Of a stretch of 64,000 nucleotides of DNA, positions 1 through 64,000 are shown piece by piece. Under the pieces are notes generated by a model. It was not told the DNA's origin, did not search any database, and saw only the letters and a list, made by a program, of their open reading frames with translations. Numbering within the stretch: position 1 is the first letter of the stretch; each line of letters starts with the position of its first letter. Origin of the DNA: Paenibacillus sp. IHBB 10380 (GTDB lineage: Bacteria; Bacillota; Bacilli; Paenibacillales; Paenibacillaceae); NCBI RefSeq assembly GCF_000949425.1, contig NZ_CP010976.1, forward strand, positions 1,116,001 through 1,180,000, written 5' to 3'. The position numbers and the translations under genes are program-made.

Positions 1-1
1 G

Positions 2-646
2 AAGTTAAAAAAAGCGCTGACTTCTTTTGCAATTGAGATGGATGATGTTGTTATGCTGGATATAGGCTCATCTACTGGCGGATTCACAGATTGTGCACTT
101 CAACATGGTGCCAAGCATGTTTATGCCATTGATGTAGGATACAATCAATTAGATTGGTCTCTACGTAATGACGAGCGTGTGACGGTCATGGAAAGAACAA
201 ACTTTCGTTATGTAACGCCGCAAAATCTGCAGGGACCTGTACCGAATTTTGCGAGTATAGATGTTTCGTTCATATCGCTTAGAATTATTTTACCACCTCT
301 TATCGCGCTCTTGGATAAACCTGCTCATGTCGTAGCTTTGATTAAGCCGCAATTTGAAGCTGGAAGAGATAAAGTTGGTAAATCGGGTGTGGTCCGTGAT
401 TCAGCAGTACATCGTGATGTATTGATGACGGTACTGAATTTTGCGCAGGAGTTAGGTTTCCGTCTTCAGGGGCTAACGTTCTCCCCAATTACCGGTGGAG
501 AAGGAAACATTGAGTTTCTTGCCCACTGGGGACTGGATACGAATGATGAAGCATCTCTCCCCAAGGATAGTCAGAATTTCAAAGACCTTGTTGAGGGTGT
601 CGTTAAAGATGCAACATACACGTTTAAAGGAAACTCATCTAAGTAG
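2..646 (+). CDS. tlyA: TlyA family rRNA methyltransferase / hemolysin A homolog (5' truncated)
   Basis: The frame is open from the first bases, so the window cuts the gene and the true start, with the usual N-terminal S4 RNA-binding domain, lies upstream. What remains is an FtsJ/RrmJ-type SAM methyltransferase domain: motif I is LDIGSSTGGFTDC, followed by an acidic VYAIDVG strand, a SIDVSFISLR motif and the ALIKPQFEAGR strand typical of the TlyA/YqxC family. Known TlyA proteins 2'-O-methylate rRNA; the old haemolysin name reflects an indirect effect. The gene stands upstream of argR and recN as yqxC does in Bacillus. The family assignment is secure, the exact rRNA target is not. Confidence 0.93.
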   Translation, partial: KLKKALTSFAIEMDDVVMLDIGSSTGGFTDCALQHGAKHVYAIDVGYNQLDWSLRNDERVTVMERTNFRYVTPQNLQGPVPNFASIDVSFISLRIILPPLIALLDKPAHVVALIKPQFEAGRDKVGKSGVVRDSAVHRDVLMTVLNFAQELGFRLQGLTFSPITGGEGNIEFLAHWGLDTNDEASLPKDSQNFKDLVEGVVKDATYTFKGNSSK

Positions 647-715
647 ATGGGTTTCTTTTACTGAAAAAAAGGAGTTTATTTCAAGATTCACGAATACAAT
701 CACGAGGTGATATGG

Positions 716-1198
716 ATGGAGGGTCGAGCTGACATTATTGTGATGGCTTTGATAGGCATTCTTCTCATTGTGGGTGTAGTCTATCTCATCAAGAATTGGC
801 TGCTGAATTCATCATTCACACGAGGATTAGAAATACCAATGAATGAATACATACCTGATCATCCGGCCGTGGAGCTGTTGCACACTGCAGGTTATGAAGT
901 GTTAGGGGGCCGAGTCAAAATTCCACTGTATTTCGAAGTGGACGATGATAGTTATCAAAGCCGCCTATTTATTGATTATGTTGTGTCAGGAGAAAATGGT
1001 GACGTTTACTTAGTTAAGATGGCACGTCATCGTAAGCCACTTGAGTGGACGGGAAGCGGAATAAGGGATCAGCTGTTACCTTATTTTTTGTTCTATCCGG
1101 ATTGTAGGGGTGTATTGTACTTAGATGTTACGAATCGAGATATTCGTCAGATTCAGTTCGATTGGGATGAGGAAGAATGGCAAGGTAAGGATGAATAA
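716..1198 (+). CDS. Membrane-anchored conserved hypothetical protein
   Basis: A 160-residue protein with one N-terminal membrane segment ([19 protein letters not shown], about residues 6-24) and a soluble acidic remainder with the pattern [20 protein letters not shown] do not recognise a characterised family. I chose ATG 716 because GAGGTG at 704-709 lies six bases upstream; an in-frame GTG at 707 overlaps that ribosome site and is less likely. It lies between tlyA and argR and reads in their direction, so it may be cotranscribed with them. The soluble part looks like a small alpha/beta domain, but no catalytic motif stands out. Confidence 0.75.
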
Positions 1199-1224
1199 AT
1201 ACGAACATATTTCAGGAGGCAACT

Positions 1225-1674
1225 ATGAAGGGTCAAAGACATATTAAAATACGTGAAATTATTACACATCAGGATATTGAGACACAGGATGAGCTCGTGG
1301 AAAATTTAAGGCAAGCTGGATTTCAGGTTACACAAGCAACGGTATCTCGTGATATTAAGGAACTACTGTTAATTAAAGTGCCGATGGACGATGGGAAATA
1401 TAAGTATTCGCTACCTACAGATCAACGTTATAATCCCATTCAGAAGCTAAAACGAGCCCTTGTGGATAATTTCGTCCATATTGATTATACGAACAATTTG
1501 GTTGTGATCAAATGCTTACCAGGTACAGCTAATTCCGTAGCTGTTCTGCTTGATAATATGGAATGGAATCAGACGATGGGTACGATTTGTGGGGATGATA
1601 CGATATTAATGATTTGTCGTGAAGAAGAGGACAGCGTGTTTATAGTGAAACAAATTATGGGGTTCATTTCATAA
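1225..1674 (+). CDS. argR: Arginine repressor ArgR/AhrC
   Basis: 149 residues, the normal length. The N-terminal winged helix carries the recognition motif [10 protein letters not shown] (about 39-48). The C-terminal oligomerisation and arginine-binding domain ends with [14 protein letters not shown], where the GDD acidic pair contacts arginine in known structures. The protein acts as an arginine-bound hexamer that represses biosynthesis and activates catabolism. It has a strong AGGAGG site seven bases before ATG. Its position directly before recN is the classical Bacillales arrangement (ahrC-recN). No ARG box was identified here. Confidence 0.96.
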
Positions 1675-1708
1675 GATATTAAAAGCGGCCCGAGGAGAGG
1701 AATCTTTC

Positions 1709-3433
1709 ATGCTTGTAACATTAGCTATTCGAAATCTAGCAGTCGTAGAAGCTGTCGATGTACATTTTTATCCCGGTTTTCACGTTCTTACGGGAGAAAC
1801 GGGTGCAGGTAAGTCGATTATAATCGATGCACTGGGACTGCTGGCTGGTGGCAGGGGTTCCGCTGATTTAATCCGCTATGACTGTGACAAAGCTGAAATT
1901 GAGGCTTTGTTTGAACTGGGGCAGGGACATCCAGTGTGGGATGCGTTAGTTAGAATTGGTATTGAAGGTAATCATGATGAACATTTAGTGATCAGACGCG
2001 AAATTACAGCTACAGGCAAAAGTACATCACGTATTAATGGACAACTTGTTAATTTAAGCATGCTACGTGAGGTTGGTGAATTGTTAGTCAACATTCATGG
2101 TCAGCATGAACATCAAAGCTTGCTTAAACCGGATCGGCATCTTCATTTGCTTGATACCTATGGAGAGCACATTATAGGATCGATTAAACAGCAATACAAG
2201 GAGAAGTATTCGGCTTTTGCTAAAGTGGAGAAAGAACTAAGGGAACTGCAAAGCACAAGTCAAAAAGCATATCAAATGTTAGATTTGTATCGTTTTCAAC
2301 TTGAAGAAATTTCATCAGCGCAATTAAAATTGGAAGAAGATGAATGGTTAGCCGAAGAAAGGGTGAAGCTATCCTCTAGTGAGAAAATGATGGACTCCGT
2401 TTCAGGATCATACGACATTTTGTATGGTCAAAGTGGAATCAGTTCGATAAGTACAGCTATTTCTGTTCTGAAGGATGTTGCTGGGTTTGATGAAAAAGGA
2501 CTTAAGCCTATTCTAGATCAGTTACAGACCGCTTATTTTCAGTTGGAGGATGTAACGTTTCAATTAAGGGATTATCGAGAGAACATTGAATTTAACCCTG
2601 AACGCTTAGAAGAGATCGAGCAAAGACTAGATATGATCATTACACTAAAGCGGAAATATGGTGATAGTATTGAACAAATTCTATCTTATTATGAGAACAT
2701 TAAGCAGGAAAGTGATCTGCTCGAACATAAAGATGAGCGTTTGGAAGAACTACAGAAACAGCGGGATGGGATGCTGGCAAGTTTACTTCAATCTGCACAT
2801 GAACTGAGTGAAGCACGGAAACAGTGTTCGGCTGATCTAGCTGCACAAGTAGAAGGGGAATTAAAGGACCTTCAAATGGAACGAACTTCATTACAAGTCA
2901 AGCTCGAATTACTCGAAGATCCTAGGGGATATGATGTAGCTGGGCATAAGGTGAGATTAACGAAGCAAGGTATTGATAATGTTGAATTCATGATATCCCC
3001 GAACCCTGGCGAACCTTTAAGACCGCTCGGGAAAATTGCATCTGGTGGGGAGTTATCAAGAATCATGCTGGCTATGAAGAGCATATTTGCGCGTCACGAT
3101 CGTATACCTGTCCTTATCTTCGATGAAGTGGATACAGGGGTAAGTGGCAGAGCCGCGCAATCGATTGCTGAGAAGCTGTTCAAATTGTCGGACTCCTGCC
3201 AAGTTTTCTCGATAACTCACTTACCACAAGTGGCTTGTATGGCGGATCATCAATATTTAATTGAGAAGAATATCACGAATGGTCGCACAATGACCCGTGT
3301 AGAATCTTTATCTGAGCAGGGAAGAATTGAAGAACTCGCACGTATGCTTGGCGGGGTAGAAATTACTGAAAAGACACTCCATCATGCCCAAGAAATGTTG
3401 AAGCTGGCAGAGGCGAGAAAAGCTGTCAGATGA
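1709..3433 (+). CDS. recN: DNA repair ATPase RecN
   Basis: 574-residue SMC-like ATPase involved in double-strand break repair. The Walker A motif GETGAGKS is at residues 29-36. A long coiled-coil-prone middle follows, then the ABC signature (SGGELSRIML) and Walker B (LIFDEVDTGVSG) with a QVFSITHLPQVA D-loop/H-loop region in the last 150 residues. The length matches the family. GAGGAGAGG precedes ATG by about eight bases. In Bacillus, RecN is an early responder that gathers at DNA ends. The gene follows argR by 34 bases and is probably in the same transcript. Confidence 0.97.
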   Translation: MLVTLAIRNLAVVEAVDVHFYPGFHVLTGETGAGKSIIIDALGLLAGGRGSADLIRYDCDKAEIEALFELGQGHPVWDALVRIGIEGNHDEHLVIRREITATGKSTSRINGQLVNLSMLREVGELLVNIHGQHEHQSLLKPDRHLHLLDTYGEHIIGSIKQQYKEKYSAFAKVEKELRELQSTSQKAYQMLDLYRFQLEEISSAQLKLEEDEWLAEERVKLSSSEKMMDSVSGSYDILYGQSGISSISTAISVLKDVAGFDEKGLKPILDQLQTAYFQLEDVTFQLRDYRENIEFNPERLEEIEQRLDMIITLKRKYGDSIEQILSYYENIKQESDLLEHKDERLEELQKQRDGMLASLLQSAHELSEARKQCSADLAAQVEGELKDLQMERTSLQVKLELLEDPRGYDVAGHKVRLTKQGIDNVEFMISPNPGEPLRPLGKIASGGELSRIMLAMKSIFARHDRIPVLIFDEVDTGVSGRAAQSIAEKLFKLSDSCQVFSITHLPQVACMADHQYLIEKNITNGRTMTRVESLSEQGRIEELARMLGGVEITEKTLHHAQEMLKLAEARKAVR

Positions 3434-3550
3434 GGACTCGGAGTAATGATTGACAGTAATAAAAGCATGAGGGCGGGGTTATCTTAAAGGTACGCAATTG
3501 GCGACCACCTTTCGTCAAGCGAAAGAAGCATAAGGGAGTGTGACAGCCAC

Positions 3551-4882
3551 TTGAACTCCAACCTCAGGAAGAAATTGTTTGGGCTTTTAACTGCCTTTCT
3601 TTTATGTTTTCTTGGCACAAGTGAACCCGTGAAGAGTTATGCGGCTTTGCCGAATGATTTGAGAATGTCTACAGATCATACGTCTCAGCTTCAGCTCGCG
3701 GTTCCAGTGTACTCCCAAGCATCTGTGGATAGGCCTGATGTGCTCCAGCTCAATGGCTCAGCTAATTCAACAATGCAAGTGTCCCCGAATCATCCTTTGA
3801 AGCTAAGCCCCCAGAATAGTGGCAAAGCAAAACTGACGCTGAAATTATTCGGTACCATTCCATTCAAAACGGTACGAATCCAAGTTGTACCTGGTTTGAA
3901 GGTGATTCCAGGTGGACAAACGATTGGTGTCAAAGTGAAGTCGGCAGGAATTTTAGTGGTAGGGCATCATTTAGTCAAGGCGAACCAAGATACCCGTGTA
4001 TCTCCAGGTGAACTAGCAGGTATTCAGTTAGGGGATTTGATGACGCACATGGATGGGGTTCCACTTACTGATATTAGCAAGATCGCTAAGATGGTGGAGG
4101 AAGCAGGTAAGAAAAAGCAAGATCTTAAAATTTCCTTCAAAAGAGGAGATAAAAGTCTGACTACAAAGTTAACACCAGCTTATGATAGTGAAGAAAAATC
4201 TTGGCGGCTAGGACTCTATATACGCGATTCTGCTGCAGGTGTAGGGACGCTTACCTTCTATGCCCCTGATCAAGGCGTATATGGCGCACTAGGACATGTT
4301 ATAACGGATATGAATACCCAGACGCCCATCGTTGTCGGTAGTGGTGAAATTGTTCAATCGAACGTTACATCTATTTCCAAAAGCCAAGAAGGCGAGCCTG
4401 GTGAAAAGAGAGCACATTTCCTGAAAGAAAGTAATGTTCTAGGTAACATCGAGAATAATACCCACTTCGGTATATTCGGTAAAATGTCACAGAATCCTGA
4501 GCATGGCCTATATAATAAGCCAATACCTATTGCTTTTGCAGAAGATGTAAAAGAAGGACCAGCAGAAATATTAACAGTTGTAGATGGTCAGCATGTGGAA
4601 CGCTTCAATGTTAGTATCGTTCATGTCGCACGTCAGGACAACCCAGCAACCAAAGGACTTGTACTTAAAATTACGGATCCAAAGTTGTTGAGCAAGACAG
4701 GTGGAATCGTACAGGGTATGAGTGGTAGTCCGATTATCCAAGATGGCAAATTAATAGGTGCTGTAACGCATGTATTCGTGAATGATCCGAAGTCAGGGTA
4801 TGGATGCTTTATTGAATGGATGTTACAGGACTCAGGAATAATGTCCAAAAATGCAGAACAAAAAAATCTTAAGGCGAGTTAG
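3551..4882 (+). CDS. spoIVB: SpoIVB intercompartmental signalling serine peptidase
   Basis: 443 residues, translated from a TTG behind AAGGGAGTG. An N-terminal hydrophobic segment (about 8-25) is the secretion signal or anchor. A PDZ domain follows (about 120-210), then an S55 peptidase domain with GHVITD (His about 249) and GMSGSPII (Ser about 393). The enzyme is made in the forespore, enters the intermembrane space and cleaves SpoIVFA to start pro-sigma-K processing. The placement between recN and spo0A is the conserved Firmicutes order. A hairpin CTTTCG-TCAAG-CGAAAG lies just upstream of the ribosome site; I could not assign a convincing sigma-G promoter. Confidence 0.96.
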   Translation: MNSNLRKKLFGLLTAFLLCFLGTSEPVKSYAALPNDLRMSTDHTSQLQLAVPVYSQASVDRPDVLQLNGSANSTMQVSPNHPLKLSPQNSGKAKLTLKLFGTIPFKTVRIQVVPGLKVIPGGQTIGVKVKSAGILVVGHHLVKANQDTRVSPGELAGIQLGDLMTHMDGVPLTDISKIAKMVEEAGKKKQDLKISFKRGDKSLTTKLTPAYDSEEKSWRLGLYIRDSAAGVGTLTFYAPDQGVYGALGHVITDMNTQTPIVVGSGEIVQSNVTSISKSQEGEPGEKRAHFLKESNVLGNIENNTHFGIFGKMSQNPEHGLYNKPIPIAFAEDVKEGPAEILTVVDGQHVERFNVSIVHVARQDNPATKGLVLKITDPKLLSKTGGIVQGMSGSPIIQDGKLIGAVTHVFVNDPKSGYGCFIEWMLQDSGIMSKNAEQKNLKAS

Positions 4883-4901
4883 CCTTAGGATTTTTTTGTT
4901 C
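4856..4901. terminator. Bidirectional terminator overlapping the spoIVB stop
   Basis: A near-perfect inverted repeat GAACAAAAAAATC...GGATTTTTTTGTTC with AAGGC/GCCTT at its core has A- and T-runs on both sides. The spoIVB stop codon is inside the loop, so the last codons of spoIVB form the 5' arm. It separates spoIVB from the independently controlled spo0A. Confidence 0.85.
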
Positions 4902-4993
4902 TCATTTTTGTCATTATTACACGAAAAAGGTCTAACAATGAAAAAAAATATTTATTATAAATTAAAGTCATAAAAAAATAAACAAAAATAATA

Positions 4994-5000
4994 TTCGACA
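4994..5000 (-). promoter_or_regulatory. Spo0A box (upstream, inverted)
   Basis: TTCGACA on the plus strand is TGTCGAA on the minus strand, an exact match to the 0A-box core. It lies about 105 bases before the spo0A start in a very AT-rich leader. With the second box it suggests Spo0A~P autoregulation as in Bacillus. Confidence 0.65.
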
Positions 5001-5019
5001 GAAGGGATTTCATTTTCTA

Positions 5020-5026
5020 TGTCGAA
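5020..5026 (+). promoter_or_regulatory. Spo0A box (proximal)
   Basis: TGTCGAA followed by AA on the plus strand matches the 0A-box core exactly. It lies 26 bases downstream of the first box and in opposite orientation. Both boxes sit where the dual sigma-A/sigma-H promoter region of spo0A is expected, although I could not place the -35/-10 elements with confidence. Confidence 0.68.
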
Positions 5027-5103
5027 AACTATGTCATGCAGATGAAATGAGGATATGGGTATGAACACCAAAAAACAAGAGAAATCTAAGGAGGAACCAA
5101 ACA

Positions 5104-5907
5104 GTGCAAAAAATTGAGGTATTGTTAGCTGATGATAACCGAGAGTTTACGAATTTGCTTGCAGAATATATTTCGGGGCAAGAGGATATGGTTGTTACAG
5201 GAATCGCTTACAATGGCGAGGAAGTGCTCAATATGATTAATGAATCCAGAAAGGCACCGGATGTACTTATTTTGGATATTATTATGCCTCATTTGGATGG
5301 CCTCGGTGTGCTTGAGCGTCTGCGTGAAATGAATGTATCCCCACAACCTAAGATTGTCATGCTGACGGCTTTCGGACAAGAGAACATTACTCAACGTGCT
5401 GTACAATTGGGTGCCTCGTATTACATCTTGAAGCCATTTGATATGGAAGTACTAGCCAATCGTATTCGCCAGCTTGTAGGTCAACAGAACGTGAACTCAC
5501 CAAGCATGTCTATGTCCAATCATAGATCCAATGTAGTCCCATTAGGAAAAGGAAAAAATTTAGATGCCAACATCACGTCCATCATACATGAAATCGGTGT
5601 TCCAGCGCATATTAAAGGGTATCAGTACTTGCGTGAAGCCATCACCATCGTATATAACAATATAGAAATTCTAGGTGCCATTACCAAAACGCTCTACCCA
5701 GCCATTGCCGAGAAATTCAAAACAACGCCATCCCGCGTTGAGCGTGCTATCCGTCATGCCATTGAAGTGGCTTGGACACGCGGCAACATCGACTCCATCA
5801 GCCACCTGTTCGGCTACACGATCAATATAAGCAAGTCTAAGCCAACGAACTCGGAGTTCATTGCGATGGTGGCTGATAAGCTTAGAATTGAGCATAAGGT
5901 GTCGTAA
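5104..5907 (+). CDS. spo0A: Sporulation master response regulator Spo0A
   Basis: 267 residues from a GTG start nine bases after AAGGAGG. The receiver domain (1-125) has the acidic pair DD (10-11), phosphorylation site Asp about 58 in LILDIIMP, switch Thr in MLTAF and Lys in LKPFD. A linker leads to the Spo0A-specific C-terminal DNA-binding domain (about 150-267), including helix-turn-helix residues [17 protein letters not shown] and the [18 protein letters not shown] tail. When phosphorylated through the phosphorelay it switches cells to sporulation. Two 0A boxes lie upstream. The last 250 bases are noticeably C-rich compared with neighbours. Confidence 0.98.
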
Positions 5908-6106
5908 ACGCCTGATGCGCTTGACTTAGCGCCTTCTAATCTTTAGCTGAAACGGTGAATTTACGCAAGTTGATACGTTGGGGTTCCAATAAACTGTGAT
6001 GCCTCCATAACGATAACTGTAAAGTATTTTCTTCGATACATAAGCGAGTTTGTCGGACGTTTAAGTTGAGGGTAGTAGTAGCGTAATTTAATAGTAAAGA
6101 CAAGTG

Positions 6107-6145
6107 GACGTTCTTCGGTTGTATAGCGGAGGAGCGTCTTTTTTG
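6107..6145 (+). terminator. Probable spo0A terminator
   Basis: GACGTTCTTC pairs with GGAGGAGCGTC across an 18-base loop (10 pairs counting G-U), followed by six T. It lies 200 bases after the spo0A stop. Confidence 0.7.
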
Positions 6146-6416
6146 CGTTTTACGAATAAATATTATAATTCGTGTCTGTTTACGATTTTATACGTAAAAT
6201 AAATCGGTACAAAATTTGTTTCAAGCGGGGATAACTCAGATGAGGCGATATATGCCACAAACTAGGAAAATAAGTGTAAAAATGGCTACGCGAATTACTA
6301 ACGAAACTAATAGAGCAGTATAACGAGCCGTCAGCGCGACTCAAACGCGATGTCGGTTATTTGTTTATTAAGAGGAGAATTTTTTTTTTGAGAAGAACAA
6401 ATAAGTTGCCTAATGA

Positions 6417-6605
6417 AGTGAGCTGTCAAAAGAGTCAGATGCAGGGGTAGAGGAGATCGACTTTGAATTGGGTCTAGACTTGTTTCTTCAAAGACGAAAC
6501 TTAAGCGGCTATACAATAAGGCATTATAAACAGGAGTTGAATAAATTTAAGGTGAATATGAATTCTCAGGACTTAACATTTTTGAGTATAATTTACTGTA
6601 TCTAA
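6417..6605 (+). pseudogene. Tyrosine recombinase N-terminal fragment
   Basis: An open frame without a start codon encodes a stretch with GLDLFLQRRNLSGYTIRHYK, which matches the SAM-like core-binding domain of phage-integrase/Xer-type tyrosine recombinases (FL...LS..TI..Y...L). The frame is closed by TGA at 6414 upstream and TAA at 6603, and no catalytic domain follows. A related short frame in another phase precedes it, suggesting a frameshift. It is the best evidence that a mobile element once inserted downstream of spo0A. Family membership rests on a short stretch only. Confidence 0.55.
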
Positions 6606-6811
6606 TGAAGCGGGACGATGCTCATAAGACTGTTTTATGCAAATAGAAGTTGACCAGCTTTGATAAGTAACCATCATGAATATAGTTGTAGATAGCCATT
6701 ATATTAATAACAATTCCCTGGGAAATATTTCTGATCTTTTAGATATACCCTTTGTCGCGTTGGGATCACATTGAAGTTATAATGGATGGATTGAGTAGCT
6801 CTTCATACTTG

Positions 6812-6850
6812 CCCAATAAACCTTTCTGGTTTATTGGGATTTATTTTTGT
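6812..6850 (+). terminator. Strong intrinsic terminator
   Basis: CCCAATAAACC pairs perfectly with GGTTTATTGGG (11 pairs, 5-base loop) and is followed by a T-rich tail. It has no intact gene in front of it, so it probably ended a gene now lost. Confidence 0.85.
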
Positions 6851-6893
6851 AATATACAAGAGTAAGGATTAAGAAGAGGGAGGAAATTTAATC

Positions 6894-7322
6894 ATGTATG
6901 AGCTAAAAACAAAAGAAACGGATAACAGTGTTATTGAATTTATCGAAAATGTTAAAAGCCTTAAAAAACGCGAAGATGCCTATAGATTGTTAGATATTTT
7001 TACTGAAACGACAGGTTATATAGCGAAAATGTGGGGACCGAGTATTATTGGATTTGGTGCATACCATTATAAATATGCTTCCGGTCACGAAGGCGATGCA
7101 CCACTGGTTGGTTTTTCACCTCGTAAAGCTAAAATAAGCTTATATTTTGCGACAGGTGAGACAAAACGAGAAGAGTTGTTAAAGGATTTTGGTAAACATA
7201 CGACAGGAAAGGCATGTGTGTACATCAATAAGGTAGCTGATATCAATGTTGATGTTTTACAAGAGTTAATTAACCAGTCTGTCATTTTCTTGAATGGAAC
7301 CTATCCAAATAATCACAACTGA
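6894..7322 (+). CDS. DUF1801 domain protein
   Basis: 142 residues resembling the DUF1801 (YdhG-like) fold. The recognisable parts are the opening helix region, MWGPSIIGFGAYHYKYASG, the LVGFSPRKAKISLYF strand pair and the GKACVYINKVADINVDVL segment with the conserved G-K-x-C-V-Y-I. The family has no established enzymatic role; the domain is a small alpha/beta fold sometimes linked to iron-chaperone-like proteins. A GAGGGAGG site lies ten bases before ATG. It precedes the MazG-like gene by about 30 bases, so the two are likely cotranscribed. Confidence 0.85.
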   Translation: MYELKTKETDNSVIEFIENVKSLKKREDAYRLLDIFTETTGYIAKMWGPSIIGFGAYHYKYASGHEGDAPLVGFSPRKAKISLYFATGETKREELLKDFGKHTTGKACVYINKVADINVDVLQELINQSVIFLNGTYPNNHN

Positions 7323-7354
7323 AATGTTCTTAAATAATAGCGAGGGGTATGGCG

Positions 7355-7645
7355 ATGAATACATCTGAGTTTCAACTTTATGTAAGTGAGTTCAGTAAAG
7401 TTAAAGGGTTCGACAAGAGTTCTATTGAGCAAAGGATGTTGTACCTAATGACGGAAGTAGGTGAGTTGTCTAAGGAGGTTTTGACGGTCTCCTTCAATCC
7501 AGATACTGAAACGAAAGAGAATTTGGGATTGGAGATGTATGATGTGGTATGGAATATCTTTGACTTAGCGAATAAGCTTAACATTGATTTAGACCAAGCC
7601 TTCAAAAAGAAGATGGAGATTAATGATAAAAGAACTTGGAGGTAG
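7355..7645 (+). CDS. MazG-like nucleotide pyrophosphohydrolase
   Basis: A 96-residue all-alpha NTP pyrophosphohydrolase of the MazG/dUTPase-2 superfamily. The metal-binding motif is TEVGELSKEV, paired with a second acidic helix LGLEMYDVVWNIFDLAN, and the C terminus has the typical K-x-E-x-NDKRTW. Such proteins remove aberrant or excess nucleoside triphosphates. GAGGGG at 7342-7347 is only one base from ATG 7349 but seven from ATG 7355, so I use the latter. Substrate cannot be inferred. Confidence 0.83.
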   Translation: MNTSEFQLYVSEFSKVKGFDKSSIEQRMLYLMTEVGELSKEVLTVSFNPDTETKENLGLEMYDVVWNIFDLANKLNIDLDQAFKKKMEINDKRTWR

Positions 7646-7714
7646 GGTTAGGTTTATAGGAGACCATTAACACTACCCAGTAAGTCATTTCTATTATTCA
7701 ATACAAACTCAGTT

Positions 7715-7743
7715 AAGCATGGTCATTTGTCATGCTTTTTTGT
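7715..7743 (+). terminator. Terminator after the MazG-like gene
   Basis: AAGCATG pairs with CATGCTT across a nine-base loop and runs into TTTTTTGTG. Confidence 0.75.
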
Positions 7744-7895
7744 GCGTTTTTACCCTTTTTTCTACCAAAACACATGAAATAATGACTCTGTAACATTTTG
7801 TTAGAATAGTTACAAACTTTTTTCTGGAAATATTGCTAAATTAAGCATACGATAGGAGGGAACAAACCACTACAAATAAAGAAGGTGAGTCATCC

Positions 7896-8735
7896 TTGAA
7901 AAGAAAATGGTTTATTGTTACGACTGCTGCGTGCGTATTATTTGGGACTTCTGTGATGGCTTTCGCTTCTAATCCAATAAAATTAATGATCAATGATACG
8001 GAACATTATACTGAGGTCCCTCCACAAATTATGAATGGACGAGTTATGGTCCCTCTTAGCGTTATATCGGATGTGTTTGGTAAGGAAACAACGTATGACA
8101 AGAATTCTAAGAACGTAAATATAAAGAATATCCAACATGTGACCATTGCTGAATCAGAATCAGGAGAAATGAAAGTTACCGCTGATCAGGGGGAGAATGG
8201 CATTTATGAGCATTTGACGCTTGTAACGGAAAATTTCAGCCGGAATTTACTCGGAAGTTACAATGTTATCAATCCTTCCTACGCTCCAGAGATCTTATTA
8301 GCTGATGTAAATGGGGATGGTAAGAACGAGATCGTGATTATCCTAACTACAGGTTATGGTACCGGGGTTTATCAAAGTGAAGTTCGAGTATTGGAAGGAA
8401 ATACAGGACATGAAATTCATACTGAGAATGCTTTATCCGTATTTAGTAAGCAGTTTAGTGAGGGGAATTTGACAGCTAAAGGCATTGAATTTGATCTAAA
8501 TAAGCAACATATACTCATTCCGGATGCTGAAGTAAGCGCTGTATATAAGGATGGAAACCAGAAAATTGAAGTTGGCAGTATCATTAGCTATAAGGTGGAG
8601 AACAACACACTGAAGGCAACGACAGCTGTTCCTAGATTGTTCTCGGATTATGCTGGTGAGTTACAGGTTCAGTATGTGTTCAAGGATAATGTTCTACAAG
8701 GGGGAACGGCCTCTTTTATTCCATATGAAGACTAG
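7896..8735 (+). CDS. Secreted protein with copper amine oxidase N-terminal domain
   Basis: 279 residues from a TTG start behind GAAGGTGA. The first 25 residues are a signal peptide ending near AFAS. The next segment (about 27-75) is a copper amine oxidase-like N-terminal (stalk) domain: IKLMINDTEH, then NGRVMVPLSVISDVFGKE and a short VNI strand. Around residues 130-155 is DVNGDGKNEIVIILT, a calcium-binding FG-GAP/VCBS-type blade motif. Paenibacillus genomes carry many extracellular proteins of this architecture without oxidase activity. It is flanked by terminators and so appears monocistronic. Function unknown, probably cell-envelope associated. Confidence 0.8.
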   Translation: MKRKWFIVTTAACVLFGTSVMAFASNPIKLMINDTEHYTEVPPQIMNGRVMVPLSVISDVFGKETTYDKNSKNVNIKNIQHVTIAESESGEMKVTADQGENGIYEHLTLVTENFSRNLLGSYNVINPSYAPEILLADVNGDGKNEIVIILTTGYGTGVYQSEVRVLEGNTGHEIHTENALSVFSKQFSEGNLTAKGIEFDLNKQHILIPDAEVSAVYKDGNQKIEVGSIISYKVENNTLKATTAVPRLFSDYAGELQVQYVFKDNVLQGGTASFIPYED

Positions 8736-8753
8736 TGCTGTATTGCACTAGTC
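8730..8753. terminator. Convergent terminator between secreted protein and ZIP genes
   Basis: GACTAGTGC pairs perfectly with GCACTAGTC across a six-base loop; the 5' arm includes the TAG stop. The T-tail is weak, but the position between two convergent genes supports a shared terminator. Confidence 0.65.
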
Positions 8754-8762
8754 TATTCGTGT

Positions 8763-9494
8763 TTATCCGAATATGTAACTGATATATACCATAATAAGTA
8801 GACCGATAATAAATGAATAGGTAGAGGGTCTTTCATAGCCATGGCTATGACTTTCAGGAATCAATTCTTTATAAACGATGAACATCATGGCACCGGCAGC
8901 AAAGGCTAATCCGTAGCCAATTAACGACTCGATATAGCTGGCAGCGAAGTAACCAACAATGGCTGAAATAACTTCCATAAATCCGGTTACAGCAACGAGA
9001 AGGAAGGCATTCAGCTTCGTTACATTAGAGTTGAGAAGAAACACGGCAAGTATGAGTCCCTCTGGCATATTCTGAGCTCCAATGGATATCGCAACCATAA
9101 GACCAAGACTCTCATTCTCACTAGCGAAGCTAAATCCTGTACTCAGTCCCTCAGGAATGTTATGAATAAAGAGGGCGATAATGACTAGCAGTGATTTGGA
9201 ATCAAAGGTGCTAATACCTGAATCGTTCTCTACATCGATATGCGGGATGTTTTTTTCAATGAGGTCTAACACGACGATTCCCATCATGAAACCGATCGTT
9301 AACACCCAAATGCCAGATTCATTCAATGCTTGCGGCATAAGTCCAAACGTGCAGGCTGAGACCATGATTCCTGCTGTGAAGGCGATAAGAATGTCTTTCC
9401 ATTTCTCTGAAAGACTCTTCACAAACAAAAGAGGGACTGCGCCTAACACTGTAGCCATAGCAGATATAAAACTTCCAAGTATAGCTGTTTCCAC
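8763..9494 (-). CDS. ZIP family metal transporter
   Basis: 243 residues with about eight membrane segments, the ZIP length without large loops. The metal-path motifs are HNIPEG (about 111-116, TM4) and QNMPEG (about 141-146, TM5). The usual His of the second motif is replaced by Gln, which is common in the GufA/ZupT-like branch. The family imports Zn, Fe or Mn into the cytoplasm; the substrate cannot be read here. The start is GTG, seven bases after AAGGAG on the minus strand. No Zur/Fur site was found. The gene is followed on the minus strand by the shared convergent terminator. Confidence 0.9.
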   Translation of the reverse strand: METAILGSFISAMATVLGAVPLLFVKSLSEKWKDILIAFTAGIMVSACTFGLMPQALNESGIWVLTIGFMMGIVVLDLIEKNIPHIDVENDSGISTFDSKSLLVIIALFIHNIPEGLSTGFSFASENESLGLMVAISIGAQNMPEGLILAVFLLNSNVTKLNAFLLVAVTGFMEVISAIVGYFAASYIESLIGYGLAFAAGAMMFIVYKELIPESHSHGYERPSTYSFIIGLLIMVYISYIFG

Positions 9495-9549
9495 ATGAAA
9501 ACTCCTTTGTTAGTTCAAGGGTTAAGATCAGGTAATATGTGAATATTCC

Positions 9550-10119
9550 TTATAGTGTGGGATTAGCGTGACATTTACGGCATACAGGGTAGTAGGCTTC
9601 ATTCCCACCAATCTGGATTTGTTCTCCGGTATAAATAGGTCTACCATCCTTAACACGTAAGGTCATTGTCGCTTTCCGTTCACAGAACCAACATATCGTT
9701 TTCAATTCTTCTATTTTGTCCGCATAGATTAGCATATGCTTGCTACCTTCAAAAAGATTATTTTGAAAATCATTTTTTAGCCCAAATCCCATGACGGGTA
9801 CATCAAGTTCATCCACAATGCGAACAAGTTGCTGAATCCCCTCTTGATTCATGAATTGGCATTCATCCACTAGTACACATGAAGGTTTAGGTTGATATTT
9901 CTTAACGACGCTAAAAATGTCCGTATCTTGATATATAGGAATTGCTTCGCGTCTAAGGCCAATTCTAGAAGAAACATAACCGACCTCATCTCGATTATCC
10001 ATGGCTGAAGTGAAAATTAATACATGTTTGTTCTGTTCCTCATAATTGTGAGCCACTTTTAGAATTTCAATGGATTTACCACTGTTCATAGCCCCGTATT
10101 TGAAAAATAATTGTGCCAA
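9550..10119 (-). CDS. tdk: Thymidine kinase (type II)
   Basis: 189 residues. The P-loop GAMNSGKS is at 9-16, the catalytic DECQF at 85-89, and four zinc-binding cysteines come as CWFC (central) and CRKC (C-terminal). The lasso loop segment [17 protein letters not shown] binds thymidine. The enzyme makes dTMP by salvage. Translation probably starts at TTG behind AAGGAAG. It is convergent in sense with no obvious operon partner; the upstream minus-strand leader of 180 bases shows nothing distinctive. Confidence 0.95.
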
Positions 10120-10303
10120 GGTTTCATCTTCCTTTCAAACCTGTTTTTTGTCATTTCTTCATAATAACAAAATTCAATTGACATAAACAATACCTAAATA
10201 GAATGAACTAAAGTTTATGAGGGTTCGTCTTTATCATTGAAGTTCCTGTCCTTGTAGTGTTATGGTGGATAAGGTCAAGTTAAGCATAATGGAGGAATAA
10301 ACA

Positions 10304-10516
10304 ATGAATGATACGATAGAGCATTATAAAGAGCTGATTGCGGCTATAGAGAATCAAGGGAATCAGGACCCAAGCATGCTGGTGTTACTGAACAATCTCA
10401 TGGAGGATTTGGAAAAGTGTTATCAGCAGAATCTTTCCCTGAGGAAAGCCGTATTGAAATCTAATTCCAAAGAGTCTAGGATGTCCACTAAACTTAGAGA
10501 TGCTCTCATGGAATAG
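10304..10516 (+). CDS. Small hypothetical helical protein
   Basis: 70 residues, mostly alpha-helical with a leucine-rich amphipathic centre (LVLLNNLMEDLEKCYQQ), a likely short coiled coil. It has a clear GGAGGA site before ATG. I do not recognise a family. It could be a small regulatory or structural protein. The start and ribosome site are good, so I regard it as a real gene. Confidence 0.65.
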   Translation: MNDTIEHYKELIAAIENQGNQDPSMLVLLNNLMEDLEKCYQQNLSLRKAVLKSNSKESRMSTKLRDALME

Positions 10517-10610
10517 ACGAATCGGTAAATAATTGCAGTGTTTTTACACCGATTGTGATCTTGCACTATATGCTATAGAAAGAGGTCTTTTCGGCGAGAG
10601 GTGAGATCAT

Positions 10611-10907
10611 ATGGCACGACGTTCCAATAGAAAGACATCTAATAAAGTACCACGCTTATCAGGAAAAGTAGAAAAACCTGCTTCACCTAACCGTACTCAG
10701 ACCTCTTTATCACCTCAGCAGATAGCTGTTGCTGCGGCATTACTGTCTGGTTTTTTTGAGATCGAATCTGTTCTATATAACCGTGATAATGAAGTGAAAG
10801 TTGTTCTGACTGGTGATGTGATAACGGGATTACCCGTCTTTAAGCAACCCAATATGAATTTAGAAGAAGAAGATGCATTTGATGTGATTATAAGTGGCCC
10901 TGATTGA
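10611..10907 (+). CDS. Conserved hypothetical protein
   Basis: 98 residues: a basic disordered N terminus (RRSNRKTSNK), then a helix rich in Ala/Leu (PQQIAVAAALLSGFFEI) and a beta-rich C-terminal part ending EEDAFDVIISGPD. GAGAGGTGA lies seven bases before ATG. No family recognised; proteins of this pattern occur in Paenibacillus but I know no function. It is separated from the convergent DUF2627 gene by that gene's terminator. Confidence 0.68.
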   Translation: MARRSNRKTSNKVPRLSGKVEKPASPNRTQTSLSPQQIAVAAALLSGFFEIESVLYNRDNEVKVVLTGDVITGLPVFKQPNMNLEEEDAFDVIISGPD

Positions 10908-10941
10908 AATAAGTTCATAGTGGAACGACTGATAATCATAC

Positions 10942-11012
10942 AAAAAAACCCGAGTTCGTGCTGGACGGTTGCCCTGTTTGTTGAGAGGGGTACGACCACG
11001 CTACGCCGGGTT
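10942..11012 (-). terminator. Branched terminator of the DUF2627 gene
   Basis: Read on the minus strand, AACCCG pairs with CGGGTT about 55 bases later, with internal CGTG/CACG and CCCT/AGGG helices, and then a run of seven T. The multi-helix form is larger than an ordinary terminator. Confidence 0.5.
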
Positions 11013-11037
11013 GTTCGATGTTGAGCTGTAATTATTA

Positions 11038-11343
11038 CTATGGTTGTATAGGTGACTTAGATTCTTGGGGTTTACGTTTTTGCTTAAAGCGTGGGCCAAC
11101 ATAATTACGTTTACGATCGCGGGATAATATCCATCCCCCAAGGAAGGCCATGCCTGCAGCAAAGAGGAGTAATCCTCCTCCAAAATGGAGCCATTGAAAG
11201 GTGGGGTTGGTGATCGTGTCATCTCCATGGACCACAACGTAGTTATATATAGAATCTTTCATCATCAGAAATCCGACCATCGCCATTAGACCTGGAACAA
11301 CTAGAATGATTATGGCAATGAAGCGGGTAATAAGTAATTTCAT
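11038..11343 (-). CDS. yqzF: DUF2627 membrane protein (YqzF-like)
   Basis: 101 residues with two membrane helices (about 5-27 and 53-72) and a basic, proline-rich cytoplasmic tail (KQKRKPQESK). The pattern LITRFIAIIILVVPG...GWLHFGGGLLLF-like matches DUF2627. In Bacillus the yqzF gene also lies beside the branched-chain dehydrogenase cluster, which supports the name. AGGAAGG precedes the ATG. It is divergent from lpd, sharing an upstream region of about 150 bases. Function unknown. Confidence 0.82.
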   Translation of the reverse strand: MKLLITRFIAIIILVVPGLMAMVGFLMMKDSIYNYVVVHGDDTITNPTFQWLHFGGGLLLFAAGMAFLGGWILSRDRKRNYVGPRFKQKRKPQESKSPIQP

Positions 11344-11494
11344 AGCTGAAATCCTTCCTATGGTTGAAATGTTGATCTACTTGTATCATAACGTGTTCGT
11401 GTTTGTCTGTCCATTTGTGAAGTGTCCAAACATTTGTAATGCAGGCAAAAGAGAGTACAATATAATTAGAAAAATGAATTCGTGGAGGTTGTTT

Positions 11495-12916
11495 ATGTCT
11501 ATTACTTGTGATGTTGCAGTGCTTGGTGGGGGGACTGGGGGTTATGTAGCGGCTATTCGCGCTGCTCAACTCGGCAAAGATGTCGTTATTATAGAAGAGG
11601 ACAAGCTTGGTGGAACATGTCTGCACCGAGGCTGCATTCCTAGTAAGTCTTTGTTACGTAGTGCAGAAGTATATGCTGAAATTAAAGATAGCGAAAGTTA
11701 TGGTATTGAGACGAGTGGAGCAACATTAGTATTTCCTAAAGTACAGCAACGAAAGACGGAGATCGTGGAGCAATTGCATCAAGGTGTGCAATATCTCATG
11801 CGTAAAAATAAAATAAAAGTACTCTACGGTAAGGGACGCGTGACAGGTCCATCTATTTTCTCGCCAAAAAGTGGTGCAGTGGCAGTAGAGTTGTCCGATG
11901 GCGAGATGGAGACTGTGATTGCAACCAATCTGATTATTGCCACGGGCTCAAGACCGCGTATATTACCGGGGCTAGAACCAGATGGAATCCATATTTTAAG
12001 TAGTGATGAAGCTTTAGTCATGGAGCAATTACCGAAATCTATAGTTATCGTAGGTGGCGGGGTTATTGGTGTGGAGTGGGCTTCGATGCTGAATGATTTC
12101 GGAGTGGAAGTCACGATCGTGGAAGCTGCGAATCAATTACTACCTCTTGAAGATGAAGACATCGCGCGCGAACTTCACACAATATTTACTCGTCGCGGGA
12201 TTAAAGTGATAACAGGTGGACAGGTGCTTGCAGATACATATGTGATTCAGGATGGGCATATTTCCATAGAAGTGAAAATGGGAGATGAGCAACAGAGCCT
12301 TGAGGCTGATCAGTTACTTGTATCGATTGGGAGACAAGCGAATGTGGAGAATATCGGAATTGAAAATACGGATGTTCGGACTGAGCGTGGATTCATTGCC
12401 GTTAACTCTTTCATGCAGACGGGGGAAGCGCATATTTATGCGATTGGTGACGTTATTGGTGGCTTACAACTAGCTCATGTTGCAAGCTACGAAGGAATTG
12501 CTGCTGTGAACCATCTAGCAGGTGAAACGGTACAAGTGTATCCATCTCATCTCATACCACGATGCGTATACACGAGACCCGAAGTAGCGAGTGTTGGTTA
12601 CACTGAGAAAGAGTCACGGGAGTTAGGATATGATGTGAGAGTAGGGAAGTTTCCTTTTCAAGCAATAGGTAAATCCTTAGTACAAGGAAGTAAAGAGGGG
12701 TTCGTTAAAGTTATTGCAGATAATAACACGAACGATATTCTTGGTGTGCATATGATCGGTGTTCATGTTACGGATCTTATTAGTGAAGCGGCCTTAGCGC
12801 AGATTCTTGATGCAACACCTTGGGAAGTTAGCCAGATGATTCATCCTCATCCTACCTTATCAGAAATTATGGGCGAGGCGATGCTTGCTGTAGATGGCAA
12901 AGCGATAGGAATGTAG
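11495..12916 (+). CDS. lpdV: Dihydrolipoyl dehydrogenase (E3) of the branched-chain complex
   Basis: 473 residues. FAD-binding GGGTGG at 11-16, the redox disulfide C42/C47 in GGTCLHRGC, NAD-binding GGGVIGVEWA in the middle and the catalytic HPHPTLSE dyad near the C terminus. E3 reoxidises dihydrolipoamide on the E2 subunit. A longer reading from 11306 has no family similarity; I use ATG 11495 with GTGGAGG upstream. It is the first gene of lpdV-bkdAA-bkdAB-bkdB. The ptb-bcd-buk genes and the bkdR activator found in Bacillus are not in the window. Confidence 0.95.
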   Translation: MSITCDVAVLGGGTGGYVAAIRAAQLGKDVVIIEEDKLGGTCLHRGCIPSKSLLRSAEVYAEIKDSESYGIETSGATLVFPKVQQRKTEIVEQLHQGVQYLMRKNKIKVLYGKGRVTGPSIFSPKSGAVAVELSDGEMETVIATNLIIATGSRPRILPGLEPDGIHILSSDEALVMEQLPKSIVIVGGGVIGVEWASMLNDFGVEVTIVEAANQLLPLEDEDIARELHTIFTRRGIKVITGGQVLADTYVIQDGHISIEVKMGDEQQSLEADQLLVSIGRQANVENIGIENTDVRTERGFIAVNSFMQTGEAHIYAIGDVIGGLQLAHVASYEGIAAVNHLAGETVQVYPSHLIPRCVYTRPEVASVGYTEKESRELGYDVRVGKFPFQAIGKSLVQGSKEGFVKVIADNNTNDILGVHMIGVHVTDLISEAALAQILDATPWEVSQMIHPHPTLSEIMGEAMLAVDGKAIGM

Positions 12917-12927
12917 ACCTGAGAATG

Positions 12928-12972
12928 GTTGAAAAAGAGCTCGTTTCAACATATGGGCTTTTCTTTTTTGGG
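12928..12972 (+). terminator. Possible terminator or attenuator between lpdV and bkdAA
   Basis: GTTGAAA pairs with TTTCAAC across a nine-base loop and a T-rich tract follows about 15 bases later. A TATAAT at 12983 could be the -10 of a second promoter for bkdAA. The tail is not adjacent to the stem, so termination would be partial. Confidence 0.4.
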
Positions 12973-13070
12973 GAAAAGGGATTATAATAGGGTTAAGTCT
13001 AGTCTTAGTACCTGGTTTTAAGATCAGATCAGAGAAGGGGAAAGGCGCTATGAATAAGGAGGTATCTCCC

Positions 13071-14147
13071 ATGAATGATAATAATAATACTACGAAGGTA
13101 AACCAACATGAGAAACTTGGACTAAGTGATGGACAAGTGATTGATATGTACAGATATATGCTACTTGCACGGAAGTTTGATGAGCGTAACTTATTATTGC
13201 AACGGGCAGGAAAAATCAACTTTCACGTGTCTGGTGTAGGTCAGGAGACGGCTCAAGTGGCGGCAGCTTTTGCCCTTGATCGCGAGAAGGATTATTATCT
13301 TCCTTATTATCGTGATTATGGATTTGTTCTTGCTGTGGGTATGACTCCTCGTGAGTTAATGCTATCGGCTTTTGCAAAAGCGGAAGATCCGAATAGTGGT
13401 GGACGACAAATGCCAGGACATTTTGGAAGCAAACGTCTTCGGATCGTGACAGGTTCAAGTCCCGTTACGACGCAAGTGCCGCATGCTGTAGGGTTAGCGC
13501 TTGCTGCCAAGATGAAAAAGAAAGACTTTGTATCGTTTGTTACCTTTGGGGAAGGATCCAGTAACCAGGGGGACTTTCATGAAGGTTGTAACTTTGCAGG
13601 CGTACATAAACTACCTGTCATTCTAATGTGTGAGAACAATCAATATGCAATTTCGGTTCCTCTTCACAAGCAGATTAGTGGCAAAATTAGCGATCGTGCT
13701 CTCGGGTATGGATTCCCAGGTATTCGGGTAGATGGTAATGATGCACTTGAAGTCTATCGTGTGGTAAAAGAAGCTAGAGAGCGCGCAGTCCGCGGCGAAG
13801 GACCTACGCTGATCGAAGCTATGATGTACCGACTTTCGCCCCATTCGACCTCTGATAATGATCTGGCATACCGGACTCAAGAAGAAGTGGATGAGAACTG
13901 GAAGAAAGATGGCGTAGCTCGCATGAAGATGTATCTCATCAATCTTGGGATTTGGAATGAGGAGCAGGATGCGGACTTAGTTGTTCAGATCAATATGGAG
14001 ATTAAGGAAGCTACGGAATATGCAGATCGTGCGCCATTCCCGAAACCAGAGGATACACTTCTGCATGTGTATGCTAATCCCGAAGCTGATTCATATGGTG
14101 CTAGTTCTCCTAATGAAAACGATGAGGAGGCGAAATCATGGCAGTAA
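13071..14147 (+). CDS. bkdAA: Branched-chain 2-oxoacid dehydrogenase E1 alpha
   Basis: 358 residues of the thiamine-diphosphate-dependent E1 alpha family. The ThDP/Mg motif is GEGSSNQGDFHEGCNFAGV and the phosphorylation-loop region is YRLSPHSTSDND. The enzyme decarboxylates 2-oxoacids from Val, Leu and Ile, feeding iso/anteiso fatty acid primers. Two ATGs compete (13050 and 13071); AAGGAGG at 13056-13062 is inside the longer reading and eight bases from ATG 13071, so I use the shorter. The 3' end overlaps bkdAB by ten bases, implying translational coupling. Confidence 0.95.
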   Translation: MNDNNNTTKVNQHEKLGLSDGQVIDMYRYMLLARKFDERNLLLQRAGKINFHVSGVGQETAQVAAAFALDREKDYYLPYYRDYGFVLAVGMTPRELMLSAFAKAEDPNSGGRQMPGHFGSKRLRIVTGSSPVTTQVPHAVGLALAAKMKKKDFVSFVTFGEGSSNQGDFHEGCNFAGVHKLPVILMCENNQYAISVPLHKQISGKISDRALGYGFPGIRVDGNDALEVYRVVKEARERAVRGEGPTLIEAMMYRLSPHSTSDNDLAYRTQEEVDENWKKDGVARMKMYLINLGIWNEEQDADLVVQINMEIKEATEYADRAPFPKPEDTLLHVYANPEADSYGASSPNENDEEAKSWQ

Positions 14148-15124
14148 TGGAATATATTGATGCGATTCGACTAGCTATTAAAGAAGAGATGGAACGTGAC
14201 GAGAACGTATTTGTATTAGGTGAGGACGTTGGTGTTAAAGGTGGCGTGTTTACAACTACTAAAGGGCTGTTAGATGAGTTCGGTGAGATGCGTGTCATGG
14301 ATACACCGCTTGCAGAGTCCGCGATTGCGGGAGTAGCTATTGGCGCTGCTATGTATGGTATGAAGCCGATCGCTGAAATGCAGTACTCTGATTTTATGTT
14401 ACCTGCAACGAACCAGATCATTAGTGAAGCAGCCAAAATTCGCTATCGTTCGAACAATGACTGGAACTGTCCGATTGTGGTTAGAGCTCCTATTGGTGGC
14501 GGTATATTCGGTGGGTTGTACCATTCCCAATGTCCAGAATCAATCTTCTTCGGTACACCGGGACTTAAGATTGTTGCTCCCTATTCGGCATATGATGCGA
14601 AGGGATTGCTCAAGGCTGCTATTCGCGATCCTGATCCGGTTCTCTTCTTCGAGAATAAGAAATGCTATAAATTGATTAAAGAAGATGTTCCTTTAGATGA
14701 CTATATCGTTCCACTTGGCCAGGCGAATGTGCTGCGCGAAGGGGAAGATATTACGATCATTGGTTATAGTATGCCACTGCATTTCTGTATGCAAGCTGCA
14801 GAGGAGATCGAGAAGGAGTCCGGTATTACAGCTCATATTCTAGACCTTCGTACGCTCCAGCCACTGGATCGAGATGCTATTATTGCGGCAGTAAAGAAGA
14901 CAGGTAAAGTGTTAATTGTTCATGAAGATAATAAGACAGGTGGAGTTGGGGCAGAGGTGTCAGCGATCATCTCTGAGGAATGCTTGTATGATCTAGATGC
15001 TCCGATTACGAGACTCTGTAGTCCGGATGTTCCTGCAATGCCGATCAGTCCACCAATGGAGAAATTCTTCATGCTAAGTAAAGATAAAGTAAAAAAAGCG
15101 ATGATTGAGTTGGCGAACTACTAG
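14138..15124 (+). CDS. bkdAB: Branched-chain 2-oxoacid dehydrogenase E1 beta
   Basis: 328 residues of the transketolase-like beta subunit. Typical segments are VFVLGEDVGVKGGVF, TPLAESAIAGVAIGAA, the QYSDFMLPA motif and the C-terminal LIVHEDNKTGGVGAE swivel domain. It forms the alpha2beta2 E1 with BkdAA. GAGGAGG precedes the ATG, inside the end of bkdAA. The close overlap fits equal synthesis of the two chains. Confidence 0.96.
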   Translation: MAVMEYIDAIRLAIKEEMERDENVFVLGEDVGVKGGVFTTTKGLLDEFGEMRVMDTPLAESAIAGVAIGAAMYGMKPIAEMQYSDFMLPATNQIISEAAKIRYRSNNDWNCPIVVRAPIGGGIFGGLYHSQCPESIFFGTPGLKIVAPYSAYDAKGLLKAAIRDPDPVLFFENKKCYKLIKEDVPLDDYIVPLGQANVLREGEDITIIGYSMPLHFCMQAAEEIEKESGITAHILDLRTLQPLDRDAIIAAVKKTGKVLIVHEDNKTGGVGAEVSAIISEECLYDLDAPITRLCSPDVPAMPISPPMEKFFMLSKDKVKKAMIELANY

Positions 15125-15143
15125 GAAGCTGAGGAGTGAGAAT

Positions 15144-16517
15144 ATGTCTAATCAGAAAAAAATCGATGTGTTTATGCCGCAGCTTGCCGAATCACTCGTA
15201 TCTGCAACGATCGGCAAATGGCTTAAGAAACCGGGAGATGTCATAGAGCAATACGACCCGATCTGTGAAGTGATTACAGATAAAGTGAATGCCGAAATTC
15301 CGTCTACCGTGGATGGAATTATGGGTGAGCTGATTGCGCAAGAAGGTCAGACTATAGATGTAGGTCAGATCATTTGTAGCATTGTAGTAAATGCAACGGA
15401 TGAAGTATCTGGAGATACAGCACCGGCTTCAATGTCGAATGCAACAGCTCAGAATGACCCTTCGACGGGAGCAGACCATTCGATGCGTGCTAGGTATTCT
15501 CCCGCTGTTCAAAGTCTAGCGCTTGAGCATCAATTGAATTTAGCTGATATACCGGGTACGGGAATGGGGGGACGTATTACTCGTAAAGATGTTTTGACCT
15601 TTATAGAGCAAGGTTCTACAAGACAAGTAACACCTTCTTCCCAATCTTCAGCACATAACACAAACTCAGGTTCACCGTTCCAAGGAATGCAAAATACTAA
15701 TCCATCAGTCACGCCGGAACAATACGTGGAGAAACACGCTGCAGCACCACGGAATTCAGGACTTCACTTTAATGAAAGTCCACAAATCCCGAATAACGTT
15801 GTGGCAAGCCAGCAAGGAAGAGCGGATACGATGATCGATATTACTCCTGTCCGTAATACAATTGCTACTAGGATGCGGCAAAGTGTGTCAGAAATTCCAC
15901 ATGCGTGGACGATGATAGAGGTCGATCTCACTAACTTGGTGCTACTTCGCAATAAGATAAAAGATGAATTCAAGCGAAATGAAGGCTTTAATTTAACGTA
16001 TCTTGCCTTTTTGATAAAGGCTGTTGTAAATGCCATTAAAGATTACCCTATTATGAACTCTGTCTGGGGTGTCGATAAGATTATCGTCAAACGTGATATT
16101 AATATTGCGCTTGCCGTAGGTACAGAAGATACGGTTATGACCCCGGTTATTAAAAAAGCAGACCAGAAAAATATTGCCGGTCTTGCAAGAGAAATTGAAG
16201 AATTAGCGACCAAGACACGGCAAGGTAAATTAAAGCTTGATGATATGCAAGGTGGAACGTTTACCGTAAACAATACGGGTTCTTTCGGCTCTGTGTTGTC
16301 CTACCCAATCATTAATTATCCACAAGCTGCTATATTGACCTTCGAATCGATTGTGAAAAGGCCTGTTGTTATTAATGATATGATTGCGGTTCGTTCCATG
16401 GCTAATCTTTGTTTATCTTTGGATCATCGTATTCTGGATGGCGTTATTTGTGGGCGATTCCTACAGCGTGTGAAGGAGAATTTGGAAAGTTATACACTAG
16501 ATACGAAAGTGTATTAA
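15144..16517 (+). CDS. bkdB: Branched-chain 2-oxoacid dehydrogenase E2 (lipoamide acyltransferase)
   Basis: 457 residues. One N-terminal lipoyl domain (about 5-80) has the lipoylated Lys in ITDKVNAEIP. A peripheral-subunit-binding domain (about 115-155) reads YSPAVQSLALEH...GGRITRKD. A Gln/Ser/Asn-rich linker follows, then the catalytic domain (about 235-457) with LSLDHRILDG carrying the active-site His and Asp. The start is ATG 15144 behind GAGGAG; a longer frame from 15105 overlaps bkdAB and lacks similarity. It forms the core of the complex with E1 and E3. Confidence 0.95.
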   Translation: MSNQKKIDVFMPQLAESLVSATIGKWLKKPGDVIEQYDPICEVITDKVNAEIPSTVDGIMGELIAQEGQTIDVGQIICSIVVNATDEVSGDTAPASMSNATAQNDPSTGADHSMRARYSPAVQSLALEHQLNLADIPGTGMGGRITRKDVLTFIEQGSTRQVTPSSQSSAHNTNSGSPFQGMQNTNPSVTPEQYVEKHAAAPRNSGLHFNESPQIPNNVVASQQGRADTMIDITPVRNTIATRMRQSVSEIPHAWTMIEVDLTNLVLLRNKIKDEFKRNEGFNLTYLAFLIKAVVNAIKDYPIMNSVWGVDKIIVKRDINIALAVGTEDTVMTPVIKKADQKNIAGLAREIEELATKTRQGKLKLDDMQGGTFTVNNTGSFGSVLSYPIINYPQAAILTFESIVKRPVVINDMIAVRSMANLCLSLDHRILDGVICGRFLQRVKENLESYTLDTKVY

Positions 16518-16583
16518 GATCGCTATATTTGAATAGCCATAAGCAGAGGGTTAATTCTTCATTAAGAAAAGGCGGGACCTGCA

Positions 16584-17288
16584 ATGCGCAGAATACTTGA
16601 GATATCTTATACACCGATGGTGGACTATGGCGAGGCTTGGGATTTACAAAAAGAGTTAGTACGTCGTATTGATCAAGGAGAGCAGCAGGAAAGTCTGCTG
16701 CTCTTACAGCATCCACCGACATATACAGTGGGCTCACAACGACATCCAGAGCATCTTCTTCTAAGTAAAGAGCAATTACAAGAACGTGGTATTCAATTAT
16801 TTGAAATTGACCGCGGAGGAGATATTACATATCATGGACCTGGGCAGTTGGTGGGTTATCCTTTGTTGCTACTAGATGGACAAATGGGTTTGGATCTACA
16901 TGGGTATTTGCGGAGTCTAGAACAGGTGATCATGAATTATCTCGCTCAGTATGGTATTGAGGCTGTACGTAAGCCGAAATACACGGGGGTATGGATCGGG
17001 GATCTCAAAATTTGTGCGATAGGCGTAAAATTTAATAAATGCCGAAAGCAAAGAGGTTTTGTTACAAGTCATGGTTTTGCCTTTAATGTTAAATCCGGTA
17101 TTCAAGATGAAGGATTTCAAGGTATTATTCCTTGTGGAATAGATAGTTTCGGAGTGACTTCGTTAGAGGATTGTACAGGTAAACAGTTCACAATGAGGCA
17201 AGTAGCAGAGGAGATTATTCCTTTATTTACCCAAGTATTTGATCAATATGAAGGGCAGTTTATTCATAGTGATATAGATGTGAGCTAA
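16584..17288 (+). CDS. lipB: Octanoyl-ACP:protein octanoyltransferase LipB
   Basis: 234 residues. Substrate pocket motif RGGDITYHGPGQLVGYP, catalytic Lys in GDLKICAIGV and catalytic Cys in IIPCGI are all present. It transfers octanoyl from ACP to lipoyl domains, here plausibly including the one on BkdB encoded immediately upstream. Bacillus subtilis uses the unrelated LipM/LipL route, so a LipB here is a Paenibacillus-type difference. An insertion FNKCRKQRGF lies between the Lys motif and TSHGFAFNV. Ribosome site (GGCGGG) is modest. A strong terminator follows. Confidence 0.93.
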   Translation: MRRILEISYTPMVDYGEAWDLQKELVRRIDQGEQQESLLLLQHPPTYTVGSQRHPEHLLLSKEQLQERGIQLFEIDRGGDITYHGPGQLVGYPLLLLDGQMGLDLHGYLRSLEQVIMNYLAQYGIEAVRKPKYTGVWIGDLKICAIGVKFNKCRKQRGFVTSHGFAFNVKSGIQDEGFQGIIPCGIDSFGVTSLEDCTGKQFTMRQVAEEIIPLFTQVFDQYEGQFIHSDIDVS

Positions 17289-17291
17289 GCA

Positions 17292-17326
17292 TAAAAAAAA
17301 GCCCGTTAATTAACGGGCTAAAAAAG
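17292..17326. terminator. Bidirectional terminator between lipB and prli42
   Basis: AGCCCGTTAA pairs with TTAACGGGCT with no more than a minimal loop, with A8 before and A6 after, so it can end both lipB and the convergent small gene, whose stop codon lies in the 3' arm. Confidence 0.85.
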
Positions 17327-17410
17327 TTGGAACACCATGAGTAGTGAAGAACCTAACATGGCTATTAACATGAGGTAAATAACGACACGAAACCATTTTT
17401 TACGTTGCAT
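17318..17410 (-). CDS. prli42: Small membrane protein, Prli42-like stressosome anchor
   Basis: A 30-residue ORF with a good GGAG site six bases before ATG. It has a basic start (MQRKKWFRV) and one membrane helix (VIYLMLIAMLGSSLLMVF). This size, charge and the YLMLIAM pattern match the miniprotein family called Prli42, which in Listeria anchors the stressosome (RsbR) to the membrane for sigma-B activation. It lies convergent to lipB with its stop inside the shared terminator. The assignment is by remembered pattern, not by search; whether this organism has a stressosome cannot be seen here. Confidence 0.7.
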   Translation of the reverse strand: MQRKKWFRVVIYLMLIAMLGSSLLMVFQLF

Positions 17411-17478
17411 AAGTAACTCCTTTATGATTGTTTTAATTTATCTTATTGTAACGTATCTACGAGAGAGAGGGAAGTCTA

Positions 17479-18603
17479 TTGATTTCACAAGAGCGAATTG
17501 TTAAAGAATTTATGGAATTAGTTCAAATAGACAGCGAGACCATGCAAGAGCAAGAAATCGCAGTAGTCCTTAAGAGAAAATTTAGTGAGCTTGGGCTTCA
17601 TGTTGTTGAAGATGATAGTCACAAGCTTACGGGTCACGGTGCAGGTAATTTGATCATTACTTGGGAAGCGGATCAATTAAATAATGCTCCGCATATCTTC
17701 TTTACCTGTCATATGGATACTGTTACACCGGGTAAGGGCATTAAACCTACCCTGCATGAAGATGGATGGATTACTAGTGATGGTACAACTATTCTTGGCG
17801 CGGATGATAAGGCGGGTATTGCTGCTCTTTTGGAAGCGATTCGCGTAATTCAAGAGCAAAAGATCCCTCATGGTCAGGTTCAATTTATTATTACAGCGGG
17901 TGAAGAGTCGGGGCTTAAGGGTGCACGATCTTTCGATCCATCAAATATGGATGCCGAATTCGGATACGCGTTGGATTCAAATGGTGAGATTGGTGCAATA
18001 GCTGTAGCAGCTCCTACGCAAGCCAAAATCAAGATGAGTATCACAGGTAAATCTGCTCATGCCGGCGTAAATCCAGAAGATGGAATTAGTGCTATTCAAG
18101 TAGCTTCCAAAGCGATAGCGCGTATGAGCTTGGGTAGAATTGACCATGAGACGACAGCGAATATTGGTAAATTCTCTGGCGGTGGGGCTACGAATATTGT
18201 TTGTGATTACGTAGAATTGGACGCAGAAGCACGGAGTATCGTACAAGAAAAAGTAGATAAACAAATTGCAGATATGAGAGAAGCGCTTGAGACCACAGCT
18301 CGTGAATGTGGAGCGCAGTGTGAATTTCTGGGCGAGATTGTATATCCTGCTTTTAACTTTAATGAGAACGATGCTGTTGTACAGCTTGCAGAGCGCGCCA
18401 TTACAAGCTTGGGATTGACTAGTCGTCTATTCCATTCTGGTGGGGGTAGCGACGCTAATATCTTTAACGGATTTGGTATTCCTACCGTGAATTTAGCACT
18501 TGGCTATGAAGATATTCATACGACGAAAGAACGGATCAAAGCCGCAGATATGGCAAAAGCCGCTGAAGTGGTTGTTGCAATCATTCAGGAATCTGCTAAA
18601 TAG
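17479..18603 (+). CDS. M20 family peptidase T-like (YqjE-like)
   Basis: 374 residues of the di-zinc M20 family. Metal ligands are seen in FFTCHMDTV (His and Asp), GADDKAG (bridging Asp), AGEESGLKG (catalytic Glu pair), YALDSNGE and the C-terminal DIHTTKE. A dimerisation domain sits between about 180 and 295 (TGKSAHAGVNPEDG). It fits the PepT/YqjE group, presumed tripeptide or aminoacyl hydrolase. Start is TTG behind GAGAGGGAAG. It is followed by a clear terminator, so it stands alone. Confidence 0.9.
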   Translation: MISQERIVKEFMELVQIDSETMQEQEIAVVLKRKFSELGLHVVEDDSHKLTGHGAGNLIITWEADQLNNAPHIFFTCHMDTVTPGKGIKPTLHEDGWITSDGTTILGADDKAGIAALLEAIRVIQEQKIPHGQVQFIITAGEESGLKGARSFDPSNMDAEFGYALDSNGEIGAIAVAAPTQAKIKMSITGKSAHAGVNPEDGISAIQVASKAIARMSLGRIDHETTANIGKFSGGGATNIVCDYVELDAEARSIVQEKVDKQIADMREALETTARECGAQCEFLGEIVYPAFNFNENDAVVQLAERAITSLGLTSRLFHSGGGSDANIFNGFGIPTVNLALGYEDIHTTKERIKAADMAKAAEVVVAIIQESAK

Positions 18604-18631
18604 AAAGAATAATTCAGTTCTGATAAAATGT

Positions 18632-18668
18632 AACCCGGACCCAGATGTTGGATGGAGTCCGGGTTCTT
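18632..18668. terminator. Terminator between the M20 peptidase and mciZ
   Basis: AACCCGGAC pairs perfectly with GTCCGGGTT (nine pairs) with a T-containing tail. It separates convergent genes. Confidence 0.75.
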
Positions 18669-18723
18669 GTGAATAAATGAGAACACAATGTGATCAAGAG
18701 GGTAAGCCTACTCCCAGAGAGAT

Positions 18724-18861
18724 CTAATTTTTGGTTTCTTGCAGTAATTGTTTAATGGTTACATCAGGTCCATATTGTTTCTGCCATTGTTTGAGCATAA
18801 TGCTAATCTGCCAAGCTTGTCCAACCATACGAAATGAGTCAGTGGAGCGATAGCTCTTCAT
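18724..18861 (-). CDS. mciZ: MciZ-like inhibitor of FtsZ ring formation
   Basis: A 45-residue ORF with AAGG six bases before ATG. Residues 12-25 (MVGQAWQISIMLKQ) align with the VGKAWEIRAKLKE segment I recall for Bacillus subtilis MciZ, a 40-residue mother-cell peptide that caps FtsZ filaments during sporulation. The starts (MK..R) also agree. In Bacillus mciZ lies beside nudF, and here it is divergent from nudF, which adds weight. Its promoter region contains CATATGCT, resembling a sigma-E -10, but no matching -35 at normal spacing was found. Confidence 0.72.
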   Translation of the reverse strand: MKSYRSTDSFRMVGQAWQISIMLKQWQKQYGPDVTIKQLLQETKN

Positions 18862-18890
18862 GGTTTACCTTCTTTCGAATTAAGATTTGC

Positions 18891-18896
18891 TATAAT
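18891..18896 (+). promoter_or_regulatory. -10 element of a probable nudF promoter
   Basis: TATAAT preceded by TTTGC lies 60 bases before the nudF GTG in the mciZ-nudF divergent region. A good -35 at 17 bases is not obvious. Confidence 0.45.
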
Positions 18897-18956
18897 AACA
18901 GCATATGTACTAACCCATGTGTTCATACTTGTTTTATATCAAGGGAGGTATTGTTT

Positions 18957-19544
18957 GTGGAAAAATCAAATGAATTCATTTCTAATTCAGCTTCATCCTC
19001 ACTAGAGGAGATCACGTTATCGACACAATCTATATTTCAGGGGAAGATCATTTCCCTTCAGGTGGATACGGTGCAATTACCGAACGGAAATACTGCCACA
19101 CGTGAAGTTGTTAAACATCCAGGGGCCGTTGCTGTTCTTGCCTTACATGAGGGCAAGTTGATTGTAGTTGATCAATATCGTCAACCTTTGGGTCGTTGTG
19201 AAGTGGAGATTCCGGCAGGAAAGCTAGAGCCAGGGGAAGATCCGCTGGAAGCAGCCGTTCGGGAATTAAAGGAAGAGACAGGATATAGCTGCGGTGAAAT
19301 GAAGCATCTTCAATCCTTTTATACATCTCCTGGTTTCGCAGATGAATTGATTCACTTATATGTAACTGAGGATCTTACTGTTGGTGACATGGCGCCAGAT
19401 GAAGATGAATTTCTGGAGATGTCAGAACTCACGTTGGAAGAAGCTTATCGTTATATTCAAGAGGGACGGATCAGTGATGCTAAGACCATTATGGCTGTGT
19501 ATGCGTGGCATCTCTATACGTTGACAGGTAAATTTGGTGAATAA
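18957..19544 (+). CDS. nudF: ADP-ribose pyrophosphatase NudF
   Basis: 195 residues of the Nudix superfamily. The Nudix box is complete: GKLEPGEDPLEAAVRELKEE followed by TGY. Upstream PGAVAVLAL and downstream FYTSPGFADE are typical of ADP-ribose pyrophosphatases. It hydrolyses ADP-ribose to AMP and ribose 5-phosphate. GTG 18957 is eight bases after AAGGGAGG; a longer frame to 18834 crosses the promoter and is rejected. The stop lies two bases before the ATG of the endonuclease Q gene, so the two are coupled. Confidence 0.93.
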   Translation: MEKSNEFISNSASSSLEEITLSTQSIFQGKIISLQVDTVQLPNGNTATREVVKHPGAVAVLALHEGKLIVVDQYRQPLGRCEVEIPAGKLEPGEDPLEAAVRELKEETGYSCGEMKHLQSFYTSPGFADELIHLYVTEDLTVGDMAPDEDEFLEMSELTLEEAYRYIQEGRISDAKTIMAVYAWHLYTLTGKFGE

Positions 19545-19545
19545 G

Positions 19546-20751
19546 ATGAGCGAGAATGTAATAAGTAACGAGACACTTAAAGAATATTATGCAGACCTGC
19601 ACATACATATTGGACGAGCCTCAGATGGGCAAGCGGTAAAGATCAGCGGTAGCCGTAATCTTACATTTGAGAATATTGCTAGAGAAGCTTCTGAGCGGAA
19701 GGGGATTGAGTTGATTGGTATTATTGATTGCCATTCTCCTTCAGTGCAGAACGACATTATATCAAGCTTACACTCCGGTGAGATGTCTGAAGTTGTAGGG
19801 GGTGGGATATCATATAGTGGTACCACAATCCTGCTTGGGACTGAAATTGAGATCTTTGAGCCAAATAAGGGGGCAGCGCATCTACTCGCCTATTTTCCGA
19901 ATCTAGAAGCCATGCAGCATTTCACGAGATGGATGAGTTCCCATATGAAGAATGTGAATCTTAGCTCACAACGATTGTATGTTCCAGCTCGTAAATTACA
20001 GGAAGAAATATATGCCCGTGGGGGCTTAATGATTCCAGCCCATGTCTTCACCCCACATAAAGGAATCTACGGAAATGTGACAAGTAAGATGGAAGATATA
20101 TTAGATCTGAGTATGATAAGCGGGATAGAACTGGGTCTTAGTGCAGATTCTGCAATGGCAGGAACTCTGAGCGAGCTTGATCAGTTTACTTTCTTGAGTA
20201 ATTCAGATGCTCACTCCCTTGGCAAAATAGGGCGGGAGTATAATCAATTAAGATTGTGCGCGCCTTCTTTTATGGAATTCAGTAAGGCGTTGTCTAGGAT
20301 GGATGGGCGGAGGGTAACAGCGAACTATGGATTGAATCCGCGTTTGGGTAAATACCACCGGACCTATTGTAACCATTGCAACGCCATTGTTGAAGAATCC
20401 TCAGGTGCTGAACATCTATGCCCACACTGCGGAAGTAAAAAGTTGGTACAAGGTGTGCTTGATCGCATTCTCAGTATTGCTGATAGGCAGGAACCCTATA
20501 TTACTGAACACCGCCCACCTTATCAATATCAGGTTCCACTTGAATTTATTCCCGGTCTTGGTAAGGCTACAATGGCATGCCTGCTTGACGTATTTGGTAC
20601 GGAGATGGCTATTCTACATGAAGCAAAGAAAGAGTTAATTGCGGAGATCGTTGGGGATAAAATGGCTTCTCAAATTGTTCTGGCTCGTAGTGGTTTGTTA
20701 TCCCTTTCTTCTGGTGGAGGCGGGACGTATGGCAAAGTGATTAAACCTTGA
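19546..20751 (+). CDS. Endonuclease Q family protein (PHP domain)
   Basis: 401 residues. The N-terminal PHP phosphoesterase domain has ADLHIHIGRASDG, IIDCHSP, MIPAHVFTPHKG and NSDAHSLGKIGRE metal-binding motifs. A zinc ribbon follows (CNHC...CPHC, about 280-305), then a helix-hairpin-helix-like FIPGLGKATMACLLDVFG. This is the EndoQ architecture. Characterised members (archaea, some Bacillus) cut 5' to deaminated bases such as uracil or hypoxanthine, an alternative to glycosylases. It follows nudF with no gap, pairing DNA lesion repair with nucleotide clean-up. Activity here is inferred. Confidence 0.88.
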   Translation: MSENVISNETLKEYYADLHIHIGRASDGQAVKISGSRNLTFENIAREASERKGIELIGIIDCHSPSVQNDIISSLHSGEMSEVVGGGISYSGTTILLGTEIEIFEPNKGAAHLLAYFPNLEAMQHFTRWMSSHMKNVNLSSQRLYVPARKLQEEIYARGGLMIPAHVFTPHKGIYGNVTSKMEDILDLSMISGIELGLSADSAMAGTLSELDQFTFLSNSDAHSLGKIGREYNQLRLCAPSFMEFSKALSRMDGRRVTANYGLNPRLGKYHRTYCNHCNAIVEESSGAEHLCPHCGSKKLVQGVLDRILSIADRQEPYITEHRPPYQYQVPLEFIPGLGKATMACLLDVFGTEMAILHEAKKELIAEIVGDKMASQIVLARSGLLSLSSGGGGTYGKVIKP

Positions 20752-20878
20752 TTCAGATGAGTATTAGATAGTTGTAGTATCAATTCGGTGCGATAATGGT
20801 AAGCACAATTTAGCCCCGAGACTATATAACAGAGAGTAAACTTGTCAAAAAAAAGCCATTGACGAGAGATGGACTATG

Positions 20879-20899
20879 ATTTATGATCATCTCATAAAT
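20879..20899 (+). promoter_or_regulatory. Hairpin in the glcT leader
   Basis: ATTTATGA pairs perfectly with TCATAAAT across a five-base loop. It lies 20 bases before the RAT-like element. It has no T-tail. It may be part of the leader fold, or an operator if transcription starts downstream. Confidence 0.35.
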
Positions 20900-20918
20900 G
20901 ATCGTTTATATATTTGTG

Positions 20919-20945
20919 GCGTGTTACCGTAATGGGCATGAGCTA
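20919..20945 (+). promoter_or_regulatory. GlcT-type ribonucleic antiterminator (RAT)
   Basis: GTGTTAC followed after five bases by GGGCATGAGC resembles, from memory, the GlcT target in ptsG leaders (GTGTTAC...GGCATGAG). CGTG/CATG and CC/GG can pair to give the two-step stem of RATs. Its 3' end overlaps the 5' arm of the terminator at 20941, the geometry required for antitermination. The gene controlled is glcT itself. Confidence 0.58.
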
Positions 20946-20986
20946 AAAATTGACTTCATCTAGTAAGTCTTCTTTTGGCTTTTTTT
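20941..20986 (+). terminator. Leader terminator upstream of glcT
   Basis: AGCTAAAA...GACTT pairs with AAGTC...TTTTGGCT across an eight-base loop, followed by TTTTTT. It lies between the RAT-like element and the glcT ribosome site, so readthrough is needed for glcT expression. Confidence 0.7.
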
Positions 20987-21022
20987 GCTTATATAGAATT
21001 ATAACTGGAAAGGAGGGAGAAC

Positions 21023-21892
21023 TTGGCGCGGGAAAGCGAGCAATTTCAGGTACAGCGTGTCATCGGTAACAACGTTGTGATGGTTCAAGGTGGCAAGAAG
21101 GGGAAAGAGTATGTCATCATCGGCAAGGGTATTGGTTTTGCAGTCAAAGATTCAGGGGTGATCGAAGGGGATGATCACCGGATTGAGAAGCTGTTTCGGT
21201 TGGAAGACCGTGAAGAATGGAGTCAGTATCAGGCTTTATTGGAAGATATTGATCCTAAGATCATGAGAATAACCGATGAGATTATTGCAGACATCGCCGA
21301 TGAGTTTCCCGACAAGTTAAACGACAAAATATATTTGGCACTCCCAAGCCATATTCAATTTACCATTTACCGACTGCGCAACGGCATGGACATTGTCAAT
21401 CCTTTTTTACAAGAAACGAAGCTGACCTTTCCAAAGGAATATGAGATCGCTTGCAGGGCTGCTGAGAAAATTAATGCAGAGTTTCAGGTGCAAATTCCTG
21501 AAGATGAGGTTGGATTCTTGACCTATCACGTATACTCAGCTGTAAGCAATGTTCCGGTAGGGCAACTGGTAAAAGCCTCTAATATTGTGAGTGAACTGCT
21601 TGAAATGATTAAGATGGAACGTAATATTATGTTTGAGCATGGAAGTATGAATCACGTTAGATTGATGATTCACCTGCGGTTCTCAATAGAACGAATTCTG
21701 CATGGATCGTTAATAGATAATCCTTTTGTGAAGCATATTAAGAGAGAATACAAGGAAGAATACAAGCTGGCCAAAAAGCTGGGGGAAGTCATGCAAAATA
21801 AACTGAAAACTGACATTCCTGAAGAAGAGTTGTGTTTCCTCGCCATGCATTTACATCGGTTGTTCCAGACCCTAGAGAAAAAACAAAAATAG
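21023..21892 (+). CDS. glcT: GlcT/LicT family transcription antiterminator
   Basis: 289 residues from TTG behind AAAGGAGGG. The N-terminal CAT RNA-binding domain (1-60) has QRVIGNNVVMVQ and IGKGIGF. Two PTS regulation domains follow (about 65-170 and 175-280). Candidate phosphorylated histidines are in LALPSHIQFT, FLTYHVYSA, MIHLRFSIER and FLAMHLHRL. The protein binds RAT hairpins and prevents termination of glucose PTS transcripts. The next gene is a glucose IIA, but ptsG is not in the window. The leader carries its own RAT and terminator, suggesting autoregulation. Confidence 0.92.
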   Translation: MARESEQFQVQRVIGNNVVMVQGGKKGKEYVIIGKGIGFAVKDSGVIEGDDHRIEKLFRLEDREEWSQYQALLEDIDPKIMRITDEIIADIADEFPDKLNDKIYLALPSHIQFTIYRLRNGMDIVNPFLQETKLTFPKEYEIACRAAEKINAEFQVQIPEDEVGFLTYHVYSAVSNVPVGQLVKASNIVSELLEMIKMERNIMFEHGSMNHVRLMIHLRFSIERILHGSLIDNPFVKHIKREYKEEYKLAKKLGEVMQNKLKTDIPEEELCFLAMHLHRLFQTLEKKQK

Positions 21893-21914
21893 TAGCGGAG
21901 AGAAGTGACAATTT

Positions 21915-22424
21915 ATGTTTTCCAAATGGAGATCAAAAAAAGAAGAGAAACATACTGAAAATATGGAGATAACTACACCACTAAGCGGTAATTCCGTACC
22001 ACTTACGGAAGTGCCAGATGAAATTTTTGCAGGTGGACATATGGGAAAGGGAATTGCCATTGAACCTATAGAAGGAAAACTGATTGCTCCTTTCGATGGT
22101 AAGGTAGCCCATGTAGTTAAAACAAATCATGCCGTTATTTTGGAGCATCCCTCTGGCATGCAGCTACTATTACATATCGGGATTGATACCGTTAGCCTGA
22201 AAGGTAAGGGATTTACCAGTCATATTGCTAGTGGAGACATGATCAAAGCAGGGCAAATGCTGATTGAATTTGATCTGGAGGCTATTCGTGCAGCCGGACT
22301 ACGTACCATCTCGCCGGTTATTGTTACCAGTAGCGAGGAATTCACTTGGGATGTGGATTGTCACTATGGTCCGGTAACCGCCGGTAAAGAAAGTATTCTT
22401 ACCGTTGCTTCTTCAAAGAAATAA
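21915..22424 (+). CDS. crr: PTS glucose-specific IIA component
   Basis: 169 residues with the IIA-Glc fold. The phosphorylated His is about residue 87 in LLHIGIDTV, with the second active-site His about 72 in TNHAVILEH. PIEGKLIAPFDGKVA is the typical N-terminal strand pair. It passes phosphate from HPr to a IIBC permease encoded elsewhere. An extra basic N-terminal 25 residues (KWRSKKEEK) is present, like stand-alone IIA proteins. It lies 22 bases after glcT and ends in a terminator, so glcT and this gene form one unit. Confidence 0.92.
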   Translation: MFSKWRSKKEEKHTENMEITTPLSGNSVPLTEVPDEIFAGGHMGKGIAIEPIEGKLIAPFDGKVAHVVKTNHAVILEHPSGMQLLLHIGIDTVSLKGKGFTSHIASGDMIKAGQMLIEFDLEAIRAAGLRTISPVIVTSSEEFTWDVDCHYGPVTAGKESILTVASSKK

Positions 22425-22471
22425 TTATCTTTAGCGTGACAAGATATGAAACGAGGGCAAGTCCCTTTTAT

Positions 22472-22510
22472 AAAACAAGGATAAAATATAAAATTTTGTC
22501 CTTGTTTTTT
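22472..22510 (+). terminator. Terminator of the glcT-IIA operon
   Basis: AAAACAAGGA pairs with TCCTTGTTTT with an AT-rich inner stem, followed by TTTTGTGTTTTT. Confidence 0.8.
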
Positions 22511-22665
22511 GTGTTTTTAAGGAAAAATAAGATGCTATGATGATAGCTAAATAATTAAAGATTAGATGGAGTATGAGCTATGACAGAGAAGATAGAGGAC
22601 AAGTCATAGTTTATGGAAGTCTCTCATAACCTAAAGTATGTGATAGGAAGGGAGACTCTTAAGCT

Positions 22666-23289
22666 ATGCAATCTTTACGCCATTCCTTTAAGGATCTGAC
22701 CACGCTCTACATCTTTGTAGCGGTGTTATTCTTAGTCGGTGTAATCTTCGGTGCGTTAATGGTTAACGCCCTTTCGCTTGAGCAGCAACAGGATTTAGCT
22801 AGATATTTGGGCAATTATTTTGCGACTGTGGATCAAGGGGATGGGATGTCTCTACAGGACACCTATTGGAGTATTGCTGGACTGCATTTGAAATGGGTAG
22901 GCTTGATTTGGATTTGTGGTTTATCTGTCATTGGGTTACCGGGAATTTTAATTCTAGATTTTCTAAAAGGTGTACTCATCGGATTCACGGTAGGCTACTT
23001 GGTGGGGCAATTCTCTTGGAAAGGATTATTATTTGCCATGGTATCCGTGGCACCACATAATTTATTGATTATTCCAGTGCTACTTATCTGTAGTGTGGCT
23101 GCCATTACTTTTTCACTGCACATTATTAAGAATAGAGTGCTAATGCACCATAATAACAACTTTAAGCGTCCGTTCGTAAGATATGTGGGGCTTACGTTAG
23201 TTATGGCGGCACTCATGCTAGGAATATCTTTATTTGAAACTTGGGTCACACCAGCGATGATGCGCTGGGTCACGCCTTTTATGATTTAA
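22666..23289 (+). CDS. spoIIM: Stage II sporulation protein M
   Basis: 207 residues with about five membrane helices. The pattern LFLVGVIFGALMV at the start, GLPGILILDFLKGVLIGFTVGYL in the middle and the MVSVAPHNLLIIP helix are typical of SpoIIM. With SpoIID and SpoIIP it drives septal peptidoglycan removal and engulfment. AGGAAGGGAG precedes ATG. It is monocistronic here. In Bacillus it is sigma-E dependent; I could not place a convincing sigma-E promoter. Confidence 0.95.
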   Translation: MQSLRHSFKDLTTLYIFVAVLFLVGVIFGALMVNALSLEQQQDLARYLGNYFATVDQGDGMSLQDTYWSIAGLHLKWVGLIWICGLSVIGLPGILILDFLKGVLIGFTVGYLVGQFSWKGLLFAMVSVAPHNLLIIPVLLICSVAAITFSLHIIKNRVLMHHNNNFKRPFVRYVGLTLVMAALMLGISLFETWVTPAMMRWVTPFMI

Positions 23290-23359
23290 AAGCATTAAAA
23301 TCATTGATGATAAAGGGCAAGCATTCATTCAGGATTTACTCTGAACAAGACTGAACTAA

Positions 23360-23390
23360 ATTCAAGAAGGAGCCGCTTTCGCGACTCCCG
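23360..23390 (-). terminator. Weak terminator after the Spo0E-like gene
   Basis: On the minus strand GGAG-CGCG/CCGC-CTCC arms form a short GC-rich hairpin with a loose T/C-rich tail. It may also serve spoIIM in the other direction. Confidence 0.4.
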
Positions 23391-23394
23391 TATA

Positions 23395-23556
23395 TCAATT
23401 TTCAGACTTCTGCTTAAGCAACATGTTGTATTGATTCAGTACTTCATCTAGTTGTTGGCTAGTCTCGATGAGTTCCCGGTCAGCTAGTTGTTTAATCAAT
23501 GATAGTTTATTTAATTCTAACCGGAGTGCTTCAATTTTTCCGATTATTCTATCCAA
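23395..23556 (-). CDS. Spo0E-like aspartyl-phosphate phosphatase
   Basis: A 53-residue two-helix protein from TTG, about nine bases after GGGAG. The spacing of IEALRLELNKL and the signature SQQLDEVLNQY match the Spo0E family, whose S-Q-x-x-D motif removes phosphate from Spo0A~P. Helix lengths agree with Spo0E/YnzD/YisI proteins. Such phosphatases delay sporulation. It is convergent to spoIIM and was not found as a longer ORF. Whether Spo0A or another receiver is the target is not certain. Confidence 0.8.
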   Translation of the reverse strand: MDRIIGKIEALRLELNKLSLIKQLADRELIETSQQLDEVLNQYNMLLKQKSEN

Positions 23557-23779
23557 TTTGAACAGCTCCCATGATCGAATATCTATATTATACGTTCGCC
23601 GTGCACTGCGACCGTGGGGCGGATTTCCGCGACCATCCCGGAATGACCAGTAGGTTTCGTCTATTCCGCTGTAGACTCTTCAGGCGATTATGATATGATC
23701 GATTTTTTTATTGAAATGATAAGAATTGAGTACGCAAAACTAATGACCACAGAGGCATGACGCCAATGCGGGCATTAGT

Positions 23780-24070
23780 TTAATGAAACATACTCAGTAC
23801 TCGTGATACATTTTCTACATCATCATAAGGAACCCACACAAGACCTTCAAACGTACGAATCTTAGCGCGTTCGGGATCGGTACATACTTCGGCGACTCCT
23901 GTTATAATCTCACCACTATTAAGCGTCACAGTCATCTGTTGATTAGTAGCTGTGGCTATATATAATTCCTCTATCATCGAATAAATCACCTCAGACTGAG
24001 ATTTCGACAATATTTCTGGAATTCCTTCATCAGTCCCTAAAATGCTCAGAGATCTATTTATTTCATCCAA
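23780..24070 (-). CDS. Small hypothetical protein
   Basis: 96 residues; an acidic helical N terminus, then a beta segment QQMTVTLNSGEIITGVAEVCTDPERAKIRTFEGLVWVPYDDVENVSRV. The second half has the strand-turn pattern of an Sm-like barrel (short strand, SGE, G, then VPYDDV). I do not recognise a family. AAGGAA is about ten bases before ATG. An inverted repeat AAACTAATG...CATTAGTTT at 23738-23782 lies at the end of the gene and may terminate it. Confidence 0.55.
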   Translation of the reverse strand: MDEINRSLSILGTDEGIPEILSKSQSEVIYSMIEELYIATATNQQMTVTLNSGEIITGVAEVCTDPERAKIRTFEGLVWVPYDDVENVSRVLSMFH

Positions 24071-24178
24071 GGAAATTGTTCCTTACCCATATGTGCTCGA
24101 CCATAACGTTCGAACAGACTACAAATGAGCGCTGAAAGGATGGAAATGGGATATGAGTATTCATACCCCTCCAACTTG

Positions 24179-24475
24179 TCATATGAAAAATGGGAGCAGA
24201 AATAAATCCCTAATTCCGAGAAAAGGAATACGTCGATGGAAAAAGCGGCGTCTTGGGAAAAAGCCTGGATGGAATCCGAATTGTCTATAGGCAGATTCTT
24301 GAGTCGGCATTCCGTTTAAACGATCTATCATTTCATTGGTAGGAACAGCAAGGGTAACACAGTTCTGATCGACGTGAGCAATAAACCCGTCATGCGAATG
24401 ACCGTCAGTCGTTATTATCCCAACATATTTATTCATGCTATTCCAACTGACTTGTTGATAGTAATTTGTATCCAT
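24179..24475 (-). CDS. Hypothetical Sm-like protein with aromatic/Arg-rich tail
   Basis: 98 residues from ATG behind AAGGAGG (the frame extends 17 residues further without a ribosome site). The N half reads YVGIITTDGHSHDGFIAHVD then CVTLAVP, a bent-strand pattern similar to small spore-associated barrel proteins such as YuzF. The tail is strikingly Phe/Arg rich (GFFPRRRFFHRRIPF) and ends LLPFFI. Such tails occur in coat-associated proteins, so a spore-envelope role is possible but inferred. It lies on the same strand as the gene at 23780. Confidence 0.62.
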   Translation of the reverse strand: MDTNYYQQVSWNSMNKYVGIITTDGHSHDGFIAHVDQNCVTLAVPTNEMIDRLNGMPTQESAYRQFGFHPGFFPRRRFFHRRIPFLGIRDLFLLPFFI

Positions 24476-24648
24476 GGATAACCTCCTTGAGTTAAGTATA
24501 CCTCGACAACAGTCTATGGACTGCACCCTATAATGTTCACGGCGTTAGCCTATAAATTAATAATATTAGGGCTTATTCAAGATTAAGATTGAACATTTGC
24601 TTCACCTCCCTCATAACATGTAGCATTTGATGAAGAGAGGGGTTACTG

Positions 24649-25032
24649 ATGAAAATACCAATCACAGGTTTTGTTGTTCATTCTGATGATTCAGATTTCG
24701 AGCATTCACATCAACTTTTTATTACTTCGTGGGACGGAAGATCAGTTCATGTTCATCCTTTTGCAGGGGATACTTCATTTGATGTTGGGCATTACCACCA
24801 TTACGCTGGAGTAACAGAACCAGCTCCAAGTGGTATTCAACATGTTCATAATTATTGTGCAAAAACATCATTTAATGATCAACATACTCACATAATTAGA
24901 GGAACTACAGGACCTGCAATTCAATTGACAGGTGGTGGACATTACCATCCTTTTAAAGGATATACAACAGTAAACGGTAAGATCCCTCACGCTCATAGGT
25001 ACAGTGGGAATACTGAAGATGAGGAAGGTTAA
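24649..25032 (+). CDS. ymaF: YmaF family protein
   Basis: 127 residues built of about six short His-rich repeats: EHSHQLFI, VHVHPFAG, GHYHHYAG, QHVHNYCA, QHTHIIRG, GHYHPFKG, PHAHRYSG. Each carries an HxH pair between beta strands, as in the Bacillus YmaF family. The pattern suggests metal binding; no function is established. GAGAGGGG precedes ATG by eight bases. It is monocistronic and lies in a region with other accessory genes. Confidence 0.85.
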   Translation: MKIPITGFVVHSDDSDFEHSHQLFITSWDGRSVHVHPFAGDTSFDVGHYHHYAGVTEPAPSGIQHVHNYCAKTSFNDQHTHIIRGTTGPAIQLTGGGHYHPFKGYTTVNGKIPHAHRYSGNTEDEEG

Positions 25033-25519
25033 TGTTATTAAGTCATTTTTTTGAGTGAAAAATCTTTAACTAATACATTTGCCCAATATGTTATTTGGGA
25101 TAGTAATGCTTAAAGGAATCAGTCACAAGTTAGTAAATATCCAGTTCTTCTATTTAAAATCAAACTTAACTAAGATGAGCTGCTACTGGCTCATCTTTTC
25201 TTGTTGGAGGGGTTGACGCCTAACAATCGGTGGTCATCAGCGTTAAGATTATGGTTATTGAAAAGGGCCATACAGAGCTAGCCGTAACCGTTGTGGAACT
25301 TAGACGATCAATAAGAGAAGCTGCTGATTATCTTACTAAACAAAGTCTCTGGCCAGGGGGGACGACGAAGTACCGGCCCGTCCACTGGATGACCTGCAGG
25401 TGAGTAGAGTTGATGTAGGTGTACTTCTTATGGAAAAGACTAGTGGATGCGCTATATTAATTAGGCTGAGTGCTATTTTATATTGTATATTGGAACTGGA
25501 AAGCCAAAGGAGAGATGGT
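25033..25519. other. Intergenic stretch with terminator and a short GC-richer frame
   Basis: It holds the YmaF terminator (25172-25203) and a 50-codon frame at 25251-25403 whose second half (WPGGTTKYRPVHW) is GC-richer than its surroundings and without a ribosome site. I see no recognisable gene. The short frame may be a fragment of a lost gene. Confidence 0.4.
25172..25203 (+). terminator. Terminator downstream of ymaF
   Basis: AAGATGAGC pairs perfectly with GCTCATCTT across an eight-base loop followed by TTCTTGTT. Confidence 0.7.
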
Positions 25520-25936
25520 ATGTCGACAATAGAGGGAACAAAAGAAAATCCTTGGAAACTAAAAACTCCTCCTCAAACATGTGATTATGAAATGTTTAAG
25601 GACGAAAAAGATGGAAAAGTAATTTTAGTATGTACTGTAGGCAAAACTGTTTTGCATTATGACTATCGTTGTGTTGATGACTTAAACACTATGCTCAAAC
25701 AGCATGGTGACTGGATAGAACTAGCTAGTGCTGATGAGCAGAAACCTGTAAAAGAAGGTACAGTTGAAGCCTGGGGACGGTCGCCTGAAAATCCAATTGG
25801 TGGTTGGTACGGCTTGAAAAAAGGTTTGCGCGGTAGATTTGGCATGTATATACCACCTTTGATGGAAAAATTAGGACTAGCAGAAGTAGAACATAACCCA
25901 AGGAATAATCGAATGAGGACAATAAAACAGCAGTAG
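25520..25936 (+). CDS. DUF6855-like hypothetical protein
   Basis: 138 residues starting at ATG 25520 with AAAGGAGAG upstream; a 40-residue longer frame lacks a ribosome site. Conserved-looking segments are GTKENPWKLKTPP, ILVCTVGKTVLHYDYRC, HGDWIELASADEQKP and WGRSPENPIGGWYGLKKGLRGRFGMYIPPLMEKLGLAEVEHN (given here by region 88-129). I associate this with a DUF6855-type family from memory, with no known function. The TAG stop is the first unit of a CAGTAG tandem repeat, an unusual gene end. Confidence 0.72.
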   Translation: MSTIEGTKENPWKLKTPPQTCDYEMFKDEKDGKVILVCTVGKTVLHYDYRCVDDLNTMLKQHGDWIELASADEQKPVKEGTVEAWGRSPENPIGGWYGLKKGLRGRFGMYIPPLMEKLGLAEVEHNPRNNRMRTIKQQ

Positions 25937-25965
25937 CAGTAGCAGTAGCAGTAGCAGTAGCAGTA
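25931..25965 (+). repeat. Hexanucleotide tandem repeat (CAGTAG) at a stop codon
   Basis: Five complete CAGTAG units and a partial sixth, in frame with the upstream gene, so the stop codon TAG is repeated every six bases. A preceding CAG shows that the last sense codons (Gln-Gln) are part of the same array. It is a simple sequence repeat that could vary by slippage. Confidence 0.9.
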
Positions 25966-25979
25966 CAAATAAAATAGAG

Positions 25980-26007
25980 GAGCTACTCAAAGGTGGCTCT
26001 TCATTTC
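25980..26007 (+). terminator. Terminator of the DUF6855-like gene
   Basis: GAGCTAC pairs with GTGGCTC (seven pairs with one G-U) across a six-base loop, followed by TTCATTT. Confidence 0.55.
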
Positions 26008-26014
26008 TAGTCAG

Positions 26015-26164
26015 CTAGCAAGATGCATCCAACACGAAATTGATCATTTAAATGGAATTCTCTACATAGATCATATCGAAGATGGTTTGTTTTATAATGA
26101 GGAAACTAATGAAAGCGCGAGTCTACTTGAAGTGAGTAAGTTAACATGTAGCAATTCGCTTTAA
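26015..26164 (+). pseudogene. Peptide deformylase C-terminal fragment
   Basis: An open stretch without a start encodes LARCIQHEIDHLNGILYIDH, which contains the HEIDH metal-binding motif and following LNG of peptide deformylase. The upstream two thirds of the enzyme, including the GxGLAAPQ and EGCLS motifs, are absent, and the frame ends at TAA 26162. It is a remnant of a def gene or of its recombination with an element. A functional def must exist elsewhere. Confidence 0.75.
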
Positions 26165-26278
26165 AGGGATGTCTAGGACGTTTGGTCGTTCAGTTATGTT
26201 TAATTAGAGTTGAATTTGAACCATATACTTATCATGGTGTAATCTTAAAGTAATTCAAGTTAGGAGGCTTCGGCCATT

Positions 26279-27013
26279 ATGAAACAGAACAAATATGATG
26301 ATTCAGAATTTTTCGCGAATTACAGTCAGATGCCTCGTTCGATCGGTGGACTGAATGCTGCTGGGGAATGGCAAGAACTACGTGCAATGCTTCCTGAGCT
26401 ACGTGATAAAAAGGTGCTTGATCTTGGCTGCGGATTTGGCTGGCATTCCCGATATGCGCGCGAACAGCATGCCCGTTCGGTGGTTGGTGTAGACCTTTCA
26501 GAGAATATGTTAGAGCGCGCCAGAGCTATGACCAATGATTCAGAGATCAAATATTTCCGTCTCGCGATCGAAGATATCGACTTTACCGCAGGGGAATTCG
26601 ACGTGGTAATAAGCTCACTTGCACTCCATTATATCGAGCGTTTTGACATCCTTTGTCAGAAAATCCATCACTGCCTTGCACCTGAGGGCACTTTCGTGCT
26701 CTCGGTTGAACATCCGGTCTTTACTGCGCTCGCTTCACAAGATTGGTACTATGGTCCGCAAGGGGAGAGATTACATTGGCCTGTCGACGATTACCATCAT
26801 GAAGGTTCACGACAGGCAAGATTTCTGGACAATGATGTCATTAAATACCATCGGACCGTCGCTACCCATATGAATGCACTAATTGAATCCGGCTTTAGAA
26901 TTACGAAAGTTTCCGAACCACAACCGACGCAAGAAATGCTGGACAAGAATCCCGACATGCGAGACGAAACCCGTCGCCCTATCTTCCTCATGATCGCAGC
27001 GGTCAAAAATTAG
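26279..27013 (+). CDS. Class I SAM-dependent methyltransferase
   Basis: 244 residues. Motif I is VLDLGCGFGWHSRYA (about 41-55), followed by VVGVDLSENML, the post-motif IDFTAGEFDVVISSLALHYI and FVLSVEHPVF. This is a stand-alone small-molecule type methyltransferase of the UbiE/Methyltransf_11 class with a C-terminal substrate-binding region. The substrate is not predictable. The ribosome site GGAGG is eleven bases upstream. A terminator follows. Base composition is higher in GC than the neighbouring non-coding DNA, as is common in horizontally gained genes. Confidence 0.85.
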   Translation: MKQNKYDDSEFFANYSQMPRSIGGLNAAGEWQELRAMLPELRDKKVLDLGCGFGWHSRYAREQHARSVVGVDLSENMLERARAMTNDSEIKYFRLAIEDIDFTAGEFDVVISSLALHYIERFDILCQKIHHCLAPEGTFVLSVEHPVFTALASQDWYYGPQGERLHWPVDDYHHEGSRQARFLDNDVIKYHRTVATHMNALIESGFRITKVSEPQPTQEMLDKNPDMRDETRRPIFLMIAAVKN

Positions 27014-27117
27014 AATTTTCAGTAAGTGAAACTAAGCTAAAACCATCTAATATCTTGTCAATATTTTTCTCTTAATTTCTTTGAACTATAGCCTTAAACT
27101 AAAATGACATGCTTAAT

Positions 27118-27150
27118 AACCTTCCTATCTCTTCTGGAAGGTTTTACTTT
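27118..27150 (+). terminator. Terminator of the methyltransferase gene
   Basis: AACCTTCC pairs with GGAAGGTT across a ten-base loop, followed by TTACTTTTAG. Confidence 0.75.
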
Positions 27151-27245
27151 TAGATGGTAATTCTGGATTTTAGCAGATATCTATAAAGGTTTCTTTATGT
27201 GTTAAAACGGCAAATATCCATAGGACTTTTATTTATCACTATCAA

Positions 27246-27274
27246 TTGTTGAAATATTTATTACAAGTTATAAT
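27246..27274 (+). promoter_or_regulatory. Sigma-A promoter for the leader-peptide transcript
   Basis: TTGTTG (27246-27251), a 17-base spacer and a perfect TATAAT (27269-27274). It stands 32 bases before the leader peptide start. Confidence 0.75.
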
Positions 27275-27305
27275 TTACCACAAAGGGTAAAGGGAGGTGG
27301 ATAAC

Positions 27306-27335
27306 ATGGATTTAGAGTGTTTTAAAGCCAACTAA
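27306..27335 (+). CDS. Nine-residue leader peptide
   Basis: ATG with an exceptionally strong site AGGGAGGTGG (27291-27300) opens a nine-codon frame reading MDLECFKAN and stopping at TAA. Its size, strong translation signal and place between a promoter and switch-like inverted repeats fit a regulatory leader peptide of the kind seen before erm and cat genes. No similarity to a specific leader was recognised. Confidence 0.6.
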   Translation: MDLECFKAN

Positions 27336-27339
27336 TTAT

Positions 27340-27386
27340 GGTGGTTATGTAAAAACAACCACCAAATCCATTAAAAATAGGTGGTT
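27340..27386 (+). promoter_or_regulatory. Translational attenuator-like repeats (GGTGGTT x2, AACCACC x1)
   Basis: GGTGGTT (27340-27346), AACCACC (27357-27363) and a second GGTGGTT (27380-27386) are arranged so the middle arm can pair with either. The last copy is the ribosome site of the next frame (ATG 27394). AAATCCA (27364-27370) also pairs with TGGATTT (27307-27313) at the leader start, extending the first helix. Ribosome occupancy of the leader would decide which pairing forms. Confidence 0.62.
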
Positions 27387-27393
27387 AATAAAT

Positions 27394-27564
27394 ATGACAA
27401 ATCAACAATATGAAATTATTAATCGTTCCCCAACAGTGGAGGAACATAATCTCTTGTGGGAATCCGTAGGGTGGGGCGCAGTGGATGTAGATCAGAGTAA
27501 ACAATCACTTGAAAATTCTGTTTATGCCGTTGTCGCAATGTATGATGGAAATGTACTGTCTTAG
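27394..27564 (+). pseudogene. Truncated GNAT acetyltransferase
   Basis: 56 codons reading MTNQQYEIINRSPTVEEHN... and VYAVVAMYDGNVLS, then TAG. The start matches GNAT proteins of the IINR-PTVEEY-LLRESVGW-GNVVGFGR type, which continue for about another 80 residues with the acetyl-CoA-binding site. Here the reading ends just where GFGR should follow, and no continuation in other frames was found. It is therefore a decayed or truncated gene downstream of the leader-peptide switch. A functional small protein is possible but unlikely. Confidence 0.65.
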
Positions 27565-27749
27565 AAAAATAATTAATTTAAACTTTATAGCTCTGGTTGC
27601 TCAGCTAACGAATCACGATACTTTAAAACTGAAGGCTATCCATTCGATTGGTAGCTTCGTTGCACTAACGGGTAGACTTGTTTATATAAATTTATAACCT
27701 AAGATTATACCGAAAACCAGGGTAACTGTAGGTATTGGAGGAAACATCT

Positions 27750-28079
27750 GTGGTGACAATTGAAGACTTTTTGAAATTAGATATCCGTGTTGGTACTGTA
27801 ATTAAAGCAGAACCCTTTCCAGAAGCGCGAAAACCCGCAATAATATTAGAAATTGATTTTGGTGAAATGGGTATTAAACGCTCTTCGGCTCAAATTACAC
27901 AAAGATATGAACCAGAACAACTTATTGGACGTCAAGTAATCGCAGTAATCAACTTTCCAGTTAGACGTATCGCAGGTTTTAAATCTGAGGTGTTGGTAAT
28001 TGGTGGTATTCCAGCAGAAGGTGATGTGGTGCTCTTAAAGCCAGATGAACCTGTTAAAAATGGTACACCCGTTGCCTAA
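27750..28079 (+). CDS. csaA: CsaA, tRNA-binding-fold chaperone
   Basis: 109 residues of the single-domain OB-fold tRNA-binding family. Motifs [46 protein letters not shown] are nearly identical to Bacillus CsaA. CsaA binds SecA and preproteins and is proposed as a secretion chaperone. GTG 27750 is eight bases after GGAGG; a TTG frame at 27735 overlaps that site. It follows the pseudogene region without an evident operon partner. Confidence 0.93.
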
Positions 28080-28218
28080 GGTGTTAGAGTCTACTGGCTA
28101 TAAAACAATGTCAGGCTTAGGGTAATCAGATGACTAGAGCTGAAATATCAAAGATGATGCGATGGGTCATACCTATGCTAATCCACTCTCCTACACTCTC
28201 ATTTATACAATAGAATGG

Positions 28219-28249
28219 TTTGACTTTGTTTGTCTAATCCCACTATAAT
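28219..28249 (+). promoter_or_regulatory. Possible fur promoter
   Basis: TTGACT and TATAAT separated by 19 bases, 48 bases before the fur ATG. The spacer is longer than ideal. No Fur or PerR box was identified. Confidence 0.45.
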
Positions 28250-28296
28250 GATGGAAGTGATATTAAATGCAGTAATTTCCTAGGGGGAGGGAGAAG

Positions 28297-28758
28297 ATGC
28301 AAGCTCGGATCGACAAAATTAAACAACAATTACAATCCCAAGGCTACAAGCTGACACCCCAGCGGGAAGCGACGGTCAGAATTCTACTTGAGAATGAAGA
28401 AGATCATTTAAGCGCGGAAGATGTGTTCATGTTAGTCAGGGAAATAGCTCCCGAGATCGGTCTCGCTACGGTGTATCGTACACTAGAGCTTCTGAGTGAA
28501 CTTCATGTTGTGGAGAAAATTAACTTTGGTGATGGCGTCGCTCGTTATGACCTACGAACAGATACAGCAAAGCATCATCACCATCATCTAATTTGTGTAC
28601 AGTGTGGTAGAATGGATGAAATACGTGAAGATTGGCTCGGTCCATTGGAAGAGCGTCTTGATAAAGAATACAATTTCACAGTATCTGATCATCGACTTGA
28701 TTTTCATGGTATTTGTTACCGCTGTAAAGAAAAGAATGATAACAACAAAGATTCTTAA
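28297..28758 (+). CDS. fur: Ferric uptake regulator Fur
   Basis: 153 residues. A winged helix (about 20-85) with KLTPQREATV and GLATVYRTLELL is followed by the regulatory metal site in KHHHHH (about 91-96) and two zinc-binding CxxC pairs (CVQC and CYRC). The ferrous form represses iron uptake genes. GGGGGAGGG precedes ATG. The order fur-yqzK-xerD-deoB-punA-dacF is the same as Bacillus subtilis, supporting Fur rather than PerR or Zur. Confidence 0.95.
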   Translation: MQARIDKIKQQLQSQGYKLTPQREATVRILLENEEDHLSAEDVFMLVREIAPEIGLATVYRTLELLSELHVVEKINFGDGVARYDLRTDTAKHHHHHLICVQCGRMDEIREDWLGPLEERLDKEYNFTVSDHRLDFHGICYRCKEKNDNNKDS

Positions 28759-28913
28759 GAATTATGAATATCGTAATGAGAATACAAAGCTCTCACCGGC
28801 ACTGGATTCATCGGGGGGGCTTTTTGCTTGTTAATGAGACTATGGTGATGTCAAGTAGGCAAGGAATAAATGGGGACAAACCGTCATATCTTCATGGAAG
28901 AGGGGGCGTTTCT

Positions 28914-29153
28914 ATGGTCATTTCTTTGCGTAAATGCCTAGGTTTTATAAGGTTTATTATTATGTTTGTCGCATTAACTTATATGTTCTATCACATGGTA
29001 GGTTTATTTGGACGTTGGATCACACCAGTGGATCAATATAAGATTCCTAAAGGTTACGCTGTCAAAGCATTTCAGTCTCATGATGGAGATGGAAATGCAG
29101 AAGATGCTAGTATGGGTGAACGTCTACGATTCTATTATTGGTATGGAGAATAG
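28914..29153 (+). CDS. yqzK: DUF4227 membrane protein (YqzK-like)
   Basis: 79 residues with one N-terminal membrane segment (RFIIMFVALTYMFYHMV) and a short outside tail with KIPKGYAVKAF...ERLRFYYWYGE. That tail, and the place between fur and xerD, match YqzK/DUF4227. ATG 28914 follows GAGGGGGCG; the frame extends upstream to 28764 without support. Function unknown; size and anchoring suggest a small accessory protein. Confidence 0.82.
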   Translation: MVISLRKCLGFIRFIIMFVALTYMFYHMVGLFGRWITPVDQYKIPKGYAVKAFQSHDGDGNAEDASMGERLRFYYWYGE

Positions 29154-29257
29154 GACATTAATAGGCAGGATTATGGAGAAACGTGTCGAATTTACTATTG
29201 ATAATGAAGCCCTAAGGGAATTGTAAGCTTCATGCACTCGGATATAGAAGGAGCACA

Positions 29258-30172
29258 ATGACCATGAAAGAGTATCTGGTATCCTTTATTCGATACATGG
29301 GTGATGAGAGAGGGTTGTCACGAAATACGCTTGAGAGCTATGAGCGAGATTTGGTACAGGTACTCGAGTTTATGGAAGCTCGAGGTATCCATTCTCCTGA
29401 TCAGATCAAGCGAAGTGATATCGTTCTTTTTTTACAATCGATGAAACAGGCTGGTCGGGCTGCTTCTACAGTGACTCGTAAGACAGTATCTATACGTTCA
29501 TTTTTTCAATACTTATCTAAAGAGTCTGTTGTGGGACATGATCCCTCTCTTCATATTGAAACGCCGAAGCTTGAGAAAAAAGCCCCGAATGTACTATCTA
29601 TTGAGGAAGTGGAGCAATTGTTGGCTGCTCCTGAATCGTTAACACCTCAGGGCTTAAGGGATAAGGCGATGTTAGAGCTTTTGTATGCAACGGGAATGAA
29701 AGTGTCAGAATTGGTCTCGCTAGATATAGGGCATGTGCAAACGCAGCTTAGATATTTACATTGTATCGGTAGCTCAGGTAAAGAACGAATTCTTCCTTTT
29801 AATAGGATATCTGCAGAACATGTCGATCTTTATTTACAAGAGGGTCGGGATAAGCTAGCGAGAGATAATGGCGATAAACAGGCGTTATTCCTAAACACCT
29901 TAGGGGGCAGGTTAACACGTCAAGGATTCTGGAAGCTTATGAAGAAGTATGGGAAAGAGACAGGAATTAAGAAGGACATCACTCCACACACACTACGTCA
30001 TTCCTTTGCATCTCATCTGATAGGGAATGGAGCTGATTTACGCTCTGTGCAGGAAATGTTAGGTTATTCCGATATCTCAACGACACAACTGTATAGCTCT
30101 ATAACTAAGAAAAGTATGAAGGAAGAATATGATCATCACCATCCACGGGCTTCGTTTGAGTCGTTATCATAG
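29258..30172 (+). CDS. xerD: Tyrosine recombinase XerD (two catalytic residues substituted)
   Basis: 304 residues, same length and position as Bacillus XerD (ripX). The core-binding domain (1-90) opens with GLSRNTLESYERDL. In the catalytic domain the first Arg of the family (LLYATGxRVSE) is Lys at about 148 (TGMKVSEL), and the His/Trp of LGHxDISTT is Tyr at about 270 (LGYSDISTT). The remaining residues are present: Lys in GSSGKERILP, HTLRHS, and nucleophile Tyr about 279. XerD resolves chromosome dimers with XerC/CodV. Substitution of the two residues raises doubt about full activity. Start ATG 29258 or 29264 behind AAGGAG. Confidence 0.9.
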   Translation: MTMKEYLVSFIRYMGDERGLSRNTLESYERDLVQVLEFMEARGIHSPDQIKRSDIVLFLQSMKQAGRAASTVTRKTVSIRSFFQYLSKESVVGHDPSLHIETPKLEKKAPNVLSIEEVEQLLAAPESLTPQGLRDKAMLELLYATGMKVSELVSLDIGHVQTQLRYLHCIGSSGKERILPFNRISAEHVDLYLQEGRDKLARDNGDKQALFLNTLGGRLTRQGFWKLMKKYGKETGIKKDITPHTLRHSFASHLIGNGADLRSVQEMLGYSDISTTQLYSSITKKSMKEEYDHHHPRASFESLS

Positions 30173-30191
30173 TACTTTTTGACCTCATATC

Positions 30192-30217
30192 CCGTTCTGT
30201 GGAAGAATGGTTTTTTT
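30192..30217 (+). terminator. Terminator between xerD and deoB
   Basis: CCGTTCT pairs with AGAATGG across a five-base loop followed by seven T. It separates xerD from the nucleoside catabolism genes. Confidence 0.7.
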
Positions 30218-30270
30218 GTTGATTGGCATCATAGTATGGAATGATTGAACATAATAAGGAGTGAAAGCTC

Positions 30271-31464
30271 ATGGTAAATTCGGATGAACGTAACTTTAAG
30301 CGTATTTGCTTCATCGTACTGGACAGTGTAGGGATTGGAGAAGCACCGGATGCTGCTGAGTTTGGTGACGAAGGATCACATACACTTGGACATATATTAG
30401 AAAGAGTGCAGGATCTTAAATTACCTCATATGCAACAAATGGGACTGGCGAATATCGCTTCGATCCCCCCTTTAAGTCCTGTAGACAAGCCTACTGCTTA
30501 TTTCGGTAAAATGCAGGAAGTATCTGTGGGTAAAGATACGATGACAGGACACTGGGAATTAATGGGACTTAAAATTGATATCCCCTTTAATACATACGCA
30601 GAAGGTTTCCCGGCGGAATTAATACAGTTATTTGAGGAGAAGACAGGGCGTAAAGTGATTGGGAATAAGCCTGCCTCGGGTACTGATATTCTTGTTGAAT
30701 ACGGTGAAGAGCAGATGAAAACAGGGGCATGGATCGTCTATACATCTGGTGACAGCGTCTTTCAATTAGCTGCGCATGAAGATATTATTCCATTGGAAGA
30801 GTTGTATGAAGCCTGCAGAATTGCAAGGGAATTAACCATGGCTCCAGAGTTCTCCGTAGGTCGCGTCATTGCTCGTCCATACGTAGGAGAGCCTGGACAT
30901 TTCACACGCACACCTAATCGGCATGATTATGCTGTGAAGCCACCTGAACCCACCATCATGAATGCGGTACAGGATGTAGACAAGAAAGTGATTGCTGTAG
31001 GTAAAATCAATGATATTTTCACTGGAGAAGGTGTCTCAGAGTCTTATCCTACGAAGAGTAATGAGCATGGTATTGAAGTCACCCTTGAGCAATTGTCGCA
31101 AGATTTTACGGGCTTTCTATTTACGAACCTTGTGGACTTCGATTCTTTATATGGACATCGTCGTGATCCAGAAGGATACGGTAGAGCACTAGAGGTGTTC
31201 GATCAGGCACTTCCAGATATCGTCTCTAAGATTGGGGAAGATGATCTACTCATTATATCAGCAGACCATGGGAACGATCCTGTGCATAGTGGGACAGACC
31301 ACACGCGCGAATTTGTACCCTTACTTGTATATAGTCCTCGTTTCACTGCGACTTCGAACTTGGGCATCCTCAGCTCTTTCTCAGATGTGGGTGCTACAAT
31401 TGCTGAGAACTTTGGAGCACAAGCTCCGAAATACGGAACAAGTTTTTTGAAACAATTAATATAG
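30271..31464 (+). CDS. deoB: Phosphopentomutase DeoB
   Basis: 397 residues of the alkaline phosphatase-like superfamily. Metal-binding segments [28 protein letters not shown] (nucleophile Thr), [15 protein letters not shown] and [18 protein letters not shown] are all present. It interconverts ribose or deoxyribose 1- and 5-phosphates using two Mn ions. AAGGAG is upstream of ATG. It is followed by punA at 18 bases (about 3 after a longer start), making a purine nucleoside salvage pair as in Bacillus (drm-pupG). Confidence 0.96.
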
Positions 31465-31482
31465 AGAATGGGAGAGATTCAT

Positions 31483-32304
31483 ATGACGAATTCAAGTCAA
31501 GCCATTAAAGAAGCAGCAGCATATATAAATAGTAAGAGTAATATTGTTCCGGAGATAGGATTGATTCTAGGCTCAGGATTGGGCATTCTGGCAGAGCTTA
31601 TTGAGAATGGTGTTACTATTTCCTATGAAGACATTCCTCATTTCCCTGTGTCAACCGTGGAAGGACATGAAGGTGAACTTTTACTGGGTACGATTAAAGG
31701 TCGTAAAGTGGTTATGATGAAGGGACGCTTTCATATGTATGAAGGGTATGGACCAGAAACGACAGCTTTTCCCGTGCGCGTGATGAATGAGCTGGGGGTT
31801 AAGAGTCTTCTCGTAACGAATGCGGCTGGTGGTGTGAACACAACCTATGAACCAGGGGACTTGATGTTGATCTCAGATCATTTGAACATGACAGGAACGA
31901 ATCCACTCATAGGACCGAATGATGCTGATCTTGGAGTACGTTTTCCAGATATGTCCGAAGCGTATAGCCGTAGATTGCGTGCGCTTGCGAAGGAAACGGC
32001 TCAATCTAGAGGGTTTGATGTACGTGAAGGGGTATATGCAGGATTACTTGGGCCGACTTATGAGACCCCTGCTGAGATCGTGATGCTACGTGCGTTAGGT
32101 GCTGATGCTGTTGGAATGTCTACTGTATCGGAAGTTATTGTAGCTCGGCATGCTGGGTTAGAAGTGCTCGGTATTACATGTATTAGTAACATGGCCGCGG
32201 GAATACTGGATCAACCGTTATCCCACGGAGAAGTAATGGAGACTACAGAACGTGTCCGTGAGAAGTTCTTAGGTCTTGTGTTAGACGTCATTCCACATAT
32301 GTAA
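31483..32304 (+). CDS. punA: Purine nucleoside phosphorylase
   Basis: 273 residues of the trimeric PNP family. LGSGLG phosphate loop, GRFHMYEGY, LVTNAAGG and GVYAGLLGPTYETPAE are characteristic. It cleaves guanosine/inosine to base and ribose 1-phosphate, which DeoB converts further. ATG 31483 is six bases after GGGAGAG; ATG 31468 is too close to the deoB stop and lacks a site. A strong terminator follows. Confidence 0.95.
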   Translation: MTNSSQAIKEAAAYINSKSNIVPEIGLILGSGLGILAELIENGVTISYEDIPHFPVSTVEGHEGELLLGTIKGRKVVMMKGRFHMYEGYGPETTAFPVRVMNELGVKSLLVTNAAGGVNTTYEPGDLMLISDHLNMTGTNPLIGPNDADLGVRFPDMSEAYSRRLRALAKETAQSRGFDVREGVYAGLLGPTYETPAEIVMLRALGADAVGMSTVSEVIVARHAGLEVLGITCISNMAAGILDQPLSHGEVMETTERVREKFLGLVLDVIPHM

Positions 32305-32325
32305 TTCATTGTTCAATGTCTAGTG

Positions 32326-32358
32326 ATCCGCAGGAATATATTCCTGCGGATTTTTTGT
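32326..32358 (+). terminator. Terminator of deoB-punA
   Basis: ATCCGCAGGAAT pairs perfectly with ATTCCTGCGGAT followed by TTTTTGTTG. Confidence 0.88.
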
Positions 32359-32500
32359 TGTTCTCTGCAGAAGAGCCGCCTTATCAAAAATAATCATCAT
32401 GTAGCAGTGTTTAATTGGAATATTTTACAGCTAACCTGACGACACTGAAAGAAAGTAACAATTGTATTACGAATAACTACATGTCAGGAGGGGACTTATC

Positions 32501-33694
32501 TTGAGAAAAATGTTATGGGTCACGGTGTTGTGTCTATGTCTTGTCTCGTTGAGCTTTCCAGTCGATGGATTTGCTGCCGAGGAGAAGAAAACTACTAAGG
32601 ATCAAGTGAAATCACCGGAGCTCGCTGCTAGTGCCATCTCGGCTATATTGATGGATGCGGACACCGGCACGATTATTTATGAGAAAAACAGTCATGATAA
32701 ATTACCGCCAGCCAGCATCACGAAAGTCATGACGATGTTACTGACTATGGAAGCTCTTGATGATGGAAAGTTAAAACTGACCGATAAAGTACGGACAAGT
32801 GAGTATGCAGCCTCTATGGGAGGCTCCCAGATTTTTTTGGAACCCGGTGAGGAGATGTCTGTGGACGAGATGCTGAAGGGAATTGCTATGGCCTCTGGCA
32901 ATGATGCTTCTGTAGCTATGGCTGAGAAAATATCAGGATCAGAGGAAGCTTTTGTTGAGCTGATGAATGAGCGCGCAACGGAGCTTGGTCTTAAGGATAC
33001 TCATTTCGTCAACTGTAACGGGTTGCCAGCAGACAATCACTATTCATCTGCCCATGATATCGCTGTGATAAGTCGCGAATTGCTCAAGCATAACGAGATT
33101 ACGAAATATACGGGTTCTTACCAAGATTATTTACGTAAGGATTCAAAGAAACCTTTTTGGCTTGTAAATACCAATAAATTAGTGCGTTTCTATAATGGCG
33201 TGGATGGTCTGAAGACGGGTTATACCTCTGAAGCTAAATTTTGTTTGACGGCTACAGCTGTTCGAGATGATCTTAGGGCAGTAGCCGTTGTGCTGGGTGA
33301 ACCGAATACAAAGACTCGGAATAGCGAAGTGTCCCAAATGTTTGATTATATGTTCTCCCAATATAGCAAAGAGCCAATCTACAAAAAGGGAGACGTGATG
33401 GGTGCCGTTAAAATAAACAAAGGAAAATTAACAGAGCTGTCTCTCGTAGCAGGTCAAAATTACAGTGTTCTGATGAAGAAAAGTGGTAACAAGGCGAACA
33501 TCAGGCATGAACTTCAATTAGATACTGAATTGAAAGCTCCTATCCAAGATGGACAAGTGCTAGGAAATCTAGTGGTATATCAAGGAGAGCAGATGTTGAA
33601 GAAATTCGAGTTGAAGTCGCCCGTTAAGGTTGATAAGGCGGGATGGTGGACGTTATTTAAGCGTACGACTGCAAAAATATTTTTTGTAGATTGA
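32501..33694 (+). CDS. dacF: D-alanyl-D-alanine carboxypeptidase DacF
   Basis: 397 residues from TTG behind AGGAGGGG. Signal peptide (1-25), then a penicillin-binding peptidase S11 domain with SITK (SxxK nucleophile), SGN in AMASGNDAS and KTG in VDGLKTGYT. A C-terminal beta domain (about 300-397) follows. It trims D-Ala from peptidoglycan in the forespore and lies immediately upstream of spoIIA, as in Bacillus. I could not assign a sigma-F/G promoter confidently. Confidence 0.95.
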   Translation: MRKMLWVTVLCLCLVSLSFPVDGFAAEEKKTTKDQVKSPELAASAISAILMDADTGTIIYEKNSHDKLPPASITKVMTMLLTMEALDDGKLKLTDKVRTSEYAASMGGSQIFLEPGEEMSVDEMLKGIAMASGNDASVAMAEKISGSEEAFVELMNERATELGLKDTHFVNCNGLPADNHYSSAHDIAVISRELLKHNEITKYTGSYQDYLRKDSKKPFWLVNTNKLVRFYNGVDGLKTGYTSEAKFCLTATAVRDDLRAVAVVLGEPNTKTRNSEVSQMFDYMFSQYSKEPIYKKGDVMGAVKINKGKLTELSLVAGQNYSVLMKKSGNKANIRHELQLDTELKAPIQDGQVLGNLVVYQGEQMLKKFELKSPVKVDKAGWWTLFKRTTAKIFFVD

Positions 33695-33714
33695 TAGCAG
33701 TTTTCTTCTAGTTT

Positions 33715-33721
33715 TGTCGTG
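33715..33721 (+). promoter_or_regulatory. Degenerate Spo0A box before spoIIAA
   Basis: TGTCGTG matches five of seven positions of the TGTCGAA core, on the plus strand and just upstream of the sigma-H-like promoter. Several imperfect 0A boxes precede spoIIA in Bacillus, so the match is meaningful only by position. Confidence 0.4.
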
Positions 33722-33723
33722 AT

Positions 33724-33753
33724 GCAGGAATATGATTTTCATTTCTAGAACTC
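33724..33753 (+). promoter_or_regulatory. Sigma-H-like promoter of the spoIIA operon
   Basis: GCAGGAATA fits the sigma-H -35 consensus (RNAGGAWWW). Twelve bases later CTAGAACTC approximates the -10 (RNNGAATWW) with two mismatches. It sits 34 bases before the spoIIAA start. Confidence 0.5.
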
Positions 33754-33786
33754 TTTGTTTATGACAGGGAGGAGAGTGAGCATGAC

Positions 33787-34140
33787 GTGAACTTGCAAAT
33801 GGAGATGGAGCACCACAGACAGGTATTAATTGTCCGATTCTCAGGAGAGCTCGATCACCATACCGCTGATCATGTGCGGATGAAGCTGGATGAGGCAATT
33901 CTGACTAAGCAAACAGATCATATTGTGCTAAGTTTAAAAGATTTGCTTTTTATGGATAGCTCGGGTATCGGTGTCATTCTTGGACGATACAAGCTTATTA
34001 AGAGTAAGGGTGGAAAGATGGCTGTGTGTGACGCTACTCCACCAGTATATCGTCTACTAGAGATGTCTGGAATGTTAAAGATTATGCCAGTCTATGAAAG
34101 TGAAAGCCATGCACTTACAGGTCTGGAGGTCGTATCATGA
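33787..34140 (+). CDS. spoIIAA: Anti-sigma F factor antagonist SpoIIAA
   Basis: 117 residues of the STAS fold. The phosphorylated Ser is in [17 protein letters not shown], the family signature. It releases sigma-F from SpoIIAB in the forespore when dephosphorylated by SpoIIE. GTG start behind GGGAGGAG. Overlaps spoIIAB by four bases (ATGA). Confidence 0.96.
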
Positions 34141-34598
34141 GTGAAGATAAGACCCATGCTCCTAATTTCATGTCGCTACAATTTGCGGCAAAGTCAGAGA
34201 ATGAATCATTTGCTCGAGTAACGGTGGCTGCCTTCATCTCACAATTAGATCCAACCATGGATGAACTTAGTGATATGAAGACTGTCGTATCTGAGGCGGT
34301 TACAAATTGTATTATTCATGGATATAATTGTGACCCAACAGGGATTGTTACGATAACTGCTACGATTACCGAGGATTCTGTGACGATAACAATTGAGGAT
34401 CGTGGCGAAGGGATTGAAGATTTGGAACTTGCAAAGCAGCCATTATATACCTCGAAGCCAGAACTGGAAAGATCGGGTATGGGCTTTACCATTATGCAGA
34501 ATTTCATGGATGAGTTTGAAGTGTCTAGTGAGCAAGGAGCCGGAACGTCGATCAGAATGATGAAAAGGATTGAATCCAAGAAAGCTTTATATAATTAG
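34137..34598 (+). CDS. spoIIAB: Anti-sigma F factor and kinase SpoIIAB
   Basis: 153 residues of the GHKL family. The N box [13 protein letters not shown]1 box DRGEGIEDL and G2 box SGMGFTIM(Q) are present. It binds sigma-F or phosphorylates SpoIIAA. The N-terminal 15 residues are longer than in Bacillus. Translation is coupled to spoIIAA; sigF follows at 12 bases. Confidence 0.96.
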
Positions 34599-34609
34599 GG
34601 GTTGGGCGT

Positions 34610-35365
34610 ATGGATGCTGATGTGAAGAAAGCTTCGCAGACTTACTTGGAAGATTCGGAAGTCAAACGACTTATTGCACTCAGTCATACGGGCGATAGCG
34701 AGGCTCGAGACACGTTAGTGAATAGCAATATTCGTCTTGTCTGGTCGGTTGTACAGCGGTTCATGAACCGGGGATACGAGCCTGAGGATTTATTCCAAAT
34801 TGGTTGTATCGGACTCTTGAAATCCGTTGACAAATTTGATTTAAGCTATGATGTGAAATTTTCGACTTACGCAGTACCTATGATTATTGGAGAGATCCAA
34901 CGTTTCTTGCGAGATGATGGAACGCTCAAGGTTAGTCGTTCATTGAAGGAAATGGCTAATAAGGTACGCAAAAAAAAGGACGAGTTGTCTAAGGTATTGA
35001 ATCGGTTACCTACAATCAAAGAGGTAGCAGCAGAACTCGGGGTGACACCCGAAGAAGTCGTATTCGCTCAAGAGGCTAATAAACCACCAACTTCGATTCA
35101 TGAGACAGTCTTTGAGAATGATGGGGACCCCATTACTTTGATGGATCAAATTGCTGATGAGAGTCAGGACCACTGGTTTGATAAGTTGGCATTGAATGAG
35201 GCGATAGATGGGTTATCTGAAAGAGAGAAACTCATCGTATACCTTCGATATTATCGAGATCAGACCCAATCCGAAGTAGCAAGTCGGTTAGGTATTTCTC
35301 AAGTTCAGGTGTCTAGATTAGAGAAGAAAATACTTCAATTAATCCGCGAACAGATTGCACAATAA
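34610..35365 (+). CDS. sigF: RNA polymerase sigma-F factor
   Basis: 251 residues of the SigB/SigF/SigG group. Region 2 reads RLVWSVVQRFMNRGYEPEDLFQIG, the core-binding and -10 melting part GLLKSVDKFDL..FSTYAVPMIIGEIQRFLRDD, and region 4 has SEVASRLGISQVQVSRLEKKIL. It is the first forespore-specific sigma factor. The gene is the third of spoIIAA-AB-sigF, and a terminator follows. Confidence 0.97.
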   Translation: MDADVKKASQTYLEDSEVKRLIALSHTGDSEARDTLVNSNIRLVWSVVQRFMNRGYEPEDLFQIGCIGLLKSVDKFDLSYDVKFSTYAVPMIIGEIQRFLRDDGTLKVSRSLKEMANKVRKKKDELSKVLNRLPTIKEVAAELGVTPEEVVFAQEANKPPTSIHETVFENDGDPITLMDQIADESQDHWFDKLALNEAIDGLSEREKLIVYLRYYRDQTQSEVASRLGISQVQVSRLEKKILQLIREQIAQ

Positions 35366-35391
35366 TGTGCCGGATTGCTGATAAGTACAAT

Positions 35392-35440
35392 AAAGGATGT
35401 TCCATGAGTCTATTTAAGACGTATTGGAGCATCTTTTATT
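35392..35440 (+). terminator. Terminator of the spoIIA operon
   Basis: AAAGGATGTTCC pairs with GGAGCATCTTTT (12 pairs with two G-U) followed by a short T-rich tail. Confidence 0.75.
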
Positions 35441-35483
35441 TGTCTGGGTATCATTGTCTTTGGATAATAAATAGATCCAAAAC

Positions 35484-35513
35484 GACTAGAAAGTTACATT
35501 TATTCTCATACTA
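35484..35513 (+). promoter_or_regulatory. Sigma-G/sigma-F promoter of the spoVA genes
   Basis: CATACTA is a perfect match to the forespore -10 (CATNHTA), and GACTA is four of five to the -35 (GHATR) with exactly 18 bases between. It lies 30 bases before the spoVAA start. Confidence 0.68.
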
Positions 35514-35543
35514 ACGGTAATTAACATAAAGGAGTGATTTCGG

Positions 35544-36185
35544 ATGTCTCATAATTCCACTCCCACGGTTTATATACAGCTCAAAAAACGTATACAGCTC
35601 CCTCAAGGAAAAGTGATAACGCTTGGGGACATTGCGAACGTGCAGAGTGCTCAGGAATACATGAAGTTATTATTTGAACTTGAATTGGTAGCGCCGAATA
35701 AAAAGGATGGTAATCTGCTTGTGATGGACTTAATGCGAATTATTCCCGCCATTAAGCAGGTTATCCCTAGGGCGCAAATAGAGCCTGTGGGTCAACATCA
35801 CACGATTGTTGAGATTGTGAAGGCTCCCAAAAAGCCATCTTTTGCCTTGTTTATTCTAGTCTGGTTGCTACTGTTTTTTGGATCGGGCCTGACCATTATG
35901 AATTTCCATGCGGATGTGAATATGCAAGAAGTACAGATTCGGGTAGTGGAGATGATCACAGGTAAGCGAGACGAGCATCCATACCTTTTTCAGACGTCTT
36001 ATTCGCTAGGTATAGGTATTGGAATGGTCGTCTTTTTTAATCATCTGTTCAAAAAGAAATGGAATGAAGAGCCAACACCACTGGAAGTTGAGATGTTTCT
36101 ATATCAAGAAAATATAGATCAATTCGTGGTGGCTGAAGAATATAAACGAATGAGTATTGAAGATAAGCAGAATGAGGAAACCTAA
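35544..36185 (+). CDS. spoVAA: Stage V sporulation protein AA
   Basis: 213 residues. N-terminal soluble domain (1-95), two membrane helices (about 98-118 and 148-168) and a charged C terminus. VYIQLKKRIQLPQGKVITLGDIANV and the KPSFALFILVWLLLFFGSGLTIMNFHADVNM region match SpoVAA. SpoVA proteins move dipicolinic acid into and out of the spore. It begins after a sigma-G-type promoter and overlaps spoVAB by one base. Confidence 0.93.
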   Translation: MSHNSTPTVYIQLKKRIQLPQGKVITLGDIANVQSAQEYMKLLFELELVAPNKKDGNLLVMDLMRIIPAIKQVIPRAQIEPVGQHHTIVEIVKAPKKPSFALFILVWLLLFFGSGLTIMNFHADVNMQEVQIRVVEMITGKRDEHPYLFQTSYSLGIGIGMVVFFNHLFKKKWNEEPTPLEVEMFLYQENIDQFVVAEEYKRMSIEDKQNEET

Positions 36186-36607
36186 TGGTTATATTGGCAT
36201 GGGTGGTAGAAATTTTACTAGGCATTGCAGGTGGAATTGCTGTTGGAAGTGGCGTGATCGCATTCATTCTTGTGCTTGATATCGTGCCAAGACTTGCTCA
36301 GCTAACTACGTCATATAACAAAGTGCATTGGTATGAGGGAGCTTTAATTACGGGGTCACTGTTTGGAACCATTTCTGATTTCTGGCATTGGGAAGGTTCA
36401 TTCAACCCGATAATCAGCCTGATCATCGGAGCTATGCACGGTATTTTTATAGGACTCTTAGCAGCGGCATTAACAGAAGTACTCAATGTGCTACCTATTC
36501 TAGCTAAGCGATTATGGATGAAAAATTATTTATTTGGCTTGTTAATGGCTATGGTTCTGGGAAAAGTGGTGGGTTCTCTCTTCGATTGGTATGTATACCG
36601 GAAATAG
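36185..36607 (+). CDS. spoVAB: Stage V sporulation protein AB
   Basis: 140 residues with about four membrane helices. IAGGIAVGSGVIAFILVLDIVPRL, GALITGSLFGTISDF and the AAALTEVLNVLPILAKR region are typical. Overlap of A of TAATG with the spoVAA stop shows coupling. In Bacillus the next genes would be spoVAC, AD and AEB; here spoVAF follows directly. Confidence 0.93.
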   Translation: MVILAWVVEILLGIAGGIAVGSGVIAFILVLDIVPRLAQLTTSYNKVHWYEGALITGSLFGTISDFWHWEGSFNPIISLIIGAMHGIFIGLLAAALTEVLNVLPILAKRLWMKNYLFGLLMAMVLGKVVGSLFDWYVYRK

Positions 36608-36633
36608 ATAAAAAAGATGATGGGGTGATTGGA

Positions 36634-38208
36634 ATGGCGGAAGATACTTCTAATAAACCAGAGGATCAGGAAATACAGAAAAAAAGAGAAGATGAAATGT
36701 CTGATACCATTGAGGAATCGATTCAATATTGGCAAAACAGTGATGAATTCACTGGAGATCTTGAACAATTAAAAATAGTACTGCGTGAAGTGATGGGACT
36801 TGATACTTCATTCGATGTTGCATTTCGGGAGATGAGCTTTGGAGACCGGAGAACGGGGACTCTTTTTATTAGTGGCTTTGCTAATAGTGACATTATGACA
36901 GAAATTCTAACGAGATTAACCTATATTAAGCACGATGAGTTGTCTTCAAAGGCGATGGATACGATATTTGCGAAATATATTCCTCATGTTCAGGTGGAAA
37001 AGGTAGACAAATTAAGTCAGGTCATTAATAAGGTCCTGACGGGGATGAGCGCCATCTTCATCGAAAATGAGCATACCGTTCTCATTATAGATACTCGGAC
37101 CTATCCTTCGCGAAATCCAGAGGAGTCATCTATTGAGCGTGTTGTCAGAGGGTCTAAAGATGGATTCACGGAAACACTGCTTACGAATGTTTCTCTTGTT
37201 CGGCGTAGACTTCGAGATCCAGGACTGAAATATGAGGTCGTTCAGGTTGGACGTCGTACAAGAACAGATGTATGTATTGCCTACATTGATGATATCGTAG
37301 ATAAAATTCAAGCGAATGTCATTCGAGATAAAATTAAAGAATTAGACATCGATGGATTACCACTGGGGGATAAACAACTTGAAGAAGCCATTGTTAATAA
37401 AGGATGGAATCCCTATCCGTTAGTTCGTTATTCAGAAAGACCTGATGCAGTAGCTGCGCATTTACTTGAAGGTAGAGTCGTTATATTTGTAGATACCTCA
37501 CCGAGTGTCATGATCATGCCCACCACATTTTTCGACTTATGCCAACATGCGGAAGAGAATCGTCAGACTCCGTTTGTAGGGACTTATTTACGATGGATTC
37601 GATTTTTAGGTATTTTTGCTTCTCTGTTTCTGCTTCCGCTGTGGCTCCTGCTAGTTCTTCATCCGGAATTAAAGCCGCCAGTATTGGAATTCATTGGACC
37701 TCATGGAAAGGCGAAAATCCCTCTCTTTGTTCAGTTCATTATGATTGAGTTCGGGGTTGATCTACTGAGGTTAGCTGCTGTTCATACACCAACATCAATT
37801 GCATCCGCGATGGGTCTCATAGCAGCGATATTGGTAGGAGATGTTGCGGTGAAGACAGGATTGTTTGTCAATGAGGTTGTGCTTTACATGTCTGTAGCTG
37901 CCATTGGCATGTTTGCGACACCAAGTTATGAACTGGGTCTTGCCAACCGCATCGTTCGCCTGGTTTTAATATTTGCCGTAGCCTTCTTCAAAGTGCCTGG
38001 TCTTATTATTGGAATTACCTTGCTTATATTATTGTTAACGCTTCATCGGTCCAATAACTCTTCTTATATGTGGCCATTTATACCTTTTAATGCAAAGGCT
38101 ATGTCGGAGGTTTTATTCAGAATGCCGGTGTTGTCATCTTCAAGACGCCCTTCTTTCAACAAAACAAGAGATAACACCCGACTGAATACAGAGAAAAGTA
38201 AAGAGTAG
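36634..38208 (+). CDS. spoVAF: Stage V sporulation protein AF (GerA family)
   Basis: 524 residues: a large N-terminal soluble domain (about 40-310) with TGMSAIFIE, TRTYPSRNPEESSIERVVRG and RRRLRDPGLKYE, and five to six membrane helices (about 320-470) with TPSVMIMPTTFFD and GLIAAILVGDVAVKTG. This is the GerA-A subunit family and, next to spoVAA-AB and lysA, SpoVAF. It is thought to act with germination signalling and the SpoVA channel. ATG 36634 follows GGGGTGA; the longer frame from 36514 overlaps spoVAB. Confidence 0.92.
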   Translation: MAEDTSNKPEDQEIQKKREDEMSDTIEESIQYWQNSDEFTGDLEQLKIVLREVMGLDTSFDVAFREMSFGDRRTGTLFISGFANSDIMTEILTRLTYIKHDELSSKAMDTIFAKYIPHVQVEKVDKLSQVINKVLTGMSAIFIENEHTVLIIDTRTYPSRNPEESSIERVVRGSKDGFTETLLTNVSLVRRRLRDPGLKYEVVQVGRRTRTDVCIAYIDDIVDKIQANVIRDKIKELDIDGLPLGDKQLEEAIVNKGWNPYPLVRYSERPDAVAAHLLEGRVVIFVDTSPSVMIMPTTFFDLCQHAEENRQTPFVGTYLRWIRFLGIFASLFLLPLWLLLVLHPELKPPVLEFIGPHGKAKIPLFVQFIMIEFGVDLLRLAAVHTPTSIASAMGLIAAILVGDVAVKTGLFVNEVVLYMSVAAIGMFATPSYELGLANRIVRLVLIFAVAFFKVPGLIIGITLLILLLTLHRSNNSSYMWPFIPFNAKAMSEVLFRMPVLSSSRRPSFNKTRDNTRLNTEKSKE

Positions 38209-38292
38209 CATATAAGAGGAAAATACAAATGATCTGCATAATAATCCATTTATACTCATTTCAGAAATCTGCTATACTGAGTTAAAATCAGT

Positions 38293-38309
38293 TGGAATAT
38301 AATATTCCA
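38293..38309. promoter_or_regulatory. 17-base perfect palindrome before lysA
   Basis: TGGAATAT-A-ATATTCCA is a perfect odd-length palindrome containing TATAAT, lying 25 bases before the lysA ATG. It would cover a -10 region and could be an operator. No known regulator is assigned. Confidence 0.5.
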
Positions 38310-38333
38310 TAAATAAGTGGGGGATTGCCTGAG

Positions 38334-39665
38334 ATGTTCTTACATGGTACAAGTAAAATAAATGATAGTGGGCACTTAGAAATTGGTGGATGTGATGTTG
38401 TTGATCTTAAAGCTAAATTTGGTACACCGCTTTATATTGTAGATGAGCAATTAGTTCGTCAACGCTGTAAAGAATATGTTGAGGCATTCCAAGCATCTGG
38501 TTTGAAATTTCAAGTTGCATATGCAAGTAAAGCATTCTGTGTAATGGCCATGTGTACAGTTGTAGAACAAGAAGGAATGTCTTTAGATGTTGTGTCCGAA
38601 GGTGAATTATTTACAGCATTGCAAGCAGGCTTCCCTGCGGCAAGAATTCATTTCCATGGAAATAATAAAACCCCTGATGAGATCGAAATGGCAATTGAAG
38701 CAGGAATCGGTTGTTTTGTAGTGGATAATTTGGTTGAACTGCATCTTTTACAGGCGATTGCATTAGAGAAAAATGTACATGTGAACGTTTTGCTAAGGGT
38801 AACACCTGGTGTAGAGGCTCACACGCATGAATATATTTCCACAGGTCAGACGGATTCCAAGTTTGGTTTCGATATTGGTAATGGATCTGCATATGAAGGT
38901 GTAGAGGTAACTTCTAAACAATCTCATTTGGAGCTACTTGGCGTTCATTCCCATATTGGCTCACAAATTTTCGAGGTTGAAGGATTCCAGCTTGCTGTTC
39001 AGAAGGTTGCTGAATTTGCTCAAGGTGTAAAGGCGGGACTTGGCATCGTATTCAAGGTTGTCAATTTGGGTGGAGGATTTGGGATTCGGTATGTGGATGG
39101 CGACACGCCACTTAAAGTATCCCAATACGTTGAGGCGATTACCGATGCTGTTAAAGAACACTTCGCGAAGATTAATGCTGAGCTACCTGAAATTTGGGTA
39201 GAGCCCGGTCGTAGTGTTGTAGGGGACGCGGGAACAACGCTTTATACCGTAGGTACGAACAAGAACATTCCAGGTGTACGTAAATATGTAGCTGTTGATG
39301 GAGGTATGACGGATAACCCACGTCCAGCGCTATATGAATCCCATTATGAATCCGTACTTGCCAATCGCGCGCTAGAAGAAGCGCAAGAGACGGTATCCAT
39401 TGCTGGTAAATGCTGTGAGAGTGGGGATATGTTAATTTGGGACGTGAAGCTTCCTGAGGTATCTAGTGGCGACCTGCTGGCTGTATCTTGTACAGGAGCG
39501 TACAATTACTCCATGGCAAGTAACTACAATCGTATTCGTCGTCCAGGAGTTGTCTTCGTGAAGGATGGTCAGAGTGATCTAGTCGTGAAACGTGAGAGCC
39601 TACAAGATATTGTTGGCAACGACCTCATTCCTGAACGAATTGCTAAACAAGCAGTAACGAAATAA
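38334..39665 (+). CDS. lysA: Diaminopimelate decarboxylase
   Basis: 443 residues of the PLP-dependent group IV decarboxylases. PLP Lys is in AYASKAFC, HSHIGSQIF and GGGFGIRY follow, EPGRSVVGDAGTTLY binds phosphate, and the second-subunit CCESGDML and GAYNYSMASNYN complete the site. It makes lysine from meso-DAP. ATG 38334 is ten bases after GTGGGGG; TTG 38325 is too close to it. Position after spoVAF is as in Bacillus. A strong terminator follows. Confidence 0.96.
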   Translation: MFLHGTSKINDSGHLEIGGCDVVDLKAKFGTPLYIVDEQLVRQRCKEYVEAFQASGLKFQVAYASKAFCVMAMCTVVEQEGMSLDVVSEGELFTALQAGFPAARIHFHGNNKTPDEIEMAIEAGIGCFVVDNLVELHLLQAIALEKNVHVNVLLRVTPGVEAHTHEYISTGQTDSKFGFDIGNGSAYEGVEVTSKQSHLELLGVHSHIGSQIFEVEGFQLAVQKVAEFAQGVKAGLGIVFKVVNLGGGFGIRYVDGDTPLKVSQYVEAITDAVKEHFAKINAELPEIWVEPGRSVVGDAGTTLYTVGTNKNIPGVRKYVAVDGGMTDNPRPALYESHYESVLANRALEEAQETVSIAGKCCESGDMLIWDVKLPEVSSGDLLAVSCTGAYNYSMASNYNRIRRPGVVFVKDGQSDLVVKRESLQDIVGNDLIPERIAKQAVTK

Positions 39666-39689
39666 ACAGGATTATTGTTATCTTGTCAG

Positions 39690-39736
39690 AAGGGATCATG
39701 TTACGTTGCTAGTGCAACGTAGGGTGTATCCCTTTT
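39690..39736 (+). terminator. Terminator of lysA
   Basis: AAGGGAT/ATCCCTT outer stem encloses TACGTTGC/GCAACGTA, followed by TTTTGATC. Confidence 0.8.
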
Positions 39737-39937
39737 GATCATGTGTAGAGACTGAAATGAATTAATTCTGTGTTCGCACTGTCTTTTTTTGCTTTAAGGT
39801 ACCTGTTCATAGTAAACTATAGGATGTCTGTTAATGATCTCCTTTTTTGAATTAAAAAACAGACAACTTATAAGTAAATGATTTGATGTATTGAGTTTAA
39901 ATTGAATTACAAAATATTTTAAGGGGATGGAATCATA

Positions 39938-40375
39938 ATGAAAAAAGGAACAATTGAATTAGAAAACGGTGGAGTCATCGAAATCGAGTTTTTACCAGAA
40001 GAAGCGCCTAACACAGTGGCTAACTTTGAGAAATTAGCTAATAGTGGATTTTACAACGGCCTAAGTTTTCACCGTGTTATCCCTAACTTTGTCGCTCAGG
40101 GCGGTTGCCCAACAGGAACGGGTACTGGTGGACCAGGGTATACGATCAAATGTGAGGCGACTAGCAACACAACTAAACATGCCAGAGGCGTATTGTCCAT
40201 GGCTCATGCAGGTAGAGATACTGGTGGTAGTCAATTCTTTATTGTTTATGCTCCTCAACCACATTTAGATGGAGTTCATACTGTATTTGGTAAAGTGATC
40301 AGTGGAATTGAACACGTAGATACTATCAAAGCTAATGATAAGATGAAAGAAGTTAAGGTCTGGGACGAAGCTTAA
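39938..40375 (+). CDS. ppiB: Peptidyl-prolyl cis-trans isomerase (cyclophilin)
   Basis: 145 residues of the cytoplasmic cyclophilin fold. [31 protein letters not shown] and [27 protein letters not shown] are all present. It catalyses proline isomerisation during folding. It has a weak GGGGATGG site. It is monocistronic with a terminator. Confidence 0.95.
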
Positions 40376-40397
40376 AATCTTAAAATAGCATAGAAAG

Positions 40398-40445
40398 TAG
40401 CCCTCTTATTCAGCATGAAAGTGGATAAAAAGGGCTATTTTTCTA
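40398..40445 (+). terminator. Terminator of ppiB
   Basis: TAGCCCT pairs with AGGGCTA, with inner TTATTC/GGATAA, followed by TTTTTCTATTTT. Confidence 0.75.
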
Positions 40446-40804
40446 TTTTATTTTAAATATCGTTAAACGATTTGTTACTTAGAGAAGGAGTAGGCACTAA
40501 TTTAGTGACGATAACGTCAGCTACGAGTTCCAATGCTTCAGCATAGGAACAACGTGAACCCACGCTCGGAATAAGAAGGAATCGTACGACTGCTTGTGTG
40601 TGGGATGATCCGTCATTTTGTACAATATAGTGATATCAAGCGTTCCTTGTGGCAATCTCTAGTGGTAACATAGTTTAACATATAGTTCATTCTATTAAAT
40701 AAGTTACTTTATAAAATATAGAAGAAACCCTTGTGTTTTTATTTCTTAGGTGGTAATATTCGTAACATAAATAGTTGTTCTTCATGAACAATGTCATATT
40801 GATT
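40446..40804. other. Region between ppiB and the FMN riboswitch
   Basis: It holds a coding-like minus-strand stretch (40453-40635) without start codon. Apart from AT-rich leader DNA before the riboswitch I see nothing else. Confidence 0.4.
40453..40635 (-). pseudogene. Possible gene remnant on the minus strand
   Basis: An open frame of about 60 codons encodes VVRFLLIPSVGSRCSYAEA then LELVADVIVTKLVPTPSLS, which looks protein-like (hydrophobic strand, helix). It has no ATG, GTG or TTG start in phase and a stop at 40638. A frameshifted ATG lies upstream (40616). I do not recognise a family. Confidence 0.35.
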
Positions 40805-40966
40805 TATCCTTCGGGGCAGGGTGAAATTCCCTACCGACGGTGATGGAGTATTGTTAGACTTTCTTACAATACAACTTAGTCCGTGACCCGTACGCGTGTA
40901 ACTTAGGCGTACGGTTGACCTGGTGTAATTCTGGGACCGACAGTATAGTCTGGATGGGAGAAGGAT
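40805..40966 (+). ncRNA. FMN riboswitch (RFN element)
   Basis: The strands CGGGGCAGGGTGAAATTCCC, GACGGTGATG, TTGACCTGGTGTAATTC and ACCGACAGTATAGTCTGGATGGGAGAAGGAT (40937-40966) are the conserved FMN aptamer junctions; ATCC at the start closes with GGAT. It precedes riboflavin genes. With FMN bound, the downstream terminator should form and switch the operon off. Confidence 0.95.
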
Positions 40967-40976
40967 AAATAGCTAA

Positions 40977-41002
40977 CGCAACTCATTTTAAGTGAGTGCG
41001 GT
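40977..41002 (+). promoter_or_regulatory. Hairpin in the riboswitch expression platform
   Basis: ACGCAACTCA pairs with TGAGTGCG across TTTTAAG. A further AAGCAACA/TGTTGCTT long-range pair spans 41014-41088. They may form the antiterminator fold. Confidence 0.45.
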
Positions 41003-41139
41003 TCATAAAAGTAAAGCAACAGAAGGTTGTGGCGATTTTCACAATGTAACGCAGATGAAGTGTTATTTCATTTTGTGTTGCTTGTATTGCTGAATTATCT
41101 CTCGCTTTGTTTTTGTGTAATCTATTTATCTTCCATAAT

Positions 41140-41184
41140 AACCCCGTCTCGGATGATTCGTTCATCTGATACGGGGTTTTCTGT
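41140..41184 (+). terminator. Riboswitch-controlled terminator
   Basis: AACCCCGT pairs with ACGGGGTT, with inner CGGATGA/TCATCTG, followed by TTCTGTTT. It lies 35 bases before the ribD ribosome site and 170 bases after the aptamer. Confidence 0.85.
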
Positions 41185-41234
41185 TTATACGAAAAAGCTT
41201 GTCAATCACATAAAACGGAGGTGAATGAAGATAA

Positions 41235-42341
41235 ATGATGGAGATTATGAATGATGAGTTTTACATGTCCTTGGCATTGGATATGGCTGAGCGAGCGCAA
41301 GGGCAGACAGGGATCAATCCTGTCGTTGGATGTGTTGTCGTGAAGGACGGTGTCATGGTTGGACTGGGTACTCATCTTGAGCGGGGAACGTGTCATGCGG
41401 AAGTTCATGCACTCAATATGGCTGGTGAGAAGGCGAAAGATAGTATCGTATACGTTACTTTAGAGCCATGTAGTCATTATGGGACAACACCGCCTTGTAG
41501 TGAACGTTTAATTAAAGAAGGTGTACGACGGGTTGTAGTGGCTTGTCAAGATCCTAATGTCCAAGTAGCGGGTAAAGGTATTGCGATGTTGCGTGAGCAT
41601 GGAATTGAGGTTGAAGTTGGCGTACTTCAAGAACGTGCACTGAAGTTAAACGAGAAGTTTATCAAGTATATTACGACAGGAATTCCGTTTGTCACACTGA
41701 AGACAGCCAGTACTTTAGATGGCAAAATTGCTTCGAAAACTGGCGATAGTAAATGGATCTCAAATGATGCAGCGCGGGAGCAGGTCCATACGTTGAGGCA
41801 TCGACATCAAGGAATTATGGTCGGTGTGGAGACGGTGATTGCGGATAATCCGCATTTAACTACACGTTTACCTGTTGATGGCTTGAATCCGATCCGAATT
41901 GTTGTAGACTCTCGATTACGTATTCCGTTGGATTCTCACCTTGTTATGGATGGTCAGGCACAGACTATTGTGCTGACTACTGATGCCTCCATGAATCATA
42001 CTAATGCAGAACGACTTCAAGAGGCGGGTGTCACAGTAATTCCGTGTGGTGAGGATCCACGTGTCAACCTCGAAGTTGCTTTAGCGAATCTGGGTAGATT
42101 GAACATGGGTTCTGTCCTTCTTGAAGGAGGAGGAACATTGAACGGTGCCATGCTAGAAGCGAAACTGATTGATCGAATTGTGCTTTATTTGGCCCCCAAA
42201 ATTGTAGGTGGTTACGATGCTCCGGGTAGCTTCTCTTTTGCAGGAAGTGAATTGATGAAGGATGCAGTAACCTTATCATCGTTGGAAGTAGAACGATTGG
42301 GAGATAATGTGTGTATCAGTGGGATACCTGTGTGGGCCTAA
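41235..42341 (+). CDS. ribD: Bifunctional riboflavin deaminase-reductase RibD
   Basis: 368 residues. The deaminase domain (1-145) has NPVVGCVVV and the zinc motif CHAEVHAL...PCSHYGTTPPCS. The reductase domain (about 150-368) has LKTASTLDGKIA, GIMVGVETV, RIVVDSRLRI and LLEGGGTLNGA. It does two steps from the GTP cyclohydrolase product. GGAGGTGA is ten bases before ATG 41235. It is first in ribD-ribE-ribBA-ribH under the FMN riboswitch. Confidence 0.96.
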   Translation: MMEIMNDEFYMSLALDMAERAQGQTGINPVVGCVVVKDGVMVGLGTHLERGTCHAEVHALNMAGEKAKDSIVYVTLEPCSHYGTTPPCSERLIKEGVRRVVVACQDPNVQVAGKGIAMLREHGIEVEVGVLQERALKLNEKFIKYITTGIPFVTLKTASTLDGKIASKTGDSKWISNDAAREQVHTLRHRHQGIMVGVETVIADNPHLTTRLPVDGLNPIRIVVDSRLRIPLDSHLVMDGQAQTIVLTTDASMNHTNAERLQEAGVTVIPCGEDPRVNLEVALANLGRLNMGSVLLEGGGTLNGAMLEAKLIDRIVLYLAPKIVGGYDAPGSFSFAGSELMKDAVTLSSLEVERLGDNVCISGIPVWA

Positions 42342-42368
42342 AGTTTCTAACAGAGGAGGTGTTACTCC

Positions 42369-43034
42369 ATGTTTACCGGATTAGTTGAAGAAATGGGTAC
42401 GATGCGAGCGATAACTCGTCAAGGAGAAGCTATGGTACTGCATATTTCAGCATCGATTGTCATGGATGATTTGAAGATTGGCGATAGTGTGTCCGTGAAT
42501 GGCGTATGTCTTACGGCAACCTCGATAGACGCGCATTCTTTCGCTGCCGACGTTATGCCCCAGACTTTTCGTAATAGCAATTTGAAGGATCTTCAGTCAG
42601 GTAGCAAGGTGAACTTGGAGCGGGCTATGATTGCCAATGGACGCTTTGGTGGACATATGGTTCAGGGACATGTGGATGGCATAGGTACAATACATCATGT
42701 CACACGCGATCAGAATGCCGTTGTATATGAGATTACACCTACGAATATAGAGTTATTCAGATTCATTATTCCGAAGGGGTCTATTACACTTGATGGAATC
42801 AGCTTGACCGTGGTGAAAGTGAATAGCCATACATTTCAGGTGTCTATCATTCCGCATACGTTGATACAGACTGTTCTTAATCAGAAACGGCCGGGAGATA
42901 CGGTAAATATTGAATGCGATGTGTTGGGGAAATATGTAGATCATTTGCTGAATTACGGCTCTAGAGGACAGCAAGATGAAGGTAAGCCATCTGGAATTAG
43001 TCAAGAGTATTTAGCTCAGCATGGATTCGCATAA
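42369..43034 (+). CDS. ribE: Riboflavin synthase alpha subunit
   Basis: 221 residues with two homologous lumazine-binding repeats: MFTGLVEEMG...GDSVSVNGVCLTA and GGHMVQGHVDG...GSITLDGISLTVV. It dismutates two 6,7-dimethyl-8-ribityllumazines to riboflavin. GAGGAGGTG precedes ATG. A C-terminal 20-residue extension with basic/acidic content is present, as in some Bacillales. Confidence 0.95.
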   Translation: MFTGLVEEMGTMRAITRQGEAMVLHISASIVMDDLKIGDSVSVNGVCLTATSIDAHSFAADVMPQTFRNSNLKDLQSGSKVNLERAMIANGRFGGHMVQGHVDGIGTIHHVTRDQNAVVYEITPTNIELFRFIIPKGSITLDGISLTVVKVNSHTFQVSIIPHTLIQTVLNQKRPGDTVNIECDVLGKYVDHLLNYGSRGQQDEGKPSGISQEYLAQHGFA

Positions 43035-43076
43035 AGCAGTAAATTCGTTCGTTTCAGAACTTTACAGGAGGAATCA

Positions 43077-44321
43077 ATGATGAGTAATGAAATTGTTTTT
43101 GATCCTATCGAAGATGCTATATACGATCTCATGCATGGTAAAGTAGTCATCGTTGTAGATGATGAGGACCGTGAGAACGAGGGAGATTTTATTGCATTAG
43201 CGGAGAAGGCAACACCAGAAGTTATTAATTTCATGATTAGCCAAGGTCGTGGATTAGTCTGTCTCCCCATTACCCAGGAGCGTGCTGATGAGCTAGATCT
43301 TAAACCGATGGTGTCAGAGAACACAGATAATCATGGGACAGCTTTTACAGTCTCGATAGATCATAAAGATACAACAACAGGTATTTCCGCAAATGAACGC
43401 TCACTCACAGCCAAAGCCATCATGGACCCCAATGCGAAGATCAACGATTTCCGAAGACCGGGACATATGTTCCCACTGATTGCTAAGAAAGGTGGGGTCC
43501 TTCGGAGATCAGGGCATACAGAAGCAGCTGTCGACTTAGCGATGATGTGTGGTGCATATCCCGCAGGTGTGATCTGTGAGATCATCAAGGAAGATGGTAC
43601 AATGGCTAGATTGTCTGATTTAGTGGAAATTTCACGGAAGCATGACCTGAAGCTCATTACTATTAAAGATTTGATTCACTATCGTAATGAGAAAGAGAAG
43701 CTTGTGACACGTGAAGTTGCCGTGAAAATGCCAACGGATTTCGGAGAATTTCAAGCGATCGCATATACGAATGAAGTAGATGATAAGGAACATCTGGCTC
43801 TTGTCAAAGGAGAGATAGACGCCACTAAGCCTGTGCTAGTCCGTGTGCATTCCGAATGTCTGACCGGTGATGTGTTTCATTCTCATCGCTGTGATTGCGG
43901 GCCGCAATTTGCTGCTGCTCTAAAGCAGATTGAGAAGGAAGGTAGTGGGGTCTTGCTCTATATGCGGCAAGAAGGTCGTGGAATTGGTCTTATTAATAAA
44001 TTGAGGGCTTATAAGCTTCAAGAAGAAGGCTTAGACACCGTGGATGCTAATTTACAGCTCGGCTTTGCCGCAGACTTACGTGACTATGGCATTGGTGCTC
44101 AAATACTCAAGGATTTGGGTGTACGTCAGATTAGATTGTTAACGAACAATCCTCGTAAAATCAAGGGACTAGAAGGTTATGGCTTAGAAGTTGTAGAGCG
44201 TGTCCCTATTCAAATGCAAGAGAATGAGGATAATACCCTTTACTTGCATACAAAGCAAGCCAAGCTGGGTCATCTCATGACATTCGATGATATAGAACAG
44301 AACGAAGATCCTAATTCTTAA
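43077..44321 (+). CDS. ribBA: Bifunctional DHBP synthase / GTP cyclohydrolase II RibBA
   Basis: 414 residues. N-terminal DHBP synthase (1-205): [45 protein letters not shown]-terminal GTP cyclohydrolase II (210-400): [19 protein letters not shown] (zinc Cys) and [10 protein letters not shown]. Both entry reactions of riboflavin synthesis are thus made by one protein. AGGAGG is five bases before ATG 43077 (eight before a second ATG). Confidence 0.97.
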
Positions 44322-44358
44322 AAATTACATTATACAATAAGAGAGGTAGTTGATTAGT

Positions 44359-44826
44359 ATGGCACATTATTTTGAAGGTAACTTAGTATCGGAAGGTTTG
44401 AAATATGGTATTGTTGTAGGGCGTTTCAATGAATTTATTACAAGTAAACTCCTCAACGGAGCATTGGATGCTCTGAAACGTCACGGTGTTCAAGAAGATG
44501 AAGTTGACGTGGCGTGGGTACCTGGAGCATTCGAAATACCACTTATCGCCCAAAAAATGGTTGAAACCGGTAAGTATGATGCAGTCATTACGTTAGGTAC
44601 AGTCATTCGCGGTTCAACTTCTCATTATGATTATGTATGTAATGAAGTAGCCAAAGGAGTTGCCGCTATTAACCTGAAGAGTGGTGTCCCTACGATCTTT
44701 GGAGTTGTGACAACGGAGAATATAGAACAGGCCATTGAACGAGCAGGAACGAAAGCCGGCAACAAAGGATATGATTCGGCAATATCTGCTATTGAAATGG
44801 CAAACTTGACGAAACAGTTTAAATAG
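44359..44826 (+). CDS. ribH: 6,7-dimethyl-8-ribityllumazine synthase
   Basis: 155 residues. [35 protein letters not shown] (active-site His) and [17 protein letters not shown] are the lumazine synthase motifs. It joins the RibD-pathway product to the DHBP from RibBA. ATG 44359 fits the family start; TTG 44350 is very close to GAGAGGT. It is last in the operon with a terminator after it. Confidence 0.96.
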
Positions 44827-44836
44827 TGCTTATTTA

Positions 44837-44872
44837 ATGTAGTACCCTTTTCATAGGGTGCTACATTTTTTT
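44837..44872 (+). terminator. Terminator of the rib operon
   Basis: ATGTAGTACCCT pairs with AGGGTGCTACAT (11 pairs) followed by TTTTTTTGAG. Confidence 0.87.
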
Positions 44873-44967
44873 GAGTTTCGGGGTCCCCTCATCATACCTG
44901 AAATTAGCGAACAACAGCAAAGACACCACTTTGTGGGGATATTTTATACTGTGGGCGGAGGATTATC

Positions 44968-45756
44968 TTGACTGTACTTTATAAGTTGGAAACATTTGAA
45001 GGTCCGTTGGATTTACTGCTGCATCTGATCGACAAAGCAGAAATTAACATTCAGGACATTCCAATCACGGAAATTACTGACCAATATATGGATTATTTGC
45101 AGACTATGCAGGAACTAGAGTTGGAGGTTACGAGTGAATTTCTCGTTATGGCCGCCACCTTGTTATCCATTAAAAGTAAACTATTGCTTCCTAAGCCACC
45201 TATTATTGAATTCGATGATTATGATTTCTATGACGATGAAGACTTAGACCCAAGGGCGGAATTGATACAGAGACTCATCGAATATCGCAAATATAAAGGG
45301 ATCGCTCAGCATCTTCATGAACGTGAATGGGAAAGAAGTTTAATTTATTCGAAGGAACCAGAAGATTTAACCACTTGGATGCCTACAAGTACAGAGAATC
45401 CTTTGGAAGGATTACATATTTCAGATTTGGTTGCAGCCTTTCAAAAGGCGTTGCGTAAAGTCGTGAAACGGAATGCGTACTCCCGTATACAACGAGATGA
45501 AATCTCGGTGAAAGATCGTATTAGGGATGTGGTTGCTGCTATGCGTGGTGGACAAGGAAGGAAAATGCTATTTTCCAAATTGTTGCATGAGGAGATGGCG
45601 CGTCATGAAATCGTGGTCACTTTTCTGGCGATTCTAGAGCTCATGAAGATGAAGCAAATTGTATGCTATCAGGAACAATTATTCGATGACATTGTCATGG
45701 AATGGAGAGGAGAAGAAGAATCAGATGGAATATCCGATATTGAAATCAATTATTGA
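44968..45756 (+). CDS. scpA: Segregation and condensation protein A
   Basis: 262-residue kleisin. FEGPLDLLLHLI at the start binds SMC, TEITDQYMDYL and the ATLLSIKSKLLLP helix are typical, and the C-terminal winged helix includes TFLAILELMK. It joins the SMC heads with ScpB. TTG start seven bases after GCGGAGG. Its 3' end overlaps scpB by 32 bases. Confidence 0.96.
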   Translation: MTVLYKLETFEGPLDLLLHLIDKAEINIQDIPITEITDQYMDYLQTMQELELEVTSEFLVMAATLLSIKSKLLLPKPPIIEFDDYDFYDDEDLDPRAELIQRLIEYRKYKGIAQHLHEREWERSLIYSKEPEDLTTWMPTSTENPLEGLHISDLVAAFQKALRKVVKRNAYSRIQRDEISVKDRIRDVVAAMRGGQGRKMLFSKLLHEEMARHEIVVTFLAILELMKMKQIVCYQEQLFDDIVMEWRGEEESDGISDIEINY

Positions 45757-46324
45757 GGGTCTGCTGTTTCTAGTTGGAGACGAGGGTCTTACGGTGAAGC
45801 AGATTGCAGAAATTGTAGAACAGCGTCATGAGCTGGTGAGTGATGCTCTTGAGGAAATGAAAGAAGACTTCGCTAAACAGCAGCGAGGAATACAAATTGT
45901 TCATATAGCGGGGAGCTATCAATTAGCTACTCATCAAGAACATGCTACGTATTTTGAAAGATTAGCCTATTCGCCCTCACGCGCTTCTCTGTCACAGGCT
46001 GCGCTAGAAACACTATCGATTGTGGCTTATCGGCAGCCGATTACCCGCGTGGAGATCGAAGAGATTCGGGGCGTGAAATCTGAACGTGCTATTCACACAC
46101 TCGTCAATAAAGATTTGATTGAAGAAAAGGGTAGGGCAGAAGCGATTGGACGTCCAATTCTGTACGGAACAACGAAATCATTCTTAGATTATTTTGGACT
46201 AGCTGGTATTAAAGATTTACCTGAACCGTCTCAATTCGAGAATAATGATAATCTGGAAGAAGAGACACAAATGCTGTTTGATCGTTTGGATGGGCAGCAG
46301 CTTACATTCGATGATGTGAAATAA
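45725..46324 (+). CDS. scpB: Segregation and condensation protein B
   Basis: 199 residues with two winged-helix domains. IIEGLLFLVGDEGLT opens the family, LSQAALETLSIVAYRQPITRVEIEEIRG follows, and GRPILYGTTKSFLDYFGL ends it. It forms condensin with SMC and ScpA. ATG 45725 is within the end of scpA and behind GGAGAGG; the upstream frame to 45659 is scpA shadow. Confidence 0.95.
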   Translation: MEYPILKSIIEGLLFLVGDEGLTVKQIAEIVEQRHELVSDALEEMKEDFAKQQRGIQIVHIAGSYQLATHQEHATYFERLAYSPSRASLSQAALETLSIVAYRQPITRVEIEEIRGVKSERAIHTLVNKDLIEEKGRAEAIGRPILYGTTKSFLDYFGLAGIKDLPEPSQFENNDNLEEETQMLFDRLDGQQLTFDDVK

Positions 46325-46356
46325 GGACTGTTAAAGCTGTTATTCATAGAGTATGA

Positions 46357-46390
46357 ACCGTCAATTCTGAAAGGAATGGCGGTTTTTTGC
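46357..46390 (+). terminator. Terminator of scpAB
   Basis: AACCGTCA pairs with TGGCGGTT across a 13-base loop followed by TTTTGC. Confidence 0.65.
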
Positions 46391-46577
46391 TGTTCATGTG
46401 CATGTAGCCGAATTTTTTCCAAGAAATATTACCATACTATACAGAATGAACTAACGACGAATCTTATTATTTTGGATTTTCTTTAGAATCTATAGAGGTT
46501 GGTCGGGAGTAAATTTCAGTTAATCAATACTATGAAAAATAAGATGCGTAAACTCAAACATACATGGGGGTTTATAT

Positions 46578-47258
46578 GTGTGGATACTTGGAATAATTGT
46601 CATCGTTCTGTTGCTGCTTATTATGGCAGTTCTACTGTCCGTGATCAGGTTCGAACTATGGATTAAGAAGCACGGAAAAGACGACGAAGTGGTATTAAAT
46701 ATTAGAATGCTCTATGGATTGATTCGTCTTCATTACGAATTACCCATTTTGAAATTTGAGAATTTGAAAAAGGGCATACTTATTAAGGTTGAGAAGAAAA
46801 AAAACATACGGAAAAAGGAAAATATGACGAAAGAAACCCGTGTGGATAAACGTAAGGTAGATTACTGGCACGAACAATTCGTTAAACTTCTTGAAGCGAC
46901 AGATTCGTTTCTAACATGGATGAAAAAGACGCTGTCACATGTTTCCATCATGAAGTTGGATTGGTCTACGAATATATCTGCTGGAGATGCTGCATATACG
47001 GCAATAGCTACGGGCATGGTATGGAGTACTAAAGGTTCTATGATTGGATGGTTATCTTATCATGTTCGTATGAGAAACCCTCCTAACTTGTTTGTAGTAC
47101 CGGTGTTTGATGATAAGCCTCAATTTTCCACTGAAGTTTCTTGCATAGCCCAAATCTCTTGCGGATACGCTATATATGCTGGACTGGTTCTTATGGTTCG
47201 CATTCTTAAGGTGAAGGGAGGAATTAAGAAATGGAAGAGCATCCTATTCAAGGTCTAA
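46578..47258 (+). CDS. ytfI: DUF2953 membrane protein (YtfI-like)
   Basis: 226 residues with an N-terminal membrane helix (ILGIIVIVLLLLIMAVLLSVI). The rest has LNIRMLYGLIRLHYELP and MKLDWSTNISAGDAAYTAIATGMVWS, which match DUF2953. In Bacillus the ytfI gene precedes ytfJ and is linked to sporulation. GTG start seven bases after GGGGG. Overlaps ytfJ by 28 bases, so the two are coupled. Function unknown. Confidence 0.82.
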   Translation: MWILGIIVIVLLLLIMAVLLSVIRFELWIKKHGKDDEVVLNIRMLYGLIRLHYELPILKFENLKKGILIKVEKKKNIRKKENMTKETRVDKRKVDYWHEQFVKLLEATDSFLTWMKKTLSHVSIMKLDWSTNISAGDAAYTAIATGMVWSTKGSMIGWLSYHVRMRNPPNLFVVPVFDDKPQFSTEVSCIAQISCGYAIYAGLVLMVRILKVKGGIKKWKSILFKV

Positions 47259-47719
47259 TGAAAACAGCGATGGAAAACATCAAGAATATGGTTGATGTTA
47301 ATACAATTGTAGGTGACCCTGTTCAAACGCCAGACGGGAGCGTGATTCTCCCCGTCAGTAAGGTAACTTTTGGATTTGCAGCAGGCGGAAGTGATTTTAA
47401 TATTGAAGAAAAAAACAAGTCAGGTGGAACGGCCAACGGTAACGAAGAGAAGAAAAGACATCCCTTCGGTGGTGGTGCCGGTGGTGGGATCTCGATTAGT
47501 CCTATTTCGTTTCTCGTAGTTGGTAAAGACGGAGTGTACATGCTACCGCTTGATACACAAACTCATATTTATGAAAAAATGATTGATACTGTACCGTACG
47601 TGGTTGATAAAATTCAATCCATGTGTCAAAAAGTTAATACGGGATCTAACAATGCAGCATCTAAAAGTGAGAATACAGTATTGTATGGGGATGACAGCCC
47701 TGAGTATCCCATTTTGTAA
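47231..47719 (+). CDS. gerW: Sporulation protein YtfJ/GerW
   Basis: 162 residues. HPIQGLMKTAMENIKNMVDVNTIVG, ILPVSKVTFGFAAGG, a Gly-rich central stretch and ISPISFLVVGKDGVYML are the GerW/YtfJ family features. It is made in the forespore and affects L-alanine germination in Bacillus. It follows the DUF2953 gene by overlap and is closed by a terminator. The Gly-rich stretch (GGGAGGGISI) is typical. Confidence 0.93.
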   Translation: MEEHPIQGLMKTAMENIKNMVDVNTIVGDPVQTPDGSVILPVSKVTFGFAAGGSDFNIEEKNKSGGTANGNEEKKRHPFGGGAGGGISISPISFLVVGKDGVYMLPLDTQTHIYEKMIDTVPYVVDKIQSMCQKVNTGSNNAASKSENTVLYGDDSPEYPIL

Positions 47720-47728
47720 ATGAATCTA

Positions 47729-47766
47729 CCCCTCTCCGGGCTATAAAGTGGGAGAGGGTTTTTTCT
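47729..47766 (+). terminator. Terminator of ytfI-gerW
   Basis: CCCTCTCC pairs with GGGAGAGGG around a 14-base loop followed by TTTTTTC. Confidence 0.8.
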
Positions 47767-47785
47767 GTATATCATGAGAGATCCT

Positions 47786-47820
47786 TTAGGGACATACATC
47801 CCTAAGGTAAGGCATATACT
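47786..47820 (+). promoter_or_regulatory. Sigma-E-like promoter with overlapping inverted repeat before dacB
   Basis: CATATACT at 47813-47820 fits the sigma-E -10 (CATANNNT). ACATACA, 14 bases upstream, carries the ATA core of the -35. The inverted repeat TTAGGGA-N6-TCCCTAA (47786-47805) straddles the -35. It could bind a mother-cell regulator. Confidence 0.5.
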
Positions 47821-47857
47821 TGTACAAGATTCCCAAGAATTCCGGAGGAATGAAGAG

Positions 47858-49048
47858 ATGAAAAGAAGAAAAAGGGTTATGGCTATTCTGTGGATCGTCG
47901 TATCATCACTTACCATCAGTACTGGACCTATTCATGCGAAAGCAATACCGACAATGGCAACCCATGCTCAAGCGGCGGCTCTTATAGACGTCACTTCGGG
48001 ACGATTGCTGTATTCGAGCCATGGGGATGAGGAGTTGCGAATCGCTAGCTTAACCAAAATTATGACAGCTATTGTGGCCATTGAATACGGACAACTTCAT
48101 AAACCCGTTAGTGTAGGTAAGAATGCTTACGCCAAAGAAGGTTCCTCGATATATTTGAAGTTAGGTGAGCAGATGAGTCTTGAGCATATGCTCTATGGCT
48201 TAATGCTTCGATCCGGGAATGATGCGGCCACAGCCATTGCTGAGCATATTGGAGGTTCAGAAGAGGGATTTGTGCTTTTGATGAATACCAAAGCGGAGGA
48301 ATTAGGTTTGCAACATACTCAATTTCGAAATCCGCATGGTCTTGATGCAGAGGGGCATTATTCATCTGCTAACGATCTAGCGACGTTGACTGCTTATGCG
48401 ATGCATAATGATACCTTTAAAGAGATTGTAAAAACACCCGTGAAAAAAGTGCCTAACCCGAATGAATCTTGGGATTATAAATGGGATAACAAGAACAAGA
48501 TGTTGCGCTTTTATGATGGGGCCGACGGTGTGAAAACAGGATATACGAAGAAGGCTTTGCGATGTCTCGTAAGCTCGGCCACAAGAAATGGTCAACAATT
48601 AGTTGCTGTAACGATAAATGATGGTGACGATTGGAATGATCACGGTAAAATGTTGGATTACGGTTTTGCCTATTACCCTCTTCAGACCCTGTTGGAGCAA
48701 GGGCAGAAGGTAGAGGGACATAACCTCATCGTCGGGCAGAAGTTATCTTATCCACTAGCAACAGGTGAAGAGAATGCCCTGAGTAAACGGCTTGTTTTGT
48801 TTAGATCTGATACTAATACGGATACCACAGACCTTTCATTTGGTTTAAGAGGTAGAATCGATATTGTGCTGGATGGACGCGAAATTGACAGTACTCCTGT
48901 ATACATACCGGGGAGTCTTTTACCAGTGAAAGCTAAGACCTCGACTTCAGCAGCGACTATGCACTCAGACCCATTAGAGAATAAGAGTTATACATGGATA
49001 AGTGCCGTGACTAGCGTGTTCCATAAATTGTTGTTTACCACAGATTAA
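47858..49048 (+). CDS. dacB: D-alanyl-D-alanine carboxypeptidase DacB
   Basis: 396 residues. Signal peptide (about 1-30, ending HAKA), S11 peptidase with SLTK, SGN in RSGNDAA and KTG in VKTGYT. A C-terminal beta domain and a short hydrophobic anchor end (about 370-396). It is paired with spmA-spmB and so corresponds to mother-cell DacB, which limits spore cortex cross-linking. ATG 47858 is eight bases after GGAGGA; the longer frame starting 47774 includes the terminator and is rejected. Confidence 0.94.
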   Translation: MKRRKRVMAILWIVVSSLTISTGPIHAKAIPTMATHAQAAALIDVTSGRLLYSSHGDEELRIASLTKIMTAIVAIEYGQLHKPVSVGKNAYAKEGSSIYLKLGEQMSLEHMLYGLMLRSGNDAATAIAEHIGGSEEGFVLLMNTKAEELGLQHTQFRNPHGLDAEGHYSSANDLATLTAYAMHNDTFKEIVKTPVKKVPNPNESWDYKWDNKNKMLRFYDGADGVKTGYTKKALRCLVSSATRNGQQLVAVTINDGDDWNDHGKMLDYGFAYYPLQTLLEQGQKVEGHNLIVGQKLSYPLATGEENALSKRLVLFRSDTNTDTTDLSFGLRGRIDIVLDGREIDSTPVYIPGSLLPVKAKTSTSAATMHSDPLENKSYTWISAVTSVFHKLLFTTD

Positions 49049-49084
49049 GAGTTATGAGCAGGGTCGTCGGGGGGGAGAAGAGAA

Positions 49085-49720
49085 ATGATCAATATCATAT
49101 GGCTTGGATTAATCGTTATCGGATTCGGTTTTGCTGCAGCAACGGGGAATGTGGAAATTGTGACGACAGCCGCCTTTGATGGAGCCAAGACAGGCGTGAC
49201 GGTATGTTTCGGTCTCATCAGTGTATTGGTATTCTGGATGGGAATGATGAGAATCGCTGAAGATTCGGGTTTATTGAATAAAATAGCGAAGTTTTTAAGT
49301 CCGATCGTCTCTTTTTTATTCCCAGACGTCCCTAAAGGTCACCCTGCACTTGGCTACATTCTATCCAATATGAGTGCTAATATGCTTGGATTAGGCAACG
49401 CGGCCACTCCGATGGGAATTAAGGCCATGCAGGAGTTGCAGACACTTAATCCTGACAAAGATGTAGCTAGTCCTGCGATGTGTACATTACTAGCGCTCAA
49501 TACAGCAAGCATCACGTTAATTCCAACGACTCTTATTGCGATTCGGATTAACTATAATTCAGCTAATGCGACTGAGATTGTGGGTACGACATTAGTTGCG
49601 ACAGCGATTGCTACACTTGCAGCCATTCTAGCAGATCGATGGTGCCGTAGATGGAATCTTCATAGAGATAGGAAACCCCGAGCAAAGGGGATTTCCTCTA
49701 AGCCTAGTTTGAAAGGATGA
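49085..49720 (+). CDS. spmA: Spore maturation protein A
   Basis: 211 residues with about five membrane helices, nucleoside-recognition (Gate) domain. VTTAAFDGAKTGVTVCFGLISVLVFWMG, GYILSNMSANMLGLGNAATPMGIKAM and ALNTASITLIPTTLIAIR are the family segments. With SpmB it affects spore core dehydration. GGGGGGAG precedes ATG. Followed by spmB at six bases. Confidence 0.95.
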   Translation: MINIIWLGLIVIGFGFAAATGNVEIVTTAAFDGAKTGVTVCFGLISVLVFWMGMMRIAEDSGLLNKIAKFLSPIVSFLFPDVPKGHPALGYILSNMSANMLGLGNAATPMGIKAMQELQTLNPDKDVASPAMCTLLALNTASITLIPTTLIAIRINYNSANATEIVGTTLVATAIATLAAILADRWCRRWNLHRDRKPRAKGISSKPSLKG

Positions 49721-49726
49721 TTATCC

Positions 49727-50260
49727 TTGATTGCATTGATTAGTCTAATTTCAGCGTGGGCCATTCCCTTACTTATTGCTTTTATACCGCTATATGGATT
49801 CACACGTAAAGTACCTGTGTATGAATCTTTCATAGATGGAGCTAAAGACGGTTTCTCTACCGCTGTGCAAATCATCCCGCATCTTGTAGGCATGATGGTA
49901 GCGATTAGTGTATTTCGAGCATCGGGAGCGCTTGACTTCTTCGTAGGATGGACAGGTCCCTTTTTACAATCGTTAGGGGTACCTAGTGAGATTATTCCGT
50001 TAGGTCTTCTTCGTCCCCTAACAGGGACAGGTTCTTTAGCTTTTGCAACGGATTTAATCAGCGTATATGGACCAGACTCTCTTATTGGACGAATGGCATC
50101 TACGATACAAGGGAGCACAGATACTACTTTATACGTTTTAACGGTATATATGGGTGCTGTAGGTATTCGTAATGGACGTTATGCCTTAAAGGTAGGTCTC
50201 TTCTCGGATGCTGTTGGATTTGTAGCAGCCATAGCTGTTTGTTTAGTTTTTTTCGGGTAA
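49727..50260 (+). CDS. spmB: Spore maturation protein B
   Basis: 177 residues with about five membrane helices. VPVYESFIDGAKDGFSTAVQIIPHLVGMMVAI, LGVPSEIIPLGLLRPLTGTGS and GSTDTTLYVLTVYMGAVGIR match SpmB. Acts with SpmA. TTG start seven bases after AAGGATGA. The 276 bases to rluB carry no recognisable gene. Confidence 0.95.
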   Translation: MIALISLISAWAIPLLIAFIPLYGFTRKVPVYESFIDGAKDGFSTAVQIIPHLVGMMVAISVFRASGALDFFVGWTGPFLQSLGVPSEIIPLGLLRPLTGTGSLAFATDLISVYGPDSLIGRMASTIQGSTDTTLYVLTVYMGAVGIRNGRYALKVGLFSDAVGFVAAIAVCLVFFG

Positions 50261-50536
50261 CTTTACCTCATAGTATCCCCCTTCATATGTTATAAATATG
50301 GATGCCAACGCAATAGTGCGATTGTTAATTTATGACATATGAAGGTTTCATTATTGACCACTCGTTCTACTCCGCAATAACTGGGAAGCTCGTAACAGAG
50401 CCATCTAATCAATATAACATATCCCCATTTTATCTTCGTTCACGAAACAAAAATGCCCATAGGTTACATTTTCCATCGAATGAGCTTGTGATTTGTCCTG
50501 CTGATGAGTATCATTAACTTGAGGTGACTATTGATA

Positions 50537-51283
50537 ATGGAAAGATTACAGAAAATATTGGCACAAGCAGGAATCGCATCAAGACGTAAATGTGAAGAAT
50601 TAATCGTAGCAGGTAAAGTGGAAGTTAACGGGGAAACCGTAACTACGTTAGGAACCAAAGCGGATCCCGACCAAGATATTATTACCGTAGCTGGCAAGCC
50701 GATTAAGAATGAGAAAAAAGTATACGTCGTTATGAACAAACCTAAAGGGGTTATTACCAGTGCATCAGACCCTGAGGGACGTAAAGTTGTATCTGATTAT
50801 TTAAAAGGAATTCATGAGAGAGTATATCCAGTCGGTAGACTTGATTACGATACAGAAGGATTACTACTTCTCACAAATGACGGAGAATTTGCTAATCTTC
50901 TTACACATCCCAAACATCATGTGCCAAAAACATATATGGCAACGGTAAAAGGTGTACCGCATGGCAGTGAGCTGGACAAGCTGAAGGCGGGTATTATGCT
51001 GGAGGACGGTATGACAGCACCTGCGGATGTTGAATACAAGGATATTGACACAGCTAAGAATGAATCTGTTATTTCCATCACAATCCATGAAGGACGTAAC
51101 CGCCAGGTTCGCCGCATGTTTGAAGCTATTTCACATCCCGTTATTAAGTTGAAACGGATCGCATTTGGTGAACTATTGCTTCATAATTTGAAGCGGGGTT
51201 TGTATCGTCATCTCACAAAAGATGAAGTGAACGATTTATTACAATTAGCCAAATCTCCTAAGCCCGCAAAAAAGAAACGATAA
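50537..51283 (+). CDS. rluB: 23S rRNA pseudouridine synthase RluB
   Basis: 248 residues. N-terminal S4 domain (MERLQKILAQAGIASRRKCEELI) and RsuA-type catalytic domain with GRLDYDTEGLLLLTNDG (catalytic Asp) and EGRNRQVRRMFEAISHPV. It modifies U2605 of 23S rRNA. ATG 50537 is nine bases after GAGGTGA; TTG 50531 is too close. A Lys-rich tail (KPAKKKR) ends the protein. The gene is conserved between spmB and resA. Confidence 0.95.
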   Translation: MERLQKILAQAGIASRRKCEELIVAGKVEVNGETVTTLGTKADPDQDIITVAGKPIKNEKKVYVVMNKPKGVITSASDPEGRKVVSDYLKGIHERVYPVGRLDYDTEGLLLLTNDGEFANLLTHPKHHVPKTYMATVKGVPHGSELDKLKAGIMLEDGMTAPADVEYKDIDTAKNESVISITIHEGRNRQVRRMFEAISHPVIKLKRIAFGELLLHNLKRGLYRHLTKDEVNDLLQLAKSPKPAKKKR

Positions 51284-51403
51284 AGGTCACATAATTTTCA
51301 TATTAATTGGCTACATTTATGACAATATTCGTTATAATTGTTCATAGGATGTTCACATCAAATGAATGAATTATGATTAATGTCATAGAAGAGGAGCTTT
51401 AGA

Positions 51404-51931
51404 ATGGGGAAATCCAGAAGAAAAATCCAAGTCATTATCCTCCTTGTAATTGTTATACTCGGAGGATATGCTATTGTCTCGAATGTTTTGGGGTCAAATG
51501 GCAAGCCCGATATAGGTGAAAAAGTACCGGACTTCAATTTACTTGGACTAGATGGCAACGTGCATAATCTGGACGAATACAAAGATAAAGCATTAGTTAT
51601 TAATTTTTGGGGCACATGGTGTGAGCCGTGTGTTGAAGAAATGCCTGCATTGCAAGCCCAATACGAGAAGTGGAAAGACAAGGATGTGGTTGTTATCGGT
51701 ATTAATGCTGGAGAAGACCGAATGTCTGTTGAGAATTTTGTGAAGCAGGTGAATGTTAGTTTCCCCGTGTTACTTGATCCCAACAAAGAAGCGGTTCAGA
51801 ATTACGGTATTTCGCCCCTTCCGACCACACTTTTTGTATCGGCTAATGGTAAGGTGAATAACATCCATATAGGGCAGTTGGATCTTAGTACGCTAGATAC
51901 TCAGATTGAACAGTTGGTGAGATCACAATGA
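51404..51931 (+). CDS. resA: Thiol-disulfide oxidoreductase ResA
   Basis: 175 residues. Membrane anchor (about 8-26), then a TlpA/thioredoxin fold with FWGTWCEPCVEEMPAL (C73-C76). The cis-Pro is in ISPLPTTLF. It reduces apocytochrome c cysteines outside the membrane before heme attachment. It begins resABC, each gene overlapping the next by four bases (ATGA). Confidence 0.96.
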   Translation: MGKSRRKIQVIILLVIVILGGYAIVSNVLGSNGKPDIGEKVPDFNLLGLDGNVHNLDEYKDKALVINFWGTWCEPCVEEMPALQAQYEKWKDKDVVVIGINAGEDRMSVENFVKQVNVSFPVLLDPNKEAVQNYGISPLPTTLFVSANGKVNNIHIGQLDLSTLDTQIEQLVRSQ

Positions 51932-53619
51932 TTGATGATTTGGTATCTTTTCAGAATACGAAATGTGATTGTGGCCATCAGAACCCTGTTGGAACAGTGT
52001 TGTGTGAAGCTTGTGGTAAGCCGCTAGCTGAAGAAGATCTGAAATCGCAAGAAGTATTAGAAATGAGATATGACGGGATGGCTCGGCGTTCCCAACGTTC
52101 TAATCCCAATATAATTGATCGGATTTGGAATTTTTTCTCCTCGGTTAAGATCGCAGTATACATGATTATATTCACCCTAGTAGGTTCGATGCTAGGCAGC
52201 ATTTTTCCGCAAGAAAGTACGTTCTTAAACATCGATCCATCAACTTATTATCCTGATACATACGGTACGGCAGGGATAATCTATTACAAGTTAGGTCTGT
52301 CTCACACATATGAATCATGGTGGTTCGTATCTTTGTTAGTCATGATCGGAGCTTCACTCGTTATTTGTAGCTTGGATCGTGTACTTCCACTGTACAAGGC
52401 ACTTTCTAAACAAAAAATACGCAAACATATTCAATTTCTAACGCGTCAAAAGGTTGTGCTCCAAACTCCAATTGAAGGAGATCCCGAAGCGTGGGTACAG
52501 AATGTGGTGGCTCCGCTTAAGAAAAGAGGGTATCGAGTTCATACGGAGGGCTCTGCGCTGCTTGCTGAGAAATACCGATTCAGCCGCTGGGGTCCCTATG
52601 TCCTTCATATAGGTCTAATTATATTTCTATTGGCTGTACTAGCAAGAGGGCTCCCAGGTCTGCATATGGATCAGCATATGGCTTTCCCTGAAGGGGAAAT
52701 TAAGCATATCACCAATACATCCTTATATTTAAAGAATGAGAAATTCATCGTTGAGTATTACACGGAGGATGATCTTCCTGATGAATTTAAGGGTAAAGGA
52801 AAAATATTACCTAAGCTATTTCAAACTCAGGCTGTACTTTATGAATGTACATCAGAATGTAATGATGTGACTAAGGAACCTGTTCTGAAGGAAGTGGAAC
52901 GTCACAATATCCAAGTTAATGATGCATTAAATTATAAAGGTCTCAAAGCTTATCAGTTTGATTATGATGTCACTCCGATTCTAAGGTCTATAACTCCAAC
53001 ACTTATTGATAAGACAACAGGTAAGGAATATGGCAACTTCAAATTGGATATTAAAAACCCAGAGCGTAAATACGAGGTGGGTGATTATACCCTTGAACTG
53101 AAAGAGAAATATATGGATTTTGGATTGAATGATCAAGGCGTGCCTGTTACTTTATCCCCTGATCCTAAAGCACCAGCCTTTCTATTTCTAATTAAGGGAC
53201 CGGGTTTACCAACTGAAGGTGTACAATATTTCTATTTTCCTAAACAAATCGATAAAGAGCGCTTTCAGCAGAATCAGATCAACACGAAACTAGGCGGACA
53301 AAATTACTCGTTTGAATTAGATGTAAAAGGGATGGAGAATGTCGATTTCGCCATGTCTACCTCATATTTGAACATTAGAGTGGATAAAGCTATGCCGTTT
53401 ATTTGGGTGGGGGCAGCTATTGTTATGTTAGGTCTGGTTATGGGCTTTTACTGGCAGCATCGGCGGATCTGGCTTCGTATTGACGATGGCCTCCTGACTC
53501 TAGGTGCGCATACGAACAAAAACTGGTTCGGGATTCGACGAGAAGTCTGTACGGTGTTGCAAAAAGTGAATTTGGAAGTGGACGAAAAGTCCTTGGAAAA
53601 CGGAGGGAATCAAGCATGA
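51928..53619 (+). CDS. resB: Cytochrome c biogenesis protein ResB with N-terminal zinc ribbon
   Basis: 563 residues. N terminus has CDCGHQNPVGTVLCEACG (C13, C15, C26, C29), a zinc-ribbon-like knuckle not usual in ResB. It is followed by RIWNFFSSVKIAVYMIIFTLVGSMLGSIFPQ, other membrane helices (near 135 and 232), a large outside domain and a last helix (about 490). With ResC it forms the System II heme transporter and lyase. A conserved outside His or heme ligands cannot be fixed here. Overlaps resA and resC by four bases. Confidence 0.93.
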   Translation: MIDDLVSFQNTKCDCGHQNPVGTVLCEACGKPLAEEDLKSQEVLEMRYDGMARRSQRSNPNIIDRIWNFFSSVKIAVYMIIFTLVGSMLGSIFPQESTFLNIDPSTYYPDTYGTAGIIYYKLGLSHTYESWWFVSLLVMIGASLVICSLDRVLPLYKALSKQKIRKHIQFLTRQKVVLQTPIEGDPEAWVQNVVAPLKKRGYRVHTEGSALLAEKYRFSRWGPYVLHIGLIIFLLAVLARGLPGLHMDQHMAFPEGEIKHITNTSLYLKNEKFIVEYYTEDDLPDEFKGKGKILPKLFQTQAVLYECTSECNDVTKEPVLKEVERHNIQVNDALNYKGLKAYQFDYDVTPILRSITPTLIDKTTGKEYGNFKLDIKNPERKYEVGDYTLELKEKYMDFGLNDQGVPVTLSPDPKAPAFLFLIKGPGLPTEGVQYFYFPKQIDKERFQQNQINTKLGGQNYSFELDVKGMENVDFAMSTSYLNIRVDKAMPFIWVGAAIVMLGLVMGFYWQHRRIWLRIDDGLLTLGAHTNKNWFGIRREVCTVLQKVNLEVDEKSLENGGNQA

Positions 53620-54872
53620 ATTTATTGGATATAAGCACTAAATTTTTTATGATCTCATTCTTTATTTATTGTGTGGCTTTTATGTTGTATGGCTTAGCAG
53701 TCATGGGACGGAATTGGAGAAATCGTGATTCTGAGAAGCACACCCAAAAGTGGGGGAAAATTGCTTTTGTTGTAACTTCTCTTGGGTTGGTAGCCCAGTT
53801 AGTCTATTTCTTTACCCGTTGGAAGGGTGCAGGTCACACGCCTGTTAGTAACATGTTCGAATTCATGGCCTTCCTGTCCATGATGATTATCGTGGCATTT
53901 ACGGTTGTGTACATGATTTATAAGAAGACACTACTGGGACTCTTCGCTGTTCCTATTGCTGTGATTATTATGGCATATGCAGCGGTCTTCCCTCAGGAAG
54001 TACAACCTCTTATACCATCACTTCAATCTTATTGGTTGAAAGTTCACGTGACCATGGCGGCGTTAGGCCAATCCTTCTTTGCCATCGGTTCTGCCGCAGG
54101 TTTTATGTATCTTTTACGTACTGTGGATTTCTCTAGCAAGAGTAAATTGGATCGACGTCAACAACGTGGTGTAGAGTTCACTCTATTCTCCATCGTCATT
54201 CTTATTGGATTTATTACGGCGGTATTTGCTTTCCGTCTTGGGGGATATGAAGCCGTATTCACTCAAGAAAAAGCTGCGCAAGGAGCGCAGACCACAGCTA
54301 CTGTTGCCAAGGTAGAGTATAATTTACCTCCTATTGTAGCTCCGCATGATAGTAAAGTAGAAAGCTATCAATCATTCTTAGGAATGAGCAAGCCTTTGTT
54401 CGATGCTCCATCTTGGATGAACGGCATTAATGCAGGTAAGAAGTTAAATTCAGTGATATGGTCACTTATTGCAGGAACAATTCTATATGCTCTTATTCGA
54501 CTTATTCTTAGGAAACCTCTTGGTGAGGTAATTCATCCTTTACTAAAAGGAATAGCTCCAGATGATTTAGATGAAATCGCTTATAGAGCAATAGCCATTG
54601 GTTTCCCTATTTATACATTAGGTGCACTGATATTCGCGATGGTGTGGGCACAGATTGCATGGGGACGCTTCTGGGGATGGGACCCCAAAGAAGTATGGGC
54701 ACTTATTACATGGCTCTTCTATAGCGTATACTTACACTTAAGATTATCCCGTGGCTGGCAAGGTCGTAAATCAGCTTGGCTTGCAGTATTAGGCTTCATC
54801 GTGGTAATGTTTACTCTTGTAGGTATTAATCTAGTCGTTGCTGGACTGCACTCTTATGCAGGTACAAATTAG
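53616..54872 (+). CDS. resC: Cytochrome c biogenesis protein ResC (CcsA/CcsB family)
   Basis: 418 residues with about nine membrane helices. The tryptophan-rich heme motif is WAQIAWGRFWGWDPKEVWAL. Conserved histidines are in WLKVHVTMA and YSVYLHLRLS. It carries heme and joins it to cytochrome c with ResB. An outside loop (about 225-280) is longer than in some relatives. Followed by a terminator. Confidence 0.94.
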   Translation: MNLLDISTKFFMISFFIYCVAFMLYGLAVMGRNWRNRDSEKHTQKWGKIAFVVTSLGLVAQLVYFFTRWKGAGHTPVSNMFEFMAFLSMMIIVAFTVVYMIYKKTLLGLFAVPIAVIIMAYAAVFPQEVQPLIPSLQSYWLKVHVTMAALGQSFFAIGSAAGFMYLLRTVDFSSKSKLDRRQQRGVEFTLFSIVILIGFITAVFAFRLGGYEAVFTQEKAAQGAQTTATVAKVEYNLPPIVAPHDSKVESYQSFLGMSKPLFDAPSWMNGINAGKKLNSVIWSLIAGTILYALIRLILRKPLGEVIHPLLKGIAPDDLDEIAYRAIAIGFPIYTLGALIFAMVWAQIAWGRFWGWDPKEVWALITWLFYSVYLHLRLSRGWQGRKSAWLAVLGFIVVMFTLVGINLVVAGLHSYAGTN

Positions 54873-54901
54873 TCTATTTGTTAAAAATAATGTATTTAGA
54901 C

Positions 54902-54945
54902 AATCCGTTTCACATTTGCTGTTGAATGTTGAAACGGATTTTCGT
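54902..54945 (+). terminator. Terminator of resABC
   Basis: AATCCGTTTCA pairs with TGAAACGGATT followed by TTCG. A -10 TATAAT (54946-54951) with TTGAAT 18 bases upstream overlaps the stem, so the resDE promoter may share this sequence. Confidence 0.65.
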
Positions 54946-55048
54946 TATAATTGGTCTTTAGAAGAGGTCTTTGTGGAATGAGGTCTATCTTGAGCGTGAA
55001 TGAGACTTTCTACTTGGACTCCTTCGTAGGATAATGAAGGGGTTGTTG

Positions 55049-55768
55049 ATGATGTCGGAGCATGTGAACCGAATACTAGTAGTGGACGATGAAGAACGAA
55101 TTCGCCGCTTGCTCAAAATGTACTTGGAAAAAGAGGGCTATGAGGTTGATGAAGCTGAAGATGGGGAAATCGCACTTTATAAGGCAACAACCAACGAATA
55201 TGGATTGATTGTGTTGGATCTGATGCTGCCTGGTATAGACGGGGCAGAGGTGTGTTCCCGGCTTAGACAAGTGAAATCAACTCCGGTGTTGATGTTGACA
55301 GCAAAAGGAGAAGAAATTAACCGAGTACAAGGGTTTGAAGTTGGAGCTGATGATTATGTCGTGAAGCCTTTTAGCCCACGGGAAGTCATCTATCGTGTAA
55401 AAGCGATTTTACGTCGCTCATCTGCAACGGCATACTTATCTAAAGAGAGTAATTCAAGTAACAATATTGTATTTCCGTATTTAATTATCGAACATGATGC
55501 ACACAGAGTAACAGCAAGTGGTGAGGAAGTCAGTCTGACACCTAAAGAATATGAATTACTTCATTATTTGGCGATTTCACCGGATAAGGTATTCTCTAGG
55601 GAAGAGCTTCTAAAGGATGTATGGAACTATGAGTTCTTTGGGGATCTACGCACGGTGGATACCCATGTGAAGCGTCTACGTGAGAAATTGAATAAAGTGT
55701 CTCCGGAATCAGCTGCTATGATTACTACTGTATGGGGTGTAGGCTATAAATTAGAGGTCGCGAAGTAA
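55049..55768 (+). CDS. resD: Response regulator ResD
   Basis: 239 residues of the OmpR family. Receiver with VVDDEERIR, phospho-Asp in LIVLDLMLPG, Thr in VLMLTAKG and Lys in DYVVKPFSP. Winged helix C-terminal with LTPKEYELLHYLA and FGDLRTVDTHVKRLREKL. Partner of ResE; controls aerobic/anaerobic respiration. ATG 55049 or 55052 both fit; a longer start at 55034 is less likely. Confidence 0.95.
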   Translation: MMSEHVNRILVVDDEERIRRLLKMYLEKEGYEVDEAEDGEIALYKATTNEYGLIVLDLMLPGIDGAEVCSRLRQVKSTPVLMLTAKGEEINRVQGFEVGADDYVVKPFSPREVIYRVKAILRRSSATAYLSKESNSSNNIVFPYLIIEHDAHRVTASGEEVSLTPKEYELLHYLAISPDKVFSREELLKDVWNYEFFGDLRTVDTHVKRLREKLNKVSPESAAMITTVWGVGYKLEVAK

Positions 55769-55769
55769 C

Positions 55770-57200
55770 GTGAACTTCTGGAGATCACTTGTCGGTAAGT
55801 TGTGGATTACAATCATTTGTCTCGTTGCGTGTGTGCTTATTATATTAGGATTGTTTCTACTTCCGTATATAGACACGAATTTTACGAATTCCGCTGATAT
55901 TAAACGTTTATTTACATACACCTGTATCATTGGTTTTTCTATGACCACTTTTTTTGCGTTGTTCCTATTAACCAAGATTACGCAGCCGATGAAGAAATTA
56001 ATTTTGGCGGCCGATGCTATCCGTCAAGGCGAATATGGGACAAGGCTATCGTTGGTTACTAGCGATGAGATCGGTGAGCTGGCTAATACGTTCAACCATA
56101 TGGCAGCGGAGCTGGAAGATAACATTCGTAACCTCAACCAAGAGAAGGAACATCTGGCAAGCGTATTGCGAAGTATGAGTGATGCTGTGATTACCTTTGA
56201 TAACTCAGGAAAGGTCATATTGACGAATCCTCCAGGTCAGAACGTCATAGAGATGTGGAAAGATATAGATTGGGATTATCAATCTAAATCTGTAGAGGGG
56301 CGTATGAATGAGGTGCCATGGCCTTTACTTGAGTTATTTAATATGACGCTGAAGGGCAGTGGAGATTCGAGCTCACAAGTGCATGTTAAGCATGGGGTAT
56401 GGTCTGTGCATATGACGCCTTTGTATTCGGATAATCACATACGCGGGGCAGTAGCTGTGATGCGAGATGTGACGGAACAAGTAAAGTTAGAGAAGATGAG
56501 AACGGACTTTGTAGCAAACGTTTCGCATGAGATTAGAACACCTTTATCTATGATGCAAGGCTATAGTGAGGCTTTGTTAGATGGTATGGCTGCTTCTCCA
56601 GAAGAAAGCCAAGAGTTAATTCAAGTTATCCATGATGAATCATTGCGAATGGGACGACTTGTTAAAGATTTGTTGATTTTGGCAAGAATGGATTCTGGAC
56701 ATACAGATGGAGCTATGGGTAAGCTTGATCTCGATGAGTTCCTTGAGCGGATGTATCGGAAATTCTCTGTCCTTTCTAAAGAATATGGTATTGAGCTACA
56801 TTATAAGAAGCGCTCTGATAACCTGATACTTGAATCTGCGGATGAAGACAAGTTGGAACAGGTACTGACGAACTTACTTGATAATGCTTTCCACCATACC
56901 CCTAGCGGTAAAAGTGTATATATCATAGCTGAACGAATTCAGAAAGAAGCTGTGGGAACACTTCAGCTACAAATTATCGATGAAGGCGTCGGAATACCGA
57001 AAGAAGATTTGCCGTTTATTTTTGAAAGATTCTATAAGGCTGATAAGGCAAGGGTGCGCGGACAGTCTGGTGGAACAGGCTTAGGTCTTTCTATTGTCAA
57101 AAATATCGTCGATTTCCATAAAGGCAGTATTAAAGTGGCTAGTGAAGTTGGTGAAGGAACTTCATTCACCGTGAAGTTACCTGTCGAATATCGGAAATAA
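55770..57200 (+). CDS. resE: Sensor histidine kinase ResE
   Basis: 476 residues. Two membrane helices (about 8-30 and 48-72) with a very short outside loop, HAMP (about 73-125), PAS-like domain (about 130-235), HisKA with FVANVSHEIRTPLSMM and HATPase with NLLDNAFHHTP (N), DEGVGIPKEDL (G1) and GGTGLGLSIVKNIVD (G2). The outside domain is shorter than in Bacillus ResE, so input is likely through the PAS domain. GTG start two bases after the resD stop. Confidence 0.94.
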   Translation: MNFWRSLVGKLWITIICLVACVLIILGLFLLPYIDTNFTNSADIKRLFTYTCIIGFSMTTFFALFLLTKITQPMKKLILAADAIRQGEYGTRLSLVTSDEIGELANTFNHMAAELEDNIRNLNQEKEHLASVLRSMSDAVITFDNSGKVILTNPPGQNVIEMWKDIDWDYQSKSVEGRMNEVPWPLLELFNMTLKGSGDSSSQVHVKHGVWSVHMTPLYSDNHIRGAVAVMRDVTEQVKLEKMRTDFVANVSHEIRTPLSMMQGYSEALLDGMAASPEESQELIQVIHDESLRMGRLVKDLLILARMDSGHTDGAMGKLDLDEFLERMYRKFSVLSKEYGIELHYKKRSDNLILESADEDKLEQVLTNLLDNAFHHTPSGKSVYIIAERIQKEAVGTLQLQIIDEGVGIPKEDLPFIFERFYKADKARVRGQSGGTGLGLSIVKNIVDFHKGSIKVASEVGEGTSFTVKLPVEYRK

Positions 57201-57219
57201 TGAAGGATTCTTTAGATGA

Positions 57220-57247
57220 CACCTCTTAGCAGAGGTGTTTTTTGTAG
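57220..57247 (+). terminator. Terminator of resDE
   Basis: ACACCTCT pairs with AGAGGTGT around a four-base loop followed by TTTTTTG. Confidence 0.8.
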
Positions 57248-57265
57248 AAGTATACACATAAATAT

Positions 57266-57281
57266 TGTTCAACGTGGAACA
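57266..57281. promoter_or_regulatory. Inverted repeat before glpK
   Basis: TGTTC-N6-GAACA with partly matching AT flanks. It lies 75 bases before glpK and could be an operator. No GlpP-type terminator-antiterminator was found. Confidence 0.35.
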
Positions 57282-57356
57282 AATATGTTAGTTGAATATG
57301 GTAAATAAAGGTTTTTGTGTGAGGGAACGGCAGAGCCTAAGGAGGATTGGCGATTC

Positions 57357-58865
57357 ATGAGTAAACCTTATATTCTAGCTCTTGATCAGGGTACAACAAG
57401 TTCACGGGCCATTATATTTGACGATAAAGCCAATGCAGTATCACAAGGACAGAGCATAATCAAGCAGAGTTATCCTTCTCCGGGACGGGTTGAACATGAT
57501 GGTAAAGAAATATGGGAATCCCAATTGTTCGCAGCGAGGGAGGCTTTGCGTGCAGGTGGAATTTCAGCAGATCAGATTAGTTCGATAGGAATTACGAACC
57601 AACGTGAGACGACTATCCTATGGGATCGTGTTAGTGGGGAGCCTATTCATCCCGCTATTGTATGGCAAGATCGACGTACAGCCACGCTCTGTGAGGAGTT
57701 AAAAGCTCGAGGTCTTGGACCGATGGTGGCGAACAAGACAGGTCTACTCATTGACGCCTATTTCTCAGCCACCAAAATCGTCTGGCTTCTTGATCATGTT
57801 CCAGGAGCAAGGGATATGGCTGAGAAGGGTCAATTATTGGCGGGAACTATGGATACATGGATGATATGGAAGCTGACCAGTGGCAAGGTACATGCAACAG
57901 ATGTTACGAATGCATCCAGAACGATGTTGTTCAATTTAGAGACTAGAAGCTGGGATGAAGAGTTACTGTTGGAGTTAAATATTCCTCGTTCTCTACTTCC
58001 TACGGTTCATATGTCGGGGTACCATTTTGGTGATACAGATCCCCAATGGTTCGATGGTGTGGCTATCCCTATCCATTCCGTTCTTGGAGATCAACAAGCT
58101 GCTTTATTTGGTCATACCTGTCTCGAAGCAGGGAGTGCCAAGAATACTTATGGAACCGGTTGCTTTATATTAATGAACACAGGTAATGAACGGGTAACAT
58201 CTGTTCATGGACTCCTTACAACAGTAGCTTGGGGCATAGGTGAAGACATGTATTATGCACTAGAAGGTAGTGTATTCGTAGCAGGTGCTGCTGTTCAATG
58301 GTTGGAAGAAGGTCTGGGTCTAATTCAAGAGCCTGCACATTCCGAAGAGGTGGCACTTGAAGTGTCTAGTAGTGATGGCGTAGTGGTAGTACCTGCATTT
58401 ACAGGTCTAGGAGCCCCTTATTGGGATATGTATGCTCGGGGAGCTATATTTGGACTTACTAGGGGGACCACTGCTAATCACGTTGTACGTGCGACCCTAG
58501 AGTCACTTGCGTATCAATCTAGAGATGTCATCAATGCGATGGAGAAAGACGCAGGGATGCCGCTTCAAGAGCTTCGTGTGGATGGAGGAGCTGTTTCTAA
58601 CAATTTGTTAATGCAGTTTCAAGCCGATGTTCTTGGTGTGGAGGTTATACGTACTCATCATACGGAAACGACAGCACTAGGTGCGGCTCTGCTGGCGGGC
58701 TTGGTTAGTGGAGTATGGACGAAAGAACAGCTAAAGGATTTCAATGCGGCTGAGAAGTCTTTTGCGCCACTCATGGAAGAGGCAGAGCGGGAACGTTTAT
58801 ATCTCATATGGCAGGATGCCGTACGCCGGACGATGGGCTGGGAACAGCATAAGATACAAGATTAG
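57357..58865 (+). CDS. glpK: Glycerol kinase
   Basis: 502 residues of the FGGY family. LALDQGTTSSRAIIFD phosphate loop, ITNQRETTI, WQDRRT, GTMDTWMIWKLT, GDQQAALFG, GTGCFILMNTG and RVDGGAVSNN are present. It forms glycerol 3-phosphate. A YHF near residue 222 is in the region of the HPr-phosphorylated His of Firmicutes GlpK, but with an insertion. AAGGAGG is upstream of ATG. No glpF or glpD adjoins, which is unusual. Confidence 0.95.
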   Translation: MSKPYILALDQGTTSSRAIIFDDKANAVSQGQSIIKQSYPSPGRVEHDGKEIWESQLFAAREALRAGGISADQISSIGITNQRETTILWDRVSGEPIHPAIVWQDRRTATLCEELKARGLGPMVANKTGLLIDAYFSATKIVWLLDHVPGARDMAEKGQLLAGTMDTWMIWKLTSGKVHATDVTNASRTMLFNLETRSWDEELLLELNIPRSLLPTVHMSGYHFGDTDPQWFDGVAIPIHSVLGDQQAALFGHTCLEAGSAKNTYGTGCFILMNTGNERVTSVHGLLTTVAWGIGEDMYYALEGSVFVAGAAVQWLEEGLGLIQEPAHSEEVALEVSSSDGVVVVPAFTGLGAPYWDMYARGAIFGLTRGTTANHVVRATLESLAYQSRDVINAMEKDAGMPLQELRVDGGAVSNNLLMQFQADVLGVEVIRTHHTETTALGAALLAGLVSGVWTKEQLKDFNAAEKSFAPLMEEAERERLYLIWQDAVRRTMGWEQHKIQD

Positions 58866-58918
58866 TTCAGTTACATAAACGTTTTATTAACGAATTGGAT
58901 TAGATGTTGCTTATAAAT

Positions 58919-58953
58919 AAAAACCGTCGATTAGGAAATCGGCGGTTTTATTA
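58919..58953. terminator. Terminator between glpK and serA
   Basis: AAAACCGTCGATT pairs with AATCGGCGGTTTT around a short loop, with A- and T-rich flanks on both sides. It serves the two convergent genes. Confidence 0.82.
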
Positions 58954-59003
58954 CGGTTACTATAATTAGGTGATTAGAGCGTTAATGACGAACCCTCTAA
59001 CGT

Positions 59004-60596
59004 TTAATCTAATACAATTTCTATAGCGGTATTAATTTCTTGTACCGCTGCTAGTTGAATCAACACATTCTTAGGTACTTCTTTGTCTACTGTAAGAATC
59101 ATGATCGCCTCACCGCCAACAATTTTGCGTCCTACTTGCATGGATGCGATGTTGACATCATTTTGTCCTAGAAGCGTACCTACCTTACCAATGGTACCTG
59201 CTTTATCATTGTGAGATATTAGAATTTGATGTCCTGCTGGTGCAATATCAACTGGGAACTTATCTAACAAGACGATGCGTTCTCCGTAACCTTGTAGTAA
59301 TGTTCCTGCAATGAGGGAATCTTGATTGTTCTTTGTTTTTAAAGTGACGGAGATCAGGTTCGTGAAGCCTTTTGTTTTTGGTGCTTTGGATACAACCACA
59401 TTCACATCACGAGTTTTCGCAAGGTGTGTACAGTTGACGATATTAACTTCGCTGCCGAGGTGATGTGAAAGTACACCTTTTACGATATAACGAGTAAGTG
59501 GTGCTGTATCTACATCGGAGAGATCACCAGCATAATCGACTTGGATCTCACTTACAGCTTGAGTAGTTACTTGAGCAGCAAAGCGACCAAGCTTCTCACC
59601 AAGTGAGAAATATGGTTGTAGCTTGTTCATGACACTTGGAGCTACTGGAGGAATATTCACTGCATTTTTAAACGGTTCATTTCGTAAGATGTGTAATACT
59701 TCCCCAGATACATCAATAGCTACATTCTCTTGAGCTTCGATTGTCGATGCACCTAAGTGAGGTGTAACAATAATTTGTGGATGACTTAAGAAAGGATGGT
59801 CTGCTTGTGGTGGCTCATGTTCGAATACGTCAAAAGCAGCTCCAGCCACAATACCTTCATTAATCGCTTCAACTAGGGCATACTCATCGACTACACCCCC
59901 GCGGGCACAGTTGACAATACGCATTCCTTTTTTCATGACTTCGAATTGTGGACGAGAAATCATATGGCGAGTCTCAGGTGTCAATGGTGTGTGAACGGTA
60001 ATAAAGTCCGCACCTCTAACGATATCATCCACAGATGCTAGTTTCACTTCCATTTTCTCAGCACGTTCTTCATTTAGGAAGGGGTCATAAGCAAGAATAT
60101 TCATTCCGAACGCTTTAGCTCGTTTTGCAACCTCGCTACCGATCCGTCCCATCCCCATAACACCTAACGTTTTGTTGTTGAGTTCAACACCGATGAAAGT
60201 TTTGCGATCCCATGTTCCATTAATAGTCTTGGCATACGCTTGTGGAATATGTCGAGCTAGAGCCATCATCATTGCAAAAGTGTGTTCACATGTCGTAATG
60301 GTGTTGCCATCAGGTGCATTAATGACGATAATTCCGCGCTTCGTAGCTGCTTCAAGATCGATATTATCCACGCCAACACCGGCACGTCCAATTACCTTAA
60401 GGTTGGTTCCAGCTGTCATGATGCGTTCAGTTACACGCGTCTGACTGCGTACTAACAATGCGTCGTACTCGCCGATGATAGCTACCAATTCATCTTCGCT
60501 AAGACCTGTCTGTTTTACTACCGTTACATCACTTGCATCCATTAATTGCTGAATTCCAAGATCACTGATCGGATCCGATACCAATACTTTAAACAT
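59004..60596 (-). CDS. serA: D-3-phosphoglycerate dehydrogenase
   Basis: 530 residues, long form. Substrate/NAD domains (1-310) include LLVRSQTRVT, GMGRIGSEVAKRAKAFGM, VNCARGGVVDE and a HLGASTIEAQENVA catalytic His region. An intervening ASB domain (about 315-450) and an ACT domain (about 455-530) follow. It begins serine biosynthesis. A serine T-box lies upstream on the same strand. GGAGG is upstream of ATG. Confidence 0.96.
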   Translation of the reverse strand: MFKVLVSDPISDLGIQQLMDASDVTVVKQTGLSEDELVAIIGEYDALLVRSQTRVTERIMTAGTNLKVIGRAGVGVDNIDLEAATKRGIIVINAPDGNTITTCEHTFAMMMALARHIPQAYAKTINGTWDRKTFIGVELNNKTLGVMGMGRIGSEVAKRAKAFGMNILAYDPFLNEERAEKMEVKLASVDDIVRGADFITVHTPLTPETRHMISRPQFEVMKKGMRIVNCARGGVVDEYALVEAINEGIVAGAAFDVFEHEPPQADHPFLSHPQIIVTPHLGASTIEAQENVAIDVSGEVLHILRNEPFKNAVNIPPVAPSVMNKLQPYFSLGEKLGRFAAQVTTQAVSEIQVDYAGDLSDVDTAPLTRYIVKGVLSHHLGSEVNIVNCTHLAKTRDVNVVVSKAPKTKGFTNLISVTLKTKNNQDSLIAGTLLQGYGERIVLLDKFPVDIAPAGHQILISHNDKAGTIGKVGTLLGQNDVNIASMQVGRKIVGGEAIMILTVDKEVPKNVLIQLAAVQEINTAIEIVLD

Positions 60597-60721
60597 GAGT
60601 TTATCCTCCTTAAATGATTAAGCTTATATATAAGGATTGCATCTCTTTAAGATACATTCCGCAAAACCGACGTTGTTGCGCTCTGTTGTAACGCGTTGAA
60701 GCATCAAAGGAGAGAGAAAAC

Positions 60722-60985
60722 AAAAAAACTCTTAATCCGCATACTACTGGCGTAGTAAGGGACGAGAGTTGTTCGTGGTACCACCCTAATTCACTGCTAG
60801 ACATCAGCAGTCTCAATGATCAATAAAGACCATAACTGATAACGGAGGTCATCCGACTACACCTACTTCATTTCAATGCAGTTTCTCAGGAATGCTAAGA
60901 TCATCACTTCGCCACCGGTTTGCACCATACACCGGCTCTCTGTAGACTATGAAATGTCTTGTTTCCATCATCGTTGTTTTCGAAC
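60722..60985 (-). ncRNA. T-box leader of serA (specifier AGC, Ser)
   Basis: Read on the minus strand: AGAGAGCCGGTG and GGTGCAAACCGG are the stem I elements, AGCATTCCTGAG carries AGC at the specifier position (60894-60896), and AGGGTGGTACCACG is the T-box antiterminator core. AACTCT...AGAGTT with T7 (60722-60770) is the terminator. AGC is a serine codon, fitting serA. Uncharged tRNA-Ser should allow readthrough. Confidence 0.9.
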
Positions 60986-60998
60986 TTAATTTTGTCAT

Positions 60999-61028
60999 AA
61001 TGTATCATGGTGACGTAAGAACTGTCAA
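60999..61028 (-). promoter_or_regulatory. Sigma-A promoter of the serA leader
   Basis: TTGACA (61028-61023) and TACATT (61004-60999) on the minus strand are 18 bases apart, just upstream of the T-box. Confidence 0.7.
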
Positions 61029-61137
61029 TAGCAGGGTACACAATTTTTCGAGTGTGCCCTGAAATGCCGTTTTCTTGAAAAGTTCATCATTATTCGCTAT
61101 GCTAATTTATATACTCTTCCATGTGTTTACAAGATTT

Positions 61138-62046
61138 TTATTCATAGAAGAAGGGTAATTGCGGGAGAAGCTCTTTCTTATATAGGTTTTTCTTTTCTAT
61201 AAAATCACTTTCTTTGACTGCCTCCGTACGATTAAGCAAATTGATGACAGATTGTACATTGGTTAATTTAAGAGATTGGGCACTGCCTGAATTAAGCATA
61301 TAATCGATTTTGGCTGTCATATCTTGTGGATCGTAAGCACCATACATGGAATTATTTAATAAAATGGAAGATACGGCAGCATTTTTGACGATTAAAGGAT
61401 ACTCATCCCATTCCTTTAGAGAGAGCTGCTTCTGATAGGCATATTGCTCAGGAATATTCGGATTGATTTTGGCTCCCCATTTTAGCATGGCAGCATAATA
61501 ATTTTTTTGTGCAAGTAGACCATATTTTGTCGCACTCTTGTAATAGGTTTCCTGATGAAGCTCTTTTATGATATGTTCGCCACTTTTCTGACTAGAGGCA
61601 GACTGATTGGATACTGCGTCTCCGAATAAACGAAGGCTTTTGAGTAGATTCATTTGTGCATCCTGCAGTAATGGGGAGGAAGTATACATCGTATCTTTCA
61701 TAACCTCATCGTACTTCTCTTCTGCAAGACTGTTCAGTTTTTTGAGTAACTTCTTATTCTTGCTTGCATCTTCATTTCGACTGATCGCATCCGTTTGTGT
61801 TACCCATTCAGATTTGAATTCGCGATAAGGTAGAAATACGGTATGATAGAAAGTAACTAAATCCTTTTGTTGATAGGAATCCGAGAAATCAGGTGCAGCT
61901 GGGGAGACTTTTAAATAATCGTATTTGGCATCCATTTGATCCGCGCCGACTTTTACGCCGAAAAAAAAAGCGGCTACAGCTAAAATAAGCATGAAAATAA
62001 AAGTTAAGCTGAAATACAATTGACTTCTAGTGGATTTGTTGTTCAT
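61138..62046 (-). CDS. Membrane-anchored hypothetical protein
   Basis: 302 residues. One N-terminal membrane helix (about 11-31) after a basic start, then an outside, mostly helical Lys/Asp/Glu-rich domain. Segments such as FLPYREFKSEWVTQ and KYGLLAQKNYYAAMLKW have no family I know. AAGGAG is nine bases before ATG. It is divergent from the CPBP protease gene. The all-helical outside domain may be a sensor or binding domain, but this is only a guess. Confidence 0.75.
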   Translation of the reverse strand: MNNKSTRSQLYFSLTFIFMLILAVAAFFFGVKVGADQMDAKYDYLKVSPAAPDFSDSYQQKDLVTFYHTVFLPYREFKSEWVTQTDAISRNEDASKNKKLLKKLNSLAEEKYDEVMKDTMYTSSPLLQDAQMNLLKSLRLFGDAVSNQSASSQKSGEHIIKELHQETYYKSATKYGLLAQKNYYAAMLKWGAKINPNIPEQYAYQKQLSLKEWDEYPLIVKNAAVSSILLNNSMYGAYDPQDMTAKIDYMLNSGSAQSLKLTNVQSVINLLNRTEAVKESDFIEKKNLYKKELLPQLPFFYE

Positions 62047-62099
62047 TGTTATAAGCTCCTTTGATAAAATAAAACAAAATATAGAACAGGTAGGGCAAG

Positions 62100-62702
62100 A
62101 TGAGAAAAATCAAATTCAAAATTCCGAAAATTAAGATCAAACAGGTTACTGCAGACCAGTTAACGGAGCGGTTGCTCCTGCTCAATTTATATATTACTCA
62201 GGGCCTTACATTGTTTATCGGTCTAATTTGGTTATTATTTCAGAAGAGAAACCCTTTCGAACTATTTTCTTTACCTAAAAATGAAAGTTTTGTGGCATGG
62301 GGGCTTGGTTTGGCAGCTATAATGCTTGCTGTTGATTTCTTGGTGTCTAGAATTATGCCTGAGGAAAGCATGGATGATGGGGGGATAAACCAGCTATTAT
62401 TTGGGAATCGACCCATCTGGCATATCATTTGTATTGCAGCCATAGTTGCCGTATGTGAGGAGTTGTTATTTAGAGGGGCTATTCAATATGCTATTGGTCC
62501 TTATTGGACTAGTATTATATTCGCAGTCATTCATATTCGTTATTTGAAGCATTGGATTCCTACAGGATGGGTTTTTCTTAGCAGCTACGGTTTGGGTTAT
62601 ATTTATATACAATCTGGAACGTTGCTTGCTCCGATTGTGTGTCATTTCGTTATTGATTGTATATCTGGATTTGTGATTCGTTTTCGGAGGGAAGCATCAT
62701 GA
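62100..62702 (+). CDS. ypbD: CPBP intramembrane metalloprotease (YpbD-like)
   Basis: 200 residues with about five membrane helices. The glutamate motif CEELLFRGAIQY, a following FAVIHIRY (His) and CHFVIDC (His) are the CAAX protease/bacteriocin-processing signature. Substrate unknown. In Bacillus ypbD lies near ypbG, as here. The ribosome site (AGGTAGGG) is modest. Overlaps the next gene by four bases. Confidence 0.88.
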   Translation: MRKIKFKIPKIKIKQVTADQLTERLLLLNLYITQGLTLFIGLIWLLFQKRNPFELFSLPKNESFVAWGLGLAAIMLAVDFLVSRIMPEESMDDGGINQLLFGNRPIWHIICIAAIVAVCEELLFRGAIQYAIGPYWTSIIFAVIHIRYLKHWIPTGWVFLSSYGLGYIYIQSGTLLAPIVCHFVIDCISGFVIRFRREAS

Positions 62703-63016
62703 GTAATCAACTAAGTAGGGTAGAGACCCAAAAGAAACGACTTAAAGAAGAAAAAAGCAAGCCATTGCTTCAAAGGGTTACAGGGAAAGTTGTTGGTCAG
62801 GTAGGTATGAAAATTGCGATTCCATCTGTTGATGCAGAGCAGAGAGATGAACAAGATCCTGTTCCTGCAAGAACCGATACATATTCATCCCAACGTATAA
62901 AACTTAGTAAAATATTTTTGAATACACTGATTGTTTTATTCTTCTTGCTTACGATGGGATTAGTATGGTGGGGAGTAGAGGGCGCACCTCCTTTAAATGA
63001 AATATGGGGATTATAG
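62699..63016 (+). CDS. Small membrane protein
   Basis: 105 residues: a basic soluble part (about 1-75; RLKEEKSKPLLQR) and one helix (FLNTLIVLFFLLTMGLVWWGV) near the C terminus. ATG overlaps the CPBP stop (ATGA), behind GGAGGG. It sits where ypbE/ypbF lie in Bacillus but no LysM domain is seen. The end overlaps the phosphoesterase gene. Function unknown. Confidence 0.75.
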   Translation: MSNQLSRVETQKKRLKEEKSKPLLQRVTGKVVGQVGMKIAIPSVDAEQRDEQDPVPARTDTYSSQRIKLSKIFLNTLIVLFFLLTMGLVWWGVEGAPPLNEIWGL

Positions 63017-63843
63017 ATTGGGTGTGGATTCTAGGTATTGTGATTGTATTCGGTGTGGGACTGCTTATTAGTTGGATGTTGTATGAGGCCATGCGTCATG
63101 CTATTGTTCCTATAGATGTTGAATTGGATAGACTGCCGGTAGCATTTGAGGGTTGCACCATTCTTCTGATAACGGATATCCACCGTAGAACTTTACCACG
63201 GGATTTATTGCTCTCTATGCAGGGAACTGTGAATTGGGTGTTCTTGGGTGGAGATATTATGGAAAAGAATGTGCCTCTATCTAAGGTGGAGCGTAATATC
63301 CAGTCTGTAAAAGGTGTCGCACCTGTGTATGCAGTGTATGGTAACCATGATCATCACGCAGGTGTGGCTGGATTGGGTGCTTTATTGCAACGCTATAACG
63401 TGAACTTGTTACAGAATGATAATAGTCCATTAGAACATAATGGAGAGCAAGTGTGGCTAACAGGAATGGATTACCCACATGTGTATCAACACGCTTATCC
63501 AGCACTTCCCGAACTCCCAGAGGATGAGATGAATAGATGTAGAATCGTACTTGTTCATGATCCTGCTTGGGTTACACGTTACGCCATTCTCCCCGCAGAT
63601 TTGATATTGTCGGGTCATACGCACGGTGGACAGATTCGTTTCCCCTTTATAGGAGCACCACAATTGAATGCTTTTTATAAACAACATGCGCACGGCTTAT
63701 TCAAATGGAATCAACCGCATGCGTTAGTGAAGACTGCTCAGATGCTGGTTAGTCGGGGATTTGGATATAGACATATTCCACTTCGGTTTCGGTGTTCTTC
63801 TGAAATGAATCTGATTACTTTACACAAGAAGTCTTCCGTATGA
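63004..63843 (+). CDS. ypbG: Membrane-anchored metallophosphoesterase (YpbG-like)
   Basis: 279 residues. N-terminal membrane helix (about 5-27), then a calcineurin-like domain with TDIHRRTLP (DxH), LGGDIME (GD), GNHDHH and SGHTHGGQ; the two-metal site is complete. The substrate is not known; YkuE/YpbG relatives may act on envelope phosphodiesters. Overlaps the previous gene by 13 bases, so the three genes form one unit. Followed by a strong terminator. Confidence 0.92.
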   Translation: MGIIDWVWILGIVIVFGVGLLISWMLYEAMRHAIVPIDVELDRLPVAFEGCTILLITDIHRRTLPRDLLLSMQGTVNWVFLGGDIMEKNVPLSKVERNIQSVKGVAPVYAVYGNHDHHAGVAGLGALLQRYNVNLLQNDNSPLEHNGEQVWLTGMDYPHVYQHAYPALPELPEDEMNRCRIVLVHDPAWVTRYAILPADLILSGHTHGGQIRFPFIGAPQLNAFYKQHAHGLFKWNQPHALVKTAQMLVSRGFGYRHIPLRFRCSSEMNLITLHKKSSV

Positions 63844-63850
63844 AAGACTT

Positions 63851-63902
63851 AAAGAGGTTGTCCCTATGTTCTTGTGAGAACATGAAGGAACAACCTCTTT
63901 AA
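63851..63902. terminator. Terminator after ypbG
   Basis: AAAGAGGTTG pairs with CAACCTCTTT, with an inner ATGTTC/GAACAT stem. Suited to both converging transcripts. Confidence 0.8.
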
Positions 63903-63924
63903 GTTGCTAAGATTGAAGTTATAT

Positions 63925-64000
63925 TTAGCGCATTTTTAGCTCAATGCTACGTGGATCAACAAAGGAATATCCCTTAGCCTCTAATTTGGTGAGTAGAGCG
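63925..64000 (-). CDS. C-terminal end of an unidentified protein (partial)
   Basis: The minus strand is open from the window end to TAA at 63925, giving 24 residues: ALLTKLEAKGYSFVDPRSIE followed by LKMR. The pattern L..LEAKGYSFV is what polysaccharide deacetylases often show at their end, but the piece is too short to be sure. The rest of the gene lies outside the window. Confidence 0.5.
   Translation of the reverse strand, partial: ALLTKLEAKGYSFVDPRSIELKMR

Follow-up and report, generated by a model that had tools for sequence, protein, structure and literature searches.

The question raised by this locus is whether the short leader frame and the repeated arms in front of a truncated acetyltransferase gene form a switch that is operated by ribosomes, and which genes such a switch would serve. 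The locus lies in the window, by which we mean the whole stretch of 64,000 nucleotides from Paenibacillus sp. IHBB 10380 that was analysed. An earlier note on this DNA proposed a leader-peptide switch that gates a second ribosome site, following the logic of the attenuators before erm and cat resistance genes. We suggest, with a probability of roughly 0.6, that the element is a ribosome-operated translational attenuator dedicated to one family of GNAT acetyltransferases. As such it would represent a family-specific variant of leader-peptide translational attenuation.

Layout of the element

The leader, its Shine-Dalgarno (SD) sequence, the arms, the helix, the promoter hexamers and the GNAT frame all lie at the coordinates that the earlier note gave for them:

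27246-27274, + strand: probable promoter, read from the sequence; TTGTTG, a 17-nt spacer and TATAAT
27246-27251, + strand: -35 hexamer TTGTTG, read from the sequence
27269-27274, + strand: -10 hexamer TATAAT, read from the sequence
27291-27300, + strand: leader ribosome-binding site AGGGAGGTGG, strong, read from the sequence
27306-27335, + strand: leader ORF MDLECFKAN, nine codons, from the ATG at 27306 to a TAA stop; homologous leaders in 32 further elements
27307-27313, + strand: arm 1, TGGATTT, at the leader start; pairs with 27364-27370
27340-27346, + strand: arm A, GGTGGTT, the putative antisequester; starts 4 nt past the leader stop
27357-27363, + strand: arm B, AACCACC; its partner is A or C
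27364-27370, + strand: arm 1', AAATCCA, immediately 3' of B; its partner is the leader start
27380-27386, + strand: arm C, GGTGGTT, ribosome-binding site of the GNAT frame; predicted to pair with B when A is masked
27394-27564, + strand: 5' remnant of the GNAT gene, 56 codons of about 140, without the acetyl-CoA-binding half

The nine-codon leader, the three arms and the use of the last arm as the ribosome site of the next frame are present in the sequence as had been described. So is the helix between the leader start and the middle-arm region, where TGGATTT is complementary to AAATCCA. The distance from the leader stop to the GNAT start is 58 nt in the window, and purine-rich SD-like stretches lie ahead of the homologous leaders.

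The promoter had been called clean. Both hexamers and the 17-nt spacer are there, but this word is too strong, since TTGTTG matches TTGACA at only 3/6 positions; for the same reason the hexamer is absent from a consensus promoter scan. A site of equal score was met in 2 of 100 shuffles. A TTGTnn-17-TATnnT site occupies a similar position in 10 of the other 32 elements; by the rule used, 17 of all 33 have no promoter-like site. Transcription would be expected to start at about 27281.

Folded alone, the window RNA is not more stable than its shuffles (MFE -21.6, z -0.88, with 43 of 200 shuffles as stable). The element stands beyond chance because it is conserved across species, and not by single-sequence folding. 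In the window from 26900 to 28300, Rfam gave no match at gathering score, the one match being far below its own. Across 11 loci the element was likewise unmatched in Rfam, and the sole match was a group II intron near the locus L002 (group-II-D1D4-3 at L002:2085-2164, downstream of the intact GNAT gene and just above the gathering score, 36 vs 32). A scan of the window between 26600 and 28400, confined to the window, found no terminator-like site on the + strand.

The truncated gene and its intact family

The gene had been described as a GNAT cut at about 56 codons, and the alignments agree. The 56-residue frame can be aligned with positions 1-56 of intact GNATs, which are about 140 residues long, with a best identity of 64%. 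It stops just short of a GMGR..VGD stretch conserved in the relatives (alignment A1), which is taken as the start of the acetyl-CoA-binding half. Pfam gave no match for the frame itself. The C-terminal halves of 38 relatives, searched against the window from 25001 to 31000, revealed no remnant of the missing half; at E up to 1 there were two rows (0.18 and 0.64), both chance-like and far from the remnant. An intact member of the family was not found elsewhere in the window's genome at E 1e-30. The earlier note had left a choice between a remnant and a switch that still controls the short product. The remnant is favored, and the 56-codon product can hardly be an enzyme, since it ends before the acetyl-CoA-binding half and the rest was not found.

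Searches with the 56-residue frame returned only the frame itself among proteins of similar length and nothing among contigs, and a DNA-level search for the locus in 150 relatives found only its own genome. A contig search with an alignment of full-length relatives gave 490 stretches, of which the best 80 of 490 were kept. The intact GNAT of L002 has 139 residues and one GNAT domain, and it matches GNAT Pfam models; no NCBIfam model scores above its cut-off for this protein. Its closest PDB entry by sequence is SA2161 (1y7r), which was deposited as a hypothetical protein. The 120 listed relatives of the GNAT have 112-167 residues. A plasmid search with the L002 protein gave 46 records, all with less than 60% identity (36% in the best rows), the records coming from Agrobacterium, Rhizobium, Gemmobacter and Pararhizobium. 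The neighbours of intact copies (10 proteins at 8 loci) have no common theme; among them are two GNATs of the Acetyltransf_3 type (L050 and L061).

Some further observations concern the surroundings of the remnant. Just past the truncated gene, at 27641-27700, there is a 60-nt stretch that is 80% identical to G000:C1:930472-930531 and is possibly a repeat near the end of the deletion. Between the remnant and a Fur gene lies a gene with a tRNA_bind domain (27735-28079), which we take to be CsaA-like. In genome G010, some 135 kb separate the similar stretch (89%) from the Fur-like match; what lies upstream of Fur is therefore variable. On the - strand at about 25877-25990, ORF translations have long YCYCYC / LLLLLL runs, which suggest a simple-sequence repeat.

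Conservation in relatives

The earlier note had made conservation of the leader and arms in relatives decisive for its proposal. They are conserved, and intact homologs with the same leader exist: together with the window, 33 distinct elements of the same layout were found, mostly in Paenibacillus. Upstream regions of GNAT loci supplied 28 of these and a covariance-model search five. The named records outside Paenibacillus are an uncultured Brevibacillus (L075), Domibacillus indicus (L076) and Priestia koreensis (L067); the remaining elements are in genomes of the same genus, family or order. Several loci were dropped before the counts were made, namely duplicates (L039 = L004, L040 = L005, L060 = L022, L066 = L017, L068 = L012, L153-L164, L166 and L167, among others), L063 with its weak arms (kept in the set for leader-body pairing), L003 and L033, where the leader start is fused to the GNAT start, and L023 and L010, which have the arms and an unconvincing leader.

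The order of leader, A, B and C is fixed in the 33 elements. The leaders have 7-13 codons, start with ATG (30) or GTG (3) and end with TAA (31) or TAG (2). Codon 2 is GAG in 29, AAG in 3 and GAT in 1, and its first base is thus a purine in 33/33. Past codon 2, these 33 leader peptides have no conserved residue and no conserved stall sequence; what they share is codons 1-2 only, M or V at the start followed by E, K or D. Their commonest residues are Lys, Glu and Asn. Despite the varying leader length, arm A starts at -1 to 5 nt relative to the leader stop in 33/33 elements.

Covariation of the arms

Pairs were counted on ungapped arms at fixed distances, the MAFFT alignment A2 having misplaced arm 1'. 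For A:B, 92% of cells in the 33 elements are paired vs 86.5% expected by permutation, and none of 2000 permutations is as high. The middle pair is T-A in 20 elements and C-G in 11; the other two, L170 and L171, have a C/A mismatch, and there B fits C instead. Helix 1:1' is paired at 68% of cells vs 64% by permutation, again with 0 of 2000 as high (33 elements). When the register was scanned in 28 elements, the maximum of 70% fell at the expected register, with 32-58% at other shifts. The window has its own compensated form of this helix, TGGATTT with AAATCCA, which gives 7 Watson-Crick pairs. The helix is weak in L042, L044, L050, L053, L069 and L071, among others.

Arms C and B are 93% paired and do not covary, since 743 of 2000 permutations reach the observed value (33 elements). 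This is because C is nearly invariant, as it must remain a ribosome site, and B:C thus rests on complementarity. The permutations ignore relatedness, and the elements were thinned by identity. Below 80% identity (18 elements), 1, 24 and 813 of 2000 permutations were as high for A:B, 1:1' and C:B, respectively; below 70% (9 elements) the figures were 4, 44 and 417. Thinning weakens the support for 1:1'. The covariation of the three arms that the earlier note had looked to is therefore found in A:B, and also in 1:1', but not in C:B.

Association with one GNAT family

Covariance model R1 was built from 14 training sequences, all from upstream of the GNAT family. In 392 order-level genomes it matched 19 at E 0.001. 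All 19 matches lie directly before a member of the GNAT family, one of them being the truncated window copy; 12 are training sequences met again and 7 were not in the training set. There was no match ahead of any other gene in the 392 genomes, in a search whose size brings stricter filters. The model found L012, L017, L069 and L075 at E 0.1-0.6, and L021, L022, L067, L071 and L076 were not listed at E 1. Since R1 reaches diverged elements poorly, such elements before other genes would be missed. An extra R1 match in the window (24856-24940, E 0.25) was taken as chance.

A tree of the GNAT family has 94 rows, which are 93 intact genes (29 of them with the layout described above, type I) and the window fragment. 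All genes with a recognised leader of types I-III belong to a single clade of 54 rows (support 100/99), made up of 30 with type I, 7 with type II, 2 with type III and 15 without a recognised leader. None of the other 40 rows has a recognised leader. The tree is based on 142 columns and many forks are open; on it type I needs 13 changes, compared with 25.5 in shuffles.

As these counts indicate, two further leader-type arrangements seem to precede the same GNAT family. Type II was seen in seven loci of the window's genus or in Paenibacillus records (L011, L013, L014, L016, L018, L019 and L020), at most about 100 nt ahead of the GNAT start. Its leader, VELTTLQSLQ (VELTTTTLQSL in L020), has an upstream ACCCATTC-like arm on one side and the SD in GAATGGGT on the other, and this arm is complementary to the SD. 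Folded without a ribosome, the type II site is shut (5.8-10.6 kcal/mol). With a ribosome on the last codon, opening is easier in 7/7 (3.4-4.8 kcal/mol) and the cost is the lowest of all positions in 5/7, so that type II folds in the opposite direction to type I. Type III, about 30-170 nt upstream of the GNAT start in L006, L007, L009 and L024 (two of the four are in the tree), has a terminator-like hairpin followed by a T-rich run, both by eye and in folds. A leader ORF beginning MRFF or MRFW is present in L006, L007 and L009, and the arrangement looks like ribosome-mediated transcription attenuation. Around 1495-1515 of L003 and L033, the GNAT (MNNMEL...) carries the leader SD and start as an in-frame fusion, as would result if the gene had lost the switch and taken over the leader start. 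That leaders are used repeatedly ahead of one GNAT family hints at a signal connected with translation.

Folding under a ribosome footprint and proposed mechanism

The RNA was folded, at equilibrium only, with the footprint of a ribosome moved along the leader one codon at a time. Averaged over the 33 elements, opening of the GNAT ribosome site costs 5.2 kcal/mol when the last codon is occupied and 4.3 when the penultimate is; counting back from the end, a ribosome at the third codon gives 2.4 and one at the fourth to seventh gives 1.8-2.0. The cost is 2.1 kcal/mol with an early ribosome and 2.7 without any. The last-codon cost exceeds the early cost in 29/33 elements, the exceptions being the window, L022, L052 and L165; across footprint sizes this holds in 25 to 29 of the 33. 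Shuffling the stretch from the leader stop to the SD abolishes the effect (mean difference +3.4 observed vs -0.7 in 28 elements). In 23 of these 28, at most 10% of 60 shuffles are as high, and the window, L022, L052, L071 and L076 miss this mark.

The contribution of single arms was seen by barring A or B from pairing with the sequence unchanged; complementing the core of A is unsuitable, since the complement is itself an anti-SD. With A barred, the early cost rises from 2.1 to 7.0 kcal/mol (up in 33/33) and the cost without a ribosome from 2.7 to 6.3 (up in 31/33). With B barred, the cost is 1.7-2.0 in every state and the site is open throughout. Thus, in the folds, it is B that shuts the site and A that holds it open, and A is taken away by a ribosome that completes the leader.

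We propose the following mechanism for intact copies. In unhindered cells, ribosomes would run through the leader and stop just upstream of A. The terminating ribosome would cover A, B would then pair with C, and the GNAT ribosome site would be shut. When a ribosome is held at the first codons, or when initiation at the leader is impaired, A would be free to pair with B, C would be left open, and the acetyltransferase would be made. Helix 1:1' ties the leader start to the strand adjoining B, and it may support A:B when the leader start is free of ribosomes. A ribosome at the leader end would close the site because A lies right after the stop codon. We infer from the models that the switch operates in this way in cells. 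The signal may be a translation inhibitor, which the GNAT would counter.

The proposal of a leader switch gating the second ribosome site is thereby borne out in so far as the arms and helices recur, A:B and 1:1' covary, and intact homologs share the leader. That ribosome stalling frees the site is also seen in the folds, but only when the ribosome is held early; at the leader end it closes the site. The earlier note had not fixed a position for the stall.

State of the copy in the window

The best folds of the window's element have A:B at codons 1, 2, 4, 6 and 7 and B:C at 8 and 9 (of the codons run), so the topology is intact. In the early states, the SD is paired with the leader's own end (codons 1 and 2) or with CCATT of 1' (codons 4, 6 and 7). 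Folding with ribosome masking, which the earlier note had put forward as a check, thus gives the change from A:B early to B:C late, but the SD stays paired early and the excess of the last-codon cost over the early cost is absent.

Poor folding of the switch together with a truncated gene is what relaxed selection would give. The window locus is probably a remnant in which a decaying switch lies before a truncated gene. It is quite likely that this copy is simply dead, a drifting remnant without regulatory consequence. Its gene is without the catalytic half, of which there is no trace in the window from 25001 to 31000, its leader departs from the family, with MD in place of ME or MK, and the folding of its switch is poor. 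Against a dead copy, nothing is broken in the SD, the leader frame, the arms or 1:1' (7 Watson-Crick pairs), and there is a promoter-like site as well. The reading of a dead copy is limited to the window and is compatible with the main explanation for the intact relatives.

Alternative explanations

A ribosome could also act as it does in cat-like leaders, where the site is shut without ribosomes and a stall anywhere on the leader breaks a sequestering helix between leader body and site, and so opens the site. An early ribosome is cheaper than none in 21/33 elements (mean 2.1 vs 2.7 kcal/mol), the best fold of L041 pairs the leader body with the site, the leader end of the window pairs with the GNAT ribosome site better than shuffles do (z -1.8), and type II behaves in this direction. 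However, leader-body pairing to C is no better than that of shuffled leader bodies (mean z 0.05, 29 elements), and a helix between leader body and SD was rejected for the family on this ground. A ribosome at the leader end, moreover, closes the site in 29/33. We consider a cat-like mechanism unlikely for type I.

If the leader simply fed ribosomes to the GNAT gene by re-initiation, the hairpin would be incidental. Such coupling would suit the arrangement seen here, in which a short leader has its own SD and lies immediately ahead of a gene. But the A:B hairpin covaries, A is constantly placed at the stop codon, and the 58 nt that separate stop and start in the window are a long distance for translational coupling; we hold this to be very improbable. 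An amino-acid or metabolite attenuator, in which a scarce amino acid slows ribosomes at its codons, would suit a layout that is like the trp choice between 2:3 and 3:4, and Lys, Glu and Asn are the commonest leader residues. Yet the 33 leaders have no single-codon run in common, nor is any residue conserved beyond codon 2, and it was on leader composition that this explanation was rejected. The controlled gene is also an acetyltransferase rather than a biosynthetic operon, and the window has no + strand terminator-like site in 26600-28400. We hold this, too, to be very improbable. The reading that we prefer is still the attenuator in which a ribosome finishing the leader covers A.

Possible inducers and significance

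A more specific form of the preferred reading is that the switch senses antibiotics of a kind that stops ribosomes on the first codons, for example those of the paenilamicin/galantin type, and that the GNAT inactivates them by N-acetylation. These translocation inhibitors are made by Paenibacillus. A different GNAT, PamZ, inactivates paenilamicin (PMC9054821). Toeprints with paenilamicin B2 are described, in PMC11581978, as showing an arrest of the first translocation that is strongest when codon 2 begins with G, then A, weaker with C, and little or none with U. The purine at this position in 33/33 leaders is in keeping with such a preference. Against it, GAG also serves helix 1:1', a purine in codon 2 is common (36/50 ORFs of the window, with G in 13/50), type III leaders have CGC at codon 2, and the GNAT is single-domain, unlike PamZ. 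We regard the paenilamicin reading as a long shot; if true, a single codon, and not a stall peptide, would give this attenuator its drug specificity.

The broader reading of a translational attenuator gives a functional hint for the GNAT family. Apparent control by leader translation in more than one way makes it likely that these enzymes answer translation stress. An antisequester arm that touches the leader stop leads to a sharp prediction, namely that a block at early codons turns the gene on and completion of the leader turns it off. From the regulator, the intact copies of soil Paenibacillus offer a route to the inducer and to the substrate of the enzyme.

Comparison with known systems

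Among the matches listed in the open-licence PMC literature, judged by title and the start of the abstract, we found no description of a leader-controlled GNAT of this family. The logic of erm and cat leaders, which the earlier note had invoked, applies as far as alternative helices go. Mutually exclusive helices around the SD are seen here by sequence and folding only, as A:B and B:C share B. The wiring, however, is nearer to the choice between 2:3 and 3:4 in ermC and trp than to the single cat hairpin.

In ermC-type regulation, a leader ORF with its own SD is followed by alternative helices, and a stalled ribosome frees the SD in the last arm. The present element is similar in having a leader with its own SD, alternative helices between which a stalled ribosome would select, and a last arm that is the SD of the regulated gene. 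It differs in having three main arms plus a helix from the leader start, in the position of A directly after the leader stop, from which completion of the leader is predicted to close the site, in the lack of a conserved stall peptide among the 33 leaders, and in controlling a GNAT. In trp-type attenuation, a finishing ribosome covers arm 2 and 3:4 forms, and an early stall gives 2:3. Here too the position of the leader stop would let a finishing ribosome cover an arm, and an early stall would give the alternative helix. Unlike in trp, the last arm is a ribosome site and not a terminator, and there is no run of regulatory codons in the leaders.

The toiL-topAI system of E. coli is a further relative in logic. 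Several inhibitors stall ribosomes at different toiL codons, and the authors list vmlR, vga(A) and cplR as uORFs for which every inducer probably causes a stall at the start codon (PMC12121999). Common features are a short uORF, a downstream ribosome site gated by ribosome occupancy, and induction by a start-codon stall, which in our element is predicted (for toiL, PMC12121999). The difference is that the toiL ORF itself pairs with the site in that account (PMC12121999), whereas here the sequestering arm lies downstream of the leader. Pairing of the toiL kind is unsupported across the family (mean z 0.05, 29 elements), and single elements, including the window, show it. On the side of the enzyme, the antibiotic-inactivating proteins PamZ and ZmaR belong, like the family described here, to the GNAT superfamily. 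The substrate of PamZ is a translation inhibitor that a Paenibacillus makes and that PamZ acetylates; PamZ is a tandem GNAT with domains at 1-128 and 140-275 (PMC9054821), whereas the proteins behind our leaders have a single domain of about 140 residues.
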